Shown: positions 1 to 64,000 of the stretch, in pieces
How the letters are laid out: the number at the start of each line of letters is the position of its first letter
How positions within the stretch are numbered: position 1 is the first letter of the stretch
NCBI RefSeq assembly: GCF_900101985.1
Contig: NZ_FNAR01000007.1
Coordinates: forward strand, 62,001 to 126,000
From: Bhargavaea beijingensis
GTDB lineage: Bacteria; Bacillota; Bacilli; Bacillales_A; Planococcaceae
Direction: 5' to 3'
DNA: 64,000 nucleotides
The notes under the pieces: model-generated
What the model was told of the DNA's origin: nothing
Seen by the model: the letters and a program-made list of their open reading frames with translations, nothing else
The model's database searches: none
Made by a program: the position numbers and the translations under genes

Positions 1-1390
1 TCCGATCCCGGTCTTCTACGCGGAAAACGGGGAGCCCATCATCACCGACGAAACAATCACACATGTACAGAAGCTGTTCCGCGAACACGGATCGAATATC
101 TGGTTCGAGCGTGAAGCGAAGGACCTGCTGCCGGAAGGCTTCACGCATCCGGGCAGCCCGAATGGGAAGTTTACAAAGGAAACGGACATCATGGATGTCT
201 GGTTCGACTCAGGCTCGACACACCAGGGCGTCCTCGTCGAACGGGATGACCTCGTTTATCCGGCCGACCTTTATCTCGAAGGGTCTGATCAGTATCGCGG
301 CTGGTTCAATTCATCCCTGACGACTTCTGTGGCCATCAACGGCATTGCGCCCTACAAAGGCATTCTCAGCCACGGTTTTACACTGGACGGCGAGGGCCGC
401 AAGATGAGCAAGTCGCTCGGCAACGTCATCGTACCGGCAAAAGTGATGGACCAGATGGGCGCGGACATCCTGCGCCTGTGGGTATCTTCCACGGACTATA
501 CGGCGGATGTGCACGTGTCGGATGCCATCTTTAAACAGGTATCAGAAGTCTATCGGAAAATCCGCAACACGTTGCGCTTCCTGCACGGGAACCTGGCGGA
601 CTTTGACCCGGCAAAGGATCGTGTCGCACATGCCGGCCTCCGTCCGGTCGACAAGTACATGGAACTCAAGCTCCAGCGCTTGATCCGCACTGTCCGTGAG
701 GCCTATGACCGCTACGAGTTCATGACGGTCTACACTTCCGTCAACAATTTCGTGACGGGCGATCTGAGCTCGTTCTATCTGGATATCGCGAAAGACGTGG
801 TGTATATCGAGGCTGCCGATCATCCTCACCGCCGTGCGATGCAGACAGTCATGTATGACACGCTGATCGCCCTCCTCAAGCTGATGTCGCCGATCATCCC
901 GCATACGACAGACGAAATGTGGGGCTACCTCGCACATGAGGAGGCGGAAAGCGTCCAGCTGACCGACATGCCTGATGCCCGCGCGGAAACAGATGAAGAC
1001 ATTGCGCTCATGGCGCGTTTCTCCGAGCTGATGGAGGTCCGTGACGATGTTCTGAAGGCGCTGGAAGAAGCCCGGAATGGGAAAGTAATCGGCAAATCGC
1101 TCGAAGCGGCAGTGACCGTCTATGTTCCGGAGGATCTCAAGGTGCTCCTCACTTCGGAAGACATCGACTTCGCACAGTTCTTTATCGTTTCCGGCTTCCG
1201 CATCGGCGGCAATCTGGAAAATTCTCCTGCAGACGCGACAGGCTCACGCGTCCGCGTCGTCGTGGAAAAGGCGGAAGGCGAGAAATGTGCACGCTGCTGG
1301 TCCGTACCGGGCACAGTCGGCGAAAATCCGGAACATCCGGAACTCTGCGCACGCTGCGCCGACGTCGTCATCAATCACTACGAAGCGTAA
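1..1390 (+). CDS. ileS: Isoleucyl-tRNA synthetase, C-terminal part (5' truncated by window)
   Basis: This class I aminoacyl-tRNA synthetase charges tRNA-Ile in the cytoplasm. The window opens inside the gene, with the reading frame starting at base 2, so about half of the roughly 920-residue protein is missing. The visible part carries the WFDSG segment, the KMSKSLGN signature that stabilises the transition state, the anticodon-binding helical region, and a C-terminal zinc-binding module (CARC ... CARC) ending about seven residues before the stop. The Zn module and the lspA neighbour fit a standard bacterial IleS. A hairpin terminator follows directly, so it is probably a separate transcript from lspA. 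Confidence 0.97.
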
Positions 1391-1418
1391 GCAACAGCCG
1401 CTCCCCTCAAGGGGCACA

Positions 1419-1461
1419 GACAGAATCGGACCCAGAAAAAACTTTCTGGGTCCGATTTGTC
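1419..1461 (+). terminator. Rho-independent terminator of ileS
   Basis: A 15-bp perfect stem (arms 1424-1438 and 1443-1457, 5' arm AATCGGACCCAGAAA) closes on a 4-base loop. The pairing extends outward with one bulge, and T-rich sequence follows. It lies 34 bases after the ileS stop. Confidence 0.85.
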
Positions 1462-1605
1462 ATTTAGTAGCCAAAAAAGCCCCATAACCGATTAAAGCGA
1501 AGGTCCGGACCGCAAATCCGGGGGATGATTAAGTAACCACTTTCAGGAATAGTCTGATACATGGTTCTTCAACTCGCCGGCGCCTTTATGCACCCCATAT
1601 CCGGG

Positions 1606-1634
1606 CGCACACCTGCGGCAACGTATGGTAAAAT
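1606..1634 (+). promoter_or_regulatory. Candidate sigma-A promoter for lspA-rluD (extended -10)
   Basis: The -10 hexamer TAAAAT at 1629-1634 is preceded by TGG, an extended -10. The position 17 bases upstream (CGCACA) is a poor -35. It sits about 30 bases before the lspA start and after the ileS terminator. The same TATGGTAxAAT pattern occurs before gmk. Confidence 0.4.
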
Positions 1635-1665
1635 AAACAGGATTCAATCGGATGGAGGAAAAGAC

Positions 1666-2151
1666 GTGTTATTTTACTACGCCATCGCGGCGGCCCTTGT
1701 CATCATCGACCAGTGGACAAAGTGGCTTGTCGTGAGATATATGGAAGTCGGAGAGCGGATTACCGTACTGGATCCGTATCTCGCCATTTTGTCGCACCGC
1801 AATCGCGGAGCGGCATGGGGGATGCTGCAGGGCCAGATGTGGCTGTTCTATATCGTGACAGTGGTGGTCGTCGCGGGAATCCTGTATTATTTCCACAAAC
1901 ATGGAAAAGAAGGCGGGGCGGGCTTCCGGGTGAGCCTCATGATGCTCTTGGGCGGCGCACTCGGCAACTTCATCGACCGGCTGCGGATGGGGGAAGTGGT
2001 CGACTTTGTCGATGTCCTGGTTCCCGTCATCGGCTACGACTTCCCGATCTTCAACGTCGCCGATGCCGCTCTGACCATCGGGGTCATCCTGCTCATCGTG
2101 CACATGCTTCTTGAGGAATTGAAAGAAAAGCGGAAGAAAAAGGAGTCATGA
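1666..2151 (+). CDS. lspA: Lipoprotein signal peptidase II
   Basis: This membrane aspartyl protease removes the signal peptide from diacylglyceryl-prolipoproteins. The GTG start is chosen because GGAGG lies just upstream and it gives 161 residues, the usual family size; an in-frame ATG about 100 bases earlier would add an unrelated leader. Four hydrophobic segments are visible. The catalytic Asp motifs GNFIDR and FNVADA are intact, and the C-terminus is a lysine-rich cytoplasmic tail. The stop overlaps the rluD start (ATGA), implying translational coupling. The B. subtilis neighbour ylyA is not found between ileS and this gene. Confidence 0.96.
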   Translation: MLFYYAIAAALVIIDQWTKWLVVRYMEVGERITVLDPYLAILSHRNRGAAWGMLQGQMWLFYIVTVVVVAGILYYFHKHGKEGGAGFRVSLMMLLGGALGNFIDRLRMGEVVDFVDVLVPVIGYDFPIFNVADAALTIGVILLIVHMLLEELKEKRKKKES

Positions 2152-3062
2152 TGGAAAAACAAACTATTGAAATCACCGCGGAACACAGCGGCAACCGCAT
2201 CGACAAGGGCTTGTCCGCATTCGACCCGGAATGGACGCGCTCCAAGGTCCAGTCATGGGTCAAGGAAGGCATGATTCTCGTCAATGGCAAAACCGTGAAA
2301 CCGAATTATCAGCTGAAAAAAGGCGATCGGGTCGAGGTGTCCGAACCGGAACCCGAGCCGCTTGAAATCATTCCGGAGGATCTTGGTCTCGATGTCGTCT
2401 ATGAAGATGACGATGTACTCGTCGTCAACAAACCGCGCGGGATGGTCGTCCATCCGGCCGCGGGGCATGCAACCGGCACGCTCGTCAACGGGCTGATGCA
2501 CCATTGCACAGACCTGTCGGGCATCAATGGAGTCATGCGCCCGGGAATCGTGCACCGGATCGACAAGGACACGACCGGACTGCTGGCCGTAGCCAAAAAT
2601 GACCGGGCCCATGCAGCGTTGGCCAAGCAGCTGTCCGAAAAGACGGTGACGCGGAAATACACTGCGCTCGTGCATGGAACTATCCCTCATGACGAAGGGA
2701 CTGTGGACGCGCCCATCGGCCGGGATCCAAAAGACCGCCAGCGCATGACCGTCATCGATGGCGGGCGGGATGCGGTCACTCATTTTACCGTTACCGAACG
2801 GTTCGGGGACTTTACGCTCGTTGAATGCCGGCTTGAAACCGGCCGCACCCACCAGATCAGGATCCACATGCGCTACATCGGCCATCCGCTTGCGGGAGAC
2901 CCGAAGTACGGTCCGAAAAAGACACTGCCTTTCGGCGGGCAGGTCCTGCATGCGGGCGTGCTCGGGTTCACCCATCCTTCTACAGGAGTATATATGGAAT
3001 TTGATGCACCGCTTCCGGAAGACTTTGATGCGCTTCTGAAAAAGTTGCGGGATCGGGATTGA
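2148..3062 (+). CDS. rluD: RluD-family 23S rRNA pseudouridine synthase
   Basis: This 304-residue RluA/RluD-type enzyme isomerises uridines in large-subunit rRNA. The first ~70 residues form an S4 RNA-binding domain. The catalytic domain follows with the HRIDKDTTGL motif containing the nucleophilic Asp, and later the RTHQIRIHM segment typical of the family. A strong AAGGAG precedes the ATG, and the next ATG (one codon on) is an alternative start. It corresponds in position to B. subtilis ylyB. The exact target uridines cannot be read from sequence. The stop codon lies inside the -35 box of the pyr promoter. Confidence 0.93.
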   Translation: MMEKQTIEITAEHSGNRIDKGLSAFDPEWTRSKVQSWVKEGMILVNGKTVKPNYQLKKGDRVEVSEPEPEPLEIIPEDLGLDVVYEDDDVLVVNKPRGMVVHPAAGHATGTLVNGLMHHCTDLSGINGVMRPGIVHRIDKDTTGLLAVAKNDRAHAALAKQLSEKTVTRKYTALVHGTIPHDEGTVDAPIGRDPKDRQRMTVIDGGRDAVTHFTVTERFGDFTLVECRLETGRTHQIRIHMRYIGHPLAGDPKYGPKKTLPFGGQVLHAGVLGFTHPSTGVYMEFDAPLPEDFDALLKKLRDRD

Positions 3063-3087
3063 CACCGTCCCGCCGCAGGTGTATAGT
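3059..3087 (+). promoter_or_regulatory. Sigma-A promoter of the pyr operon
   Basis: TTGACA (3059-3064), a 17-base spacer and TATAGT (3082-3087) make a near-consensus promoter. The -35 box overlaps the rluD stop codon. Transcription would begin about 30 bases before the PyrR-binding loop. Confidence 0.85.
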
Positions 3088-3114
3088 GAGTCAGACGAAT
3101 CAAATAGCGAACCT

Positions 3115-3805
<691 letters not shown>

Positions 3806-3839
3806 CGGTAATTCTTTAGAAGAATGGAGAGCATGAAGC

Positions 3840-5126
3840 ATGGCAAACGCAGTACTCGACATCCAGGATAAGCCGTCAAACGGCAGGCTTCTGACACTCA
3901 GCCTACAGCATATGTTCGCGATGTTCGGGGCGACGATCCTCGTCCCTCAGCTTGTCGGACTCAGCCCGGCAATCGCACTTTTGACAAGCGGAATCGCGAC
4001 AATCGTATTTATCTTGGTGACCGGATTCAAAGTCCCGGCGTATCTCGGCTCTTCATTCGCGTTCATCATTCCGATCCAGGTAGCAACGCAGGCGGGGGGC
4101 ATCGGCAGCGCCATGATCGGCAGTTTGTTTGTCTCCCTCGTCTACGCGCTTGTCTCGCTTCTGATCTGGAAAACCGGTCACCGGTGGATCATGCGGCTCC
4201 TGCCGCCGGTCGTCGTCGGACCGGTCATCATGGTGATCGGCCTGGCGCTTGCCCCGACTGCGGTCGGCATGGCGAGCACCATCGAGGTGAACGGGGAAAG
4301 CACCTACAGTTTTCTTCACTTCTCGGCCGCGATTGTGACGCTTGCAACAGCCGTCATCTGCATCATCTTCTTTAAGGGGCTGGTGAGCCTCATGCCGGTC
4401 CTGATCGGGATTGTCACTGGCTACGTCTATTCGGTCGCTATCGGAATCATCGATTTTTCACCGGTCAGAGAGGCGGACTGGTTTGCACTTCCTGACTTTA
4501 TCTTGCCGGGTGTGCACTACGACTTCCAAGTGACGGGAACACTGCTCGCCGTCATGGTGCCGATTGCGATCGTGACGATTTCCGAGCACATCGGCCACCA
4601 GCTGGTGCTCGGCCGGATAGTCGACAGGAACTTTATCAAGGACCCCGGCCTACACCGCTCACTTCTCGGTGACGGGCTCGGAACATTCTTCAGCGGGCTG
4701 GTCGGCGGTCCGCCGAAGACGACCTACGGAGAGAACATCGGCGTTCTCGCGCTGACAAGGGTGTTCAGCATCCACGTTATTTTCGGGGCTGCGGTACTGG
4801 CGATCCTGTTCTCCTTTCTCGGGAAACTGATGGCACTGATTGCCACTATCCCGCAAGCGGTGCTCGGGGGCATCTCGATCCTGCTGTTCGGCATCATCGC
4901 TTCCTCCGGTCTCCGCATGCTGGTCGAGCACGGCATCGACTTTGACAAACAGCGCAACCTGGTGATCGCTTCCGTCATTCTCGTGACGGGAATCGGCGGA
5001 GCCGCGATTGAAATCAGCGAAACGTTCAAAATCGAGGGCATGGCGCTCGCCGCCATCCTCGGTGTCCTGCTCAACCTTCTTTTGCCGGGCAAGCCGGAAG
5101 GAAGCGAAGCGGGCGAAATCGAATAA
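3840..5126 (+). CDS. pyrP: Uracil permease (nucleobase:cation symporter-2 family)
   Basis: This 428-residue polytopic membrane protein imports uracil. It has roughly a dozen hydrophobic segments, an N-terminal LSLQHMFAMFGATILVP motif characteristic of uracil/xanthine permeases, and the conserved SEHIGH and GGPPKTTYGENIG segments that form the substrate site in UraA-type transporters. The position between pyrR and pyrB is the classic one. The gene starts at ATG after a modest GGAGAG ribosome-binding site. It ends 131 bases before pyrB, and that gap is filled by a second attenuator. Confidence 0.96.
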   Translation: MANAVLDIQDKPSNGRLLTLSLQHMFAMFGATILVPQLVGLSPAIALLTSGIATIVFILVTGFKVPAYLGSSFAFIIPIQVATQAGGIGSAMIGSLFVSLVYALVSLLIWKTGHRWIMRLLPPVVVGPVIMVIGLALAPTAVGMASTIEVNGESTYSFLHFSAAIVTLATAVICIIFFKGLVSLMPVLIGIVTGYVYSVAIGIIDFSPVREADWFALPDFILPGVHYDFQVTGTLLAVMVPIAIVTISEHIGHQLVLGRIVDRNFIKDPGLHRSLLGDGLGTFFSGLVGGPPKTTYGENIGVLALTRVFSIHVIFGAAVLAILFSFLGKLMALIATIPQAVLGGISILLFGIIASSGLRMLVEHGIDFDKQRNLVIASVILVTGIGGAAIEISETFKIEGMALAAILGVLLNLLLPGKPEGSEAGEIE

Positions 5127-5140
5127 CTGCCTTTTAACTG

Positions 5141-5240
5141 TGTCCGGGAGATACGGAAAGGCCCTTTTACCGCAGACGGGATACGTGTATCTTCTGAAGC
5201 GAAAAGAGCCTTTCCAAAATCCGGAAAGGCTCTTTTTACA
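5141..5240 (+). promoter_or_regulatory. Attenuator between pyrP and pyrB with diverged PyrR loop
   Basis: A strong terminator (arms 5202-5215 and 5223-5236, AAAAGAGCCTTTCC / GGAAAGGCTCTTTT) precedes pyrB. Its 5' arm can instead pair with GGAAAGGCCCTTTT at 5155-5168, forming a clear antiterminator. That element overlaps the 3' end of a PyrR-loop-like segment, TCCGGGAGATACGGAAAGG (5143-5161). The edges of this loop (TCC, GGAAAGG) match the consensus, but the central GAGAGGCU is altered. The layout strongly suggests PyrR-type attenuation, although binding by PyrR is less certain than at the first leader. Confidence 0.75.
5202..5238 (+). terminator. Conditional terminator upstream of pyrB
   Basis: A 14-bp perfect stem with a 7-base loop ends in a run of T. 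It lies directly before the AAGGAGG ribosome-binding site of pyrB. Confidence 0.88.
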
Positions 5241-5257
5241 TAAGGAGGACTGTCATC

Positions 5258-6136
5258 ATGGACCACCTGCTATCAATCAAACGGCTTGGGCCGGACGGAA
5301 TCATCCGCATTCTCGACAGAGCAGCGGAACTGAGGGGCGGGGCCGTGCCTGAAATCGGCCGGACCCACTACATCAGCAACCTGTTTTTTGAACCGAGCAC
5401 TCGCACCAAGACTAGCTTCGAAGTGGCGGAGCGGAGGTTAGGTCTGGAAGTGATCCCCTTTGAGGCCGGATTCTCGAGTACGCTGAAAGGGGAGACCCTA
5501 TATGACACGGTTCGGACACTTGAAGCAATCGGCCTCGATGCGCTTGTGATCCGGCATCCGGAGGACCGCTTCTATAAAGACCTGGAGGGCCGGACTTCCG
5601 TGGCAATCATCAATGCTGGAGACGGGTCCGGCCAGCACCCGACCCAGACCCTGCTGGACCTGTTCACACTGCGGGAGGAGTTCGGCACTTTGGAAGGACT
5701 GAAGGTGACCATTGCCGGTGACGTGTCGCACAGCAGGGTCGCCAAGTCCGGCAGGGACGCGCTCAAGATGTTCGGAGCGGATGTCCGGATCCTCTGCCCG
5801 CCGGAATGGAAAGGTGATTTTGACTCGGTTGGGGATTGGGACGAAGTTCTTCCGGACAGCGACGCGGTGATGCTGCTCCGTGTGCAGCACGAGCGGCACA
5901 GCGGAGAAGGATCATTTTCTGCCGAAGGTTACCACAGCCGTTACGGGCTGACGGTTGAGCGAGCGGGGCGGATGAAGAAAGACGCAATCATCATGCATCC
6001 GGCACCCGTCAATCGGGGCGTGGAAATTGCCGATGAACTGGTCGAACATAGCCGTTCAAGAATTTTCCGGCAAGTGGAGAACGGAGTTTATGTGAGGATG
6101 GCAGTACTCGAAACGATATTGAAGGGGAGAGATTGA
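5258..6136 (+). CDS. pyrB: Aspartate carbamoyltransferase catalytic subunit
   Basis: PyrB condenses carbamoyl phosphate with aspartate, the first committed step of pyrimidine synthesis. The 292-residue protein carries the carbamoyl-phosphate loop [12 protein letters not shown], the HPTQTLLDL segment and the C-terminal MHPAPVNRG motif. No regulatory PyrI subunit gene is present, as is usual in Bacillales. It is slightly shorter than the B. subtilis enzyme (304). AAGGAGG lies ten bases before the ATG. The next gene, pyrC, begins one base after the stop. Confidence 0.97.
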
Positions 6137-6137
6137 G

Positions 6138-7418
6138 ATGGGCACATTGATCAGAAACATCCGGACGCTGGATGAAAACGGGACACTCTTGAACAGGGAA
6201 ATCCTGATTGAAGACGGATTGTTTAAAGAGATCGGGCAGGAGCTGCCTCAGCAAGGTCATGAGATCGTAGACGGAGGCGGCCGGTTTGCCGCACCTGGGC
6301 TGATCGATGTGCACGTCCATCTGCGTGAACCGGGCGGAGAGCATAAGGAAACGATCAAGACTGGAACAGAGGCGGCGGCCCGCGGAGGCTTCACCACAAT
6401 CTGTGCGATGCCCAATACGCGGCCGGTTCCGGACTCGGCTGAGAATATCGGCAAAGTCCATGCGCTCATCGAAGAACATGCAAGGGTCCGGGTGCTGCCG
6501 TACGCGTCGATCACCATCCGTGAAGCAGGCAAGGAACGGACGGACATGGCGGAATTGAAACAAAACGGCGCATTTGCTTTTACAGATGACGGTGTCGGTG
6601 TCCAGTCGGCGGGCATGATGTACGAGGCCATGCAGGATGCGGCGGAAATTGGCATGCCGGTCGTCGCGCACTGCGAGGACAATACGCTCATCTATGGCGG
6701 CGCCATGCATGACGGCAAGCGCAGCAGGGAGCTTGGCATCCCGGGCATCCCGTCGATTGCGGAATCCGTTCATATCTCAAGGGATGTTCTTCTCGCGGAA
6801 GCGGCAGGCGCCCATTATCATGTATGCCACGTAAGCACCAAGGAGTCGGTGAGGACAATCCGGGACGCGAAGGCGGCAGGCATCCGGGTGACGGCTGAGG
6901 TCACGCCTCATCATCTGCTACTGACGGAAGATGACATCCCGGGAAATGACGCGAACTGGAAGATGAACCCGCCGCTACGCGCGCAGGAAGATCTTGAAGC
7001 TTTGCATGAGGGGCTGCTTGACGGAACGATCGATATGATCGCAACGGACCACGCCCCGCATACTGCGGAAGAAAAAGCGGCCGGGATGGAAAAGGCGCCG
7101 TTCGGCATCACCGGTCTCGAGACAGCCTTTCCACTGCTTTATACAAACTTCGTCGAGACGGGCAAGTGGACGCTCAAGCAACTGACGGACTGGCTGTCCG
7201 AAAGGCCCGCAGATGTGTTCGGCTTCGGATTCGGCCGGATCGCAGCAGGACTGCCTGCGGATCTGGTCCTGATCGATCTGGAAAAGGAAAAAACGATTAA
7301 TCCGGAAACATTCGCTTCAAAAGGAAAGAACACTCCGTTCGGAGGCCGTACATGCAGAGGCTGGCCGGTCATGACGTTCTTCGGCGGCAACATCGTTTGG
7401 CAGGAGGGTCAACAATGA
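6138..7418 (+). CDS. pyrC: Dihydroorotase (type I)
   Basis: PyrC cyclises carbamoyl-aspartate to dihydroorotate. The 426-residue amidohydrolase has the metal-binding HVHLREPG motif near residue 60, further His ligands in the VAHCEDN and YHVCHVST segments, and the catalytic ATDHAPHT motif. All expected zinc ligands are visible. Its stop overlaps the carA start as ATGA, so translation of the two is probably coupled. Confidence 0.97.
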
Positions 7419-8521
7419 CAAAAAAGCGATATCTGATTCTTGAAGACGGCACGGTATTTGAAGGAGAGGCATTCGGTGCAGACCGCGGCATGGTCGGCGA
7501 GGTTGTTTTTACGACCAGCATGAGCGGCTACCAGGAAGCGCTGACCAACCCGTCCAATACGGGCGTGATTCTTGTTATGACCTATCCGCTCATCGGCAAC
7601 TACGGGGTGAACCGTGATGATTCCGAATCGGTCGATCTGAATCTCGGTGCACTCGCAGTCCGGGAAATCGAGGAGCAGCCGTCGAATTTCCGCTGTGACG
7701 AAACGCTTTCCTCTTTCATGCGGAAGCGCGGCATCCCCGGAATTTCCGAGATCGACACACGTAAACTGACCCGCATTATCCGAAGCAAGGGAACGATGAA
7801 GGGAATGCTTACCGAAGCCGGAAAGGACGTCGATCTGGACACGGCGCTTCAGGTGCTGGCGGCATCCGAAATGGCGCCCGGTCTTGTCGAAGCCGTTTCG
7901 ACCAAGCGTCCTTACCCGAGCCCGGGCCGCGGCAAGCGCGTGGCCGTTGTGGACTACGGCATGAAGCACGGTATTCTCCGTGAGCTGAATAAGCGCGGCT
8001 GCGATGTGCTTGTCGTTCCGTATGACACATCCGCCGAAGATGTGCTCGCCTGGCACCCTGACGGTATCCTTCTTTCCAACGGGCCGGGCAATCCCGAGGA
8101 TGTCGAAGAAGCGCCTGCCTTTATCCGAGAAGTGCTCGGAAAAGTTCCCGTCTTCGGCATCAACCTCGGCCACGAGCTGCTTGCGATCAGCTGCGGAGCA
8201 AAGACATACAAGATGAGCTTCGGTCACCACGGCGGCAACCATCCCGTAAAAGACCTTCAAACGGGACGGACGGAAATCACTTCCCAGAACCATCAATACG
8301 CGGTGAACCGGGACTCACTCGAAGGGACGGGGCTGACGGTCACCCACGTTGCCCTCAATGACGGCACGGTCGAAGGGCTCGCCCATGAGACATATGCGGC
8401 ATTCTCGGTCCAGTTCGATCCGGAAGCTTCTCCAGGACCGGAGGATTCCAATCACCTGTTTGACCGGTTTATCGACATCATGGAGCACCATAACGGAAAG
8501 GAGATCATCGCCAATGCCTAA
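7415..8521 (+). CDS. carA: Carbamoyl-phosphate synthase small subunit with altered glutaminase active site
   Basis: By length (368 residues), position and fold-wide similarity this is the small subunit (PyrAA) that normally hydrolyses glutamine and channels ammonia to CarB. The SNGPGNP loop, the [13 protein letters not shown] segment and the [11 protein letters not shown] segment are conserved. However, the nucleophile motif GICLGHQ reads GINLGHE, so the Cys (E. coli C269) is Asn250 and the Gln-binding Gln is Glu254. The catalytic His (E. coli H353, in HPEASPGP) is Asp335. The NHGF/NHGY glutamine-pocket motif reads NHQY. Only the third triad member, Glu337, remains. Glutamine hydrolysis is therefore very unlikely, and ammonia use or reliance on a second CarA is inferred. 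AGGAGG precedes the ATG, and the gene overlaps both neighbours. Confidence 0.93.
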
Positions 8522-11500
8522 ACGCACAGATATCGAAACGATTCTTGTCATCGGCTCCGGACCGATTGTCATCGGCCAGGCAGCAGAGTTCGACTATGCC
8601 GGAACACAGGCCTGCCTCTCCCTGAAAGAGGAAGGGTACCGCGTCATCCTGATCAACTCCAACCCGGCAACAATCATGACCGACACGGAGATTGCCGATA
8701 AAGTGTATATTGAACCGATTTCTTTGGAATTCGTTTCCCGGATCATCCGCAAAGAACGCCCGGACGCCATCCTGGCGACGCTCGGCGGCCAGACCGGCTT
8801 GAACATGGCCATCGAGCTCGACAAGTCGGGAATCCTCGATGAGCTGGGCATCGAAGTACTCGGCACGAAGCTGGACGCCATCAACAAGGCAGAAGACCGC
8901 GAACTGTTCCGCTCCCTCATGAATGAACTGAATGTCCCGGTACCTGAAAGTGAGATTATCCATAACCTCGAGGAAGCCAAGTCGTTTGTCGCAGAGATCG
9001 GCTACCCGGTGATCGTGCGACCTGCATTTACGCTCGGCGGCACGGGCGGCGGCATCTGCCATAACGACAAGGAACTCGAAGAAATTGTTGCGAGCGGCCT
9101 TAAGTACAGCCCTGTCAGCCAATGCCTCCTCGAAAAATCGATTGCAGGTTTTAAAGAGATTGAATTTGAGGTGATGCGCGATTCCGCGGACAATGCGATC
9201 GTTGTCTGCAGTATGGAAAACTTCGACCCGGTCGGCATCCACACCGGGGACTCGATCGTCGTGGCACCGGTCCAGACGCTGTCCGACCGCGAAGTCCAGA
9301 TGCTCCGTAACGTGTCGCTCAACATCATCCGTGCCCTCGGAATCGAAGGCGGCTGCAACGTCCAGCTCGCATTGGATCCGCACAGCTTCAACTTCTATGC
9401 CATCGAGGTCAACCCGCGCGTCAGCCGCTCGTCCGCGCTCGCATCGAAGGCGACGGGCTATCCGATTGCGAAGCTCGCATCCAAAATCGCGGTTGGCCTG
9501 ACACTGGATGAGATGATGAACCCGGTGACAGGACAGACCTACGCCTGCTTCGAGCCGACGATCGACTACATCGTCGCAAAAATTCCGCGCTGGCCGTTCG
9601 ATAAGTTCGAAAGCGCAAAGCGCAACCTCGGCACACAAATGAAGGCAACCGGTGAAGTGATGTCGATCGGCCGCACGTTCGAAGAAGCAATTCTGAAAGC
9701 AGTCCGCTCACTGGAAACAGGTCTTTATCACCTGAATCTGAAGCATGGCGAGGACCTTTCGATGGAATGGATCGAAAAGCGCATCCGCAGGGCAGGCGAT
9801 GAGCGGCTGTTCTTCATCGGTGAGGCATTGCGCCGCGGAGTAACGGTGGAAGAAATCCATGAATGGAGCAAGATCGACTTCTTCTTCCTGAACAAGCTGG
9901 AAAAGATCGTTGCCTACGAAAACGCGCTCAGGAAAAACCCGTTTGACCGCACGGTCGCCCGCAAGGCGAAACGCATGGGCTTCGCCGACCGCACCATCGC
10001 GGAAATCTGGCAGACAAATGAACGGGAAGTGTACGAATGGCGTACCGGTCAGGGGCTCGTGCCGGTCTACAAGATGGTTGACACATGCGCTGGAGAATTT
10101 GAATCCGAAACCCCTTACTTCTACGGCACCTATGAGGAAGAAAACGAGTCGGTCAAATCCGAAAAGGAAAGTGTCATCGTTCTCGGTTCCGGGCCGATCC
10201 GCATCGGACAAGGCGTCGAGTTCGACTATGCCACGGTACACTCGGTCTGGGCGATCCAGGAAGCCGGCTACGAGGCGATCATCATCAACAACAACCCGGA
10301 GACGGTATCGACCGACTTCTCCATTTCCGACAAGCTCTACTTCGAACCGCTCACTGTCGAGGATGTCATGGCGATCATCGACCTTGAGCAGCCGAAAGGT
10401 GTCATCGTCCAGTTCGGCGGCCAGACGGCGATCAACCTGGCGGATGCCCTTGAAGCACGCGGAGTGAAGATCCTCGGCACAACCCTGGAAGATCTGGACC
10501 GCGCGGAGAGCCGCGACAAGTTCGAAGAAACGCTCCGCGGACTCGGCATTCCGCAGCCGCTCGGAAAGACCGCGGTTTCTGCGCCGGAAGCGGCGGAAAT
10601 TGCACGCGGCATCGGATATCCCGTGCTGGTGCGCCCGTCGTATGTTCTTGGGGGCCGCGCGATGGAAATTGTCTACAATGAGCAGGAACTCAATCACTAC
10701 ATGGAACATGCCGTCGAGGCGAGCCCGGAGCATCCGGTACTGATCGACCGCTACCTGACGGGCAAGGAGATTGAAGTCGATGCCATCTGTGACGGCGAAA
10801 ACGTGCTGATTCCCGGTATCATGGAGCATGTTGAACGCGCGGGCGTCCACTCCGGGGATTCGATAGCGGTCTATCCGCCGCAGAGCCTGACAGAAAAGCA
10901 GGTCGCCACACTGGCGGACTATACGGAACGGCTTGCCCGCGGCCTCAATATCGTCGGCCTCATGAATATCCAGTACGTTATTGCAGACGGTGAAGTGTTT
11001 GTGATCGAGGTGAATCCGCGTTCCAGCCGGACGGTGCCTTTCCTCAGCAAGATCACGGGCATTCCGATGGCCAATATCGCGACAAAGGCGATTCTCGGTG
11101 AAACGATCAACGCTCAGGGCTATCAGGCCGGTCTGCTCGAACAGGTCAGTGGTGTTTATGTGAAAGTTCCGGTGTTCAGCTTCGCCAAACTGGCGCGTGT
11201 CGACATTACACTAGGGCCGGAGATGAAATCGACAGGCGAAGTCATGGGCAAGGACGACACGTTCGAAAAAGCGCTCTATAAAGGATTTATCGCATCCGGC
11301 ATGGAGATCCGTGACCACGGCACGGTTCTGTTCACGGTCTCCGACAAGGACAAGGAGGAAGCGGCAGGCATCGCAGCCCGCTTCGCCAATATCGGCTATC
11401 AATTGCTTGCGACCGAAGGCACAGCGGAAACATTCCGTGAGGCAGGTCTCCCTGTCAGGACGGTCGGGAAGATCGGCGGGGAAGGAAAGACGCTGATCGA

Positions 11501-11725
11501 CGTGATCCAGACAGGGGAAGCGCAGTTTATCATCAACACGCTCACAAAAGGCAAGCAGCCTGAGCGGGACGGGTTCCGCATCCGACGTGAATCCGTAGAA
11601 AACGGCATCCCGTGCATGACGTCACTTGACACGGCCAAAGCCGTGCTGCGTGTCCTTGAATCGATGACGTTCTCGGCCGAGGCGATGCTTCCGCGTGAAG
11701 CGATGCCTGCCCGGGAGGTCCATTC

Positions 11726-11729
<4 letters not shown>
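8514..11729 (+). CDS. carB: Carbamoyl-phosphate synthase large subunit
   Basis: CarB makes carbamoyl phosphate from bicarbonate, ammonia and two ATP. The 1071-residue protein has the two duplicated ATP-grasp halves ([17 protein letters not shown] near the N-terminus, [17 protein letters not shown] near residue 560), the EVNPR metal/ATP motifs in each half, and a C-terminal MGS-like allosteric domain. No catalytic changes were noticed, in contrast to its partner CarA. The start is chosen by AAAGGAG upstream and by the typical MPKRTDI opening; it overlaps carA by eight bases. It matches the length of B. subtilis PyrAB. Confidence 0.97.
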
Positions 11730-14108
<2,379 letters not shown>

Positions 14109-14109
14109 T

Positions 14110-14739
14110 ATGTCACTAAAAAGAGAAACAGCAGAGGCGCTCCTTTCGATCGGAGCCGTGCGATTCAGCCCGGACCAACCATTCACATGGGCTTCGGGCA
14201 TCCAGTCGCCGATTTATTGCGACAACCGCTTGACGATGTCTTATCCGGAAGTGAGGAAGCGCATCGCGAAGGGGCTGGCAGAATTGATCCTGGCTGAGTA
14301 TCCGGAAGCGGAAGTGATCGCAGGGACCGCGACCGCGGGCATTCCCCATGCGGCCTGGGTGAGCGACCTGATGGACAAGCCGATGATCTATATCCGGTCT
14401 AAGCCGAAAGGCCATGGACGCGGCAATCAGATCGAAGGGGAACTGAAAGAAGGAAGCCGGACAGTGATCATCGAGGACCTGATTTCAACAGGCGGCAGTA
14501 GCCTGACCGCTGCAGCCGCGGCCAAGGAGGCGGGCGCAGATGTCCTTGGAGTTGTATCGATCTTTACATACGGACTGGAAAAGGCGGTAAAGAATTTTAA
14601 AGAGGCCGGTCTTTCGCACCACAGCCTCACCGATTTTGATGCCCTTGCAAATGCGGCAGCCGACTCGGGCGCCATTCCGGCCGATTCGCTGCCAGGATTG
14701 CACGACTGGCACGGCAAACTGAAAATAGGCGGACTCTAA
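14110..14739 (+). CDS. pyrE: Orotate phosphoribosyltransferase
   Basis: PyrE transfers phosphoribose from PRPP to orotate. The PRPP motif [13 protein letters not shown] and the [11 protein letters not shown] substrate loop are intact in a 209-residue protein, the usual size. It is the last gene of the operon and is followed at once by a terminator shared with the convergent oxidase gene. The cysteine/sulfate genes that follow pyrE in B. subtilis are absent here. Confidence 0.97.
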
Positions 14740-14754
14740 TCGCAGAAGGCAACG

Positions 14755-14797
14755 AAAAAAGCCGATGAACGGGATAAAATCCGTCATCGGCTTTTTG
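14755..14797. terminator. Bidirectional terminator between pyrE and the multicopper oxidase gene
   Basis: The stem AAAAAGCCGATGA...CGG / CCGTCATCGGCTTTTT has a T run on the plus strand and another on the minus strand. It therefore serves both convergent genes, pyrE and the oxidase, whose stops lie 16 and 8 bases away. Confidence 0.88.
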
Positions 14798-14804
14798 GGT
14801 TACT

Positions 14805-16694
14805 TCAGATTTTTCTCTTTCGCCTGTTGCGGCAACGGCGGCAGTTGCAAGGTGAGCGTTTGAGTGATGGTTTCCTTCCGGATATTCCGCTTTCTTCCGG
14901 ATTTTCGTTTTCCTTGGATCCGGGAGCCGGCGGGACGGCGCAATCAATTTTCAGCTTTTTGGAGATCTCTTCGTGTGAACATTTCCGGCGGTCCGGTTCT
15001 CCGGAGGCGAGTGGGGATTCCGCATTGATTTCACCGGTGAAGGATTCTGTCCCCATCCCATCGTTTTGAGACGCTTTATTTGCCGGCTTTGCGTGGGAAT
15101 CTGGCTGATTAGAGGCGACCGCATGGGGGAGTTGAACAGGATGGGCGTCCTCGATGATCCGGATCGGACGCATCATATCATGGTCTTCATGCTCCAGGAA
15201 GTGGCAGTGCCAAATGTAGTTGCCCACATGGTCCTTCCAGTGCATGGCAATCGATGTCACCATGCCCACATCGGCCCTGACAACATCCTTCCATCCGCGC
15301 TCGTATTCCCGAGGTGGCTCTGCGGGACCGGTCCATTCGATTTCACCGGTGTTTGTGAAGACATCTACGTTGAAAGGACGGCGTTCAAGGACTTTGAATT
15401 GAATCAGGTGGAGATGGATCGGGTGCTGGATCGGCGTCGTATTGATAAAGTTCCAGATTTCAATGCTGTCGAGTGATGGTTTTTCAGATGCCGGGTCATG
15501 ATACATATGACCATTCAGCATAAGCATCGGGCGTCCGTATTCATCAGTCGTAGCCGTCAGAGGCAGGTTTCGGATGATGTGCGCATGCTCGGTATGCAAC
15601 CCCATATCCGGATGAAGGGTTTCCGGAACCCGGCTGTTATCCTCGTCGTTCAGCGGCCGGCAGACAGAGAATTGCATGACGACCCCGGTATGCTCATTGA
15701 GCTCAAACTCAGGATCTTCGTTCAGCAGGGTGATTGTCTGGCCCTGCATCGTCGAGAAGTCGATGATGACATCGCACCTTTCTGCCGGAAGCAGGGCGAT
15801 AGAAGTCAGTTCGACAGGCGCTTCAAGCAGACCCCCGTCAGTTCCGATCTGACGGAAGGTGCCCCCGTTCGATAAGCGCAGGGAGTACCCCCGCCGGTTG
15901 GAGGCATTGAGGATGCGGAATCTGTATTTTCTCGGTTCAACGTTCAGGTAAGGCCAGAGCTTTCCGTTTACGGCAATAGTGTCTCCGAGCACTCCCGGGG
16001 TGATGGAAGGACGAACCGATACGGGAAACGGCGGGGAGTCGGGGTAAAATAACGATCCGTCCTCATTAAATGAGCGGTCCTGGATCATCATGGGGATTTC
16101 ATAATCGCCCGAAGGCAGTCCGAGTCGGTCTTCCAGCGCATCGCGAAGCAGGTAGAAGCCTGCCAGGCCGGCATAGACGTTCAGACGTGTGAGTGACATC
16201 GCATGGTCATGATACCAGAGTGTTGCGCCTTGCTGGTGGTTCGTGTAGGCGTGCACTTGCCGTTTGAATGTCGGGCCGGTTCGTTCATAGTTTTTCGTGT
16301 ACCAGGCTTCGGGGTGGCCGTCACTTTCCCAGTCCACGTTTGCGCCGTGGAGGTGGACAACGGTCCGGACGTCTGCCGTATCGATCGATGAGTGAAGGGT
16401 CCGGTCGAGCGGGAGAAAATGTTTATCCGGAAGATTGTTCATGTACTTGACGTAGGTGGTTTTATCTTTACTGGCTTCGATTGTCGGTCCTGGGACGAGA
16501 CCGTCATATCCCCAAATTTTCGTTTTGGGGAAGTTCTTGTGATAGCGGTGCATTCCCTCCTTCATTTCCAGCTCATAATAAGAGCCGTCGGGATAATCAT
16601 CGTGCCGGACCGGCATCGCGACAGAGGGCTTAGGCAGTGGATCCATAAACTTCGGAATGCTGGCTGGATCTGAAGGTTTGACGCATTTGCCCAT
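14805..16694 (-). CDS. CotA-like multicopper oxidase (laccase) with Cys/Arg-rich C-terminal extension
   Basis: The 629-residue protein is closest in motif pattern to the spore-coat laccase CotA and bilirubin oxidases. All four copper motifs are present: HLH at 114-116, HDH at 162-164, HPIHLH at 424-429, and the HCHxxxHxxxxM set at 496-507 with Met507 as the type-1 copper axial ligand. No signal peptide is seen, as for CotA. The oxidase fold ends near residue 515, and about 112 further residues follow. This tail is hydrophilic, holds five cysteines, and ends in a CNCRRC...RRKRKI cluster; CotA of B. subtilis stops at 513 residues. A role in coat attachment is inferred. AAAGGA precedes the ATG. 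Confidence 0.88.
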   Translation of the reverse strand: MGKCVKPSDPASIPKFMDPLPKPSVAMPVRHDDYPDGSYYELEMKEGMHRYHKNFPKTKIWGYDGLVPGPTIEASKDKTTYVKYMNNLPDKHFLPLDRTLHSSIDTADVRTVVHLHGANVDWESDGHPEAWYTKNYERTGPTFKRQVHAYTNHQQGATLWYHDHAMSLTRLNVYAGLAGFYLLRDALEDRLGLPSGDYEIPMMIQDRSFNEDGSLFYPDSPPFPVSVRPSITPGVLGDTIAVNGKLWPYLNVEPRKYRFRILNASNRRGYSLRLSNGGTFRQIGTDGGLLEAPVELTSIALLPAERCDVIIDFSTMQGQTITLLNEDPEFELNEHTGVVMQFSVCRPLNDEDNSRVPETLHPDMGLHTEHAHIIRNLPLTATTDEYGRPMLMLNGHMYHDPASEKPSLDSIEIWNFINTTPIQHPIHLHLIQFKVLERRPFNVDVFTNTGEIEWTGPAEPPREYERGWKDVVRADVGMVTSIAMHWKDHVGNYIWHCHFLEHEDHDMMRPIRIIEDAHPVQLPHAVASNQPDSHAKPANKASQNDGMGTESFTGEINAESPLASGEPDRRKCSHEEISKKLKIDCAVPPAPGSKENENPEESGISGRKPSLKRSPCNCRRCRNRRKRKI

Positions 16695-16755
16695 CGTGCT
16701 GACTTTCCTTTCTCTATTGGTTTATGCATAACCGGCAAAGACAGGCATGCTATTT

Positions 16756-16764
16756 TATCGTATG
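16756..16764 (-). promoter_or_regulatory. Possible SigK-type -10 element upstream of the laccase gene
   Basis: Read on the minus strand, CATACGATA matches the sigma-K -10 consensus CATANNNTA exactly, about 60 bases before the oxidase start. No good -35 AC pair sits 16-17 bases upstream, so the assignment is tentative. It would fit a CotA-like gene expressed in the mother cell. Confidence 0.3.
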
Positions 16765-16822
16765 TGAGCAGATAGTCCCGATCATGGACGATCATCCGGG
16801 GGGAGAGAATTAATGGCAACGC

Positions 16823-16859
16823 AAAAAAGGGCTGCCGCATTTGGCGGACAGAGCCCTTG
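16823..16859 (-). terminator. Terminator of rqcH
   Basis: On the minus strand an AAGGGCT...AGCCCTT stem with inner GC-rich pairing ends in TTTTTT. It lies about 45 bases after the rqcH stop and upstream of the laccase promoter region. Confidence 0.75.
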
Positions 16860-16902
16860 TCTTATGCTTTCCGGGGTCAGGTGATACCACCCCTGTTATA
16901 AG

Positions 16903-18597
16903 TCACTTCCGGAGTTTTTTCACAAGATCCTCATCCGGGTCTGCGAAGGTTGTCTTCTGTTCAAAATAGATGACGAAGCCCGGCTTGGATCCGTTCGGCT
17001 TTTTCACATGGCGCACTTCGGTGTAGTCGACCGGGACAGAAGACGACTCACGGGCTTTGCTGAAGTAGGCCGCAAGTGATGAGGCTTCCCGGATCGTTTG
17101 GTCATCCGGAGAATCCGAATGAATGACGACATGGGATCCCGGGATATCCTTGGTGTGGAGCCAGATCTCGCTGCGCTTCGCCAGCTTGAATGTCAGGTAG
17201 TCGTTTTGCTTGTTGTTTTTGCCGACGGAAATCGGCACGCCGGAACTCGAAACGAATGCATCCGGAGCCGGTCGTGTGTCCTTTTTCTTTTTCTTGAGAC
17301 GGCGTGCTTTCATGAAGCCCTGATCGGCAAGTTCATCCCGTATTTCCTCGATATCCGTTGCGGAGCCTTGGATGACTTGCTGGAGGAGGGATTCAAAGTA
17401 TCCGATATCTTCTTCCGCTTTTTCCAGTTGCTCGGCAATTTTTACGAGCGCGTGCTTTGCCTTGTTGTACTTGGAGTAATAGCGCTGCGCGTTCTCAGCG
17501 GGCGTCAGTCTCGGGTCAAGCGGAATGGTGACGGTGGCGCCGTTCTCGTCATAGTAGTTGACCGCTTCGAGGGAGCTGTCGCCTTTCCGGATCTGATACA
17601 GGTTGGCGGTGACGAGTTCGCCGAACAGTTGGTGACGGTCGAGCTTGCCGGCCTGGTCCTGCTCGTCCCTGAGCTTGATCATCTTGTTTTTCAGTTTCTG
17701 GATTTCATTCATCAGCCACCGCTCAAGATCGCCGGCCTGCTGCTTGACCCGGTCCCGCTCCGCCTTTGTATGGAACACTTTATCAAGGAGTGAGGATAGG
17801 GAAGGATAGTCCCTCGTTTCGCCGTCGAGATGGCGGAGAGGATTCGCGGAGAAGTAGACCTTGCCGCCCGCCTCGCACAATGTCGGCTGAGCGCCTCCCG
17901 ACTTGAAATCTTCTATATAAGAGCGGTAGGACGAGAGCTTATCGGCCGGCGCCATGCCTGCCGTCCGGAACAGCAGTTCTTCTGCGTGGAGCGGCGAGAA
18001 CCCGCCGATCCGCCGGAAAATCGAACCTGCAGTGTCCGCATCTCCTAGGATTTCCGCGATCTCTGCATCGTTTGCGCCAACCGGGTCCAGCTTGTCCTGT
18101 GGCGGCGCGGGGACATAAGGCTGTCCCGGAAGCACAGTCCGGTAGCTGTTTACAGAAGGCGGAAGGTGCTTCAGACTATCGAGAATCAGATTCCGCCCCG
18201 GATCGGTCAGGATCAGGTTGGAATGCCGGCCCATCACCTCGACATGAAGTTCCCGCACGGTGTCATCGCCGATCTCGTCCCTTCCCCGGACCGTGAAGGT
18301 GACGATCCGATCCGCACCCGTCTGGCGGATGCCCGTGATAATCCCGCCCTCGAGATGCTTGCGGAGAAACATGCAGAACGTCGGGGGCTGCGAAGGTGTG
18401 TCGATTGGTTCTTCCGTAAGATGGATCCTCGAGTAGGACGGGTGGACCGATACAAGGAGCCGGTGGTTGGTCCTGCCGGCACGAATGGTAAAAAGCAGCT
18501 CCTGATTGTTCGGCTGCTGAATCTTGGAGATCCGGCCGCCGGTAAGCTGCCGGAGTTCCTGGGTCATTGCCATCATAAATAATCCGTCAAAAGCCAT
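16903..18597 (-). CDS. rqcH: RqcH (NFACT protein, YloA/FbpA-type), ribosome quality control
   Basis: This 564-residue NFACT-family protein is the bacterial counterpart of Rqc2/NEMF; it binds stalled 50S subunits and recruits tRNA-Ala for alanine tailing. Visible parts are the N-terminal NFACT-N domain (MAFDGLFMMAMTQEL), an Asp-Arg pair at residues 96-97 corresponding to the DR motif important in B. subtilis RqcH, a long coiled coil around residues 260-420, and the C-terminal NFACT-R domain (SEIWLHTKDIPGSHVVI). Older annotations call it fibronectin-binding protein. It is transcribed divergently from gmk. Confidence 0.93.
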   Translation of the reverse strand: MAFDGLFMMAMTQELRQLTGGRISKIQQPNNQELLFTIRAGRTNHRLLVSVHPSYSRIHLTEEPIDTPSQPPTFCMFLRKHLEGGIITGIRQTGADRIVTFTVRGRDEIGDDTVRELHVEVMGRHSNLILTDPGRNLILDSLKHLPPSVNSYRTVLPGQPYVPAPPQDKLDPVGANDAEIAEILGDADTAGSIFRRIGGFSPLHAEELLFRTAGMAPADKLSSYRSYIEDFKSGGAQPTLCEAGGKVYFSANPLRHLDGETRDYPSLSSLLDKVFHTKAERDRVKQQAGDLERWLMNEIQKLKNKMIKLRDEQDQAGKLDRHQLFGELVTANLYQIRKGDSSLEAVNYYDENGATVTIPLDPRLTPAENAQRYYSKYNKAKHALVKIAEQLEKAEEDIGYFESLLQQVIQGSATDIEEIRDELADQGFMKARRLKKKKKDTRPAPDAFVSSSGVPISVGKNNKQNDYLTFKLAKRSEIWLHTKDIPGSHVVIHSDSPDDQTIREASSLAAYFSKARESSSVPVDYTEVRHVKKPNGSKPGFVIYFEQKTTFADPDEDLVKKLRK

Positions 18598-18630
18598 TTG
18601 ATTGCCTCTTTCATTGCGTTTGTTTCCATT

Positions 18631-18661
18631 TTAGCATTCATGCGGAGGGATATGGTATAAT
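18631..18661 (+). promoter_or_regulatory. Sigma-A promoter of the gmk operon
   Basis: TATAAT at 18656-18661 is a perfect -10 with a TGG extension. An imperfect -35 (TTAGCA or AGCATT) lies 17-19 bases upstream. It sits in the divergent region between rqcH and gmk. Confidence 0.7.
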
Positions 18662-18694
18662 TGCGACATCATCCAAAAACGGTTCCGCCCTTGA

Positions 18695-19593
<899 letters not shown>

Positions 19594-19602
19594 GATATGC
19601 AC

Positions 19603-19644
19603 AATGAAAACTCCCGGAGAATCTTTTTCCTGGGAGTTTTCATT
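19603..19644 (+). terminator. Hairpin inside the gmk operon, between rpoZ and coaBC
   Basis: A 13-bp perfect stem (AATGAAAACTCCC / GGGAGTTTTCATT) encloses a 16-base loop. It is strong enough to terminate or stabilise an mRNA end, but the T run after it is short. It may set the rpoZ:coaBC ratio. Confidence 0.65.
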
Positions 19645-19662
19645 CGAAAGGAAGACAAAAGG

Positions 19663-20880
19663 ATGCTGAAAAACAAACATATCCTTCTTTGTGTCACAGG
19701 GGGAATCGCTGTATATAAAGCAGTTGCGCTTGTCAGCAAGCTGTCTCAGGCGGGGGCGGTGGTCAAGGTGATCATGACGGAATCCGCTGCGGAATTCGTG
19801 ACACCGCTGACCTTCCAGGTGATGTCCCGCAATGATGTCTACACGGATACGTTCGACGAAAAAGATTCTTCGGTGATCGCCCATATCGACCTGGCGGATT
19901 GGGCGGACCTCATCATCGTTGCCCCGGCGACGGCAAATGTGATCGGCAAGCTCGCAAACGGCATCGCGGATGACATGGTGACAACGACACTGCTGGCAGC
20001 CACATCCGACGTCTGGATCGCACCTGCGATGAATGTACATATGTATGCCCATCCCGCAGTGATGCGAAATATCGACCGTCTTCACAATGACGGCTACCGG
20101 TTCATCGAGCCGTCGGAAGGATTCCTTGCCTGCGGATATGTCGGAAAGGGACGGCTGGAAGAGCCCGAGCGGATCACAGAGCTGGCGGAACAGCATTTCA
20201 GGGAAGGGAGCCGCTCCGAAACGCCCCTTCTTGCCGGCAAGAAAGTGGTCGTCACGGCCGGGCCGACGAGGGAACGGATCGATCCGGTCCGGTATCTGTC
20301 GAATTTCTCGAGCGGGAAGATGGGCTACGCGATGGCCGAAGCCGCTTCAAGGCTCGGCGCTGAAACAGTGCTTGTCTCAGGTCCTGTCGGACTTCAGGTT
20401 CCCAAGGGGATCAGGACGGTACAGGTGGAAAGCGCGGCGGAAATGCTTGACGCGGTGCTGGCGGAATATGGCACGGCCGATGTCGTGATCAAAGCGGCGG
20501 CCGTCGCCGACTACCGGCCGAAAACCGTCCAAAGCGGCAAGATGAAAAAGCAGGAGGGGGATTCCGTCCTTGAACTCGAGCGGACTGCGGATATCCTTAA
20601 AACGCTCGGTGAACAAAAAGACGGCCAGTGCCTTATCGGATTCGCTGCAGAAACGGATCGGGTTGCGGAATATGCCAGGGGCAAACTCGAACGCAAAAAC
20701 CTCGATTACATCATCGCCAACGACGTGACCGCACCGACAGGAGTGTTCGGCAGCGATACAAATGTCGTGACACTGTTCGGCCGGGATGGAACGGAAGTAA
20801 CGTTCCCGGCCACGGAAAAAAAAGCACTTGCTATGAAGCTCCTCCGCCGGATATTCGGGGGTGAGCAGGATGATCGCTGA
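19663..20880 (+). CDS. coaBC: Bifunctional phosphopantothenoylcysteine decarboxylase / phosphopantothenate-cysteine ligase
   Basis: CoaBC performs two consecutive steps of coenzyme A synthesis. The N-terminal flavoprotein half shows GGIAVYKA, APAMNVHMY and the active Cys in the FLACGYVG segment; the C-terminal ligase half begins near residue 190 and has TAGPTRERIDPVR and NFSSGKMGYAMA. The start after the hairpin gives 405 residues, matching B. subtilis (406). An in-frame ATG 66 bases earlier lies inside the hairpin and is less likely. The 3' end overlaps priA. Confidence 0.95.
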   Translation: MLKNKHILLCVTGGIAVYKAVALVSKLSQAGAVVKVIMTESAAEFVTPLTFQVMSRNDVYTDTFDEKDSSVIAHIDLADWADLIIVAPATANVIGKLANGIADDMVTTTLLAATSDVWIAPAMNVHMYAHPAVMRNIDRLHNDGYRFIEPSEGFLACGYVGKGRLEEPERITELAEQHFREGSRSETPLLAGKKVVVTAGPTRERIDPVRYLSNFSSGKMGYAMAEAASRLGAETVLVSGPVGLQVPKGIRTVQVESAAEMLDAVLAEYGTADVVIKAAAVADYRPKTVQSGKMKKQEGDSVLELERTADILKTLGEQKDGQCLIGFAAETDRVAEYARGKLERKNLDYIIANDVTAPTGVFGSDTNVVTLFGRDGTEVTFPATEKKALAMKLLRRIFGGEQDDR

Positions 20881-23278
20881 AGTCATCACGGATGTTTCGG
20901 CGCATCCCGTTGACCGGCCATTCGACTATGCCGTGCCGGAGAGGATGGAGGAGGTCATCGAACCGGGTGCGCGTGTGAGGGTCCCTTTCGGCAACCGGAA
21001 AGTGCTCGGGTTCGTCATCGGTATAAAAGAAGAAAGCGACGTGCCGGATTCCCGGCTGAAACCGATCGACGAACTGCTGGATCCCGAACCGGTGCTGACC
21101 GGGGAGATGCTTCGTCTAGCTGACTGGATGAAGCAGACAACTCTCTGCTTTGAAATTGATGCACTCCAGGCGATGCTCCCTTCCGCGCTCCGGGCAAAGT
21201 ACGAAAAAACCGTCCATATCCTTGAGCCGGAAAAGCTTGCCGGGGAAGTGGCCGCAATTGCCCGGAACCGGCGGGTTGTGCCAGTCAAGGAATTCGGGGA
21301 CCGGCTGTTGCCCGCTTTAAAGCAGCTGGCTGCAGGAGGGGCGGTGTCGATCGAAACTGTGGTCAGGCAGAGGACGAACATCAAAAAAGAAAAGGTGCTC
21401 CATATCGGCGGGCCGGACCGGCTGAGGGAGATCAGGGAATCCCTTCCGAAGTCGGCGAGCCGTCAGGCGGAGCTGATTGATTGGATGGAAACCCATATCG
21501 GCATGTCCGTTCCGTCAAAAGATGTGATGGAGTCCGCCGGCACGACACGCGCGACCATCAAGGCACTTGTTGACAAGGGTGCTGCCCGCGAGACGGAGGA
21601 GGAAGTATACCGGAAGCCGGAGTCCGGCCTCATGCCGGAAAGCGGCGGCCTGCCCGGGCCGCTGACGGAAGAGCAGGCCACAGCCGTCGGGAAGATCGGC
21701 GAAGCGGTCGATGCCGGGCGGGACGAAACGTTTCTCCTTCATGGTGTGACGGGGAGCGGCAAGACAGAGGTGTACATGCAGGTGATCCGCCAAGTGCTGG
21801 ACCTCGGCAAGGAAGCAATCGTCCTCGTGCCGGAAATTTCATTGACGCCCCAGATTACATCACGCTTCAAAAGGCGTTTCGGCCCGATGGTCGCCGTCAT
21901 GCACAGCGGGCTGTCGGCAGGGGAAAAATATGATGAATGGCGGAAAATCCAGCGAGGGGAAGTAAAGGTGGTGGTCGGTGCGCGTTCCGCCATTTTTGCA
22001 CCGTTCAGAAACCTGGGCGTCATCATCCTGGATGAAGAGCACGAATCCAGCTACAAACAGGAGGACAGCCCGCGCTACCATGCACGGGATGTGGCAATCC
22101 GTCGCTCGCAGGAACATGGCTGCCCGGTCATATTGGGAAGCGCCACGCCAGCTCTTGAATCGTATGCTCGCGCCCACAAAGGCGTCTACTCGCTGCTCAC
22201 CCTGACCGAGCGGGCAAAAAAACAGCCGCTCCCTGAAGTGCAGGTCGTGGATATGCGCGAGGAACTGAAAAACGGCAACCGCTCGATGTTCTCGGTGGCG
22301 CTTGCAGAGGCCATCCGCGACAGGCTGGAAAAAGGCGAGCAGACCGTGCTTTTCCTTAACAGGAGGGGGTATTCTTCTTTTGTGCTCTGCCGTGACTGCG
22401 GAACGTCCGTCCAGTGTCCGAACTGTGATATCTCTCTTACCTACCATAGGGCGACGGAGCGGCTTCAGTGCCATTATTGCGGTCACGAGGAGCAGGTTCC
22501 GCTCACCTGCCCAGAATGCGGAAGTGAACATATCCGCTTTTTCGGGACAGGCACCCAGAAAGTGCAGGAGGAGCTTCACCGGTTGTTCCCGGAAGCGCGC
22601 GTACTGCGGATGGACGTGGATACGACACGCCAGAAAGGCGCCCACGAGCGTCTTCTCCGGCAATTCGGAGATGGTGAGGCAGACATCCTGCTCGGAACCC
22701 AAATGATTGCAAAAGGCCTGGATTTTCCGAACATCACGCTTGTCGGCGTTTTGTCTGCGGATACGATGCTCCGCCTTTCCGACTTCAGGGCGGCCGAGAA
22801 AACGTTCCAGCTGCTGACGCAAGTGAGCGGCCGTGCGGGACGACATGAAAAAGAGGGAGAGGTTGTCGTCCAGACTTACGCTCCGGAACACTATGCAGTG
22901 GAGCTGGCGAAAGACCAGGCCTACGAGCCGTTCTATGCGATTGAAATGGGGAACCGCAAGCGGTATTCCTACCCGCCATTCTATTTTGTGGCACTGATTC
23001 AATTCTCTCATGAAGACCTGATCAAGGTGTCGGAAACCGCCGGCAATGCCGTGCGTTACCTGTCCGGAAAACTGGGTCCGGATACAGTGATCATCGGCCC
23101 GACGTCCGCCGAAGTGGCCCGTGTGAACAATAGATATCGCTATCAATGTCTGATAAAATACAAAAAAGAACCGAAGCTGGCCGGGGTTCTGACGGATCTT
23201 GTGAAGATCTACAGAAGCAGTTGGATGAAGGAAGGCATTCTGATGTCAATTGACATGAATCCTTCTACCATCAGCTGA
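20870..23278 (+). CDS. priA: Primosomal protein N' (replication restart helicase)
   Basis: PriA recognises abandoned replication forks and reloads the replicative helicase. The 802-residue protein has an N-terminal DNA-binding region, Walker A GVTGSGKTEVYM, the DEEH Walker B variant (LDEEHESSYKQ), and a cysteine-rich zinc region with four CxxC pairs (CRDC, CPNC, CHYC, CPEC). The helicase C-terminal motif QVSGRAGR is present. The ATG is chosen over a GTG three codons upstream because the GGGGG ribosome-binding site is then correctly spaced. Confidence 0.96.
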   Translation: MIAEVITDVSAHPVDRPFDYAVPERMEEVIEPGARVRVPFGNRKVLGFVIGIKEESDVPDSRLKPIDELLDPEPVLTGEMLRLADWMKQTTLCFEIDALQAMLPSALRAKYEKTVHILEPEKLAGEVAAIARNRRVVPVKEFGDRLLPALKQLAAGGAVSIETVVRQRTNIKKEKVLHIGGPDRLREIRESLPKSASRQAELIDWMETHIGMSVPSKDVMESAGTTRATIKALVDKGAARETEEEVYRKPESGLMPESGGLPGPLTEEQATAVGKIGEAVDAGRDETFLLHGVTGSGKTEVYMQVIRQVLDLGKEAIVLVPEISLTPQITSRFKRRFGPMVAVMHSGLSAGEKYDEWRKIQRGEVKVVVGARSAIFAPFRNLGVIILDEEHESSYKQEDSPRYHARDVAIRRSQEHGCPVILGSATPALESYARAHKGVYSLLTLTERAKKQPLPEVQVVDMREELKNGNRSMFSVALAEAIRDRLEKGEQTVLFLNRRGYSSFVLCRDCGTSVQCPNCDISLTYHRATERLQCHYCGHEEQVPLTCPECGSEHIRFFGTGTQKVQEELHRLFPEARVLRMDVDTTRQKGAHERLLRQFGDGEADILLGTQMIAKGLDFPNITLVGVLSADTMLRLSDFRAAEKTFQLLTQVSGRAGRHEKEGEVVVQTYAPEHYAVELAKDQAYEPFYAIEMGNRKRYSYPPFYFVALIQFSHEDLIKVSETAGNAVRYLSGKLGPDTVIIGPTSAEVARVNNRYRYQCLIKYKKEPKLAGVLTDLVKIYRSSWMKEGILMSIDMNPSTIS

Positions 23279-23306
23279 TCCCGGCAACGGAAATGGGGAA
23301 TCATCT

Positions 23307-23804
23307 ATGGCAATCCTTGAAATTGTTCAACATCCGTCCCCGATACTGACGGAATCCTGCAAGCCGGTCACCGATTTCGGTGGCGGGCTGCAGGCGCTTT
23401 TGGACGATATGTACGAGACGATGATCGATGCAGATGGCATCGGTATCGCTGCACCTCAGGTCGGTGAGTCCATCCGCGCGGCCATCGTCGATCTCGGCGA
23501 GGGCCAGGACCCGATCTGGCTGATCAACCCGGAGGTTGTCGCGACGGGCGGAAAGGAAACAGAAGTGGAAGGCTGCCTCAGTTTTCCCGGCCTCTATGGA
23601 GAAGTGGAGAGGCCTTATTATGTGAAGGTGCACGCCCAAGACCGCGACGGATCGTGGTATGAACTGGAAACGGAAGATTACGAAGCGAGAGCGATCCTTC
23701 ATGAGATTGACCATCTGGACGGCATCCTGTTCGACTCGAAGATCATCCGAGTCGTTCCGGAAGAGGAACTGGAAGCGGCAGGAGAGGAGGAGGAAGAGGA
23801 ATGA
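23307..23804 (+). CDS. def: Peptide deformylase
   Basis: Def removes the formyl group from nascent N-termini. All three signature motifs are present in 165 residues: [18 protein letters not shown] with the metal Cys, and HEIDHLDG with the two metal His ligands and catalytic Glu. The tail is a run of acidic residues. Its stop overlaps the start of fmt, the gene for the opposing formylating enzyme. Confidence 0.97.
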
Positions 23805-24742
23805 CGCGAATCGTATTCATGGGAACTCCTGACTTTTCCGTTCCGATTCTCCGCATGCTCCATGAAGAGGGCTATGACCTCCTGGCTGCGGTTACCCAGC
23901 CGGACCGGCCTGTCGGACGGAAGCGGGTTCTTACGCCGCCCCCGGTCAAGGAGGAAGCGCTGCGGCTCGGACTTCCGGTTATCCAGCCGGGCAAGCTGAA
24001 AGGCTCAGAGGAGCTGAATGAAATCCTCTCAATGGAGCCGGACCTGATCATCACGGCCGCTTTCGGGCAGATCCTCCCGAACGAGCTGCTTGACGCCCCG
24101 CCGCTCGGCTGCCTGAATGTCCATGCATCACTGCTACCTGAATACAGGGGCGGAGCGCCGATCCATCAAGCCATCATCGACGGCAGGGAAGAAACAGGCG
24201 TGACAATCATGTATATGGCTGAAAAGCTGGACGCTGGCGACATCATTTCCCAGGTGCGCGTTCCGATTGGCGAAAATGACAATACCGGCGAGCTGTTCGA
24301 CCGGCTTTCGGAAGCCGGAACCATCCTTCTGAAAGAAACGCTCCCTTCAGTTATTGCCGGGACGAATGAGCGCATCCCCCAGGACCATGAAAAAGCAACG
24401 TTCGCGGGCAACATCAAACGGGAACAGGAGCGCATCGACTGGATGATGCCGGGAAATGCGGTGCACAATCAGATCCGCGGCCTCAGCCCGTGGCCGGTCG
24501 CTTATACGGAACTCGACGGGAAGCCCGTGAAAATCTGGCGTGCCGAAAAGGCTCCCGGAAAACCAGGCGCATCCGCCGGTGAGATTATTTCTGTGGATGA
24601 TGGTGCAATCACCGTTCAGGCCGGCGACGGAACCTCCGTCCGGCTCCTTGAGTTGCAGCCTTCCGGCAAAAAGCGGATGGAGGCCCGCGGCTTCTTGAAC
24701 GGGGCCGGGTCCCATATCAAAGCGGGAGACCGTTTCGAATGA
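23801..24742 (+). CDS. fmt: Methionyl-tRNA formyltransferase
   Basis: Fmt formylates initiator Met-tRNA using 10-formyl-tetrahydrofolate. The 313-residue protein contains [12 protein letters not shown] at the N-terminus and the catalytic region [17 protein letters not shown] (Asn, His and nearby Asp of the hydrolase-like fold), followed by a C-terminal tRNA-binding OB domain. It overlaps def upstream and rsmB downstream by four bases each, indicating coupled translation. Confidence 0.97.
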
Positions 24743-26088
24743 GCCGCAAAAAAGAGAAAAGATGGGACGGGAACGTAAGGGATGCGGCACTCAGCATCCT
24801 GCTGGCGGTCGAGCGCGATCAGGCCTACAGCAACCTGCTGCTGAATCGAACGATTGAAACGTACGGCCTGGATGACAAGGATCGGTCCCTGCTGACTGAA
24901 CTGACATACGGCACTTTGCAGCGCCGGATGACCCTTGACTACCACCTGGAGCCGCTGGTGCGGGGCAAGCTTGAGGATTGGGTGCGTGAACTTCTGAGAC
25001 TCTCGGTCTACCAGATTGTGTATCTCACAAAGATACCCCCGCATGCAGCGGTGAGTGAAGCGGTGGAGATTGCCAAGCGTCGCGGCCATAAAGGAATCGC
25101 CTCGCTTGTTAACGGCATTCTCCGCTCTTTTCTCAGGAAAGGTCCCAGGAAAATCGGGCCCGGACTGACCTGGGAAGAAAAGACCGCAATCGAAACGAGC
25201 CATCCCGAGTGGATGATCAGACGCTGGGCGGAACAGTATGGCAGAGAGACGGCGCGTGAAATGGCGCTTGCGAACAATGAACCTCCGTTGCAGACACTGA
25301 GGGTCAACCGGACAAAGGCCTCGCGGGAAGAAGTACTGGACATGCTCGGTGAGGAAGGCTTCATGGCTGAGCCGAGTCCGATTGTACCGGACGCCGTCCG
25401 GATCCTCGGAAGGAATGCTGCAAGGAGCCGTGCTTTCCGGGAAGGTTTCGTCACCATACAGGACGAGAGCTCGATGCTTCCGGTTATGGCGCTGGACCCG
25501 GGGCCGGACATGTCGGTGCTGGACATGTGCGCGGCACCGGGCGGAAAAACGACCCATATTGCCGAACGTATGGATAACACCGGCGAAGTCCGGGCATTTG
25601 ACCTCCATCCGCATAAGGTGAAACTCATCACCCAAAACGCTTCGCGTCTGGGCCTGGAAAATATCCGTACAGGTTCTGCGGACAGCCGGGAACTTTCAAG
25701 AACCCTTGAGCATAAATCCTTTGACCGGATCCTCGTGGATGCACCGTGCAGCGGGCTCGGTGTCATCCGCAGGAAGCCGGATATCAAATATTCAAAGACG
25801 GAAGATGAGATAGGCAAACTGCCCGATATCCAGAAGAGTCTGCTGGAGGAGGCTTATCAACTCCTGAAGCCCGGCGGCCTGCTCGTATACAGCACCTGCA
25901 CGGTCGACAGAGAAGAAAATCGCCTGACGGCCGAGGCATTCCTCGAATCCCGTCCGGACCTTGAACGTGTGGATCTCAAGGAATCCATGCCGGAAAATCT
26001 TCGCTATGAGGACGGCATGTTGCAGGTTCTGCCGCAGGATTTCGGCGGCGATGGATTTTTTGTAGCCGCCTTCAGAAAACCTGAATAA
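24739..26088 (+). CDS. rsmB: 16S rRNA (cytosine-967-C5) methyltransferase
   Basis: RsmB (Sun) methylates C967 of 16S rRNA. The 449-residue protein has an N-terminal NusB-like RNA-binding domain (about residues 1-140) and a Rossmann methyltransferase domain with CAAPGGKT, the DAPCSGLGV motif and the STCTV motif supplying the two catalytic cysteines. It lies after fmt as in most Firmicutes. The gene rlmN, which follows it in B. subtilis, is absent here and prpC comes next. Confidence 0.95.
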
Positions 26089-26146
26089 GCCGGCGGACTG
26101 AACCGGAAATTTCCGGTCGTCCGCAAATGGAAACGGGGGAGTCAAA

Positions 26147-26908
26147 GTGGAAGTAGCAGTCCGGACACATGTCGGGATGAAAAGACGCATCAATGAAGAC
26201 CGGACCGGCATCTTCACAAGAGAAGGCGGCCGGTTCATGCTGGCTGTTGTCGCAGACGGGATGGGCGGCCATAAAAGCGGTGACACGGCGAGCCGGATGG
26301 CCGTCGAAGGGTTTGGTGAAGAATTCGTAAGGGCTGATCTGACCAACCTTAAGACAGATGACGGCCGGTCCATCTGGCTTGCCGATGTGACAGAAAGGCT
26401 GAATCGTGACCTCCTCGAACATGCTCGTTTCAATGAAGAATGCCGGGGCATGGGGACAACCATCGAAGCCGCAGTGATAGCCGGGGAAGAAGTGACCCTC
26501 TGCCATATCGGGGACAGCCGGACCTACAGGCTCGGATCTGAAGGGTTCGAGCAGGTGACGAAAGATCATTCCCTTGTCAGCCTGCTTGTCGATTCCGGGG
26601 AAATTACCGAAGAGGAAGCGCGCATCCACCCAAAAAGGAACTTTATCATAAAGGCGCTGGGCACGGATGAATCGGTGGAACCTGACATCATCCCCCTCAG
26701 GCTGCCGGAAGGGAGTGCGTTGCTGCTCTGTTCCGACGGTCTTAGCAACAAACTGGGAGAGAATGAGATGGCAGAGACGGTAGCCGGGAAGGGTACCGCA
26801 ACCGAGCGGGCGGATTCACTGGTCGATCTGGCAAACGAACGGGGCGGCGAAGACAACATTTCTGTCATTCTGATTGATAATGGCGTCCGGGAGGCTGATG
26901 CCGGATGA
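26147..26908 (+). CDS. prpC: PP2C-type protein phosphatase
   Basis: PrpC dephosphorylates targets of the Ser/Thr kinase PrkC encoded next to it. The 253-residue PPM phosphatase shows the metal-binding VVADGMGGHKSGD motif, a CHIGDSRTYRL segment, the CSDGLSN motif and the C-terminal EDNISVI motif. The GTG start follows GGGGGA. The gene overlaps prkC by four bases, the usual coupled kinase/phosphatase arrangement. Confidence 0.95.
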   Translation: MEVAVRTHVGMKRRINEDRTGIFTREGGRFMLAVVADGMGGHKSGDTASRMAVEGFGEEFVRADLTNLKTDDGRSIWLADVTERLNRDLLEHARFNEECRGMGTTIEAAVIAGEEVTLCHIGDSRTYRLGSEGFEQVTKDHSLVSLLVDSGEITEEEARIHPKRNFIIKALGTDESVEPDIIPLRLPEGSALLLCSDGLSNKLGENEMAETVAGKGTATERADSLVDLANERGGEDNISVILIDNGVREADAG

Positions 26909-28848
26909 TCGGAAAACGAATCAGCGGACGTTATGAAGTCCTCGGCCTGCTGGGCGGAGGCGGCATGTCCACTGTCTACCTGGCGCAGGATGTCATTTTG
27001 GACCGCCCTGTGGCCATCAAGGTCCTCAGACAGGATTTCTCTGACGAAGACGAATTGAGGAAAAGGTTTCAGCGTGAAGCACTGTCGGCCACTTCGCTTG
27101 TCCATCCGAATATCGTGAACATCTACGACGTCGGCGAAGACGGGGACCTGCAGTATCTCGTTATGGAATATGTGGAGGGACAGACCCTCAAGGAATACAT
27201 CAAAGACTATGCCCCGCTTGACCCGGCGGAAGCCGTGGAAATCATGAAGCAATTATGCTCGGGAATCACCGCGGCGCACATACATGGCATCATTCACAGG
27301 GACGTCAAACCGCAAAATATCCTGATGGACCGCGGCGGTCAGGTGAAACTCACTGATTTCGGGATTGCCATGGCACTGTCCGCCACAGCGCTCACACGGA
27401 CCAACTCGGTGATGGGAACGGTCCACTATCTGTCCCCCGAGCAGGCGCGCGGCGGAATGGCGACGAAGCGAACGGATATTTACTCGCTTGGAATCGTACT
27501 GTTTGAGATGCTGACGGGAAAATTGCCATTCTCTGGAGAATCGGCTGTCTCCATCGCACTGAAGCATCTTCAAGAACAGACTCCTTCAGTCCGGGCGCTC
27601 AGGCCGGACATTCCGCAGAGTCTTGAAAATGTCATCCTGAAAGCGACCGCCAAAGATCCGGCTGCCCGTTATCCGTCCGCGGATGCGATGCTCAGGGACC
27701 TTTATACCGTCTTGTCACCCGAACGGGCAGACGAAGCCCCGTTTGAGCCGCCGCCGATCGACGAGGAGGCGACAAAGGCCATCCCGATCATAAGGGAAGA
27801 GCCCGATACAGAAAACACCATCGCTTCCAAGCCGGTCGCGCCGCTTCCGAAGGAGCCTGCCGGTGAGCTACAGAAACCGCAAAAGAAAAAACGGAAAAAG
27901 TGGCCATTCGTATTGGCCGGCCTCCTCCTGCTCACCCTGATTGCAGGCATTGTCCTCTATATCACCGGGGTGATCGGAACCAGACAGGCCGAAGTGCCGG
28001 ATGTTTCCGGCATGACTGTTGAAGAAGCATCGGCAGAGCTTGAAGACAGCGGATTCCTCTCCGGTGAATTGAACGAAGAACATTCAACGGATATCGAGGA
28101 AGGGTCCGTGATCCGGACGAGCCCGCAGGCCGGCCGCATCCGCGATGAGGGAGAAACCATCGACCTTGTGGTTAGCTTGGGCCCGGAAAAAGTGGAGCTG
28201 ACCGACTTTACAGGCCGTGACTATGAGTCCATCTCCGATGTCATCGAAGATTACGGGTTCCGGAAAGTAGAAGTAAATGAAGTGTTCTCAGAGGAAGCGC
28301 AGGGCACCATCATCAGCCAGGAACCGGAAGCCGGCGAGGAGGTCGCCCCTTCACAGACCGACCTGGTACTGACGGTCAGCAAGGGCGTCGAAATGATCCA
28401 GACCGAAAACCTGGCCGGATTCGATGAACAGCAGCTGAACGATTATGCCAAACGCTCCGGCTTCAATATCCGGATTGTGGCAGAAGAAGCGTCCGGCAAC
28501 GTCGAGGCCGGACGTGTGATCTCCCAGGAGCCGGAAGCCGAAACGGAGCTTGAAAAAGGCAGCACAATAGAAGTTGTCCTGTCAAAAGGCCCGGAGGCAA
28601 AGCCGGTGAAAACGTATATCCAGGCGATCACGATCCCGTACGAGCCGGCTGAGGAGGGTGCGGAACAAGCCGTGGAGATCTACATCCGTGACAATTCCAG
28701 AACGATGGACGAGCCGGCTGAATCCTTTGCGATCACTGCCGATGAGACGCGGCGAATCCGCATAGAGATCAGCGAGGGGCAGACCGGCGCCTACAAGATC
28801 GTCCGGGACGGAGAGACGATCGATGAAGAAACAATTCCATATGAGTAA
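26905..28848 (+). CDS. prkC: PASTA-domain Ser/Thr protein kinase
   Basis: This 647-residue membrane kinase senses cell-wall material and acts on translation and germination factors in B. subtilis. The N-terminal kinase domain (about 1-270) has GGGGMSTVYLA, the VAIKVL lysine, HRDVKPQNIL and DFGIA. A proline-rich and then basic linker leads to a single membrane span at about 333-355. Three extracellular PASTA repeats follow (about 364-431, 432-499, 500-567), and the last 80 residues form a separate C-terminal module. The overlap with prpC and the position before rsgA are typical. Confidence 0.96.
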   Translation: MIGKRISGRYEVLGLLGGGGMSTVYLAQDVILDRPVAIKVLRQDFSDEDELRKRFQREALSATSLVHPNIVNIYDVGEDGDLQYLVMEYVEGQTLKEYIKDYAPLDPAEAVEIMKQLCSGITAAHIHGIIHRDVKPQNILMDRGGQVKLTDFGIAMALSATALTRTNSVMGTVHYLSPEQARGGMATKRTDIYSLGIVLFEMLTGKLPFSGESAVSIALKHLQEQTPSVRALRPDIPQSLENVILKATAKDPAARYPSADAMLRDLYTVLSPERADEAPFEPPPIDEEATKAIPIIREEPDTENTIASKPVAPLPKEPAGELQKPQKKKRKKWPFVLAGLLLLTLIAGIVLYITGVIGTRQAEVPDVSGMTVEEASAELEDSGFLSGELNEEHSTDIEEGSVIRTSPQAGRIRDEGETIDLVVSLGPEKVELTDFTGRDYESISDVIEDYGFRKVEVNEVFSEEAQGTIISQEPEAGEEVAPSQTDLVLTVSKGVEMIQTENLAGFDEQQLNDYAKRSGFNIRIVAEEASGNVEAGRVISQEPEAETELEKGSTIEVVLSKGPEAKPVKTYIQAITIPYEPAEEGAEQAVEIYIRDNSRTMDEPAESFAITADETRRIRIEISEGQTGAYKIVRDGETIDEETIPYE

Positions 28849-28898
28849 CCGGTGATGAACATGGCAACCGGCACATTTCGGAAAGGGAAGGTGAAAAT

Positions 28899-29786
28899 TT
28901 GAAACAAGGCCAGATCCGCAAGGCACTGAGCGGGTTCTACTATTTGTATGACAACGGTGAGACGGTGCGCAGCAAAGGGCGCGGTGTCTTCAGGGTTCGA
29001 GGTGTAACCCTGCTTGTCGGCGATTTCGTAGATTACGAGAAAGACGGCGAGAATGATGCCGTCATCGTGAATGTCCATGAGCGCAAAAATGAGCTTGTGC
29101 GTCCACCCATCGCCAATGTCGACCAGGCGCTTCTCGTCTTTTCTGTTAAGGAGCCGAATTTTTCCCCGAAGCTGCTTGACCGTTTTCTTGCGGTCATTGA
29201 ATCCTACGGGGTCGAGCCGGTCATCATCCTGACCAAGACCGACCTGCTGGATGAAAAAGCCGCGGCGGAAATACGGCGGTATGCGGATTATTACCGGAGC
29301 ATCGGCTACACTGTGCTGGAAACCAGTATCGGAGACGGGGAGATTGCAGAGGTGCTCGGTCCGATCATCAGGGGAAAGACCACTGTTCTGACAGGACAGT
29401 CAGGTGTCGGAAAGTCCACGCTGCTCAATACGCTCATGCCTGAACTTGAGCTGAAAACGGATGAAATCTCCGATTCGCTCGGCCGCGGCCGGCATACGAC
29501 CCGGCACGTGGAACTGATCGAATACGCCGGCGGTCTGGTCGCAGATACGCCGGGCTTCAGCTCGCTTGATTTTGACCATCTTGAGAAAGAGGAACTGTCC
29601 GGATGCTTTGCCGAATTCGCTGAGCTGTCCGAAAACTGTAAGTTCAGGGGCTGCCTGCATCTGAAAGAGCCGAAATGTGCCGTAAAGGCGGCCGTCGGGT
29701 CCGGTGAAGCCGAACAGTTCAGATATGATCATTACGTACAGTTTTTGCAGGAAATCATAGACCGAAAGCCGAGGTATCCATCATGA
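28899..29786 (+). CDS. rsgA: Ribosome small subunit-dependent GTPase (RsgA/CpgA)
   Basis: RsgA is a late 30S assembly factor. The 295-residue protein has an N-terminal OB fold, then a circularly permuted GTPase with TKTDLLDE (G4) before GQSGVGKST (G1) and DTPGFSS (G3), and a C-terminal zinc motif with Cys and His in the [14 protein letters not shown] segment. The TTG start has AAGGGAAGG upstream. The B. subtilis homologue is a phosphorylation target of the neighbouring PrkC. Confidence 0.95.
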
Positions 29787-30448
29787 TTAAAATTGCACCA
29801 TCCATCCTTTCCGCCGATTTCGCAAAGCTCGGAGAAGAAGTCAGGGAAGTGGAACAGGCGGGAGCCGACTACATTCACATCGATGTGATGGACGGGCACT
29901 TTGTGCCGAATATCACATTGGGACCGAATATTGTGAAGGCGCTGCGGCCTGTGACGGACCTGCCGCTCGACGTCCATCTGATGATTTCCGACCCGGACCG
30001 CTACATCGCCGACTTTGCTGAAGCCGGGGCGGACATTATCACCGTGCATGCGGAGGCATGCACCCATCTCCACAGTACCGTACAGCTCATCCGTTCCCAT
30101 GGAGTAAAGGCGGGAGTTGTTCTGAATCCCCACACTCCTCATGAGGTTCTTGAGTATGTCATCGATGATTTGGATATGGTGCTTCTCATGACGGTCAACC
30201 CCGGGTTCGGCGGCCAGTCATTTATCAGTGAAGTGGTACCGAAGATTTCCAAAGTGTGCGCGATGATCCGTGAACGGGGACTTTCTACCGAAATTGAAGT
30301 GGATGGCGGAATCACTGCGGACACGATCGCCGAATGTGCCAAGGCGGGGGCGGATGTGTTCGTGGCCGGATCTGCTATTTACAATAGGGAAGACCGGGCC
30401 GCTGCCATTGCCGCCATTCGCGAAGCGGGAGTTTCGGCTCTCCAATGA
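29783..30448 (+). CDS. rpe: Ribulose-phosphate 3-epimerase
   Basis: Rpe interconverts ribulose-5-phosphate and xylulose-5-phosphate in the pentose phosphate pathway. The 221-residue TIM barrel contains [25 protein letters not shown] with metal ligands, [10 protein letters not shown] and EVDGGI near the C-terminus. It overlaps rsgA and thiN by four bases each, so it is translated as part of the same chain of coupled genes. Confidence 0.97.
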
Positions 30449-31095
30449 TCCGTGAAGCGGTGGTTGTGGCGGGCGGGCCCGGTGTTGCCGGAATCCGTCC
30501 CGATACGAGGGAGGGCACAGTCTTTATCGGTGCCGACCGGGGCGCTCTCCGACTTGTGCGCTCCGGCATCCGGCCGGTGCTTTCTGTGGGGGACTTTGAC
30601 TCTGTCACAGCGGAAGAGTTCCGGGAAATTTCCTCGTTTTCGCACCGGGTCATACGCGTCGGCGGTGAAAAAGATGAGACTGACACGGAACTGGCACTTG
30701 CCGGCGCAATTCGTCTGCAGCCGGGCACCGTCACTCTCACCGGCGTGACGGGCGGGCGGCTCGACCACGCCCAGTCTGCCATGCATGCGGTTTACCGGCT
30801 GCAGGACAAGCATCCTGAAATCAGATTCAGGATCCTCGATCCGGACAATGAACTTTATTTTCTCCGACCGGGCAGGCATACAGTGCATGACGGCGGGGAA
30901 TACCGGTACATTTCTTTCTTTTCTTTCGGCGGGCCAGTGACCGGAATGACGCTGGAAGGTTTCAGATATGAGGCGGTAAATGCGGAAATCAGACCGGGGA
31001 CGACGCTCTTCACGAGCAATGAAGCAGGAGGCGGTGAATGTACTATCTCTTTCGAGACAGGCATATGTTTGGTTGTAAGAAGCACCGATGCCTGA
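30445..31095 (+). CDS. thiN: Thiamine pyrophosphokinase
   Basis: ThiN transfers pyrophosphate from ATP to thiamine. The 216-residue protein carries the family motifs [28 protein letters not shown] and [10 protein letters not shown]. The C-terminal domain forms the thiamine-binding beta sandwich. It overlaps rpe, and spoVM follows after 14 bases. No thiamine riboswitch is seen, in keeping with a salvage or kinase gene inside a housekeeping operon. Confidence 0.93.
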
Positions 31096-31109
31096 AAGGA
31101 GCGGACGAA

Positions 31110-31241
31110 ATGAGAGTGTACACATTCCAGCTGCCCAAAATGGTGAGCAGCTTTGCGCGCAAGTGCCTGCAGCTTTTCCAACGTGAGGAACGAAAGCCGG
31201 TAGCGAAGAAAAAGCGGAGAAAAAGCAAAATGCCGAGCTGA
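31110..31241 (+). CDS. spoVM: SpoVM-like sporulation peptide with basic C-terminal extension
   Basis: The 43-residue peptide begins MRVYTFQLPK. This matches the start of B. subtilis SpoVM (MKFYTIKLPK) and keeps Pro9, needed for its recognition of convex forespore membrane. Residues 11-24 continue as an amphipathic helix. B. subtilis SpoVM ends at 26 residues, whereas here about 17 more follow, including KKKRRK. The position between thiN and rpmB is exactly that of spoVM, and an AAAGGAG ribosome-binding site is present. The stop codon lies inside the following terminator stem. Function in this organism is inferred from position and the N-terminal match. Confidence 0.82.
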   Translation: MRVYTFQLPKMVSSFARKCLQLFQREERKPVAKKKRRKSKMPS

Positions 31242-31267
31242 CTCAGGTCAGCTCGGCATTTCTTTTT
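31229..31267 (+). terminator. Terminator of the gmk-spoVM operon
   Basis: A 14-bp perfect stem (AATGCCGAGCTGAC / GTCAGCTCGGCATT) with a TCAG loop is followed by TCTTTTT. The 5' arm encodes the last codons and the stop of spoVM. The hairpin may also act for rpmB coming from the opposite side. Confidence 0.92.
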
Positions 31268-31282
31268 GCGATATTTAACAGG

Positions 31283-31471
31283 TCAGACACGCTGGACTTT
31301 ACCGGATTTCAGGGCGCGTGCGGAAACCCATACGCGCTTCGGCTTGCCATCCACCATGATGCGCACTTTTTGAAGGTTCGCACCCCAAGTGCGGCGGTTT
31401 GCGTTCATTGCGTGGGAACGGTTGTTGCCGGCGCTTGCTTTGCGGCCTGTAATAACACATTTTTTAGGCAT
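31283..31471 (-). CDS. rpmB: 50S ribosomal protein L28
   Basis: L28 is a small basic protein of the large ribosomal subunit. The 62-residue sequence begins [16 protein letters not shown] and contains [13 protein letters not shown]. It has only one Cys (position 5), so this is the zinc-independent form lacking CxxC pairs. The gene lies on the opposite strand to its neighbours, as in B. subtilis. GAGGAGGG precedes the ATG. Confidence 0.97.
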
Positions 31472-31539
31472 GTTTTTCCCTCCTCTTCGGTGAAGATGAA
31501 GACGGATTCCCGTCTGTTCGCCATCTCACATACTAAAAT

Positions 31540-31568
31540 AATTTAGCACAAATCAGCCGGCGATGCAA
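31540..31568 (-). promoter_or_regulatory. Candidate promoter of rpmB
   Basis: On the minus strand TTGCAT, a 17-base spacer and TAAATT with a TGC extension lie about 70 bases before the rpmB start. A small GACGG/CCGTC hairpin falls in the leader (about 31501-31514). Confidence 0.5.
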
Positions 31569-31700
31569 CAGGTTTAGAGAGGCCATCAAGAAAAAACACT
31601 TTACAGGGATTGCAGGAACAGCATGCTGTGTGTCTTTTCTATTCCCCGGCAGTAGTGTACAATGACGTTAGCCAAAATGGACTTCACAGGAGGCGTTACC

Positions 31701-32063
31701 ATGTCGATCGGACTGAAAAATGAATTCGGCACTATTGAAATTTCGAATGACGTGATCGCACAAGTGGCCGGGGGAGCAGCGGTCGAGTGCTATGGAATCG
31801 TCGGGATGGCATCCCGCCACCAGATCCGGGACGGACTGACGGACATCCTGAGGAAAGAAAACTTCACCAGAGGTGTGATTGTCCGTTCCATCGGAGAAGA
31901 TCTCCATATCGACATGTACGTCATCGTCGGCTATGGTGTGAAGATTTCAGAGGTCGCATACCAAGTCCAATCCAAAGTGAAATATACATTAAGCAAACAA
32001 TTGGGAATGACGGTCAACTCCGTCAATATTTTTGTCCAGGGAGTCCGTGTGACGAACCTGTAA
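31701..32063 (+). CDS. yloU: Asp23/Gls24 family protein (YloU)
   Basis: This 120-residue cytoplasmic protein belongs to the Asp23 (DUF322) family, whose members associate with the membrane envelope; no catalytic role is known. The segment DVIAQVAGGAAVECYGIVGMA is the family hallmark, and IHxDMYVIVGYG and VNIFVQGVRV follow. The length equals B. subtilis YloU. AGGAGG lies upstream of the chosen ATG. It is always next to the fatty-acid kinase gene fakA, which suggests a functional link to envelope lipid handling (inference). Confidence 0.93.
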   Translation: MSIGLKNEFGTIEISNDVIAQVAGGAAVECYGIVGMASRHQIRDGLTDILRKENFTRGVIVRSIGEDLHIDMYVIVGYGVKISEVAYQVQSKVKYTLSKQLGMTVNSVNIFVQGVRVTNL

Positions 32064-32082
32064 AAGGAGGAAGCGAACGTTT

Positions 32083-33741
32083 ATGAAAGAATTAGATGGA
32101 CATCGATTTGCGGAAATGGTGATGATGGGCTCCCATCACCTATCCAATAATGCGGACTTCGTCGATTCGCTTAACGTTTTCCCCGTGCCAGACGGCGATA
32201 CGGGGACGAACATGAATCTGTCCATGACGTCCGGCGCCAAAGAAACGGAACAGGCGGCAACGGACCATATCGGCAGGACGGCGCAGGCCCTTTCCAAGGG
32301 CCTGCTCATGGGGGCGCGCGGAAATTCCGGCGTCATCCTGTCACAATTGTTCCGGGGGTTCGGCAAAGCAATCGAGGACAATGCAACGCTTGATGCGAAA
32401 GAGTTCGCCGGCGCATTCCAGGCCGGTGTGGACACGGCCTATAAGGCAGTCATGAAGCCGGTGGAAGGAACGATCCTCACCGTAGCAAAAGATGCCGCGA
32501 AAACAGCGGTCGGAACCGCCGAATCGGAATCGGACATCATCAAGGTGATGGAGGCGCTCACTGACGAGGCGAAAGCCTCTCTGAAGCGGACGCCTGACCT
32601 GCTGCCGGTGCTGAAAGAAGTCGGCGTTGTGGACAGCGGCGGCCAAGGACTGGTCTTTGTCTATGAAGGATTCCTTTCCGCCCTCAGAGGCGAAGAATTG
32701 CCTGTGACCACGCAGACATCAATGGATGATCTTGTCAGTGCGGAGCATCATAAAAGCATCCAGGGCTTCATGGATACGTCCGAAATCGAGTTCGGTTACT
32801 GCACGGAATTCATGGTGCGCTTCGAAGAAGACAAAACCGCTGATAATCCGTTTGACGAGTCGAAGTTCCGGGAAGATCTGAGCGCTTATGGAGATTCTCT
32901 TCTTGTCATTTCGGACGACGAGATCGCCAAGGTACATATCCACTCGGAAGATCCGGGGGAAGTGCTTTCCTACGGTAAAAAGTATGGCAGCCTCATCAAG
33001 ATCAAGATCGAGAACATGCGGGAGCAGCACACGGCCATCCTGGAAAAGGACGAGCCGGCCCAAACGGCGCAACAGCCGGCCAAGCATCCGTATGCCATCA
33101 TCACAGTCTCGATGGGACCGGGGATTGCCGAACTGTTCCGAAGCATCGGCGCCTCTTACGTCATCGAGGGCGGCCAGACGATGAACCCTTCTACGGAAGA
33201 CATTGTCAGGGCAATACGGGAAGTGGGGGCCGAGCGCGCACTTATTCTCCCGAACAACAAAAACATCATTATGGCTGCCGAGCAGGCTGCGGAAGTATCT
33301 GGCATTGAGGCGGCAGTCGTACCGACGAAAAACGTGCCCCAGGGACTCGCGGCAATCCTTGCCTTTAATCCCGAGGCGCCGGTATCCGATAATGCAGCTT
33401 CCATGGCAGAAGCATTCTCGCATGTCAGGACCGGACAGGTGACGACCGCCGTACGTGACACGACCATTGATGGCGTTGAAATCCGCAAAGGCTCCTTTAT
33501 GGGAATGGCCGAAGGGAAAATCGTCAACTCCGACGCTTCTCTCAAGAGTGTCACCGAGTCCCTGATCCACGAGGTCGTCGACGAGGGGTCGGAAATCGTG
33601 ACAATCCTCTTCGGGGAGGGTGCGACGCGTCAGGGAGCGGACGAACTTGCGGCATACATCGAGGAGCAGTATCCGGACGTGGAAGTGGAAATCCATGAAG
33701 GCAAGCAGCCCCTATACCCGTATATCATCTCTGCCGAATAA
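32083..33741 (+). CDS. fakA: Fatty acid kinase catalytic subunit (FakA/YloV)
   Basis: FakA phosphorylates fatty acids held by FakB proteins, feeding PlsX/PlsY phospholipid synthesis. The 552-residue protein begins with a DhaL-type ATP-binding domain (VPDGDTGTNMNLSM, GARGNSGVILSQ), continues with the middle domain containing GYCTEFMV, and ends with an EDD/FakB-like C-terminal domain. The strong AAAGGAGG site supports the start. plsX lies further downstream, so the kinase and acyltransferase are in one neighbourhood. Confidence 0.95.
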   Translation: MKELDGHRFAEMVMMGSHHLSNNADFVDSLNVFPVPDGDTGTNMNLSMTSGAKETEQAATDHIGRTAQALSKGLLMGARGNSGVILSQLFRGFGKAIEDNATLDAKEFAGAFQAGVDTAYKAVMKPVEGTILTVAKDAAKTAVGTAESESDIIKVMEALTDEAKASLKRTPDLLPVLKEVGVVDSGGQGLVFVYEGFLSALRGEELPVTTQTSMDDLVSAEHHKSIQGFMDTSEIEFGYCTEFMVRFEEDKTADNPFDESKFREDLSAYGDSLLVISDDEIAKVHIHSEDPGEVLSYGKKYGSLIKIKIENMREQHTAILEKDEPAQTAQQPAKHPYAIITVSMGPGIAELFRSIGASYVIEGGQTMNPSTEDIVRAIREVGAERALILPNNKNIIMAAEQAAEVSGIEAAVVPTKNVPQGLAAILAFNPEAPVSDNAASMAEAFSHVRTGQVTTAVRDTTIDGVEIRKGSFMGMAEGKIVNSDASLKSVTESLIHEVVDEGSEIVTILFGEGATRQGADELAAYIEEQYPDVEVEIHEGKQPLYPYIISAE

Positions 33742-33747
33742 AATCAG

Positions 33748-33777
33748 GCGCACCGGCAACCCGGTGCGCTGTTTTTG
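33748..33777 (+). terminator. Terminator of yloU-fakA
   Basis: The 9-bp stem GCGCACCGG / CCGGTGCGC with a CAAC loop is followed by TGTTTTTG, directly after the fakA stop. Confidence 0.9.
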
Positions 33778-33785
33778 TTGAATTG

Positions 33786-33801
33786 GGGAAAGCGTTTGCA
33801 A
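33786..33801 (+). promoter_or_regulatory. Possible catabolite-responsive element upstream of sdaAB
   Basis: The segment GGGGAAAGCGTTTGCA matches 12 of 15 defined positions of the Bacillales cre consensus WTGAAARCGYTTTCWN, including the AAAGCGTTT core. It sits 13 bases before the -35 box. CcpA control of serine breakdown is plausible but unproven. Confidence 0.35.
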
Positions 33802-33813
33802 CGAACGTGTGTT

Positions 33814-33842
33814 TTGAGAAAAATCACGAAATCATGTAAAAT
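33814..33842 (+). promoter_or_regulatory. Sigma-A promoter of sdaAB-sdaAA
   Basis: TTGAGA at 33814-33819, a 17-base spacer and TAAAAT at 33837-33842 lie 32 bases before the sdaAB start and after the fakA terminator. Confidence 0.8.
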
Positions 33843-33874
33843 AGGGGAAACGTCCCAAAGGAGGACTTCAACTT

Positions 33875-34537
33875 ATGAAATTCAGATCGGTTTTTGATAT
33901 TATCGGTCCGGTCATGGTCGGGCCCTCTTCTTCGCACACCGCCGGAGCGGCAAGGATCGGCCGGGTGGCGAGGACGCTGTTCGGCCGCCAGCCCGACTGG
34001 GCGGAAATCCGCCTCTACGGCTCGTTTGCGGAAACTTACAAAGGCCACGGCACCGATGTTGCAATCATTGGCGGCCTGTTGGACTACGACACGGATGATG
34101 AACGGATTCGCACGGCTTTCGCGGAAGCGGAGCAAGTCGGGCTGAGATTCGAATTCATCACGGAATCTGAGGAGCCGGATCATCCGAATACAGCAAAAAT
34201 CAGAATTGGTGATGCTGACGGCGAAATGGAGCTGACAGGCATCTCGATCGGCGGCGGCAAAATGGAAGTGACGGAGCTTAACGGCTTTACACTGAGGCTT
34301 ACCGGCCACTATCCGGCGTTGCTGATCGTCCACCATGACAGGCCCGGCGTCATTGCCGGTGTTGCCAACGCGCTTGCGGCCGACGGCATTAACATCGCTC
34401 ATATGGAGTGCGGGCGGAAGGAAAAAGGAGAGATGGCGCTTATGGTCATCGAAGTCGACCAGATCATCACCGACTCCATGATCCGCCTCATCACCGACCT
34501 GGACAATGTGACGCAAGTTTCGATACTTGCAGACTGA
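33875..34537 (+). CDS. sdaAB: L-serine dehydratase, iron-sulfur-dependent, beta subunit
   Basis: This subunit pairs with SdaAA to convert L-serine to pyruvate and ammonia. The 220-residue protein shows the VGPSSSHTAGAARIG motif at the N-terminus and ends in an ACT-like regulatory domain (DRPGVIAGVANALAADGINI) that may sense serine. AAAGGAGG precedes the ATG. sdaAA follows after 16 bases. Confidence 0.95.
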   Translation: MKFRSVFDIIGPVMVGPSSSHTAGAARIGRVARTLFGRQPDWAEIRLYGSFAETYKGHGTDVAIIGGLLDYDTDDERIRTAFAEAEQVGLRFEFITESEEPDHPNTAKIRIGDADGEMELTGISIGGGKMEVTELNGFTLRLTGHYPALLIVHHDRPGVIAGVANALAADGINIAHMECGRKEKGEMALMVIEVDQIITDSMIRLITDLDNVTQVSILAD

Positions 34538-34553
34538 TAAGGGGGCATTCCCA

Positions 34554-35456
34554 TTGGATATTCTATTTTCAACGGTTAAGGAACTGGTCGGGCTTGCGGA
34601 AGAAACCGGGCGGCCGATTTCCGAAATCATGATCGAACAGGAGATGCGCATCACCAAGCGTTCGCGTGAAGAAGTGATCGGGCAGATGGAGCGTAATCTT
34701 GAAGTGATGGAAGAGGCGGTCGAAAAGGGGCTGGAGGGCGTGAGCTCGACGTCAGGCCTGACCGGAGGTGACGCGGTCCTTCTCCAAACTTACATCAAGA
34801 GCGGCAAATCGCTTTCCGGAAATCTTCTCCTCGATGCCGTGAGCAAGGCTGTCGCGACCAATGAAGTCAACGCCGCCATGGGCATGATCTGCGCGACCCC
34901 TACGGCTGGCGCTGCGGGCATCGTGCCGGGCACGCTGTTTGCCGTCAAGGACAAGCTGAACCCAACCCGCGAGCAGATGATCAATTTCCTGTTCACGTCA
35001 GGCGCGTTCGGTTTTGTCGTGGCGAACAACGCGTCCATCTCCGGTGCCGCAGGCGGCTGCCAGGCGGAAACCGGATCGGCCGCTTCGATGGCAGCCGCGG
35101 CGATCGTGGAGATGGCCGGCGGCACGCCGCAGCAAAGTGCGGAAGCCTTTTCCATCGTGATGAAAAATATGCTCGGTCTCGTCTGCGATCCGGTAGCCGG
35201 ACTGGTCGAAGTCCCGTGCGTCAAGCGCAATGCGATGGGGGCCGCCAAGGCACTGGTCGGTGCGGATATGGCGCTTGCAGGCGTAACAAGTGTTATCCCG
35301 ACCGATGAAGTGATCGAAGCCATGCACCGGATCGGCCGTTCAATGCCGTCCGCTTTGCGCGAAACGGCAAAAGGCGGATTGGCCGCGACACCGACAGGCA
35401 AGCGGCTAGAGGCGGAGATCTTCGGAAAGAAGGCGAAAGAAAGTGTGGTTGACTGA
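34554..35456 (+). CDS. sdaAA: L-serine dehydratase, iron-sulfur-dependent, alpha subunit
   Basis: This subunit carries the catalytic [4Fe-4S] cluster. Conserved cysteines appear in ICATPTAGAAG, GGCQAE, LVCDPVAG and VPCVKRNAMG. The TTG start, eight bases after AAGGGGG, gives 300 residues and an N-terminus resembling the B. subtilis protein; an earlier in-frame ATG lies inside sdaAB and is rejected. The 3' end overlaps recG by 14 bases. Confidence 0.94.
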   Translation: MDILFSTVKELVGLAEETGRPISEIMIEQEMRITKRSREEVIGQMERNLEVMEEAVEKGLEGVSSTSGLTGGDAVLLQTYIKSGKSLSGNLLLDAVSKAVATNEVNAAMGMICATPTAGAAGIVPGTLFAVKDKLNPTREQMINFLFTSGAFGFVVANNASISGAAGGCQAETGSAASMAAAAIVEMAGGTPQQSAEAFSIVMKNMLGLVCDPVAGLVEVPCVKRNAMGAAKALVGADMALAGVTSVIPTDEVIEAMHRIGRSMPSALRETAKGGLAATPTGKRLEAEIFGKKAKESVVD

Positions 35457-37485
35457 ACCGGTCACTGCTTTGAAGGGCATCGGCAAAGAAGCCGCCGCTA
35501 CACTTGGGAATCTTGGTGTCCGCACGGTGGAGGACCTCGTCATGATGTTCCCTTACCGCCACGAAGACAACCGCCTGAAAGACCTGTCGGAAACCCCCCA
35601 CGAAGAAAGGGTCACCATTGAAGGAAGGGTCGAAAGCGAACCTTCCGTTTTCTTTTCGGGAAAAAACAGATCCAGGCTGCAGATCCGCCTGCTTGCAGGA
35701 CGCCACCTGGTCAAGGCGGTGTTCTTTAACCAGCATTATCTCAGGCACCGGCTGGCGCCGGGAATGACGATCACGGTCACCGGAAAATGGGACCGCGGAC
35801 GCCAGGTCATCAATGTCAGCTCCTTCAAGGAAGGCCCGAAACAGGCCGGGGAAGATTTTGAGCCGGTCTACAGCCTCAAGGGCGGCATGCACCAGAAAAC
35901 GATCCGCCGGTATATCCGGACTGCCCTTGATGCAGTGGCGGGCGACCTGCCGGATCCGATGCCGGCCGAGCTGCTGGAGAGGTATAGACTTCCCGGGATC
36001 GCTGAGGCGCTCGAAGGCATGCACTTCCCGCGAGATTCGGAACATGTCAAGCATGCGCGGCGCCGCTTTGTCTATGAAGAATTCCTCGGTTACCAGCTGA
36101 AGATGCAGGCGATCAAAAAAATCAGGAAGGAAGCGGGCAAGGGGGCGGAACACCATTACGACCTGGAAAAACTGAAGGCATTCATCGACTCTCTGCCGTT
36201 CGAACTCACCGGTGCACAAAAAAGGGTCGTCAACGAGCTTTGCGCGGAACTAAAGGAGCCTGTGCGGATGAACCGGCTCCTTCAGGGTGATGTCGGATCG
36301 GGCAAAACCGCCGTGGCGGCAATCACCCTTTATGCAACGATTACAGCCGGGGCACAGGGAGCGCTCATGGCTCCGACGGAAATCTTAGCCGAACAGCATG
36401 CCCAGACCCTGGCTGATTGGCTGGAGCCCTTCGGCGTGCGCATGGCCCTGCTCTCGGGCTCCACGAAGGTTAAAGCACGAAGGATCATCCTGGAGAAACT
36501 GGCAGAGGGGGAAATCGATCTCGTCATCGGCACCCACGCCCTGATCCAGCCGGATGTGGTTTTCAAAAAGCTCGGACTCGTCATTACGGACGAGCAGCAC
36601 CGGTTCGGAGTGGAGCAGCGCCGCGTCCTGAAGGAAAAGGGGGAAGACCCGGATGTGCTGTTCATGACGGCAACGCCGATTCCCCGGACGCTTGCCATCA
36701 CGGCGTTTGGCGAAATGGATGTCTCCATTCTTGACGAAATGCCTGCAGGCCGGCAGCCGATTGAAACCTATTGGACGAAGCGGGAGGCTCTCCCTGCGGT
36801 CCTCAAACGGATGGGGAAAGAGCTCCAGCAGGGCCGCCAGGCATACGTCATCTGTCCCCTCATCGAAGAATCCGACAAGCTGGATGTCCAGAACGCGGTC
36901 GACATGTACGAGCAGATCCGCCAGTATTTCGGCGGAAGATTCAATGTCGGCCTGATGCATGGCCGGCTCCATCCGGATGATAAAGAAGCGGTCATGCGGG
37001 AATTCTCCGAAGGCGGGCTTCATGTTCTTGTCTCGACGACTGTCGTCGAAGTCGGCGTGAACGTACCAAACGCGTCATTCATGGTCATCTCGGATGCCGA
37101 GCGTTTCGGCCTTGCACAGCTGCACCAGCTCCGCGGCCGTGTCGGGCGCGGAGCACACAAGTCCTACTGCGTGCTCCTTGCAGACCCGAAAACGGAAATC
37201 GGCAAGGAGCGGATGCAGTCCATGACCGAGACGAACGACGGTTTCCGCCTTGCCGAAAAGGACCTTGAACTCCGCGGTCCGGGCGACTTTTTCGGAAAAC
37301 GCCAGAGCGGCATGCCGGACTTCAAAGTGGCGGACCCCGTCCATGACTACCGCGCGCTCAATACCGCCAGGCTGGATGCGGAACAACTGATCGCATCCGA
37401 GGTATTTTGGAACAATCCGGAATATGAAACACTCCGGACCATGATCAAACAATCCGGAGCCCTATCCGACGAACGGATTGACTGA
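35443..37485 (+). CDS. recG: ATP-dependent DNA helicase RecG
   Basis: RecG regresses stalled forks and processes branched DNA. The 680-residue protein has an N-terminal wedge/OB domain, Walker A LLQGDVGSGKTAVA, the DEQHRFGVEQ box, and helicase motifs MTATPIPRT, TVVEVGVNVPNA and QLRGRVGRG. The GTG start overlaps the sdaAA end; the ribosome-binding site is a weak AAAGAAGG. The length is normal for the family. Confidence 0.96.
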   Translation: MWLTEPVTALKGIGKEAAATLGNLGVRTVEDLVMMFPYRHEDNRLKDLSETPHEERVTIEGRVESEPSVFFSGKNRSRLQIRLLAGRHLVKAVFFNQHYLRHRLAPGMTITVTGKWDRGRQVINVSSFKEGPKQAGEDFEPVYSLKGGMHQKTIRRYIRTALDAVAGDLPDPMPAELLERYRLPGIAEALEGMHFPRDSEHVKHARRRFVYEEFLGYQLKMQAIKKIRKEAGKGAEHHYDLEKLKAFIDSLPFELTGAQKRVVNELCAELKEPVRMNRLLQGDVGSGKTAVAAITLYATITAGAQGALMAPTEILAEQHAQTLADWLEPFGVRMALLSGSTKVKARRIILEKLAEGEIDLVIGTHALIQPDVVFKKLGLVITDEQHRFGVEQRRVLKEKGEDPDVLFMTATPIPRTLAITAFGEMDVSILDEMPAGRQPIETYWTKREALPAVLKRMGKELQQGRQAYVICPLIEESDKLDVQNAVDMYEQIRQYFGGRFNVGLMHGRLHPDDKEAVMREFSEGGLHVLVSTTVVEVGVNVPNASFMVISDAERFGLAQLHQLRGRVGRGAHKSYCVLLADPKTEIGKERMQSMTETNDGFRLAEKDLELRGPGDFFGKRQSGMPDFKVADPVHDYRALNTARLDAEQLIASEVFWNNPEYETLRTMIKQSGALSDERID

Positions 37486-37489
37486 ACCG

Positions 37490-37510
37490 AATCCGTTTGT
37501 CGGATTTTTT
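37490..37510 (+). terminator. Terminator of recG
   Basis: A short stem AATCCG / CGGATT with a TTTGT loop is followed by TTTTT, beginning five bases after the recG stop. Confidence 0.7.
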
Positions 37511-37541
37511 GTGTTGCAGAAATTAAAATGGCGGAGACAAA

Positions 37542-37790
37542 GTGGTTGAACTGATAACGTTGCCCTGGTCCAAGCTATTGCCGTGCCCGCAACCCGAGCC
37601 TTTGCTCGCCGCGCTGGCGTTGGAAGAGAAAGCGGTTGCCCGGCTGTCCGCAGCGGAAATCGAAGAATTGAGTCGTGAGAAAAAGTCAATGGGCAAAGCA
37701 ATATCGCAGATACTGCCAAAGCAAAGTAGTCCAGCATGGTTGCAATCTGCCCTATTGGTTTTATATACTCATATTAGTACCAAGTGCTAA
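37542..37790 (+). CDS. Possible small protein between recG and fapR (unrecognised)
   Basis: An 82-codon frame starts at GTG five bases after a GGAG. Its middle part, with [25 protein letters not shown], has coding-like composition and would form a charged helix. The last third is doubtful: it runs across the fapR promoter and its last codons coincide with the FapR operator. I recognise no family. It could be a real short gene, a remnant, or chance. The rest of this 320-base gap holds the recG terminator and the fapR promoter. Confidence 0.25.
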
Positions 37791-37791
37791 A
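37740..37791 (+). promoter_or_regulatory. fapR promoter with FapR operator
   Basis: TTGCAA (37740-37745), an 18-base spacer and TATACT (37764-37769) form the promoter. Directly after the -10 lies ATTAGTACCAAGTGCTAAA (37773-37791), which closely matches the FapR box known from Bacillales (TTAGTACCTAGTCTTAA). FapR is released by malonyl-CoA, so the operon is probably autoregulated. Confidence 0.85.
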
Positions 37792-37806
37792 TCCGGTGGT
37801 GAAAAC

Positions 37807-38385
37807 ATGAAACTGCAGAAACGAGAGCGCCAGGCCCGCCTGTCTTCGCTGTTGGAGGAGAACCCGCTGCTCACGGACGGCGATCTCGCCGAACATTTCG
37901 GAGTCAGCGTCCAAACCATTCGGCTGGACCGGATGGAAAAGGGAATTCCCGAACTGCGGGAACGGCTGAAAGATGTGGCCGTCCGTTCACTTGATGACGT
38001 CAAGTCACTGCCGATCGATGAAGTCATCGGCGACATCATCGATATAGAGCTGGACAAGCGCGCGGTGTCCGTGTTCGACGTCACGAGGGATCACGTCTTC
38101 CAGCGCAACGGCATCGCGAGGGGGCATCATCTGTTCGCGCAGGCGAACTCCCTGGCCGTGGCCGTCATCGACGACGAGCTTGCGCTTACCGCAAAATCCT
38201 CGCTGAACTTCATCAAGCCTGTAAGGGCAGGAGAACGGGTCGTCGCAAAAGCGGCGGTTCGGCCGGGGGAACGCCCCCGCCGGACCATTGTGGAAGTGAT
38301 CTCGACGGTGGGTGATGAGCCTGTTTTCACCGGAACCTTTGAAATGTACCGGACCCACGAGAGCGGAAAAGAGGGACAATCATGA
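37807..38385 (+). CDS. fapR: FapR, malonyl-CoA-responsive repressor of lipid synthesis
   Basis: FapR represses fatty-acid and phospholipid genes until malonyl-CoA accumulates. The 192-residue protein has an N-terminal DeoR-like helix-turn-helix ([19 protein letters not shown]), a linker helix, and a C-terminal hot-dog domain with [20 protein letters not shown]. The ATG at the end of the operator-containing leader gives the usual length (188 in B. subtilis). The ribosome-binding site GGTGGTG is modest. The stop overlaps the plsX start. Confidence 0.95.
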
Positions 38386-39377
38386 TCATAGCAGTAGACG
38401 GAATGGGAGGCGACCATGCCCCCGATGCGACTGTGGAAGGAGTGCGCCAGGCACTTGAGGCGTTCCCGGACATCCAAATCCGGCTATACGGGGATACCGG
38501 CCGCATCGAACCGATGATCGGGGCGCATGAGCGCCTGGAGCTCGTCCATTGCACCGAAAAAATCGAAGGGGATGATGAACCGGTCCGTGCTGTCCGGCGG
38601 AAAAAAGATTCCTCCCTGGTGCGCATGGCGCAGGCGGTCCGCGACAGTGAGGCCGATGCGGGAGTCAGTGCAGGAAACACGGGTGCGCTCATGGCTGCAG
38701 GGCTGTTCGTTGTCGGCCGCTTGGACGGAGTCGACCGTCCGGCACTTGCGCCGACGCTTCCGACGCTCGACGGAAGAGGGTTCGTCATGCTCGATATGGG
38801 GGCCAATGCCGATGCTAAACCGCAACATCTTGCGCAGTACGCAGTGATGGGCAGCATTTATGCGGAGCAGGTCCGGGGAATCCGGAACCCGCGGGTCGGC
38901 CTTCTCAATATCGGAACTGAAGAAAACAAAGGAAACGATCTGACGAAGGAAGCCCATGCCCTCATCGCCGATGCTCCGGTTAACTTCATCGGAAATGTGG
39001 AGGCACGGGATCTGCTAAGCGGCATCGCCGACGTCGTCGTGACCGACGGCTTCACCGGCAACATGGTGCTGAAAACAATTGAAGGGACCGCCCAGGGTCT
39101 TATGTCCATGATCAAGGACACCTTCATGTCCAATGCAAAAGGCAAGATTGCCGGCCTTCTCGTCAAGGACGGACTCAAGGATCTGAAAACGAAAATGGAT
39201 TACACAGAGTACGGCGGTGCCGGCCTGTTCGGCCTGAAAGCACCGCTGATCAAAGCGCACGGATCTTCCAATGCCAATGCCATCATGAACGCCATCCGCC
39301 AAGCCAGGACCATGGCCGGCCACGGCGTGACGGAACGCATCGGAGAGACGATCGGAAGGATGGGGGAACATGAGTAA
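38382..39377 (+). CDS. plsX: Phosphate acyltransferase PlsX
   Basis: PlsX makes acyl-phosphate from acyl-ACP for PlsY and is the entry point of the pathway also fed by FakA. The 331-residue protein begins [13 protein letters not shown] and contains [12 protein letters not shown] and [13 protein letters not shown], typical of the family. Start and stop overlap fapR and fabD, forming a tightly coupled fapR-plsX-fabD-fabG unit. Confidence 0.97.
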
Positions 39378-40314
39378 GATTGCATTTGTCTTTCCGGGCC
39401 AAGGTTCGCAGAAAGTCGGCATGGCCTCGGAATTCATCGGAAACGGCACAGCTTTCGGCAACTTTGCCGATGAGGCGGACAGCCGTCTCGGCATCGGGCT
39501 GAGCAAGCTGATGCAAGAAGGACCGCAGGAAGAACTGACACTCACCTACCATGCGCAGCCTGCGCTTCTGACCGCAGGTGCAGCGATTGATGCTGCGCTG
39601 AAGGCCGCGGGCATCCGCCCGGACTATGCCGCCGGACACAGCCTCGGGGAATATTCTGCGCTTGTATCGGCGGGTGTGTTGCCGTTCGGTGATGCAGTTG
39701 AGACCGTCCACCGCAGAGGCTTGTACATGAACGAGGCTGTTCCGGCAGGAGAAGGGGCGATGGCCGCCATTCTCGGCCTCGGTGCCGGGGAGCTGAGTCG
39801 CGTGACTGATGAAGTGTCCGGGGAAGGGTACCCGGTCCAGCCGGCTAATCTGAATTGCCCGGGACAGATTGTGATCTCCGGCAGCAAGCGCGGTGTTGAA
39901 CTGGCTTGCGAGGCGGCGAAGGCCGCTGGTGCCAAGCGGGCGATTCCGCTTGATGTCAGCGGACCGTTCCATTCCGCTCTCATGAAGCCTGCGGCACAGA
40001 AACTGCAGGCACAGCTGGACTCCGTCGGATTCGGCCAGGCGGAATTCCCGGTCATTGCAAATGTCACCGCGGAACCCGTCCGGGAGTCCGGACAGATCAA
40101 ACAGCTACTTGTGGAGCAGTTATATTCACCGGTGCGCTGGGAAGAATCTGTGCGGAACATGCTGGATCTCGGCGTGACACGCTTTATCGAGTGCGGACCC
40201 GGCGGCGTGCTGTCCGGACTGATCCGGAAAATCGACCGTTCTGCCACTGTCCTCAAGGTCGAAGATACGGAAACATTGAAACAGGCCGTCGAGACGGCGA
40301 AAGGATGGTCGTGA
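39370..40314 (+). CDS. fabD: Malonyl-CoA:ACP transacylase
   Basis: FabD loads malonyl groups onto ACP. The 314-residue protein has [13 protein letters not shown], the nucleophile motif [12 protein letters not shown] and the catalytic His in [11 protein letters not shown]. It overlaps plsX by eight bases, and fabG begins immediately after the stop. Confidence 0.97.
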
Positions 40315-41061
40315 ATGGGCAAACTTACCGGTAAATCCGCTATTGTGACAGGGGCTTCGCGCGGCATTGGACGAGCCATTGCCATCGCCCTCGCAAAAGA
40401 AGGCGCAAAGGTCGCCGTGAACTTTGCGGGAAGCGAAGACAAGGCCGCTGAGACGGTCAGGATGATTGAGGAAACGGGCGGTGAGGCGTTTGCCGTCCGG
40501 GCTTCCGTCAGCAGCCAGGAGGACGTCAAGCAGCTTGTTGATGAGACGATGGAACGCTTCGGCTCCATAGACATCCTTGTCAACAACGCAGGCATCACGA
40601 AAGACAATCTTCTGATGCGCATGAAAGAGGAAGAGTGGGATGATGTGCTGTCGACCAACCTGAAAGGGGTCTTTCTCTGCACAAAGGCTGTCGCGCGGCC
40701 GATGATGAAAAAACGGTCCGGCACGATCGTCAACCTGGCGTCCGTCGTCGGAGTCGCAGGCAATGCCGGCCAGGCCAACTACGTTGCAGCCAAGGCGGGC
40801 GTCATCGGACTCACGAAGACGGCGGCCAAGGAGCTGGCCACACGTGGCATCAGGGTCAATGCCGTTGCCCCCGGTTTCATCACGACCGATATGACGGACA
40901 AGCTTCCCGAAGAAGTGAAGGAAGCGATGATGAGCCAGATCCCGCTCGGCAAGCTCGGGGATCCCGTAAACGTGGCCCGTGCCGTCGTTTTCCTCGCTTC
41001 GGATGATTCGGCATACATTACCGGGCAGACTCTCCATGTTGACGGCGGAATGGTGATGTAA
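40315..41061 (+). CDS. fabG: 3-oxoacyl-ACP reductase
   Basis: FabG reduces 3-ketoacyl-ACP with NADPH during chain elongation. This 248-residue short-chain dehydrogenase has [18 protein letters not shown], a Ser in the VNLASVVG segment, and the YVAAK catalytic pair. It directly abuts fabD. A separate promoter appears in the gap to acpP. Confidence 0.97.
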
Positions 41062-41064
41062 CCC

Positions 41065-41093
41065 TTGTCGCGGGACGGGCTGCCTGTCATACT
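41065..41093 (+). promoter_or_regulatory. Candidate promoter for acpP
   Basis: TTGTCG, a 17-base spacer and CATACT with a TGT extension lie about 80 bases before acpP. The leader also has small hairpins (GCGGA/TCCGC and CTCTC/GAGAG), the latter touching the ribosome-binding site. Confidence 0.5.
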
Positions 41094-41173
41094 GATTGGG
41101 TGGCCGGAAAAGCGGAAGGCATCCGCCGAAGCAGACCGATAAACAGACTCTCCCGTGAGAGGAGGTGAACGTA

Positions 41174-41410
41174 TTGGCAACTGTTCTGGAACGTGTGACA
41201 AAAGTGATCGTCGACCGTCTCGGCGTTGATGAGAGCGAAGTGAAGCCTGAAGCATCCTTCCGTGAGGATCTCGGCGCGGACTCTCTTGACGTCGTGGAGC
41301 TCGTCATGGAGCTCGAGGACGAATTCGACCTTGAAATCTCCGATGAAGATGCGGAGAAAATCGGAACTGTCGGAGACGCAGTTTCTTATATTGAGGAAAA
41401 GACCGCGTAA
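41174..41410 (+). CDS. acpP: Acyl carrier protein
   Basis: ACP carries growing acyl chains on a phosphopantetheine attached to the Ser of [11 protein letters not shown]. The acidic 78-residue protein ends in a short helix after [15 protein letters not shown]. The TTG start is preferred over a GTG three codons earlier because the strong GAGGAGG site is correctly spaced and the N-terminus (ATVLERVTK) then resembles B. subtilis ACP (ADTLERVTK). Confidence 0.96.
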
Positions 41411-41419
41411 TCGGTTTTG

Positions 41420-41467
41420 AAGAGGCAGGCGAGCAGTCCGGAGACGGACCGGCGCCAGCCTCTTTTG
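41420..41467 (+). terminator. Terminator-like hairpin after acpP
   Basis: The outer stem AAGAGGC / GCCTCTT encloses an inner GTCCG/CGGAC hairpin and is followed by TTTTGCCGTTTT. It may limit read-through from highly expressed acpP into rnc. Confidence 0.7.
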
Positions 41468-41533
41468 CCGTTTTGCGTTACCCTGCCGAAAGGGGTAAAC
41501 TTAGCATATATCCACAACGGAAAGGCAGATCTG

Positions 41534-42295
41534 ATGACTATGAACAAAAAAGAGCGCCACATCAAAAAAGGTTCCTATCCGGAATCTGTCCATAAGCGAT
41601 TTGCCGATTTTGAGGAGAACATCGGCTTCACTTTCGGTGACCCGACCCTCCTATACCGTGCCTTCACTCACTCCTCATATGTGAACGAGCATCGGAAGAG
41701 GATCCATGATGACAACGAGCGCCTTGAATTTCTGGGCGATGCCGTCCTGGAACTGGCCGTCTCCCGTTTTCTGTTTGAGACTTATCCATCCATGAGCGAA
41801 GGCGAACTGACCAAGCTGCGCGCTGCAATCGTCTGCGAACCGTCCCTCGTCCAGTTTGCGGATGAGCTGGATTTCGGCCGTTATGTCCTGCTCGGCAAAG
41901 GCGAAGAGCAGACCGGGGGGCGCACGCGTCCATCCCTTTTGGCCGACGTGTTTGAAGCGTTTGTCGGTGCACTTTATTTGGACAACGGATTCGACAAGGT
42001 TGTCGGATTCCTTGAAAAGATCGTTTTCCCGAAAGTGAAGGTCGGTGCTTTTTCCCATGTGATGGATTACAAGAGCCAGCTGCAGGAAATGGTCCAGCAG
42101 TCGTCAAACGGCCAGCTTCACTATGAGATTGTTGACGAAAAGGGTCCTGCTCATGACCGGGTATTCGTTTCGGCTGTCACGATCGGTGGAAATGAACTGG
42201 GCCGGGGCGAGGGCAAGTCGAAAAAAGAGGCGGAGCAGCTGGCTGCCCGCCATGCCATCAGCGAACTGCGCAAAATTGAAGGGCAGGCGGAATGA
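41534..42295 (+). CDS. rnc: Ribonuclease III
   Basis: RNase III cleaves double-stranded RNA in rRNA and mRNA processing. The 253-residue protein has the catalytic signature [12 protein letters not shown], a second acidic residue in [13 protein letters not shown], and a C-terminal dsRNA-binding domain (SQLQEMVQQ ... [14 protein letters not shown]). The start follows AAAGG; another ATG two codons on is possible, and an in-frame GTG/ATG further upstream would cross the acpP terminator. Confidence 0.95.
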
Positions 42296-42296
42296 C

Positions 42297-45200
42297 TTGT
42301 ATCTGAAGCGACTGGAAATTATCGGGTTCAAGTCGTTCGGTGAACGGATCGGCCTGGACTTTGTGCCGGGAGTGACGGCCGTCGTCGGGCCAAACGGCAG
42401 CGGAAAAAGCAACATCACCGACGCCATCCGGTGGGTCCTCGGTGAACAGTCGGCAAAAACCCTGCGCGGAGGCAAGATGGAAGATGTGATTTTCTCGGGA
42501 AGTGATTCCAGGAAAGCCCTGAACTTCGCAGAGGTCACTCTCATTCTCGACAACTCCGATGGCCGCGTGCCGCTTGATTTCAGTGAAATCAGTGTCACGC
42601 GCCGCGTGTTCCGTTCCGGAGACAGCGAATACCAGATCAACCGGCAGGACTGCCGGCTCCGGGACATCGTCGATTTGTTCATGGATTCGGGGCTCGGAAA
42701 AGAGGCATTCTCCGTCATCTCACAGGGACGCGTCGATGAAATTCTGAACAGCAAGCCGGAAGACCGGCGCGCAATCTTCGAGGAAGCGGCGGGCGTGCTC
42801 AAGTATAAGCAGCGCCGCCGAAAAGCCGAACATAAGCTGTTCGAAACGGAAGACAACCTCAACCGGGTGCTGGATATCCTTCACGAGCTTGACGGGCGAC
42901 TAGAACCGCTTCGGATCCAGGCATCCGCTGCGAAAGACTATCTCGCGATGTCCGGAGAGCTGGATGAAATCGGCGCCGCACTTCTTTCTTATGACATCCG
43001 GGAAAATGAAAAGCAACTGGCGGATGTCCGCAAGCAACTGGAAGAAGCAACCGGACTTGAACATGCCGCCGCAGAAGAAGCCGGACGCCATGAATCAGAG
43101 CTCGGCCGGCTCCGCGCTGAGGCGGAAAAGCTCGCTGCAACACTGGACGGTCTGCACAACGCACTGGCGGAAGCGGGCGCGAATGTTGAAAAATGGGAAG
43201 GCCGCAAGCAGGTGCTCGCCGAGCGGAAGACCCATGCCGAGCGTCAGCTCGAACGGCTGCGGGATGACCTGGCGGAAACGGAGCAAACAGCCGGCAGGCT
43301 CAGGCAAAGGAAAGAGCAGGCAGAGCGGGAAGCGACTATCCGGAAAAAAGCACTCCGGGAAGCACGGTCCGAAATCCGCCGGCTGCAGGAAGTCATGGAC
43401 CGCCCGCTTGATGAGACCGCCCGGAGAATAGACGAACTGAAATCCGCTTATATCGAATTGCTGAACGAAGAGGCGGCCGTGAAAAACGAGCTCAAACATC
43501 TTACGCAACAGCTTGAATATCAGTCCGAATCCGCCCAACGGAACCGTGCCCGGGCGGGAGAGGCGCGTGCGGAATGGGAAGAGGCCTCCGCGGCGCTTGC
43601 CGGTGCGGAACAGGAGCTTGCCGGCATGAAGGAGCGGCTCTCATCTGTACGGTCGGATGAAGCGGAGCTGGCTGCGTCGAGAGAGCAGACTGCGGCCGAG
43701 CTGAACGGGAAACAGGAACAGTTGTACAAGGCCTACAGCCTGCTTGAAAAACTGAAGGGCCGGCGGGAAGCCCTTCTTTCCATGGAAGCGGAATTCGCCG
43801 GATTCCATACAGGTGTCCGTGAAGTGCTCCGTGCAGCCGAAAGCAACCGTCTGGACGGCATCGAAGGGGCGGTCGCCTCACTTGTCGCAGTGAAAAAGGA
43901 GTTTGCCGGTGCCGCTGAAACGGCCCTCGGTGCAGCTGCGCAGAATATCGTGACCATCACGGAAGCTGATGCCCGCCAGGCGATCGGCTATCTGAAAAAA
44001 AGCAGGAAGGGCCGGGCCACATTCCTGCCGCTATCCGTGATGAAGCCTCGCAGGGTGGATCCTTCTTCCCTGAGCCGCGCTTCTTCACACGAAGACTTTA
44101 TCGGGACAGGGGACACGGTCGTCACTGCCGAAGAAAAGTACATGCCGATTGTGCAGAACCTGCTCGGCAATGTCCTCATTTCCCGCACCCTGAAAGGTGC
44201 CAATGAAATCGGCAAGATGATCGGACACCGCTACCGCGTCGTGACCCTGGACGGCGATGTCGTCAATGCCGGAGGCTCAATGACCGGCGGGGGGGTGGAC
44301 CGGGGCAACCCGATCTTCATGAGGAAGGCGGAGCTTGGACAGGTGACCGCTGATGCCGTCCGTCTTGAAAAGTCGATCGGCAACGCCGAAAAGGTCATTG
44401 CCTCGCTGAAGCAACAGTTGACGGCACAATCGGAAAATCTTGATCGGGTGAGGGAAGAGCGTGAAGCGCTGACGGAGAAGGAAGTGGCAATCGTCGGCAG
44501 GGTCGCGGAACTGAAGGCGGCGGAACGCCGGCTGGCCGATCGCCTGGCCATGTTCGGTGACGAGGAGTCCGGCACTACGGTCCTGACAACCGGCATCCGT
44601 GGCCGCATCCGGGAGGCCGAATCACGGCAGGCTGCCCTCAAGGAAGAGCTTGGCCGGGCATCCGGTGAAATCGAAGAGATGACAGGCCTTTATGAAGAAG
44701 GGCGGACCGAGCGCGACCGGATGAACAACCGGCTTGGCGACCTCAAACAGGAATCCGCCGTGCTTGCCGAACAGCTTGCACAGGCAGAAGCCGCTTCTGC
44801 TGCGGTCGAGGAAGAGCTGGCTGCGCTGCTTGCCAGAGAAGAACGGCTCCGGGAAGAAATGGAGTGGACAGCCGGAGGAGATGCCGGATCAAGCCCCGAG
44901 GAAGCCGAGAACGAACTTCAGACATGGAAAGAAAAGAAGGCGTCTCTCGAAAAAGAGCTGTCGCTGACGCTATCTCTTCGGGAATCCCTCCAGCAGGACA
45001 TCGCTTCGGCGGAAGCGAGATTCCGTCGTGCGGCGGAAAAGAAGGCGGTGCATTCGACCACTGTACGGGAAGCTGAGCTCCGTGCGGGCCGAATCACCTA
45101 TGAGCTTGGATCACTCCGCAGTTCGCTCGAAGAGGACTACGGAATCGATGAACTGCCGGATGCCGGAATCGGATTCCCCGAGAATCTGGCACCGGAGGAA

Positions 45201-45905
45201 GCCAGGAAGAAAGTACGGCTCCTGAAGCAGTCAATCGAAGAGTTGGGTCCCGTCAATACGGCTTCAATCGAAGAATTCGATGCCGTATCGGAGCGCCACG
45301 CATTCCTCACAGATCAGCGCAATGATCTGCTCGAGGCCAAAGAGACGCTTGAAAGCGCCATCGATGAGATGGATACCGAAGTGACGGAACGGTTCAGCAG
45401 TACATTCCACGCGGTCAGCCGGCAGTTCGGCATCGTCTTCAAGGAATTGTTCGGCGGCGGCAGGACGGAGCTTGTTCTCACCAATCCGGAAGACATGCTG
45501 CGGACCGGCATCGACATCGTGGCATGTCCGCCGGGCAAGAAATTGCAGAACCTGAGCCTGCTTTCGGGCGGAGAGCGGGCGTTGACCGCAATCGCTCTCC
45601 TTTTCGCCATCCTGAAAGTCCGGCCCGTGCCATTTTGTGTGCTGGATGAAGTCGAAGCGGCGCTGGATGAAGCCAATGTGCTGCGGTACAGCGATTATCT
45701 GAAGAAATTCAGCAGCGAGACGCAGTTCATCGTCATCACCCACAGGAAGGGGACGATGGAAGGCGCCGACGTGCTTTATGGCATCACCATGCAAGAATCC
45801 GGCATTTCCAAGCCGGTCTCCGTCAGGCTGACGGAAAGCAGCGAAGTGGAATATGAGGAGCCCGTCCCGTCGGTGGGGGCTGGTCCGAAAGGAGCGGGAA
45901 TATGA
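42297..45905 (+). CDS. smc: Chromosome condensation protein SMC
   Basis: SMC with ScpA/ScpB forms bacterial condensin. The 1202-residue protein has Walker A GPNGSGKSNITDAIRW at the N-terminus, two long coiled coils separated by a hinge at roughly residues 520-680 (including NAGGSMTGGG), and the C-terminal ABC signature LSGGERALTA and Walker B VLDEVEAALD. The TTG start one base after the rnc stop gives an N-terminus (YLKRLEIIGFKSF) aligned with known SMC proteins; AGGCGG is the ribosome-binding site. It is slightly longer than B. subtilis SMC (1186). Confidence 0.96.
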   Translation: MYLKRLEIIGFKSFGERIGLDFVPGVTAVVGPNGSGKSNITDAIRWVLGEQSAKTLRGGKMEDVIFSGSDSRKALNFAEVTLILDNSDGRVPLDFSEISVTRRVFRSGDSEYQINRQDCRLRDIVDLFMDSGLGKEAFSVISQGRVDEILNSKPEDRRAIFEEAAGVLKYKQRRRKAEHKLFETEDNLNRVLDILHELDGRLEPLRIQASAAKDYLAMSGELDEIGAALLSYDIRENEKQLADVRKQLEEATGLEHAAAEEAGRHESELGRLRAEAEKLAATLDGLHNALAEAGANVEKWEGRKQVLAERKTHAERQLERLRDDLAETEQTAGRLRQRKEQAEREATIRKKALREARSEIRRLQEVMDRPLDETARRIDELKSAYIELLNEEAAVKNELKHLTQQLEYQSESAQRNRARAGEARAEWEEASAALAGAEQELAGMKERLSSVRSDEAELAASREQTAAELNGKQEQLYKAYSLLEKLKGRREALLSMEAEFAGFHTGVREVLRAAESNRLDGIEGAVASLVAVKKEFAGAAETALGAAAQNIVTITEADARQAIGYLKKSRKGRATFLPLSVMKPRRVDPSSLSRASSHEDFIGTGDTVVTAEEKYMPIVQNLLGNVLISRTLKGANEIGKMIGHRYRVVTLDGDVVNAGGSMTGGGVDRGNPIFMRKAELGQVTADAVRLEKSIGNAEKVIASLKQQLTAQSENLDRVREEREALTEKEVAIVGRVAELKAAERRLADRLAMFGDEESGTTVLTTGIRGRIREAESRQAALKEELGRASGEIEEMTGLYEEGRTERDRMNNRLGDLKQESAVLAEQLAQAEAASAAVEEELAALLAREERLREEMEWTAGGDAGSSPEEAENELQTWKEKKASLEKELSLTLSLRESLQQDIASAEARFRRAAEKKAVHSTTVREAELRAGRITYELGSLRSSLEEDYGIDELPDAGIGFPENLAPEEARKKVRLLKQSIEELGPVNTASIEEFDAVSERHAFLTDQRNDLLEAKETLESAIDEMDTEVTERFSSTFHAVSRQFGIVFKELFGGGRTELVLTNPEDMLRTGIDIVACPPGKKLQNLSLLSGGERALTAIALLFAILKVRPVPFCVLDEVEAALDEANVLRYSDYLKKFSSETQFIVITHRKGTMEGADVLYGITMQESGISKPVSVRLTESSEVEYEEPVPSVGAGPKGAGI

Positions 45906-46915
45906 GTTTTTTCAAGAAACTGAAAGAGAAAATGTCCGGCAAACCGGACGAAACAACAGAAAAGTATAAAGACGGACTGGAAAAGACGAGAACATCGTTC
46001 ACTTCCAAAGTCAATGACCTCATCGCCCGTTACCGGAAGGTGGATGAAGACTTTTTCGAGGAGCTTGAAGATCTCCTGCTTCAGGCGGATGTCGGATTCG
46101 AAACGGTCATGGAGCTGATGGATGACCTGCGGTTCGAGGTGCAGCGCCGGAACGTCAAAGATACGGAAGGCATCCAGACCGCCATTTCCGAGAAGCTGGT
46201 CGACATCTATCACAAAGGCGATGAAGGCGAAGGCGGCCTTAACATGCAGGACGGGGAACCGACTGTGATCCTTCTGGTGGGCGTCAACGGCGTCGGCAAG
46301 ACGACGACAATCGGCAAGCTTGCCCACCGTTTCATCCAGGAAGGCAAGACGGTCATGCTGGCTGCCGGAGATACATTCCGGGCCGGAGCGATCGATCAGC
46401 TCCAGGTATGGGGCGACCGGGTCGGTGCGGAAGTGATCCGCCAGGCGGAGAATTCGGATCCCGCAGCCGTCATGTACGATGCGGTGAGGGCGGCGAAAAA
46501 CCGCAAGGTGGATGTACTGATCTGTGATACCGCCGGACGCCTCCAGAACAAAGTCAACCTGATGAACGAGCTCGAGAAAGTGCATAGGGTGATCGGCCGG
46601 GAGCTGCCGGGCGCGCCGCACGAGACTTTGCTCGCGCTCGATGCAACGACCGGACAGAACGCCCTCATCCAGGCGGAGACCTTCAAGGAAGCGACGGATG
46701 TCACGGGCATCGTGCTGACGAAGCTTGACGGTACCGCGAAAGGCGGGATCGTCCTCGCCATCCGAAACAAGCTGGGCATCCCGGTCAAGTTCGTCGGTCT
46801 TGGTGAAGGCATGGAAGACCTGCAACCGTTTGATGCGGAGCGATATGTATACGGATTGTTTGCCGAAGGGCTGGAGCAGGAAGCGGTCAAAGCCGATGGC
46901 CAGGATGAAGATTGA
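45902..46915 (+). CDS. ftsY: Signal recognition particle receptor FtsY
   Basis: FtsY is the membrane-targeted SRP receptor GTPase. The 337-residue protein has a short basic N-terminus (SFFKKLKEKMSG), a four-helix N domain, and the G domain with GVNGVGKTTTIGKLA, DTAGRLQNK and TKLDGTAKGG. It lacks the long acidic A domain of E. coli, as in other Firmicutes. It overlaps smc (ATGA). Confidence 0.97.
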   Translation: MSFFKKLKEKMSGKPDETTEKYKDGLEKTRTSFTSKVNDLIARYRKVDEDFFEELEDLLLQADVGFETVMELMDDLRFEVQRRNVKDTEGIQTAISEKLVDIYHKGDEGEGGLNMQDGEPTVILLVGVNGVGKTTTIGKLAHRFIQEGKTVMLAAGDTFRAGAIDQLQVWGDRVGAEVIRQAENSDPAAVMYDAVRAAKNRKVDVLICDTAGRLQNKVNLMNELEKVHRVIGRELPGAPHETLLALDATTGQNALIQAETFKEATDVTGIVLTKLDGTAKGGIVLAIRNKLGIPVKFVGLGEGMEDLQPFDAERYVYGLFAEGLEQEAVKADGQDED

Positions 46916-46932
46916 AAGACAAGGTAATTTAC

Positions 46933-46961
46933 TTGACAGGGACACCCGCCCTGTATAAAAT
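46933..46961 (+). promoter_or_regulatory. Sigma-A promoter of ylxM-ffh
   Basis: A consensus TTGACA, a 17-base spacer and TAAAAT begin 17 bases after the ftsY stop, about 30 bases before ylxM. Confidence 0.85.
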
Positions 46962-46993
46962 GCTGTTGACGGAGACGGGAAGGAGGGGCTTTC

Positions 46994-47329
46994 ATGCTGC
47001 TTGAAAAAACAACCCGGATGAACTTCCTGTTCGACTTTTATCAGGCACTGCTGACCGAGAAGCAACGAAGCTATATGGACCTGTATTACCTGAACGACCT
47101 GTCCCTGGGGGAAATTGCAGAGCAATATGAGATCTCCCGCCAGGCGGTCTATGACAATATCCGCCGTACGGAGGCGATGCTTGAGGAGTATGAGCAGAAA
47201 CTCCAGCTTTTCAGCAAGTTCCGCCAGCGGCGAGCAGCCGTCGACGCGCTTGTGGCCGATGTACAACAAGGCGGAACGGATGCCGGATCTCTCGTCCGGC
47301 GCCTGCAAGAACTAAAAGAATTTGACTGA
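46994..47329 (+). CDS. ylxM: YlxM-family SRP-associated helix-turn-helix protein
   Basis: The 111-residue protein belongs to the YlxM/p13 family, a modulator of SRP function in Firmicutes. It contains a sigma-70 region 4-like helix-turn-helix ([23 protein letters not shown]) and a C-terminal coiled helix. AGGAGGGG lies before the ATG, and ffh follows 17 bases downstream, the conserved pairing that gives the family its functional link. Confidence 0.92.
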
Positions 47330-47346
47330 TAGGAGGCGGGCAATCG

Positions 47347-48705
47347 ATGGCATTTGAAGGGTTGGGCGAGCGCCTGCAGCAAACGCTTCAGAAAATAAAG
47401 GGCAAGGGGAAAGTGACCGAGGCCGATGTCAAAGAGATGATGCGCGAAGTCCGTTTCGCACTGATCGAGGCCGACGTCAACCTGAAGGTCGTCAAGGAAT
47501 TCGTCAAGAAAGTGAGCGAGCGCGCTGTCGGATCGGACGTCATGGAAAGCCTGACGCCGGGACAGCAGGTCGTCAAAATTGTCCGGGATGAACTGGCTGA
47601 CCTTATGGGCGGTGAAGCCGAAACGATCACATTCGCGAAAAAGCCGCCGACCGTCATCATGATGGTCGGGCTTCAGGGTGCCGGGAAGACCACGACAACC
47701 GGGAAGCTGGCAAACCTGATCCGAAAGAAATATAACCGGAAACCGCTACTTGTCGCTGCCGACGTCTACCGTCCGGCCGCAATCCAGCAGTTGGAGACGA
47801 TCGGCAAACAGCTCGGCATGCCGGTGTTCCAGCTCGGAACCGAGGAAAATCCTGTCGATATCGCCAAACAGGCTATTGCCAAGGCAAAGGAAGACCACCA
47901 TGATGTCGTCTTTATCGATACGGCCGGGCGGCTCCAGATCGACGAGAACCTCATGCAGGAACTCCGCGATATCTACGACGCGGTGCAGCCGGACGAGGTC
48001 TACCTCGTCGTCGACGCGATGACCGGACAGGTTGCCGCAAACGTGGCGGAGACATTTGACCAGCAGGTCGGCGTGACCGGTGTCGTTCTGACGAAGCTGG
48101 ACGGAGACACCCGTGGCGGTGCAGCGCTCTCGATCCGTTCCGTCACCGGCAGACCGATCAAGTTTGCCGGGATGGGCGAAAAGCTCGACGCGCTCGAACC
48201 ATTCCATCCGGAACGCATGGCTTCCCGGATTCTCGGGATGGGCGATGTCATGTCGCTGATCGAAAAGGCGCAGTCCAATGTCGATGAACAGAAAGCGAAG
48301 GAACTGGAGCAAAAGTTCCGGGACCAGTCGTTCACGTTCGACGACTTCCTTGAGCAGTTGGAGCAGGTAAAGAAAATGGGACCTCTCGATGAGATCCTCA
48401 AAATGCTTCCGGGAGCCGGCAAAATCAAGGGCATCGACAATGTGAAGGTGGACGAAAAACAGATGGGCCGTGTGGAGGCAGTCATCAAATCGATGACGAC
48501 CGAAGAAAAGTCCAAACCGGAAATCATCAACTCCAGCCGCAAAAAGCGCATCGCGCGCGGTTCCGGCACAACCATCCAGGAAGTCAACCGCCTGCTCAAA
48601 CAATTCGATGAAATGAAAAAGATGATGAAACAAATGTCCAACATGCAACAGGGCAAAGGAAAACGGAAAATGAAAATGCCGGGACTCGATTCGCTGTTCA
48701 AGTAA
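47347..48705 (+). CDS. ffh: Signal recognition particle protein Ffh
   Basis: Ffh binds signal sequences and 4.5S/6S RNA and pairs with FtsY. The 452-residue protein has the N domain, a G domain with GLQGAGKTTTTGKLA, DTAGRLQ and TKLDGDTRGGAAL, and a methionine-rich M domain ending MKKMMKQMSNMQQGKG. AGGAGG precedes the ATG. It is followed by a repeat-like intergenic element. Confidence 0.97.
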   Translation: MAFEGLGERLQQTLQKIKGKGKVTEADVKEMMREVRFALIEADVNLKVVKEFVKKVSERAVGSDVMESLTPGQQVVKIVRDELADLMGGEAETITFAKKPPTVIMMVGLQGAGKTTTTGKLANLIRKKYNRKPLLVAADVYRPAAIQQLETIGKQLGMPVFQLGTEENPVDIAKQAIAKAKEDHHDVVFIDTAGRLQIDENLMQELRDIYDAVQPDEVYLVVDAMTGQVAANVAETFDQQVGVTGVVLTKLDGDTRGGAALSIRSVTGRPIKFAGMGEKLDALEPFHPERMASRILGMGDVMSLIEKAQSNVDEQKAKELEQKFRDQSFTFDDFLEQLEQVKKMGPLDEILKMLPGAGKIKGIDNVKVDEKQMGRVEAVIKSMTTEEKSKPEIINSSRKKRIARGSGTTIQEVNRLLKQFDEMKKMMKQMSNMQQGKGKRKMKMPGLDSLFK

Positions 48706-48709
48706 GTTG

Positions 48710-49034
48710 CTTAATTCTGATGGATATATTCCCTTCTGTCCGATTGAAGCGAAAGGCCCAAGACTCCTCGGAAATGCTTCGCATTTCCTTTGTGCGAGAA
48801 GGATTCGAGGAAGCTTCTCTGTCCTGCGGGAAAAGCGTTAGCCGAAGACCCCGAGGATGTCGCGCAATGCTCCGCAACGCTGGTGCTTCTGCACGCAGAT
48901 GCCAATCTGCGTGTTGGCATCGGCTAAGGCAACGCCCGCGGACTAGCGGATGCCGTTACGAAGAACGGCGTCTGTGGCCAAAAGCGACAGCGTTGGCCGA
49001 CAAGGGCCTGTAGCGGAAATCAGCTGGAATTAAG
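48710..49034. repeat. Structured intergenic repeat-like element with inverted ends
   Basis: This 325-base non-coding stretch between ffh and rpsP is bounded by the inverted ends CTTAATTC (48710-48717) and GAATTAAG (49027-49034), each next to a matching TGAT/ATCAG. Inside are several hairpins: GGAAATGC/GCATTTCC near 48771, CACGCAGAT/ATCTGCGTG near 48892, GGCATCGGCTA pairing with TAGCGGATGCC around 48916-48953, and GCCGTT/AACGGC. The phrases TCCTGCGGGAAAAGCG and TAGCGGAAATCAGC resemble a repeat I recall from intergenic regions of many Bacillaceae and Planococcaceae; copy number cannot be tested here. No gene is supported in it. Confidence 0.6.
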
Positions 49035-49051
49035 GTGTTAAGAAAAAACAC

Positions 49052-49080
49052 TTTACAAAGCAATAATGACTTGGTAATAT
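49052..49080 (+). promoter_or_regulatory. Promoter of rpsP with upstream A-tract
   Basis: TTTACA, a 17-base spacer and TAATAT precede rpsP by about 35 bases. A run AAGAAAAAACAC just upstream of the -35 could act as an UP element, fitting a strongly expressed ribosomal gene. Confidence 0.75.
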
Positions 49081-49115
49081 ACTATCTTGTGTGAAACTAT
49101 TCGGAGGTGCTAACC

Positions 49116-49388
49116 ATGGCAGTTAAAATTCGACTTAAGCGTATGGGCGCAAAAAAGACGCCTTTCTATCGTATCGTAGTAGCAGATTCCCGTTCCCCTC
49201 GTGACGGCCGCCAGATTGAAACGATCGGCACGTACAACCCGCTCACGACGCCGGCTGAGCTCAAGATCGACGAAGAGCTTGCACTCAAATGGCTTCAGAA
49301 CGGCGCGAAGCCTTCTGATACAGTGCGCAACCTGCTCGCTACGCAGGGCATCATGGAGAAATTCCATAACGCCAAGACCGCAAAATAA
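49116..49388 (+). CDS. rpsP: 30S ribosomal protein S16
   Basis: S16 is an early-assembly protein of the small subunit. The 90-residue sequence has [25 protein letters not shown] and TIGTYNP, hallmarks of the family. The ATG after GGAGG is chosen over an in-frame GTG three codons upstream that lies within the ribosome-binding site. khpA, rimM and trmD follow, the usual rRNA and tRNA maturation cluster. Confidence 0.97.
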
Positions 49389-49403
49389 TTTGACGGAGGC
49401 GAC

Positions 49404-49637
49404 ATGATGAAAAAGCTGATTGAAACGATCGTCAAACCGCTCGTTGATCATCCGGAACACGTCCGGATCGGAGTGGAAGAACGGCAGGGCAGGCTTGTCT
49501 GCTCACTGTCCCTCCACCCGGAAGACATGGGGAAAGTGATCGGCAAACAGGGCCGGGTGGCATCCGCTATCCGGACTGTCGTAAATTCAGCTGAAGGCGC
49601 AGGCCGGAAACGGGTGCGCGTCGACATCATGGATTAA
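49404..49637 (+). CDS. khpA: KH-domain RNA-binding protein KhpA (YlqC)
   Basis: The 77-residue protein is a single KH domain with the GKVIGKQGRVASAIR loop. KhpA forms a complex with KhpB in Firmicutes and binds many RNAs. Start alternatives are two adjacent ATG codons. In B. subtilis ylqD separates it from rimM; here a hairpin does. Confidence 0.94.
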   Translation: MMKKLIETIVKPLVDHPEHVRIGVEERQGRLVCSLSLHPEDMGKVIGKQGRVASAIRTVVNSAEGAGRKRVRVDIMD

Positions 49638-49667
49638 GGAAGGGACGATTTTGGTTCCTTCCTTTTT
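49636..49667 (+). terminator. Terminator-like hairpin between khpA and rimM
   Basis: The stem AAGGAAGG / CCTTCCTT starts at the khpA stop codon and is followed by TTTTTC, so it may partly terminate rpsP-khpA transcripts. Confidence 0.75.
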
Positions 49668-49700
49668 CATACCCCGGAAAACGATTAAGGAGGACGACGG

Positions 49701-50216
49701 ATGAACTGGTATAACGTCGGAAAGATCGTCAATACGCACGGAATCCGCGGAGAAGTCCGCGTGATGTCACGGACGGATTTTCCGGAGGAGCGCTATGCAA
49801 AAGGGGCGCGCCTGGGACTCTTCATGCCCGGCGAAAAGGAACCGGTCATGCTGACCGTGGCCTCCCGCCGCGCCCATAAGAACTTCGATCTCCTGACATT
49901 CGAGGGCCACACGTCCATCAACGACGTGGAGAAGTATCGTGACGGCATTCTGAAAGTGCCTGATGAAGATCTTGGGGAACTGGAAGAAGGCGAATTCTAT
50001 TACCACGAAATCATCGGCTGCACCGTCGTCGACCAGGAAGGCCGTGAGATCGGCAAGGTGACCGAAGTTCTGGAGACCGGAGCAAATGACGTTTGGGCAG
50101 TGAAACCGCCGGAAGGCAAGATGCATTATATTCCATATATCGAGGATGTCGTCCTGGAAGTCGACACCGAAAAAGGGCGGATTGTCATCGATCCGATCGA
50201 AGGGCTGCTGTCCTGA
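49701..50216 (+). CDS. rimM: 16S rRNA processing protein RimM
   Basis: RimM assists assembly of the 30S head by binding S19. The 171-residue protein has an N-terminal RimM domain ([16 protein letters not shown]) and a C-terminal PRC-barrel ([21 protein letters not shown]). AAGGAGG precedes the ATG. The stop overlaps the trmD start by one base (TGATG). Confidence 0.96.
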
Positions 50217-50950
50217 TGAAAATTTCAGTACTGTCCATTTTTCCGGAAATGTTCGGAGGCGTCTTCAATGCATCCATCCTGAAACGGGCGCAGGAAAGCG
50301 GGGCCGTCAGCCTTGCTGTGCGGGATTTCCGGGAATTCGCCACGGACAAGCATCGTAAGGTCGACGATTATCCCTACGGCGGAGGGGCCGGGATGGTCCT
50401 GAAGCCTGAGCCGCTGTTCCGGGCCGTGGAAAATCTCTCGGAAGGCCGCTCCCCAAGGATCATCCTCATGTGCCCCCAAGGGGAACGGTTCACCCAGAAA
50501 AAGGCCGAAGAGCTGGCGCAGGAAGAAGATCTCATCTTCCTGTGCGGGCACTACGAGGGTTATGACGAACGCATCCGCGAGCACCTCATCACAGATGAGA
50601 TCTCCATCGGCGATTTTGTCCTCACCGGCGGAGAGCTGGCGGCGATGACAGTCATCGACAGCGTGGTCCGGCTCCTCCCGGGCGTGCTCGGTAACGAGGA
50701 ATCACCGGCGCTGGATTCGTTTTCTACTGGATTCCTGGAACACCCCCACTACACCCGCCCGGCGGATTTCAGAGGGATGAAGGTGCCCGATGTCCTCCTG
50801 TCCGGAAATCATGCGGAAATCGAGCGTTGGCGCGAGGAACAGTCGCTCAGGCGGACGTTCGAACGGAGACCCGATCTTCTCCAGGAAGCCGATCTGACGG
50901 ACCGCCAGAAAGAAGTGCTCCGCCGCTTCGGCTGGCGGGAAGAAGAGTGA
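50216..50950 (+). CDS. trmD: tRNA (guanine-37-N1) methyltransferase
   Basis: TrmD makes m1G37 and so prevents frameshifting. This 244-residue SPOUT methyltransferase contains [20 protein letters not shown] and the trefoil-knot region [15 protein letters not shown]. The ATG at the rimM stop gives the normal length. rplS follows after a leader with its own promoter. Confidence 0.97.
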
Positions 50951-50959
50951 ATCCCGTGC

Positions 50960-51079
50960 TTGCCTGGAGACACGGCCTGTGGTATGATAAGTCCCGTGCT
51001 TCTGCGTGAAGCACTCGATTACGGTGTTCCGCTGCAAAGGCAAGTTGTGCATGAGCATCTGTAGTAAGGAGAGGAAAAC
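50960..51079 (+). promoter_or_regulatory. rplS promoter and structured 5' leader
   Basis: TTGCCT (50960-50965), a 17-base spacer and TATGAT (50983-50988) with a TGG extension form a promoter just after trmD. The ~85-base leader includes a GTGCTTC/GAAGCAC hairpin (near 50995-51014). Bacilli are known to have an L19 autoregulatory leader at this position; whether this one fits that structure was not tested. Confidence 0.55.
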
Positions 51080-51424
51080 ATGCAAAACATTATTGCAGAA
51101 ATCACGAAGGAACAACTTCGTACAGACCTTCCGGCATTCCGCCCGGGCGACACGGTACGTGTACACGTGAAAGTCGTCGAGGGTACGCGTGAGCGGATCC
51201 AGGTATACGAAGGGGTTGTCATCAAGCGTCGCGGCGGCGGCATCAGCGAGACATTCACAGTCCGCAAAATCTCCTACGGTGTAGGGGTTGAGCGTACTTT
51301 CCCTGTGCATACGCCAAAAATCGCGAAACTTGAAGTGATTCGCCGCGGTAAAGTTCGCCGTGCGAAGCTGTACTACCTCCGCAACCTTCGCGGAAAAGCT
51401 GCCCGCATCAAAGAAATCCGATAA
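51080..51424 (+). CDS. rplS: 50S ribosomal protein L19
   Basis: L19 sits at the subunit interface of the ribosome. The 114-residue protein shows [26 protein letters not shown] and [10 protein letters not shown], all typical. AAGGAGAGG precedes the ATG. A strong terminator follows. Confidence 0.98.
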
Positions 51425-51434
51425 TCGACATTCG

Positions 51435-51466
51435 AAAGGGGCCGGCCTGTCCGGCCCCTTTTCTTT
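51435..51466 (+). terminator. Terminator of rplS
   Basis: The 11-bp stem AAAGGGGCCGG / CCGGCCCCTTT with loop CCTGT is followed by TTCTTTTT. The T tract abuts the -35 box of the lepB promoter. Confidence 0.93.
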
Positions 51467-51495
51467 TTGCCTCAGTCTTTCATACACTCTATAAT
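51467..51495 (+). promoter_or_regulatory. Sigma-A promoter of lepB
   Basis: TTGCCT, a 17-base spacer and the perfect -10 TATAAT lie 30 bases before the lepB start, directly after the rplS terminator. Confidence 0.82.
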
Positions 51496-51525
51496 GGAAT
51501 CAGATTGAACAGGGAGGCCAACGGG

Positions 51526-52083
51526 ATGACAGAAGAGAAACAGAAAAATGAACTCTGGGAATGGACGAAAGTTCTTCTTATCGCGTTCGGGCTGGCTGCC
51601 ATCATCCGGTATTTCCTCTTTACGCCGATTGTCGTAGACGGGGAGTCCATGATGCCGACGCTCGAGGATGGAGACAAGATGATCGTCAACAAAATCGGAT
51701 ATACGATCGGTGAGCCGGAACGATTCGATATCGTCGTCTTCCATGCGCCGGAACAGAAAGACTACATCAAGCGGGTCATCGGGCTCCCGGGCGATCATAT
51801 CGAATACCGGGATGACCAGCTTTATATCAATGGGAAACCCTATGATGAACCGTACCTCGATAAGAAAAAGGAAGCCGTTACGGACGGAACGCTGACCGAA
51901 GACTTCACGCTCGAGGAAAAGATCCAGCGGGAAACCGTTCCGGAGGGCCATGTGTTTGTCATGGGAGATAACCGGCGGTACAGCAAGGATTCCCGCCACA
52001 TCGGCGTCATCCCGTTCGATGAGATCATCGGCAGCACGAGCCTGATCTTCTGGCCGATGGAAGATATCGGGTTCGTCAAGTGA
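51526..52083 (+). CDS. lepB: Signal peptidase I
   Basis: Type I signal peptidase cleaves secretory signal peptides outside the membrane. The 185-residue protein has one N-terminal membrane span (about 15-33), the catalytic Ser41 in GESMMPTL, the general base Lys82 in YIKRVIGLPGD, and the MGDNRRYSKDSR box. The ATG after GGGAGG is chosen over an in-frame TTG seven codons upstream that would contain the ribosome-binding site. It is of the Gram-positive (SipS-like) size class. Confidence 0.95.
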   Translation: MTEEKQKNELWEWTKVLLIAFGLAAIIRYFLFTPIVVDGESMMPTLEDGDKMIVNKIGYTIGEPERFDIVVFHAPEQKDYIKRVIGLPGDHIEYRDDQLYINGKPYDEPYLDKKKEAVTDGTLTEDFTLEEKIQRETVPEGHVFVMGDNRRYSKDSRHIGVIPFDEIIGSTSLIFWPMEDIGFVK

Positions 52084-52097
52084 CGGAGGTGTGATTC

Positions 52098-52949
52098 ATG
52101 ACAATCCAATGGTTCCCGGGACATATGGCGAAGGCAAGGCGGGAAGTGACCGAACAGCTGAAGATGGTCGACATCGTCTTCGAACTGATTGATGCCAGGC
52201 TTCCGCAGTCTTCCAGAAACCCGATGATCGATGACATTATCAGCCGGAAACCCCGTCTTGTCATCCTCAACAAGAAAGATATGGCAGACGATGCCGAGAC
52301 CGCCCGTTGGCTGGAGAAGTTCCGGGGAAGCGGAACCGAAGCGGTGGCGATCAACTCGCTTGACGGAAAAGGCCTGCAGCAGGTGAACAAGGTGGCCCAG
52401 CAGATCCTCAAGGAGAAATGGGAACGCATGAAGGCGAAAGGAATCCGGCCGAGGGCCATCCGCGCGATGATTGTCGGCATCCCGAATGTCGGAAAGTCGA
52501 CGCTCATCAACCGGCTTGCCAAAAAGAATATCGCCAAGACGGGCAATACGCCGGGCGTCACCAAAGCCCAGCAGTGGATCAAGGTAGGCAAAGAACTGGA
52601 ACTCCTCGATACGCCGGGCATCCTTTGGCCGAAGTTCGAGGACCCGGAGGCCGGCTATAAACTGGCGCTGACCGGGGCGATCAAGGATGCCATCACCGAC
52701 CAGCAGGAGCTGGCGGTTTATGCGCTCCAATTCCTCGAGGCACATTATCCCGACCGTCTTGAGGAACGCTATGGCTTCCGGTCGCTGGACGGCGACATAC
52801 CGGGTGCCTACGAGCGGATCGGCGAGCTCAGGAAGGTCTACGAAAAAGGCGGCACGATCGACTATGATAGCGTGTCCGAGCTGATCGTTCGCGATATCCG
52901 TGACCAGCAGCTCGGCAGACTGACGTTTGATTTTGCAGACGACGAATGA
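52098..52949 (+). CDS. rbgA: Ribosome biogenesis GTPase A (RbgA)
   Basis: RbgA (YlqF) is required for late 50S assembly. The 283-residue circularly permuted GTPase has NKKDMADD (G4) before [13 protein letters not shown] (G1) and [10 protein letters not shown] (G3), plus a C-terminal helical RNA-binding domain. The start [11 protein letters not shown] segment is typical. GGAGGTG precedes the ATG. Confidence 0.96.
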
Positions 52950-52987
52950 ACAGGCACGCCGCCGAAAGGGGGCGTGCCTGTTCATTT
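52948..52987 (+). terminator. Terminator of lepB-rbgA
   Basis: A 13-bp perfect stem (GAACAGGCACGCC / GGCGTGCCTGTTC) overlaps the rbgA stop codon. The following T run is short (TTCATTTCC). Confidence 0.75.
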
Positions 52988-53039
52988 CCGCTTCCAGAGA
53001 GACGGGAACATACATAAGACAGGAAAGGCCTGATCAACA

Positions 53040-53858
53040 GTGGCGAAATTAACAATCAGTGAAGTGAGGGCATGGCTTGAAACGGCCGAAGAGGGGGATC
53101 CATACTTCCGCGAGCTGAAAAGCGACAGCCGTGCCGGCATCCGCAAACTGCTTGCTTCCTATGAGCGCAGAAAGGATAAAAGACGCCTTGAGCTTGAGCG
53201 GCATCTCGAAAAGGAACGATTCGACAACGGGTTCCGACTAAGCGCGGAGTCACCCGTGGCAGGCGTGGATGAAGCGGGGAGGGGGCCGCTTGCCGGTCCG
53301 GTGGTGACGGCAGCCGTCATCCTGCCGCCGTCGTGTCCTGAACTGTCGGGGCTGGATGATTCAAAGGCGATTTCCCGGGAGCGTCGGGAACGTCTGGCCG
53401 CTGTGATCAGGGAGCATGCGATCGCCTGGTCCGTCCACATTCAGCCGGCGGCGGAAATAGACCGGCTGAACATCTACGGGGCCACCCGTGAATCGATGGA
53501 AAAAGCGGTGGCCGGGCTGTCCGTGAAGCCGGAAACAGTCATCGCCGACGCCATGGCCCTCGAAGGGGAAGTCCCATGCCATCCGGTCGTGAAGGCAGAT
53601 GGGCTCAGCCTGTGTGTGGCGGCGGCATCCGTACTGGCCAAGACGGAGCGGGATGCCTATATGAAGAGGCTGCATGAACAATACCCCGCATACGGATTCG
53701 ACCGGCACTCCGGCTATGGAACTGCCGCTCACCTGGAAGCGCTCGAAGCGCATGGCCCATGTCCGGAACACCGGAAGACTTTCGCGCCGGTGGCCGGATT
53801 CCTTGTCGGAACCAGCGGAAAAGCGGTTCAGGAAAAGACAATTATGGACAACCTATGA
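53040..53858 (+). CDS. rnhB: Ribonuclease HII
   Basis: RNase HII removes ribonucleotides and RNA from RNA-DNA hybrids. The 272-residue protein has an N-terminal extension of about 70 residues, as in other Bacillales, then the [17 protein letters not shown] motif with catalytic Asp and Glu, the [11 protein letters not shown] segment and a later DAMAL/KADGLS region with the remaining acidic residues. The GTG start has AGGAAAGG about eleven bases upstream. B. subtilis ylqG and ylqH are absent after it. Confidence 0.94.
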
Positions 53859-53873
53859 CGGGTTGATTACAAT
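53845..53873 (+). promoter_or_regulatory. Promoter of sucC-sucD
   Basis: TGGACA, a 17-base spacer and TACAAT overlap the last codons of rnhB and lie about 45 bases before sucC. Confidence 0.65.
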
Positions 53874-53919
53874 GGGGGATGGCAAGAAACTATTCAGCAG
53901 TTCGATTGGAGGATGTAAG

Positions 53920-55080
53920 ATGAATATCCATGAGTACCAAGGGAAACAGATTCTTCGCGACTACGGCGTCGCGGTACCAAACGGAATCGTTGCGTTTTCC
54001 CCTGAAGAGGCTGTCAAGGCGGCCAAGGAACTCGACACCAATGTATATGTCGTAAAAGCGCAGATCCATGCAGGCGGACGCGGAAAGGCCGGCGGCGTCA
54101 AAATCGCAAAGACGGTCGACGAAGTACGCGAATATGCGAAAGAGCTTCTCGGCAAGGTCCTGGTGACACATCAGACAGGCCCTGAAGGTAAAGAAGTCAA
54201 GCGCCTCTACATTGAAGAAGGCTCTGACATCCTCAAAGAGTACTACATCAGCCTCGTCGTTGACCGTGCAACAGACCGTGTTGTCCTCATGGGCTCCGAA
54301 GAAGGCGGCATGGACATCGAAGAAGTGGCGGAAGAAACACCGGAAAAGATTTTCAAGGAAGTCATCGATCCGGTTGTCGGCCTGACCGGATTCCAGGCAC
54401 GCCGCATGGCATTCAACATGAACATTCCTTCGAAGCTCGTCAACAAGGCAGCGAAGCTTTTCCTCGGCATCTATGAAGCTTTCATTGCAAAGGATGCATC
54501 CATCCTTGAAATCAACCCGCTCGTCGTGACCGGCGATGACCAGGTCGTGGCACTCGATGCGAAGTTCAATTTCGACTCGAACGCCCTTTACCGCCATGCT
54601 GACATCGTTGAGCTCCGCGACTTTGACGAAGAAGATCCGAAAGAGATCGAAGCGTCGAAATATGACCTCAGCTACGTATCCCTTGACGGCAACATCGGCT
54701 GCATGGTCAACGGTGCAGGACTTGCGATGTCCACAATGGACACCATCAACTTCTACGGCGGCAAGCCGGCCAACTTCCTCGACGTCGGCGGCGGCGCGAC
54801 TGCGGAGAAAGTTACCGAAGCGTTCAAGATCATCCTTTCCGATGAAAACGTCAAAGGGATCTTTGTCAACATTTTCGGCGGCATCATGAAGTGCGATATC
54901 ATCGCAGAAGGTGTCATCCAGGCAACAAAGCAGCTCGGCCTTGAAGTGCCACTTGTCGTCCGTCTTGAAGGGACGAACGTGGATGCGGGCAAGAAGCTTC
55001 TGAACGAATCCGGACTGAACATCACTGCAGCTGATTCCATGGCGGACGGCGCACAAAAAATTGTCGAACTCGTAGGCTAA
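53920..55080 (+). CDS. sucC: Succinyl-CoA synthetase beta subunit
   Basis: SucC with SucD interconverts succinyl-CoA and succinate with nucleotide phosphorylation in the TCA cycle. The 386-residue protein begins [17 protein letters not shown], contains the ATP-grasp segment [15 protein letters not shown], the EINPLVV metal motif and the C-terminal [12 protein letters not shown] segment. The ATG after GGAGG gives the standard length. The gene has A/U-ending codons somewhat more often than its neighbours, as expected of high expression (by eye only). Confidence 0.97.
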
Positions 55081-55096
55081 GAAAGGCGGGAAAACG

Positions 55097-55999
55097 ATGG
55101 GCATTTATGTCGATAAGGATACAAAAGTACTTGTACAGGGAATCACGGGCTCTACAGCCCTCTTCCACACCAAGCAAATGTTGGAATACGGCACGAAGAT
55201 CGTTGCGGGTGTGACGCCAGGAAAAGGCGGCACGGAAGTTGAAGGCGTACCGGTTTTCAACACAGTCGAGGACGCAGTAAAGGAAACGGGCGCAACCGTC
55301 TCCGTCATCTATGTTCCGGCTCCGTTCGCGGCTGACGCGATTCTTGAAGCGGTCGACGCAGAGCTGGATCTTGCAATCTGCATCACCGAACACATTCCGG
55401 TGCTGGACATGGTTAAAGTGGTCCGCTACATGGAGGGCAAGAAAACGCGTCTCATCGGACCGAACTGCCCGGGCGTCATCACGGCGGACGAATGCAAGAT
55501 CGGAATCATGCCTGGCTATATCCACAAAAAGGGCCACGTAGGCGTCGTATCCCGTTCGGGAACCCTGACGTACGAAGCGGTTCACCAGCTGACCGAAGCA
55601 GGTGTCGGCCAGACGACAGCAGTCGGCATCGGCGGAGACCCTGTCAATGGCACAAACTTCATCGATGTACTCAAGGAATTCAACGAAGACCCTGAAACGC
55701 TCGCGGTTGTCATGATCGGTGAAATCGGCGGAACGGCCGAGGAAGAAGCGGCAGAATGGGTCAAAGCGAATATGACAAAGCCGGTCACAGGCTTTATCGG
55801 CGGACAGACCGCACCTCCAGGAAAGCGCATGGGCCACGCAGGCGCCATCATTTCCGGCGGCAAGGGAACTGCAGCCGAGAAAATCAAGGCGATGGAAGCA
55901 GCAGGCATCAAAGTTGCCGAAACACCATCCGTCATTGGAGAAACAATGATCAGCGTCCTGAAGGAAAAAGGTCTGTACGAAAAGTGCAAAACCCACTAA
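55097..55999 (+). CDS. sucD: Succinyl-CoA synthetase alpha subunit
   Basis: SucD holds the phosphohistidine and CoA site. The 300-residue protein begins with a CoA-binding Rossmann domain ([16 protein letters not shown]), has GPNCPGVIT, and the active His in [24 protein letters not shown] precedes the ATG, 16 bases after sucC. Confidence 0.98.
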
Positions 56000-56003
56000 A
56001 ATG

Positions 56004-56034
56004 AAAGTGCGGCACATCCAGTGCCGCGCTTTTA
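56004..56034 (+). terminator. Terminator of sucCD
   Basis: The stem GCGGCAC / GTGCCGC with loop ATCCA extends by AAAG/CTTT and is followed by TTTTACTATTT. It starts five bases after the sucD stop and overlaps an in-frame upstream ATG of dprA, which is therefore not a likely start. Confidence 0.85.
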
Positions 56035-56066
56035 CTATTTCCGGAGACTTTGCGGGACAGGAGGTC

Positions 56067-56957
56067 ATGGTTATCGATCGGTTTGAAGATCGTCTGCTGG
56101 CACTGCACTATGTTTTTCCGGCACCGTTGAACCGGTTTGGCCGGCTGCTTGCGGCCGATCCCGGGCTGGAGGCGCTCCCCGATATGGGAATCGCCGAGCT
56201 GGCATTTTTACTGGACCTTGACACGGACAGAGCGGAGCTTCTCAGGAAGAAGCTCCGCCTGCATGCGGACCCCCCATACACAGAATTGTATGCCGCGAGC
56301 TCCATCACCCCCATCTTGTATAGCCACGTCCTCTACCCCCATTCACTTACCCAGCTGATCGATCCGCCGGCTGTTCTATACACCGCGGGCGACACATCTC
56401 TGTTATCCATGCAGAACAAAGCGGCCATCATCGGTTCGAGAAAAGCGACCGCCTACTCACGCATTGCCATGGAGAAAATCATCCCGCCGCTCGTCGGGCA
56501 GGGCTATGCCATCGTGAGCGGCCTTGCGATGGGTGCCGATGCGATGGCGCATGAGGCGGCCATCCGCCACGGCGGAAAGACGATCGGAGTCCTTGGAACC
56601 GGACTATCCCACCGGTACCCGAAGCAAAACAACGGCCTCTATGAAGTGATGCAGACCGGCCATCTTCTCGTTACCGAGTACCCGCCTTATGCCGGCCCGA
56701 AAAAGTGGCAGTTCCCGATGCGGAACCGGATCATCAGTGGTCTTTCCGATATTATCATCGTTACCGAAGCGGCCCGCCGGAGCGGGACGATGAGCACGAT
56801 CGACCATGCATTGGAGCACGGGAAGGATGTTCATGCTGTCCCGGGTCCGATTGATTCGCCGCTTTCCGCCGGCCCAAACCGGCTGATCCTGGAAGGCGCC
56901 GCGCCCGCTCTGGATGGCTATACAGTCCTGGGCGGGCCGCCAGGGGAACCGGTCTGA
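56067..56957 (+). CDS. dprA: DNA processing protein DprA/Smf
   Basis: DprA protects incoming single-stranded DNA and loads RecA during transformation. The Rossmann-like DprA domain is intact with IIGSRKATAYSR, VSGLAMGADAMAHEAA and TEAARRSGTMSTIDHALEHGK. The ATG at 56067 gives 296 residues, close to B. subtilis (297), and follows AGGAGG with unusually short spacing of two bases. An ATG at 56001 would add 22 residues but lies on the sucD terminator. A competence role in this organism is inferred only from the family. Confidence 0.9.
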   Translation: MVIDRFEDRLLALHYVFPAPLNRFGRLLAADPGLEALPDMGIAELAFLLDLDTDRAELLRKKLRLHADPPYTELYAASSITPILYSHVLYPHSLTQLIDPPAVLYTAGDTSLLSMQNKAAIIGSRKATAYSRIAMEKIIPPLVGQGYAIVSGLAMGADAMAHEAAIRHGGKTIGVLGTGLSHRYPKQNNGLYEVMQTGHLLVTEYPPYAGPKKWQFPMRNRIISGLSDIIIVTEAARRSGTMSTIDHALEHGKDVHAVPGPIDSPLSAGPNRLILEGAAPALDGYTVLGGPPGEPV

Positions 56958-57005
56958 ATATGAAGGCGGCCTGCTTCCGCGGAAAATGAGAGGAGCCGAA
57001 AATGG

Positions 57006-57034
57006 TTGCAATTATATAGAAGATAGTTTACATT
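57006..57034 (+). promoter_or_regulatory. Candidate promoter of topA
   Basis: TTGCAA, a 17-base spacer and TACATT lie about 50 bases before topA in a locally AT-rich stretch between dprA and topA. Confidence 0.5.
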
Positions 57035-57085
57035 TTCCATCAGGACTTTCTTTAGGTAACGTTCACCTCGAATGGAGGCACATCA

Positions 57086-59161
57086 ATGGCACCAGATTAT
57101 TTGGTCATCGTCGAGTCGCCTGCGAAGGCAAAGACGATTGAGAAATATTTAGGGAAGAAATACAAGGTAAAAGCATCAGTCGGCCATGTGCGGGATCTCC
57201 CGCGAAGCCAGACCGGCATCGATGTTGAAAACAATTACGAGCCAAAGTACATCACGATCCGCGGAAAAGGCCCGGTTCTCCAGGAACTGAAAAGTGCGGC
57301 CAAGAAAGCAAAAAAAGTCTTTCTCGCATCCGACCCCGACCGCGAAGGGGAAGCGATCGCATGGCACCTCGCACATTCCCTCGGCATCGACGAAGATTCC
57401 GAATGCCGGGTCGTGTTCAACGAAATCACAAAGGATGCGGTCAAAGAAGCATTCAAGCATCCGCGCGCAATCAATCGCGACCGGGTCGACGCCCAGCAGG
57501 CACGCCGCATCCTCGACCGTCTGGTCGGCTATAACATCAGTCCGATCCTCTGGAAAAAAGTGAAGAAGGGGCTCTCGGCGGGACGGGTCCAATCCGTTGC
57601 CCTCCGACTGATCATCGACCGGGAAAATGAGATCCGGAACTTCAAGCCGGAAGAGTACTGGTCGATCACCGGGCTGTTCGGCAAAGGGAAAAAAGAGTTC
57701 ACGGCCACGTTCCATGGTGACGGCAAAAAGAAAATCAAGCTGCCGGACAAACAGACCGTCGATACGATCCTTGCCAAACTGGACGGCCATGACTTTGAAG
57801 TCGCCGAGCTGGAGAAAAAAGAGCGGAAGCGCAACCCCGCTCCGCCCTTCACCACATCCTCCCTCCAGCAGGAAGCGGCACGCAAGCTGAACTTCCGGGC
57901 GCGTAAAACGATGATGCTCGCCCAGCAGCTTTACGAAGGAATCAACGTCGGCAAGGAAGGAAGCGTCGGTCTCATCACCTACATGCGTACCGACTCCACC
58001 CGGATCTCGGACACCGCGAAAAAAGAAGCCGGCGATTTCATCCTCTCCGAATACGGGAAGGACTACATGGCGCCGGGCGAGCGGACATCCAAGCAGAAAA
58101 ATGCCCAGGACGCGCACGAAGCGATCCGGCCGACCTCTGTACTGCGTACTCCGGCTTCTCTGAAGGCCGTCCTCTCGAACGATCAGCTGAAGCTTTACCG
58201 GCTGATCTGGGAACGGTTCATTGCGAGCCGGATGGCGCCTGCCGTACTGGATACCGTGACGGCCGACCTCAGGCAGGGGGAGGTCGTGTTCCGTGCAACC
58301 GGATCACAGGTCAAATTCCAGGGCTTCATGAAAGTCTACGTCGAAGGCGAGGACGACAAGGAAGACGTGAAGCAGAAAATGCTTCCACCCCTTGAAAAAG
58401 GCGATATCGTCAAAAGTCTCAAGATCGATCCGAAACAACACTTCACCCAGCCGCCTCCACGGTACTCGGAAGCACGTCTTGTCAAGACGATGGAAGAGCT
58501 CGGCATCGGCCGGCCTTCAACCTACGCACCGACGCTTGATACGATTCAGAAACGGGGCTATGTTTCTCTTGATGCCAAACGCTTCATCCCGACCGAGCTT
58601 GGGGAAATCGTCCACTCCCTTGTCAGTGAGTTTTTCCCGGAAATCATCGATGTCGAGTTTACGGCAGAGATGGAGAAAGACCTTGACAGCATCGAGGACG
58701 GAAAAAACGAATGGGTCAATGTCATCGATTCCTTCTACAAGGATTTTGAAAAGCGGCTGAAAGTTGCCGAGCAGGAAATGGAGAAAGTGGTCATCAAGGA
58801 TGAGCCGGCCGGCGAGGACTGCGAGAAGTGCGGTTCCCCGATGGTCATCAAGATGGGCCGCTACGGCAAGTTCATGGCTTGCTCGAACTTCCCGGACTGC
58901 CGGAACACCAAGCCGATCCTGAAGAAAATCGGCGTGGCCTGCCCAAAATGCAAAAAGGGAGAGGTCGTCGAACGCAAGAGCAAGACAAAGCGCATCTTCT
59001 ACAGCTGTGACCAGTATCCGGACTGTGATTTCATCTCATGGGACAAACCGGTTTCCAGGCCCTGCCCGAAATGCAGCAGCATGCTGGTAGAGAAAAAGCT
59101 GAAGAAGGGCAAGCAGATCCAATGCTCGGAATGCGACTATAAAGAACAACCGCAACAGTAA
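57086..59161 (+). CDS. topA: DNA topoisomerase I
   Basis: This type IA enzyme relaxes negative supercoils. The 691-residue protein has the Toprim domain ([28 protein letters not shown]), the active Tyr in [12 protein letters not shown], and three C-terminal four-cysteine zinc modules beginning [16 protein letters not shown] and [16 protein letters not shown] precedes the ATG. The length equals that of B. subtilis TopA. Confidence 0.97.
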
Positions 59162-59179
59162 AAGGAGACACGATTTAAC

Positions 59180-60490
59180 ATGACACCAGTCGTCAACGTT
59201 ATCGGCGCGGGCCTCGCAGGCAGTGAGGCAGCCTGGCAGATCGCCAACCGCGGCGTCCGGGTCCGCCTGCATGAAATGCGCCCGGTCCGGCAGACGCCGG
59301 CACACCATACCGGCCAGTTTGCAGAACTTGTGTGCACGAACTCGCTACGTGCCAATAACCTCACGAATGCGGTAGGCGTCCTCAAAGAAGAAATGAGGAT
59401 TCTCGATTCCGTCATCATGCAGGCCGCGGATTCCAGCGCGGTGCCGGCAGGAGGCGCATTGGCAGTCGATCGCCATGACTTTGCCGGCCGCGTCACCGAA
59501 ACGGTCAAAAATCACTCTCTTGTCGAAGTGGTGAACGCTGAAGTGACGGAAATTCCGGAAGGCATCACGGTCATCGCGACCGGGCCGCTCACTTCGTCCT
59601 CTCTAGCCGAACAGATCAGCAGCCAGACAGGCGAGTACGATCTTTACTTCTACGACGCGGCGGCGCCGATCATCGAAAAGGATTCCATCGATATGGACAA
59701 GGTCTACCTGAAATCCCGCTATGATAAAGGGGAGGCCGCTTATCTGAACTGCCCAATGACCGAAGAGGAGTACAATCGCTTCTATGAGGCGCTCATCACG
59801 GCCGAGACGGTCGCCCTCAGGGACTTTGAAGAAGAAAAGTATTTCGAAGGCTGTATGCCGGTCGAAGAAATGGCCCGCCGCGGCAGGGATACCCTCCGGT
59901 TCGGCCCGATGAAACCGGTCGGCCTCGAGGATCCGAAAACCGGCAAAACCCCATACGCGGTTGTCCAGCTCCGACAGGACAATGCCGCAGCGACCCTCTA
60001 TAACATAGTCGGCTTCCAGAATCACATGAAGTGGGGACCGCAGAAAGAAGTAATCCGGCTGATCCCGGGACTCGAAAACGCAGACATTGTTCGTTACGGC
60101 GTCATTCACCGGAACATGTTCATCAATTCGCCACGTGTCCTGGAGCGCACTTATCAGCTCAAGGCGCGCAAAGACCTTTTCTTTGCCGGACAGATGACCG
60201 GTGTCGAAGGCTATGTGGAGTCGGCGGGCAGCGGCCTCGTGGCAGGCGTTAATGCAGCCCGCCTGGCGCTTGGCGAGGATCCTGTCGTCTTCCCGGCGGA
60301 AACGGCACTCGGAAGCTTGGCGCGTTATATCAGTGAAGCAGACCCTGCCAACTTCCAGCCGATGAATATCAATTTCGGGCTTTTCCCCACACTTGGGGAA
60401 AAAGTCAGGAAAAAAGCGGAGCGTGCGGAAAAGCAAGCTGGAAGAGCACTGGAAACAATTCGAAATTTCAAGAATACAATTGCACATTGA
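59180..60490 (+). CDS. trmFO: Folate-dependent tRNA (uracil-54-C5) methyltransferase
   Basis: TrmFO makes ribothymidine at position 54 using methylene-tetrahydrofolate and FAD. The 436-residue flavoprotein begins [15 protein letters not shown] and contains [11 protein letters not shown], the [11 protein letters not shown] segment and NFGLFP near the end. It is homologous to the GidA/MnmG family but the short size and position identify TrmFO. AAAGGAG precedes the ATG. Confidence 0.97.
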
Positions 60491-60495
60491 TTGAA

Positions 60496-60535
60496 CAAAA
60501 GCCTCTAAATGCCTTATACTTTAGAGGCTTTTGTA
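60496..60535 (+). terminator. Terminator of topA-trmFO
   Basis: A 14-bp perfect stem (CAAAAGCCTCTAAA / TTTAGAGGCTTTTG) lies five bases after the trmFO stop, with T-rich sequence in and after the 3' arm. Confidence 0.9.
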
Positions 60536-60554
60536 GATTTCCGGAGGTGACGGA

Positions 60555-61454
60555 ATGAATGCCAGGCTAAAGCAGGCGGCAGAGGAGTTCCAGGCCTATA
60601 TCCGCCTGGAGCGAAACTTCTCTCCGCTGACCGTGGAAGGATACCGGAAAGACCTTGAAGAGTTTTTCTCTTTCCTGGAATCCGAAGGGATCGGAGAGCA
60701 GGAGGAGATCCGCTATCCGGTAGCACGTCTTTATGTGACCCGGCTATATGAGCGGGGGCTTGAGAGGGCGACCATCTCCAGGAAGATTTCATCTCTCCGT
60801 TCGTTCTTCAAATTTGCCAACACGCGCTTCGGCATCGACGACCAGGCATTCCGATCACTGTTTCATCCGAAGAAAGAGGAAAAGCTGCCCAAGTTCTTCT
60901 ATGAAGAAGAGATGGAGCAGCTTTTCGAAGCGAATGCGGGCAGCTCACCGAAGGAAATCCGGGACACGGCTCTTCTTGAGCTGCTCTATGCCACCGGCAT
61001 GCGGGTGTCTGAGCTGACCGGACTTACCGTTCAGGATGCCGATCTCGGGCTTGATATTGTCCGGGTCATGGGGAAGGGCCGCCGCGAGCGCTACATTCCC
61101 TTTGGCCATTTTGCCGCCGATGCACTCGGCAGGTATGTGGACAAGGCGCGTCCGGCCATCATGAAGGGGAACAAACATGACCGGCTGTTCGTCAATATGA
61201 GGGGGACTCCGCTGACTGACCGCGGAGTCCGGCATATCCTGGAGGAAATGGTCAAGAAGGCCGCACTCCATGTATCGATCCATCCGCATATGCTCCGTCA
61301 TACGTTCGCTACGCACTTGCTCAACAATGGTGCGGATATGCGTTCCGTCCAGGAGCTTCTCGGCCATGCCAGCCTGTCATCGACGCAGGTCTATACACAT
61401 GTGACGAAAGAACATCTGAGAAAAACGTACATGAACGCACATCCTAGAGCTTAA
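60555..61454 (+). CDS. xerC: Tyrosine recombinase XerC (CodV)
   Basis: XerC with XerD resolves chromosome dimers at dif. The 299-residue protein has an N-terminal SAM-like core-binding domain and a C-terminal catalytic domain with Arg in ATGMRVSELTGL, HxxR in HMLRHTFATHLL, His in LLGHASLSSTQ and the nucleophile Tyr in VYTHV. As in B. subtilis it opens the xerC-hslV-hslU-codY group; GGAGGTG precedes the ATG. Confidence 0.96.
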   Translation: MNARLKQAAEEFQAYIRLERNFSPLTVEGYRKDLEEFFSFLESEGIGEQEEIRYPVARLYVTRLYERGLERATISRKISSLRSFFKFANTRFGIDDQAFRSLFHPKKEEKLPKFFYEEEMEQLFEANAGSSPKEIRDTALLELLYATGMRVSELTGLTVQDADLGLDIVRVMGKGRRERYIPFGHFAADALGRYVDKARPAIMKGNKHDRLFVNMRGTPLTDRGVRHILEEMVKKAALHVSIHPHMLRHTFATHLLNNGADMRSVQELLGHASLSSTQVYTHVTKEHLRKTYMNAHPRA

Positions 61455-61466
61455 GGGGGAGAGGCA

Positions 61467-62012
61467 GTGGACATTCATGCAACCACGATATTCGCGGTCC
61501 GGCATAATGGGAAAGCCGCAATGGCAGGAGACGGACAGGTGACACTCGGAAACCAGGTCGTCATGAAGCATACCGCAAAAAAAGTCCGCCGATTGTTCGG
61601 CGGCAACGTCGTTGCGGGTTTTGCAGGCTCTGTCGCGGATGCTTTCACGCTGTTTGAACTGTTCGAAGGAAAGCTTGCCGAGTATGACGGGAACCTCACA
61701 CGTGCAGCCGTCGAACTTGCAAAGGAATGGCGCGGGGACAAGATGCTACAGAAGCTGGAGGCGATGCTGATCGTCATGGACAAAGACACGATGTTGCTTG
61801 TATCCGGTTCCGGAGAAGTGATCGAACCGGATGACGGCATCCTCGCGATCGGCTCCGGTGGCAACTATGCGCTGGCTGCAGGGCGTGCCCTTAAAATGCA
61901 TGCAGGCGAAGAAATGGATGCCGAGCAGATTGCCAGGGCAGCCCTGGAGACGGCCGCCGATATCTGCGTGTTCACGAACCACCAAATCATCCTGGAGGTG
62001 ATCGGGGAATGA
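61467..62012 (+). CDS. hslV: HslV/ClpQ peptidase subunit of the HslUV protease
   Basis: HslV is the proteasome-like peptidase chamber. The 181-residue protein has [21 protein letters not shown] at its N-terminal region and [14 protein letters not shown] later. The GTG start after GGGGGAGAGG puts five residues (MDIHA) before the TT pair that aligns with the catalytic Thr of E. coli HslV; no in-frame start is available nearer. B. subtilis has a similar extension with Ser residues, absent here. The 3' end overlaps hslU. Confidence 0.95.
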
Positions 62013-63403
62013 AAATGGAGCAGATGACACCGCGCCAGCTGACCGAGCAGCTTGACCGCTACATTGTCGGCCAGAAAGAAGCGAAGCGGGCTGTTGCGGT
62101 GGCAATGAGAAACCGCTACCGGCGCAGCCGTCTCCCGGAGGAGGAGCGCAACGAAATCATTCCGAAAAACATTCTCATGATCGGCCCCACCGGTGTCGGA
62201 AAGACGGAGATCGCCCGCAGAATCGCCAAACTCTCCGGCGCACCATTCCTCAAGATAGAGGCGACCAAGTTCACGGAAGTCGGCTATGTCGGACGTGACG
62301 TGGAGTCGATGGTGCGCGACTTGGTCGAAGCATCCTTCCGCCTCGTCCGCAACGAGCGAATGGAGGAAGTGGCTGCCCGCGCCGAGGAACTGGCAGAAGA
62401 ACGGCTTGTGAAGCTGCTTGTCCCTTCCATGAAAAAGGAGAAAACCGGGCAGAATCCGTGGGAGATGCTTCTCGGCCAGATGCAGGACCGCTCGGACGAA
62501 GAGGAAGAGGATTCCTCGATCCGCCTGAAACGCTCCGAAATCCGGGCCGAGCTGAAGGCAGGCCGCCTGGAGGACAGGAAAGTCATGGTCGAGGTGACGG
62601 AGAACACACCGTCATTGTTTGACAGCATGCAGGGTTCGGGAATGGAACAAATGGGAATGAATATGCAGGACGCGCTTTCCAACCTTCTTCCGAAAAAGAA
62701 GAAGAAGCGGGAGATGCGTGTGAAGGATGCCCGGAGGGCACTTGCTATGGAAGAAGCTGAAAAACTTGTCGACCGTGATGAAATCTCTCAAGAGGCGATC
62801 GATCGGGCGGAGCAGCAAGGAATCATCTTCATCGATGAGATCGACAAAATCGCCTCAAAGCAGGGAAACGCTTCCTCTGCGGATATCTCACGGGAAGGCG
62901 TCCAGCGAGACATTCTGCCGATTGTGGAAGGGACGACCGTGACCACCAAGTATGGTCCTGTCCGGACGGAATTCATGCTCTTCATCGCTGCGGGAGCGTT
63001 TCACGTTTCCAAGCCGTCAGACATCATACCAGAGCTGCAGGGCCGCTTCCCGATCCGCGTGGAGCTGGATAAGCTGACGAAGGAAGACTTTATCCGGATC
63101 CTTAAAGAGCCTGACAATTCCCTGATTCACCAGTACCGGCTGCTGCTGTCGACCGAGGGAATCGAGATTGACTTTACCGGCGAAGCGATCGGGCGCATCG
63201 CTGAGATCGCCGCGGAAGTCAATGCGGAAACGGAAAATATCGGAGCACGCAGGCTGCATACCGTTCTGGAAAAGCTGCTTGAGGACCTCAGCTTCGAAGC
63301 ATCCGACATTTCGCCTGCTTCCATTCGGATCACACCGGAATATGTCAACGAAAAGCTGGAGAAAATCGCAACGAACAAAGATTTGTCACAATTTATCCTG
63401 TAA
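62009..63403 (+). CDS. hslU: HslU/ClpY ATPase subunit of the HslUV protease
   Basis: HslU unfolds substrates and feeds them to HslV. The 464-residue AAA+ protein has [14 protein letters not shown] (Walker A, near residue 57), the pore-region GYVGRDVES segment, an acidic intermediate I-domain around 130-230, [11 protein letters not shown] (Walker B) and a C-terminal sensor-2 region. The C-terminus ends LSQFIL, consistent with insertion into HslV. It overlaps hslV (ATGA). Confidence 0.97.
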
Positions 63404-63484
63404 GAGCACCATTTTGTTTCCCAAAACGATTACAAACCTTTAGAATATTCTTGAATCCATATACCCAGTAGGAGGAATTGTGTT

Positions 63485-64000
63485 ATGTCACTATTGCAAA
63501 ATACGCGGGAGATCAACTCCATGCTCCAGGCGTCCGCCGGCAAACCGGTTAATTTCAAGGAAATGTCCGAAACACTATCCAAGGTGATCGGAGCCAACGT
63601 CTTCATTGTCAGCCGGAAGGGCAAACTGCTCGGCACGGCCGTCCACCAGGAAATCCAGAACGAGCGGATCCAGAACATGCTGGAGGAGCGCCGATTCCCT
63701 GAAGAATATACAAAGAACCTCTTTAACGTGACCGAAACTTCTCCGAACCTCGATATCAATGACCCGCACACCGTATTCCCGGTCGAAAACAAGGATCTCT
63801 TTGAAGAGGGACTCACGACCATCGTTCCGATCATCGGTGGCGGGGAACGCCTCGGCACATTGATTCTCGGACGCGTGAAAGACCAGTTCACCGATGAGGA
63901 TCTTGTCCTAGCCGAGTATGGCGCGACAGTGGTCGGCATGGAAATCCTCCGGGAAAAAGCAGAAGAGATCGAAACGGAGGCCCGCTCCAAAGCGGTCGTC
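63485..64000 (+). CDS. codY: Global transcriptional regulator CodY, N-terminal part (truncated by window)
   Basis: CodY represses stationary-phase and nutrient-uptake genes when GTP and branched-chain amino acids are high. The window holds the first 172 of about 259 residues. This covers the N-terminal GAF domain that binds isoleucine/valine, with the typical [15 protein letters not shown] start, and the start of the linker helix; the DNA-binding part lies beyond the end. A strong AGGAGG precedes the ATG. No convincing CodY box was found upstream. Confidence 0.96.

Follow-up and report, generated by a model that had tools for sequence, protein, structure and literature searches.

The 64-kb window of Bhargavaea beijingensis DNA analysed here contains ffh and rpsP, with 412 bases between the ffh stop (48705) and the rpsP start (49118). 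Within this gap lies a 325-bp stretch that had been predicted to be a structured element with inverted ends. A folded and repeated element is indeed present at this position, but its borders are not those of the 325-bp stretch, as the conserved part extends from about 48742 to 49023. The unit consists of a covarying core of ~115 nt and three optional hairpin arms, reaching up to ~325 nt. The minimal core, as found in the copy at the same site in genome G003, comprises the outer stem (GATTG..AATC, GGCNC/GNGCC), stems P2 and P3, and an apical hairpin, and the arms form a mosaic from copy to copy. The features of the window copy and its flanks are as follows.

48742..49023, + strand: whole structured element, core and three arms; borders taken from copies at the same site and from other copies
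Within the element, + strand: outer stem of the whole element, GATTGAAGCG...GGCCC with GGGCC...GCGGAAATCAG
48742..48745, + strand: outermost stem, 5' strand GATT, pairing with 49018-49021; helix 1 as counted on other copies
49018..49021, + strand: outermost stem, 3' strand AATC, pairing with 48742-48745; helix 1 as counted on other copies
48824..48942, + strand: conserved core matched by covariance model R1 (40.7 bits, E = 7.9e-10)
Within the core, + strand: stems P2 (CTGCGG/CCGCGG) and P3 (GCGTTAGCC/GGCTAAGGCAACGC)
48762..48822, + strand: optional left arm, GACTCCTCGGAAATGC...GCATTTCC...CGAGG..., seen in nine aligned copies
48854..48919, + strand: optional inner arm, placed inside the minimal core's hairpin; absent from the site copy of G003, present in that of G005
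48942..49003, + strand: optional right arm, ACTAGCGGATGCCGTT..AACGGCGTCTGTGGCCAAAAGCGACAGCGTTGGCC; present in the site copy of G007, absent from those of G003 and G005
49052..49080, + strand: promoter-like TTTACA-N17-TAATAT of rpsP, directly downstream of the element, from a consensus scan
48710..48717, + strand: CTTAATTC, the predicted left end, probably outside the element
49027..49034, + strand: GAATTAAG, the predicted right end, in the flank beside the conserved rpsP promoter region

Model R1 has a single match in the window at E up to 1, and it matches the window copy only locally because this copy has all three arms. The left arm is conserved in Bhargavaea, Oceanobacillus, and one MAG of Bacillus; its set of nine aligned copies was obtained from 14 pattern matches by removing four chance matches and L167, which carries a deletion. 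The inner arm is also found in copies at other sites, and the right arm recurs in further Bhargavaea copies beyond the ffh-rpsP site.

Folding bore out the hairpins predicted for the interior. The plus strand of 48700-49045 reaches -142.8 kcal/mol (z = -4.62), with none of 100 shuffled sequences as low, and the minus strand of the element also folds strongly (z = -3.79, 0 of 100 shuffles as low). The phrases TCCTGCGGG and TAGCGGAAATCAGC, which had been associated with repeated intergenic elements, are present, and both lie inside the conserved core. Judging from the sequence, CCTGCGGGG could pair instead with CCCCGCAGG further downstream in the core. Two open frames inside the element, of 97 (48720-49013) and 69 amino acids (48711-48920), look mechanical.

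No Rfam 15 covariance model matched 48600-49120 at E up to 1, which rules out a known Rfam RNA, and a group I or group II intron was set aside on the same lack of an Rfam match. An integron attC-like site was set aside, as what we take to be its consensus does not fit the core. A plain intrinsic terminator was also set aside, since the core has no conserved T-run and the A-run on its sense strand is unconserved across genera; the terminator scan returned one weak terminator-like site versus 0.9 expected. Elsewhere in the window, Rfam models matched a PyrR binding site (3108-3238) and a ribosomal protein L19 leader (51021-51061).

The letters of the inverted pair CTTAATTC/GAATTAAG exist as predicted, but they are not the ends of the element. 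Perfect inverted 8-nt pairs separated by 200 nt or more arose in 117 of 500 dinucleotide shuffles of the intergenic region. Moreover, the orthologous site of G005 reads CTTAATTT / GATTTAAG, and the left CTTAATTC is missing in G001, G003, G006, and G007. Being frequent in shuffles and not kept at the orthologous site, the pair was rejected as element ends. With it falls the proposal of a 325-bp MITE bounded by these octamers, and no target duplication is definable at the site. The real terminal repeats in other copies are those of the different insertion sequence (IS) families enclosing the core. The wider expectation of a repeated intergenic element of Bacillaceae and Planococcaceae that is MITE-like, structured, or both was broadly right, and the window copy shares with MITEs that it is multicopy, intergenic, and free of a transposase.

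The ffh-rpsP site in related genomes

The rpsP loci were examined in 24 of the 33 genomes with a match. An element occupies the same site in six of the eight genomes of the genus (G000, G001, G003, G005, G006, and G007), and it is absent from G002 and G004, which have the most diverged rpsP (84 and 87% identity versus 96-99%). The empty sites that the original prediction had proposed to look for are thus at hand, but a target duplication is not definable, as the single nucleotide that separates the ffh stop from the conserved GTGTTAAG is too little for a duplication call. The interiors at the site vary: the G003 copy is minimal, that of G005 adds the inner arm, and that of G000 has three arms, while G001 and G006 have a different core sequence and G007 another. 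The site thus appears as an old location whose contents have changed readily.

Two of the 16 loci outside the genus lack the anchor motif and were not read, and 11 of the 14 readable ones have a short gap with the same promoter region. The remaining three comprise an insert in G013, a duplicated promoter motif in G015, and another short insert in G020. The G013 insert (L061), in a different genus, sits in the same gap and contains by eye a core-like GACTCCTGCGG; going by this resemblance, it hints at repeated use of the ffh-rpsP gap. Across 49034-49112, GTGTTAAGAAAAAACACTTTACA and the leader CTTGTGTGAAACTATTCGGAGGTG preceding rpsP are nearly invariant. The motif CTTGTGTGNAACT occurs in 22 of the 24 rpsP loci, and its upstream part is found twice in G015.

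As predicted, the element lies directly upstream of a ribosomal promoter-like sequence, the TTTACA-N17-TAATAT that begins at 49052. This location and the retention of the element in all six genomes of the clade would suit a host element that regulates ffh or rpsP in cis, such as an attenuator of the ribosomal protein operon. However, G002, G004, and 11 of the 14 readable loci of other genera lack the element and have the same promoter region, two more of these 14 have other short inserts, and only one has a core-like insert. Moreover, the same core lies at many unrelated intergenic sites, at which the flanking genes are convergent in 25 cases, tandem in 40, and divergent in 10. These counts cover 75 of the 86 sites, those flanked on both sides by predicted genes; open frames were called on length alone, those that overlap the core were excluded, and orthologous sites were counted separately. 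Such mixed orientation is therefore not the pattern expected of the leader of one gene, and we regard a host regulator as highly improbable. Because relatives without the element keep the same promoter region, the window copy is likely dispensable for rpsP, and it probably does nothing essential for this gene.

Copies, covariation, and strand of the core

The element is multicopy rather than single copy in its own genome (2.99 Mb, 43 contigs), where a DNA search gave 21 matches. Merging pieces within 400 nt left 19 places, the window copy included; six matches span just 31 nt, and several are located at the ends of contigs. An exact-pattern scan of genome contigs found 86 sites in 85 stretches, belonging to Bhargavaea, Perspicuibacillus, Oceanobacillus, Salisediminibacterium, Sporosarcina, Alteribacter, and a MAG labelled Bacillus. 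Some core bases were prescribed by the pattern, and their invariance is thus uninformative in this set. With model R1 at E up to 0.001, the core was found in 75 of 121 genomes (its own and 120 relatives) and 23 of 57 genera; among 299 genomes from 118 genera sampled across the class, 84 genomes and 27 genera had it. Counts of the core per genome are lower bounds, with at most 28 (relatives) and 11 (class) candidates scored in each. In G027 (3.3 Mb), a sample of 20 stretches, each 20 kb long and together 400 kb, gave five matches, which corresponds to about 41 per genome if evenly distributed. The core of L126 had no match among phage records. A 1,566-bp Planococcus record encodes a metallo-hydrolase and has no mobile gene annotated, and on Priestia plasmids, core copies lie under genes annotated as hypothetical proteins.

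The relatives also provided strong covariation, the second expectation attached to the original prediction. For this analysis, 60 copies were clustered at 90% identity into 20 representatives, of which 16 were kept; the four left out are L118, L121, and L167, all starting within the left arm, and L182, without the hairpin. The 16 copies were aligned by sequence alone (MAFFT), and the structure was drawn by hand from folds and the alignment. In the resulting structure of 33 pairs, 92.0% of cells are paired, and 18 of the 33 pairs have changed on both sides. The covariation score is 0.352, versus a shuffled mean of 0.123 (0 of 500 shuffles as high) and at most 0.082 for slid structures. Thus, as expected of a structured RNA, the core covaries on an alignment made independently of structure. 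P3 reads GCGTT/AACGC, GCAAC/GTTGC, or GCATG/CATGC across genera, and P2 is invariant in the 16 copies, partly owing to the search pattern.

Covariation of this strength could mean that the IS uses the core as a regulatory RNA, made outward or with the transposase message and acting in cis or in trans on transposase expression. The comparison of strands points the same way. Scored on 86 first matches, the reverse-complement model is on average 1.0 bit lower, with the sense model better in 56 and the antisense model in 30 (45 and 26 once identical score pairs are collapsed), where both models use RNA pairing rules. G-U cells also outnumber A-C cells, by 27 to 3 in alignment A1 (11 to 3 once a pair set by the search pattern is excluded) and by 137 to 38 in the model-fitted A2, counted on 70 non-redundant rows. 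A precedent is found in ISPpu9, for which small RNAs encoded next to tnp are reported (PMC8450116). However, the strand preference suggested by these models is weak, comes in part from one T-G pair, and is in part built into RNA-based models, and the antisense alignment covaries as well (87.2% paired, score 0.337). The orientation to the transposase varies too, the core being antisense and upstream in IS1182 and sense and downstream in ISL3, and no promoter for the core was identified. A regulatory RNA is thus unlikely in our estimation.

Insertion sequences that carry the core

Many Bhargavaea copies adjoin a transposase of the IS1182 family (NCBIfam NF033551; DUF772), for which a 176-aa piece matched at 9.7e-59 and 199.5 bits, against a cut-off of 270. 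A Pfam scan of the 24-aa start of the transposase gave no match, whereas the longer piece did match. Beside the window copy, neither the IS1182 ends TCAGACTGTAGACAAAG nor a transposase was seen on reading the sequence; around other copies, both are present. Locus L199 is a complete IS1182-type element of 1,731 bp (reverse complement, 1213-2944) with terminal repeats CCAGACTGTAGACAAAG/TTTTGTCTACAGTCTGA. Its core is antisense and upstream of the transposase; on one side of the core lies the left end with its terminator-like hairpin, and on the other a promoter-like TTGAGG-N17-TATAAT that precedes the transposase. An exact 52-nt repeat containing a 50-bp palindrome flanks L199 on both sides. Locus L202 is laid out alike, with an exact 22-nt flank repeat and stops in the transposase. 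In both loci, the same terminator-like hairpin stands on both flanks, so that each flank keeps one. On two Peribacillus plasmids, the core lies ~86 nt before an annotated IS1182 transposase, antisense and in a similar layout. Altogether, 11 of 30 fetched IS1182 loci have a core match, several of the 11 overlapping, and many of the 30 end at contig ends. IS ends were checked in 11 loci, among which the two core-bearing ones (L199 and L202) have the repeats and nine have neither.

IS1272, of the IS1182 family, is reported to target inverted repeats or hairpins (PMC5678879). The core might accordingly act as DNA, either as an extruded or single-stranded hairpin that binds a transposase or host factor or as a landing site for a palindrome-seeking IS such as IS1182. 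Both the location of L199 and L202 in duplicated hairpins and the near equality of the antisense and sense models are consistent with such a role. However, what is duplicated at L199 and L202 is a hairpin other than the core, the cores of complete elements lie inside the terminal repeats, and many unpaired positions are invariant, part of them fixed by the search pattern. We consider a DNA role of this kind quite unlikely.

The core is also found in other families. G093 has two intact ISL3-family copies of 1,557 bp (NF033550, 334 bits for L335), which have 8-bp duplications AAAATATT and TTATTTAT and a sense core between the transposase and the right end. Four ISL3 copies of G021 are without the core and share 58.8% amino acid identity over 362 residues with the G093 ISL3. 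In the ISL3 element of G083, whose transposase is split over two frames, a core lies within each end and faces outward. Nine of the 30 ISL3 loci searched have a core, with 14 matches, some of them the same places twice. As the core occurs in only 11 of 30 IS1182 and nine of 30 ISL3 loci, the module is dispensable. Short derivatives occur as well: G021 has seven core-bearing MITEs of 208 bp with ends GGGTCTTTACC...GGTGTAGAGCC, whose 8-bp flanks match at six to eight positions (three of seven perfectly), these flanks being AT-rich and taken without a shuffled control.

Between outward cores lie pieces of ISL3 and, in G093 and G027, pieces of ISLre2 (NF033529, UPF0236), none of which reaches the NCBIfam cut-off; a search for ISLre2 copies gave no intact one with a core. 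An ISLre2 with the same leader in G083 (L381, G083:C50, 5' side) has, in place of the core, a 53-nt imperfect palindrome beginning CCGCTCCCTGCAAGTTGGAATCC.., self-complementary at 46 of 53 positions. On a Radiobacillus plasmid, an IS110 stands between two cores, which may or may not belong to it. The IS association as a whole was checked at a minority of the class copies and is given as raw counts.

A set of 93 loci yielded 122 matches. All 23 tabulated core pairs are divergent, with their 3' ends outward; the table omits duplicates at the same place, another divergent pair (L244), and weak matches that fall on a core itself. Neighbours in the same orientation exist in G017 (G017:C1:372989 and 373360), G182, G340, and L346. 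Core pairs as duplicates of a palindromic IS1182 target were rejected, since such duplicates would have the same orientation and all 23 pairs are divergent.

The core is a repeat with a covarying structure, and it is contained in complete IS1182 and ISL3 elements and in MITEs with target duplications, while ISLre2 relics lie between two cores. Our best explanation, in which our confidence is evenly balanced, is that the core is a conserved module residing largely just inside the ends of IS and MITEs of Planococcaceae and neighbouring families, which is carried by its IS host and structurally shields it, and that the window copy is a relic. With the same even confidence, we propose that one folding module is common to three or more unrelated transposase families (IS1182, ISL3, and ISLre2), as an outward end piece that spreads between them and persists intergenically after IS decay rather than forming a repeat family of its own. 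The core would move with its host IS and not alone, and once the IS ends decay, it would be left behind or exchanged between copies. A strong fold placed between an IS end and the transposase promoter, or between the transposase and the other end, would most likely blunt transcription or translation entering from outside and so shield the IS against read-through. This idea of shielding arises because the L199 core stands before the promoter-like sequence of the transposase and because an unrelated hairpin substitutes for the core in one ISLre2. Blocking transcripts that come from outside is a known need of insertion sequences. The window copy, which has no terminal repeats, would be such a relic: its insertion between ffh and rpsP probably dates to the ancestor of the six-genome clade, it has been retained since, and its arms have probably changed or been swapped. 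Against this explanation, the window copy has no terminal repeats and no definable target duplication that would trace its arrival. The same-orientation neighbours, the many IS1182 and ISL3 loci without a core match, and the lack of a conserved T-run also count against it.

An independent mobile or selfish element that inserts by preference into non-coding IS ends and rides along would also account for a core that is shared by IS1182, ISL3, and ISLre2 contexts and by MITEs whose terminal repeats differ, as well as for copies without recognisable terminal repeats such as that of the window. However, no enzyme of its own was seen, and the site compared (ffh-rpsP) gave no clean pair of empty and filled sites with a junction at the core borders. 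Moreover, the outward position in unrelated families is unexpected under random insertion. Such an element is in our view rather improbable.

Relation to known systems

The shared IS module proposed above resembles several known systems in part. As in ISL3 and IS1182 MITEs, some core-bearing copies are short and transposase-less, with terminal inverted repeats and target duplications. Unlike in MITEs, the window copy is without such repeats and shows no definable target duplication, and the conserved part is the interior, common to families with different terminal repeats. The core-bearing IS1182 of Bhargavaea sits in a duplicated hairpin, which agrees with one of the pathways drawn for IS1272/IS1182 (PMC5678879). 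However, IS1272 replaces its target hairpin, and the core is absent from the compared part of that description (PMC5678879). IStrons likewise join an RNA-structured module to IS of different families (PMC4227781), whereas the core is no group I intron by Rfam (E up to 1) and lies inside IS ends and intergenically. The stem-loop repeats bcr1 and Bhal-1/Bhal-2 are also intergenic folded repeats of Bacillus-type genomes (PMC2267715); they are likened here by description and not by sequence, and Bhal-1/Bhal-2 could overlap the core. ISPpu9 likewise has RNA genes next to its transposase that regulate it, but it is a single Pseudomonas IS (PMC8450116), whereas the core recurs in several families.

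No description of the core repeat was found in open papers, most subscription papers being outside the scope of the search, and as far as we found, the module is unnamed so far. The classification of IS rests on the transposase and terminal repeats, and the short non-coding ends are little regarded. If our explanation is true, a covarying module is a shared IS part across several families, with the core in 27 of the 118 genera sampled in the class. It would also explain a recurring intergenic repeat that lies at contig ends in the Bhargavaea beijingensis assembly as well.

In Perspicuibacillus, 10 of 11 copies examined (L124, L131, L135, L138, L140, L164, L174, L178, L184, and L197) are nested, enclosed by a GGCTGGGACATA...TGTCCCAGCC stem. 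Several of these nested copies lie between A- and T-runs, resembling a giant two-way terminator.
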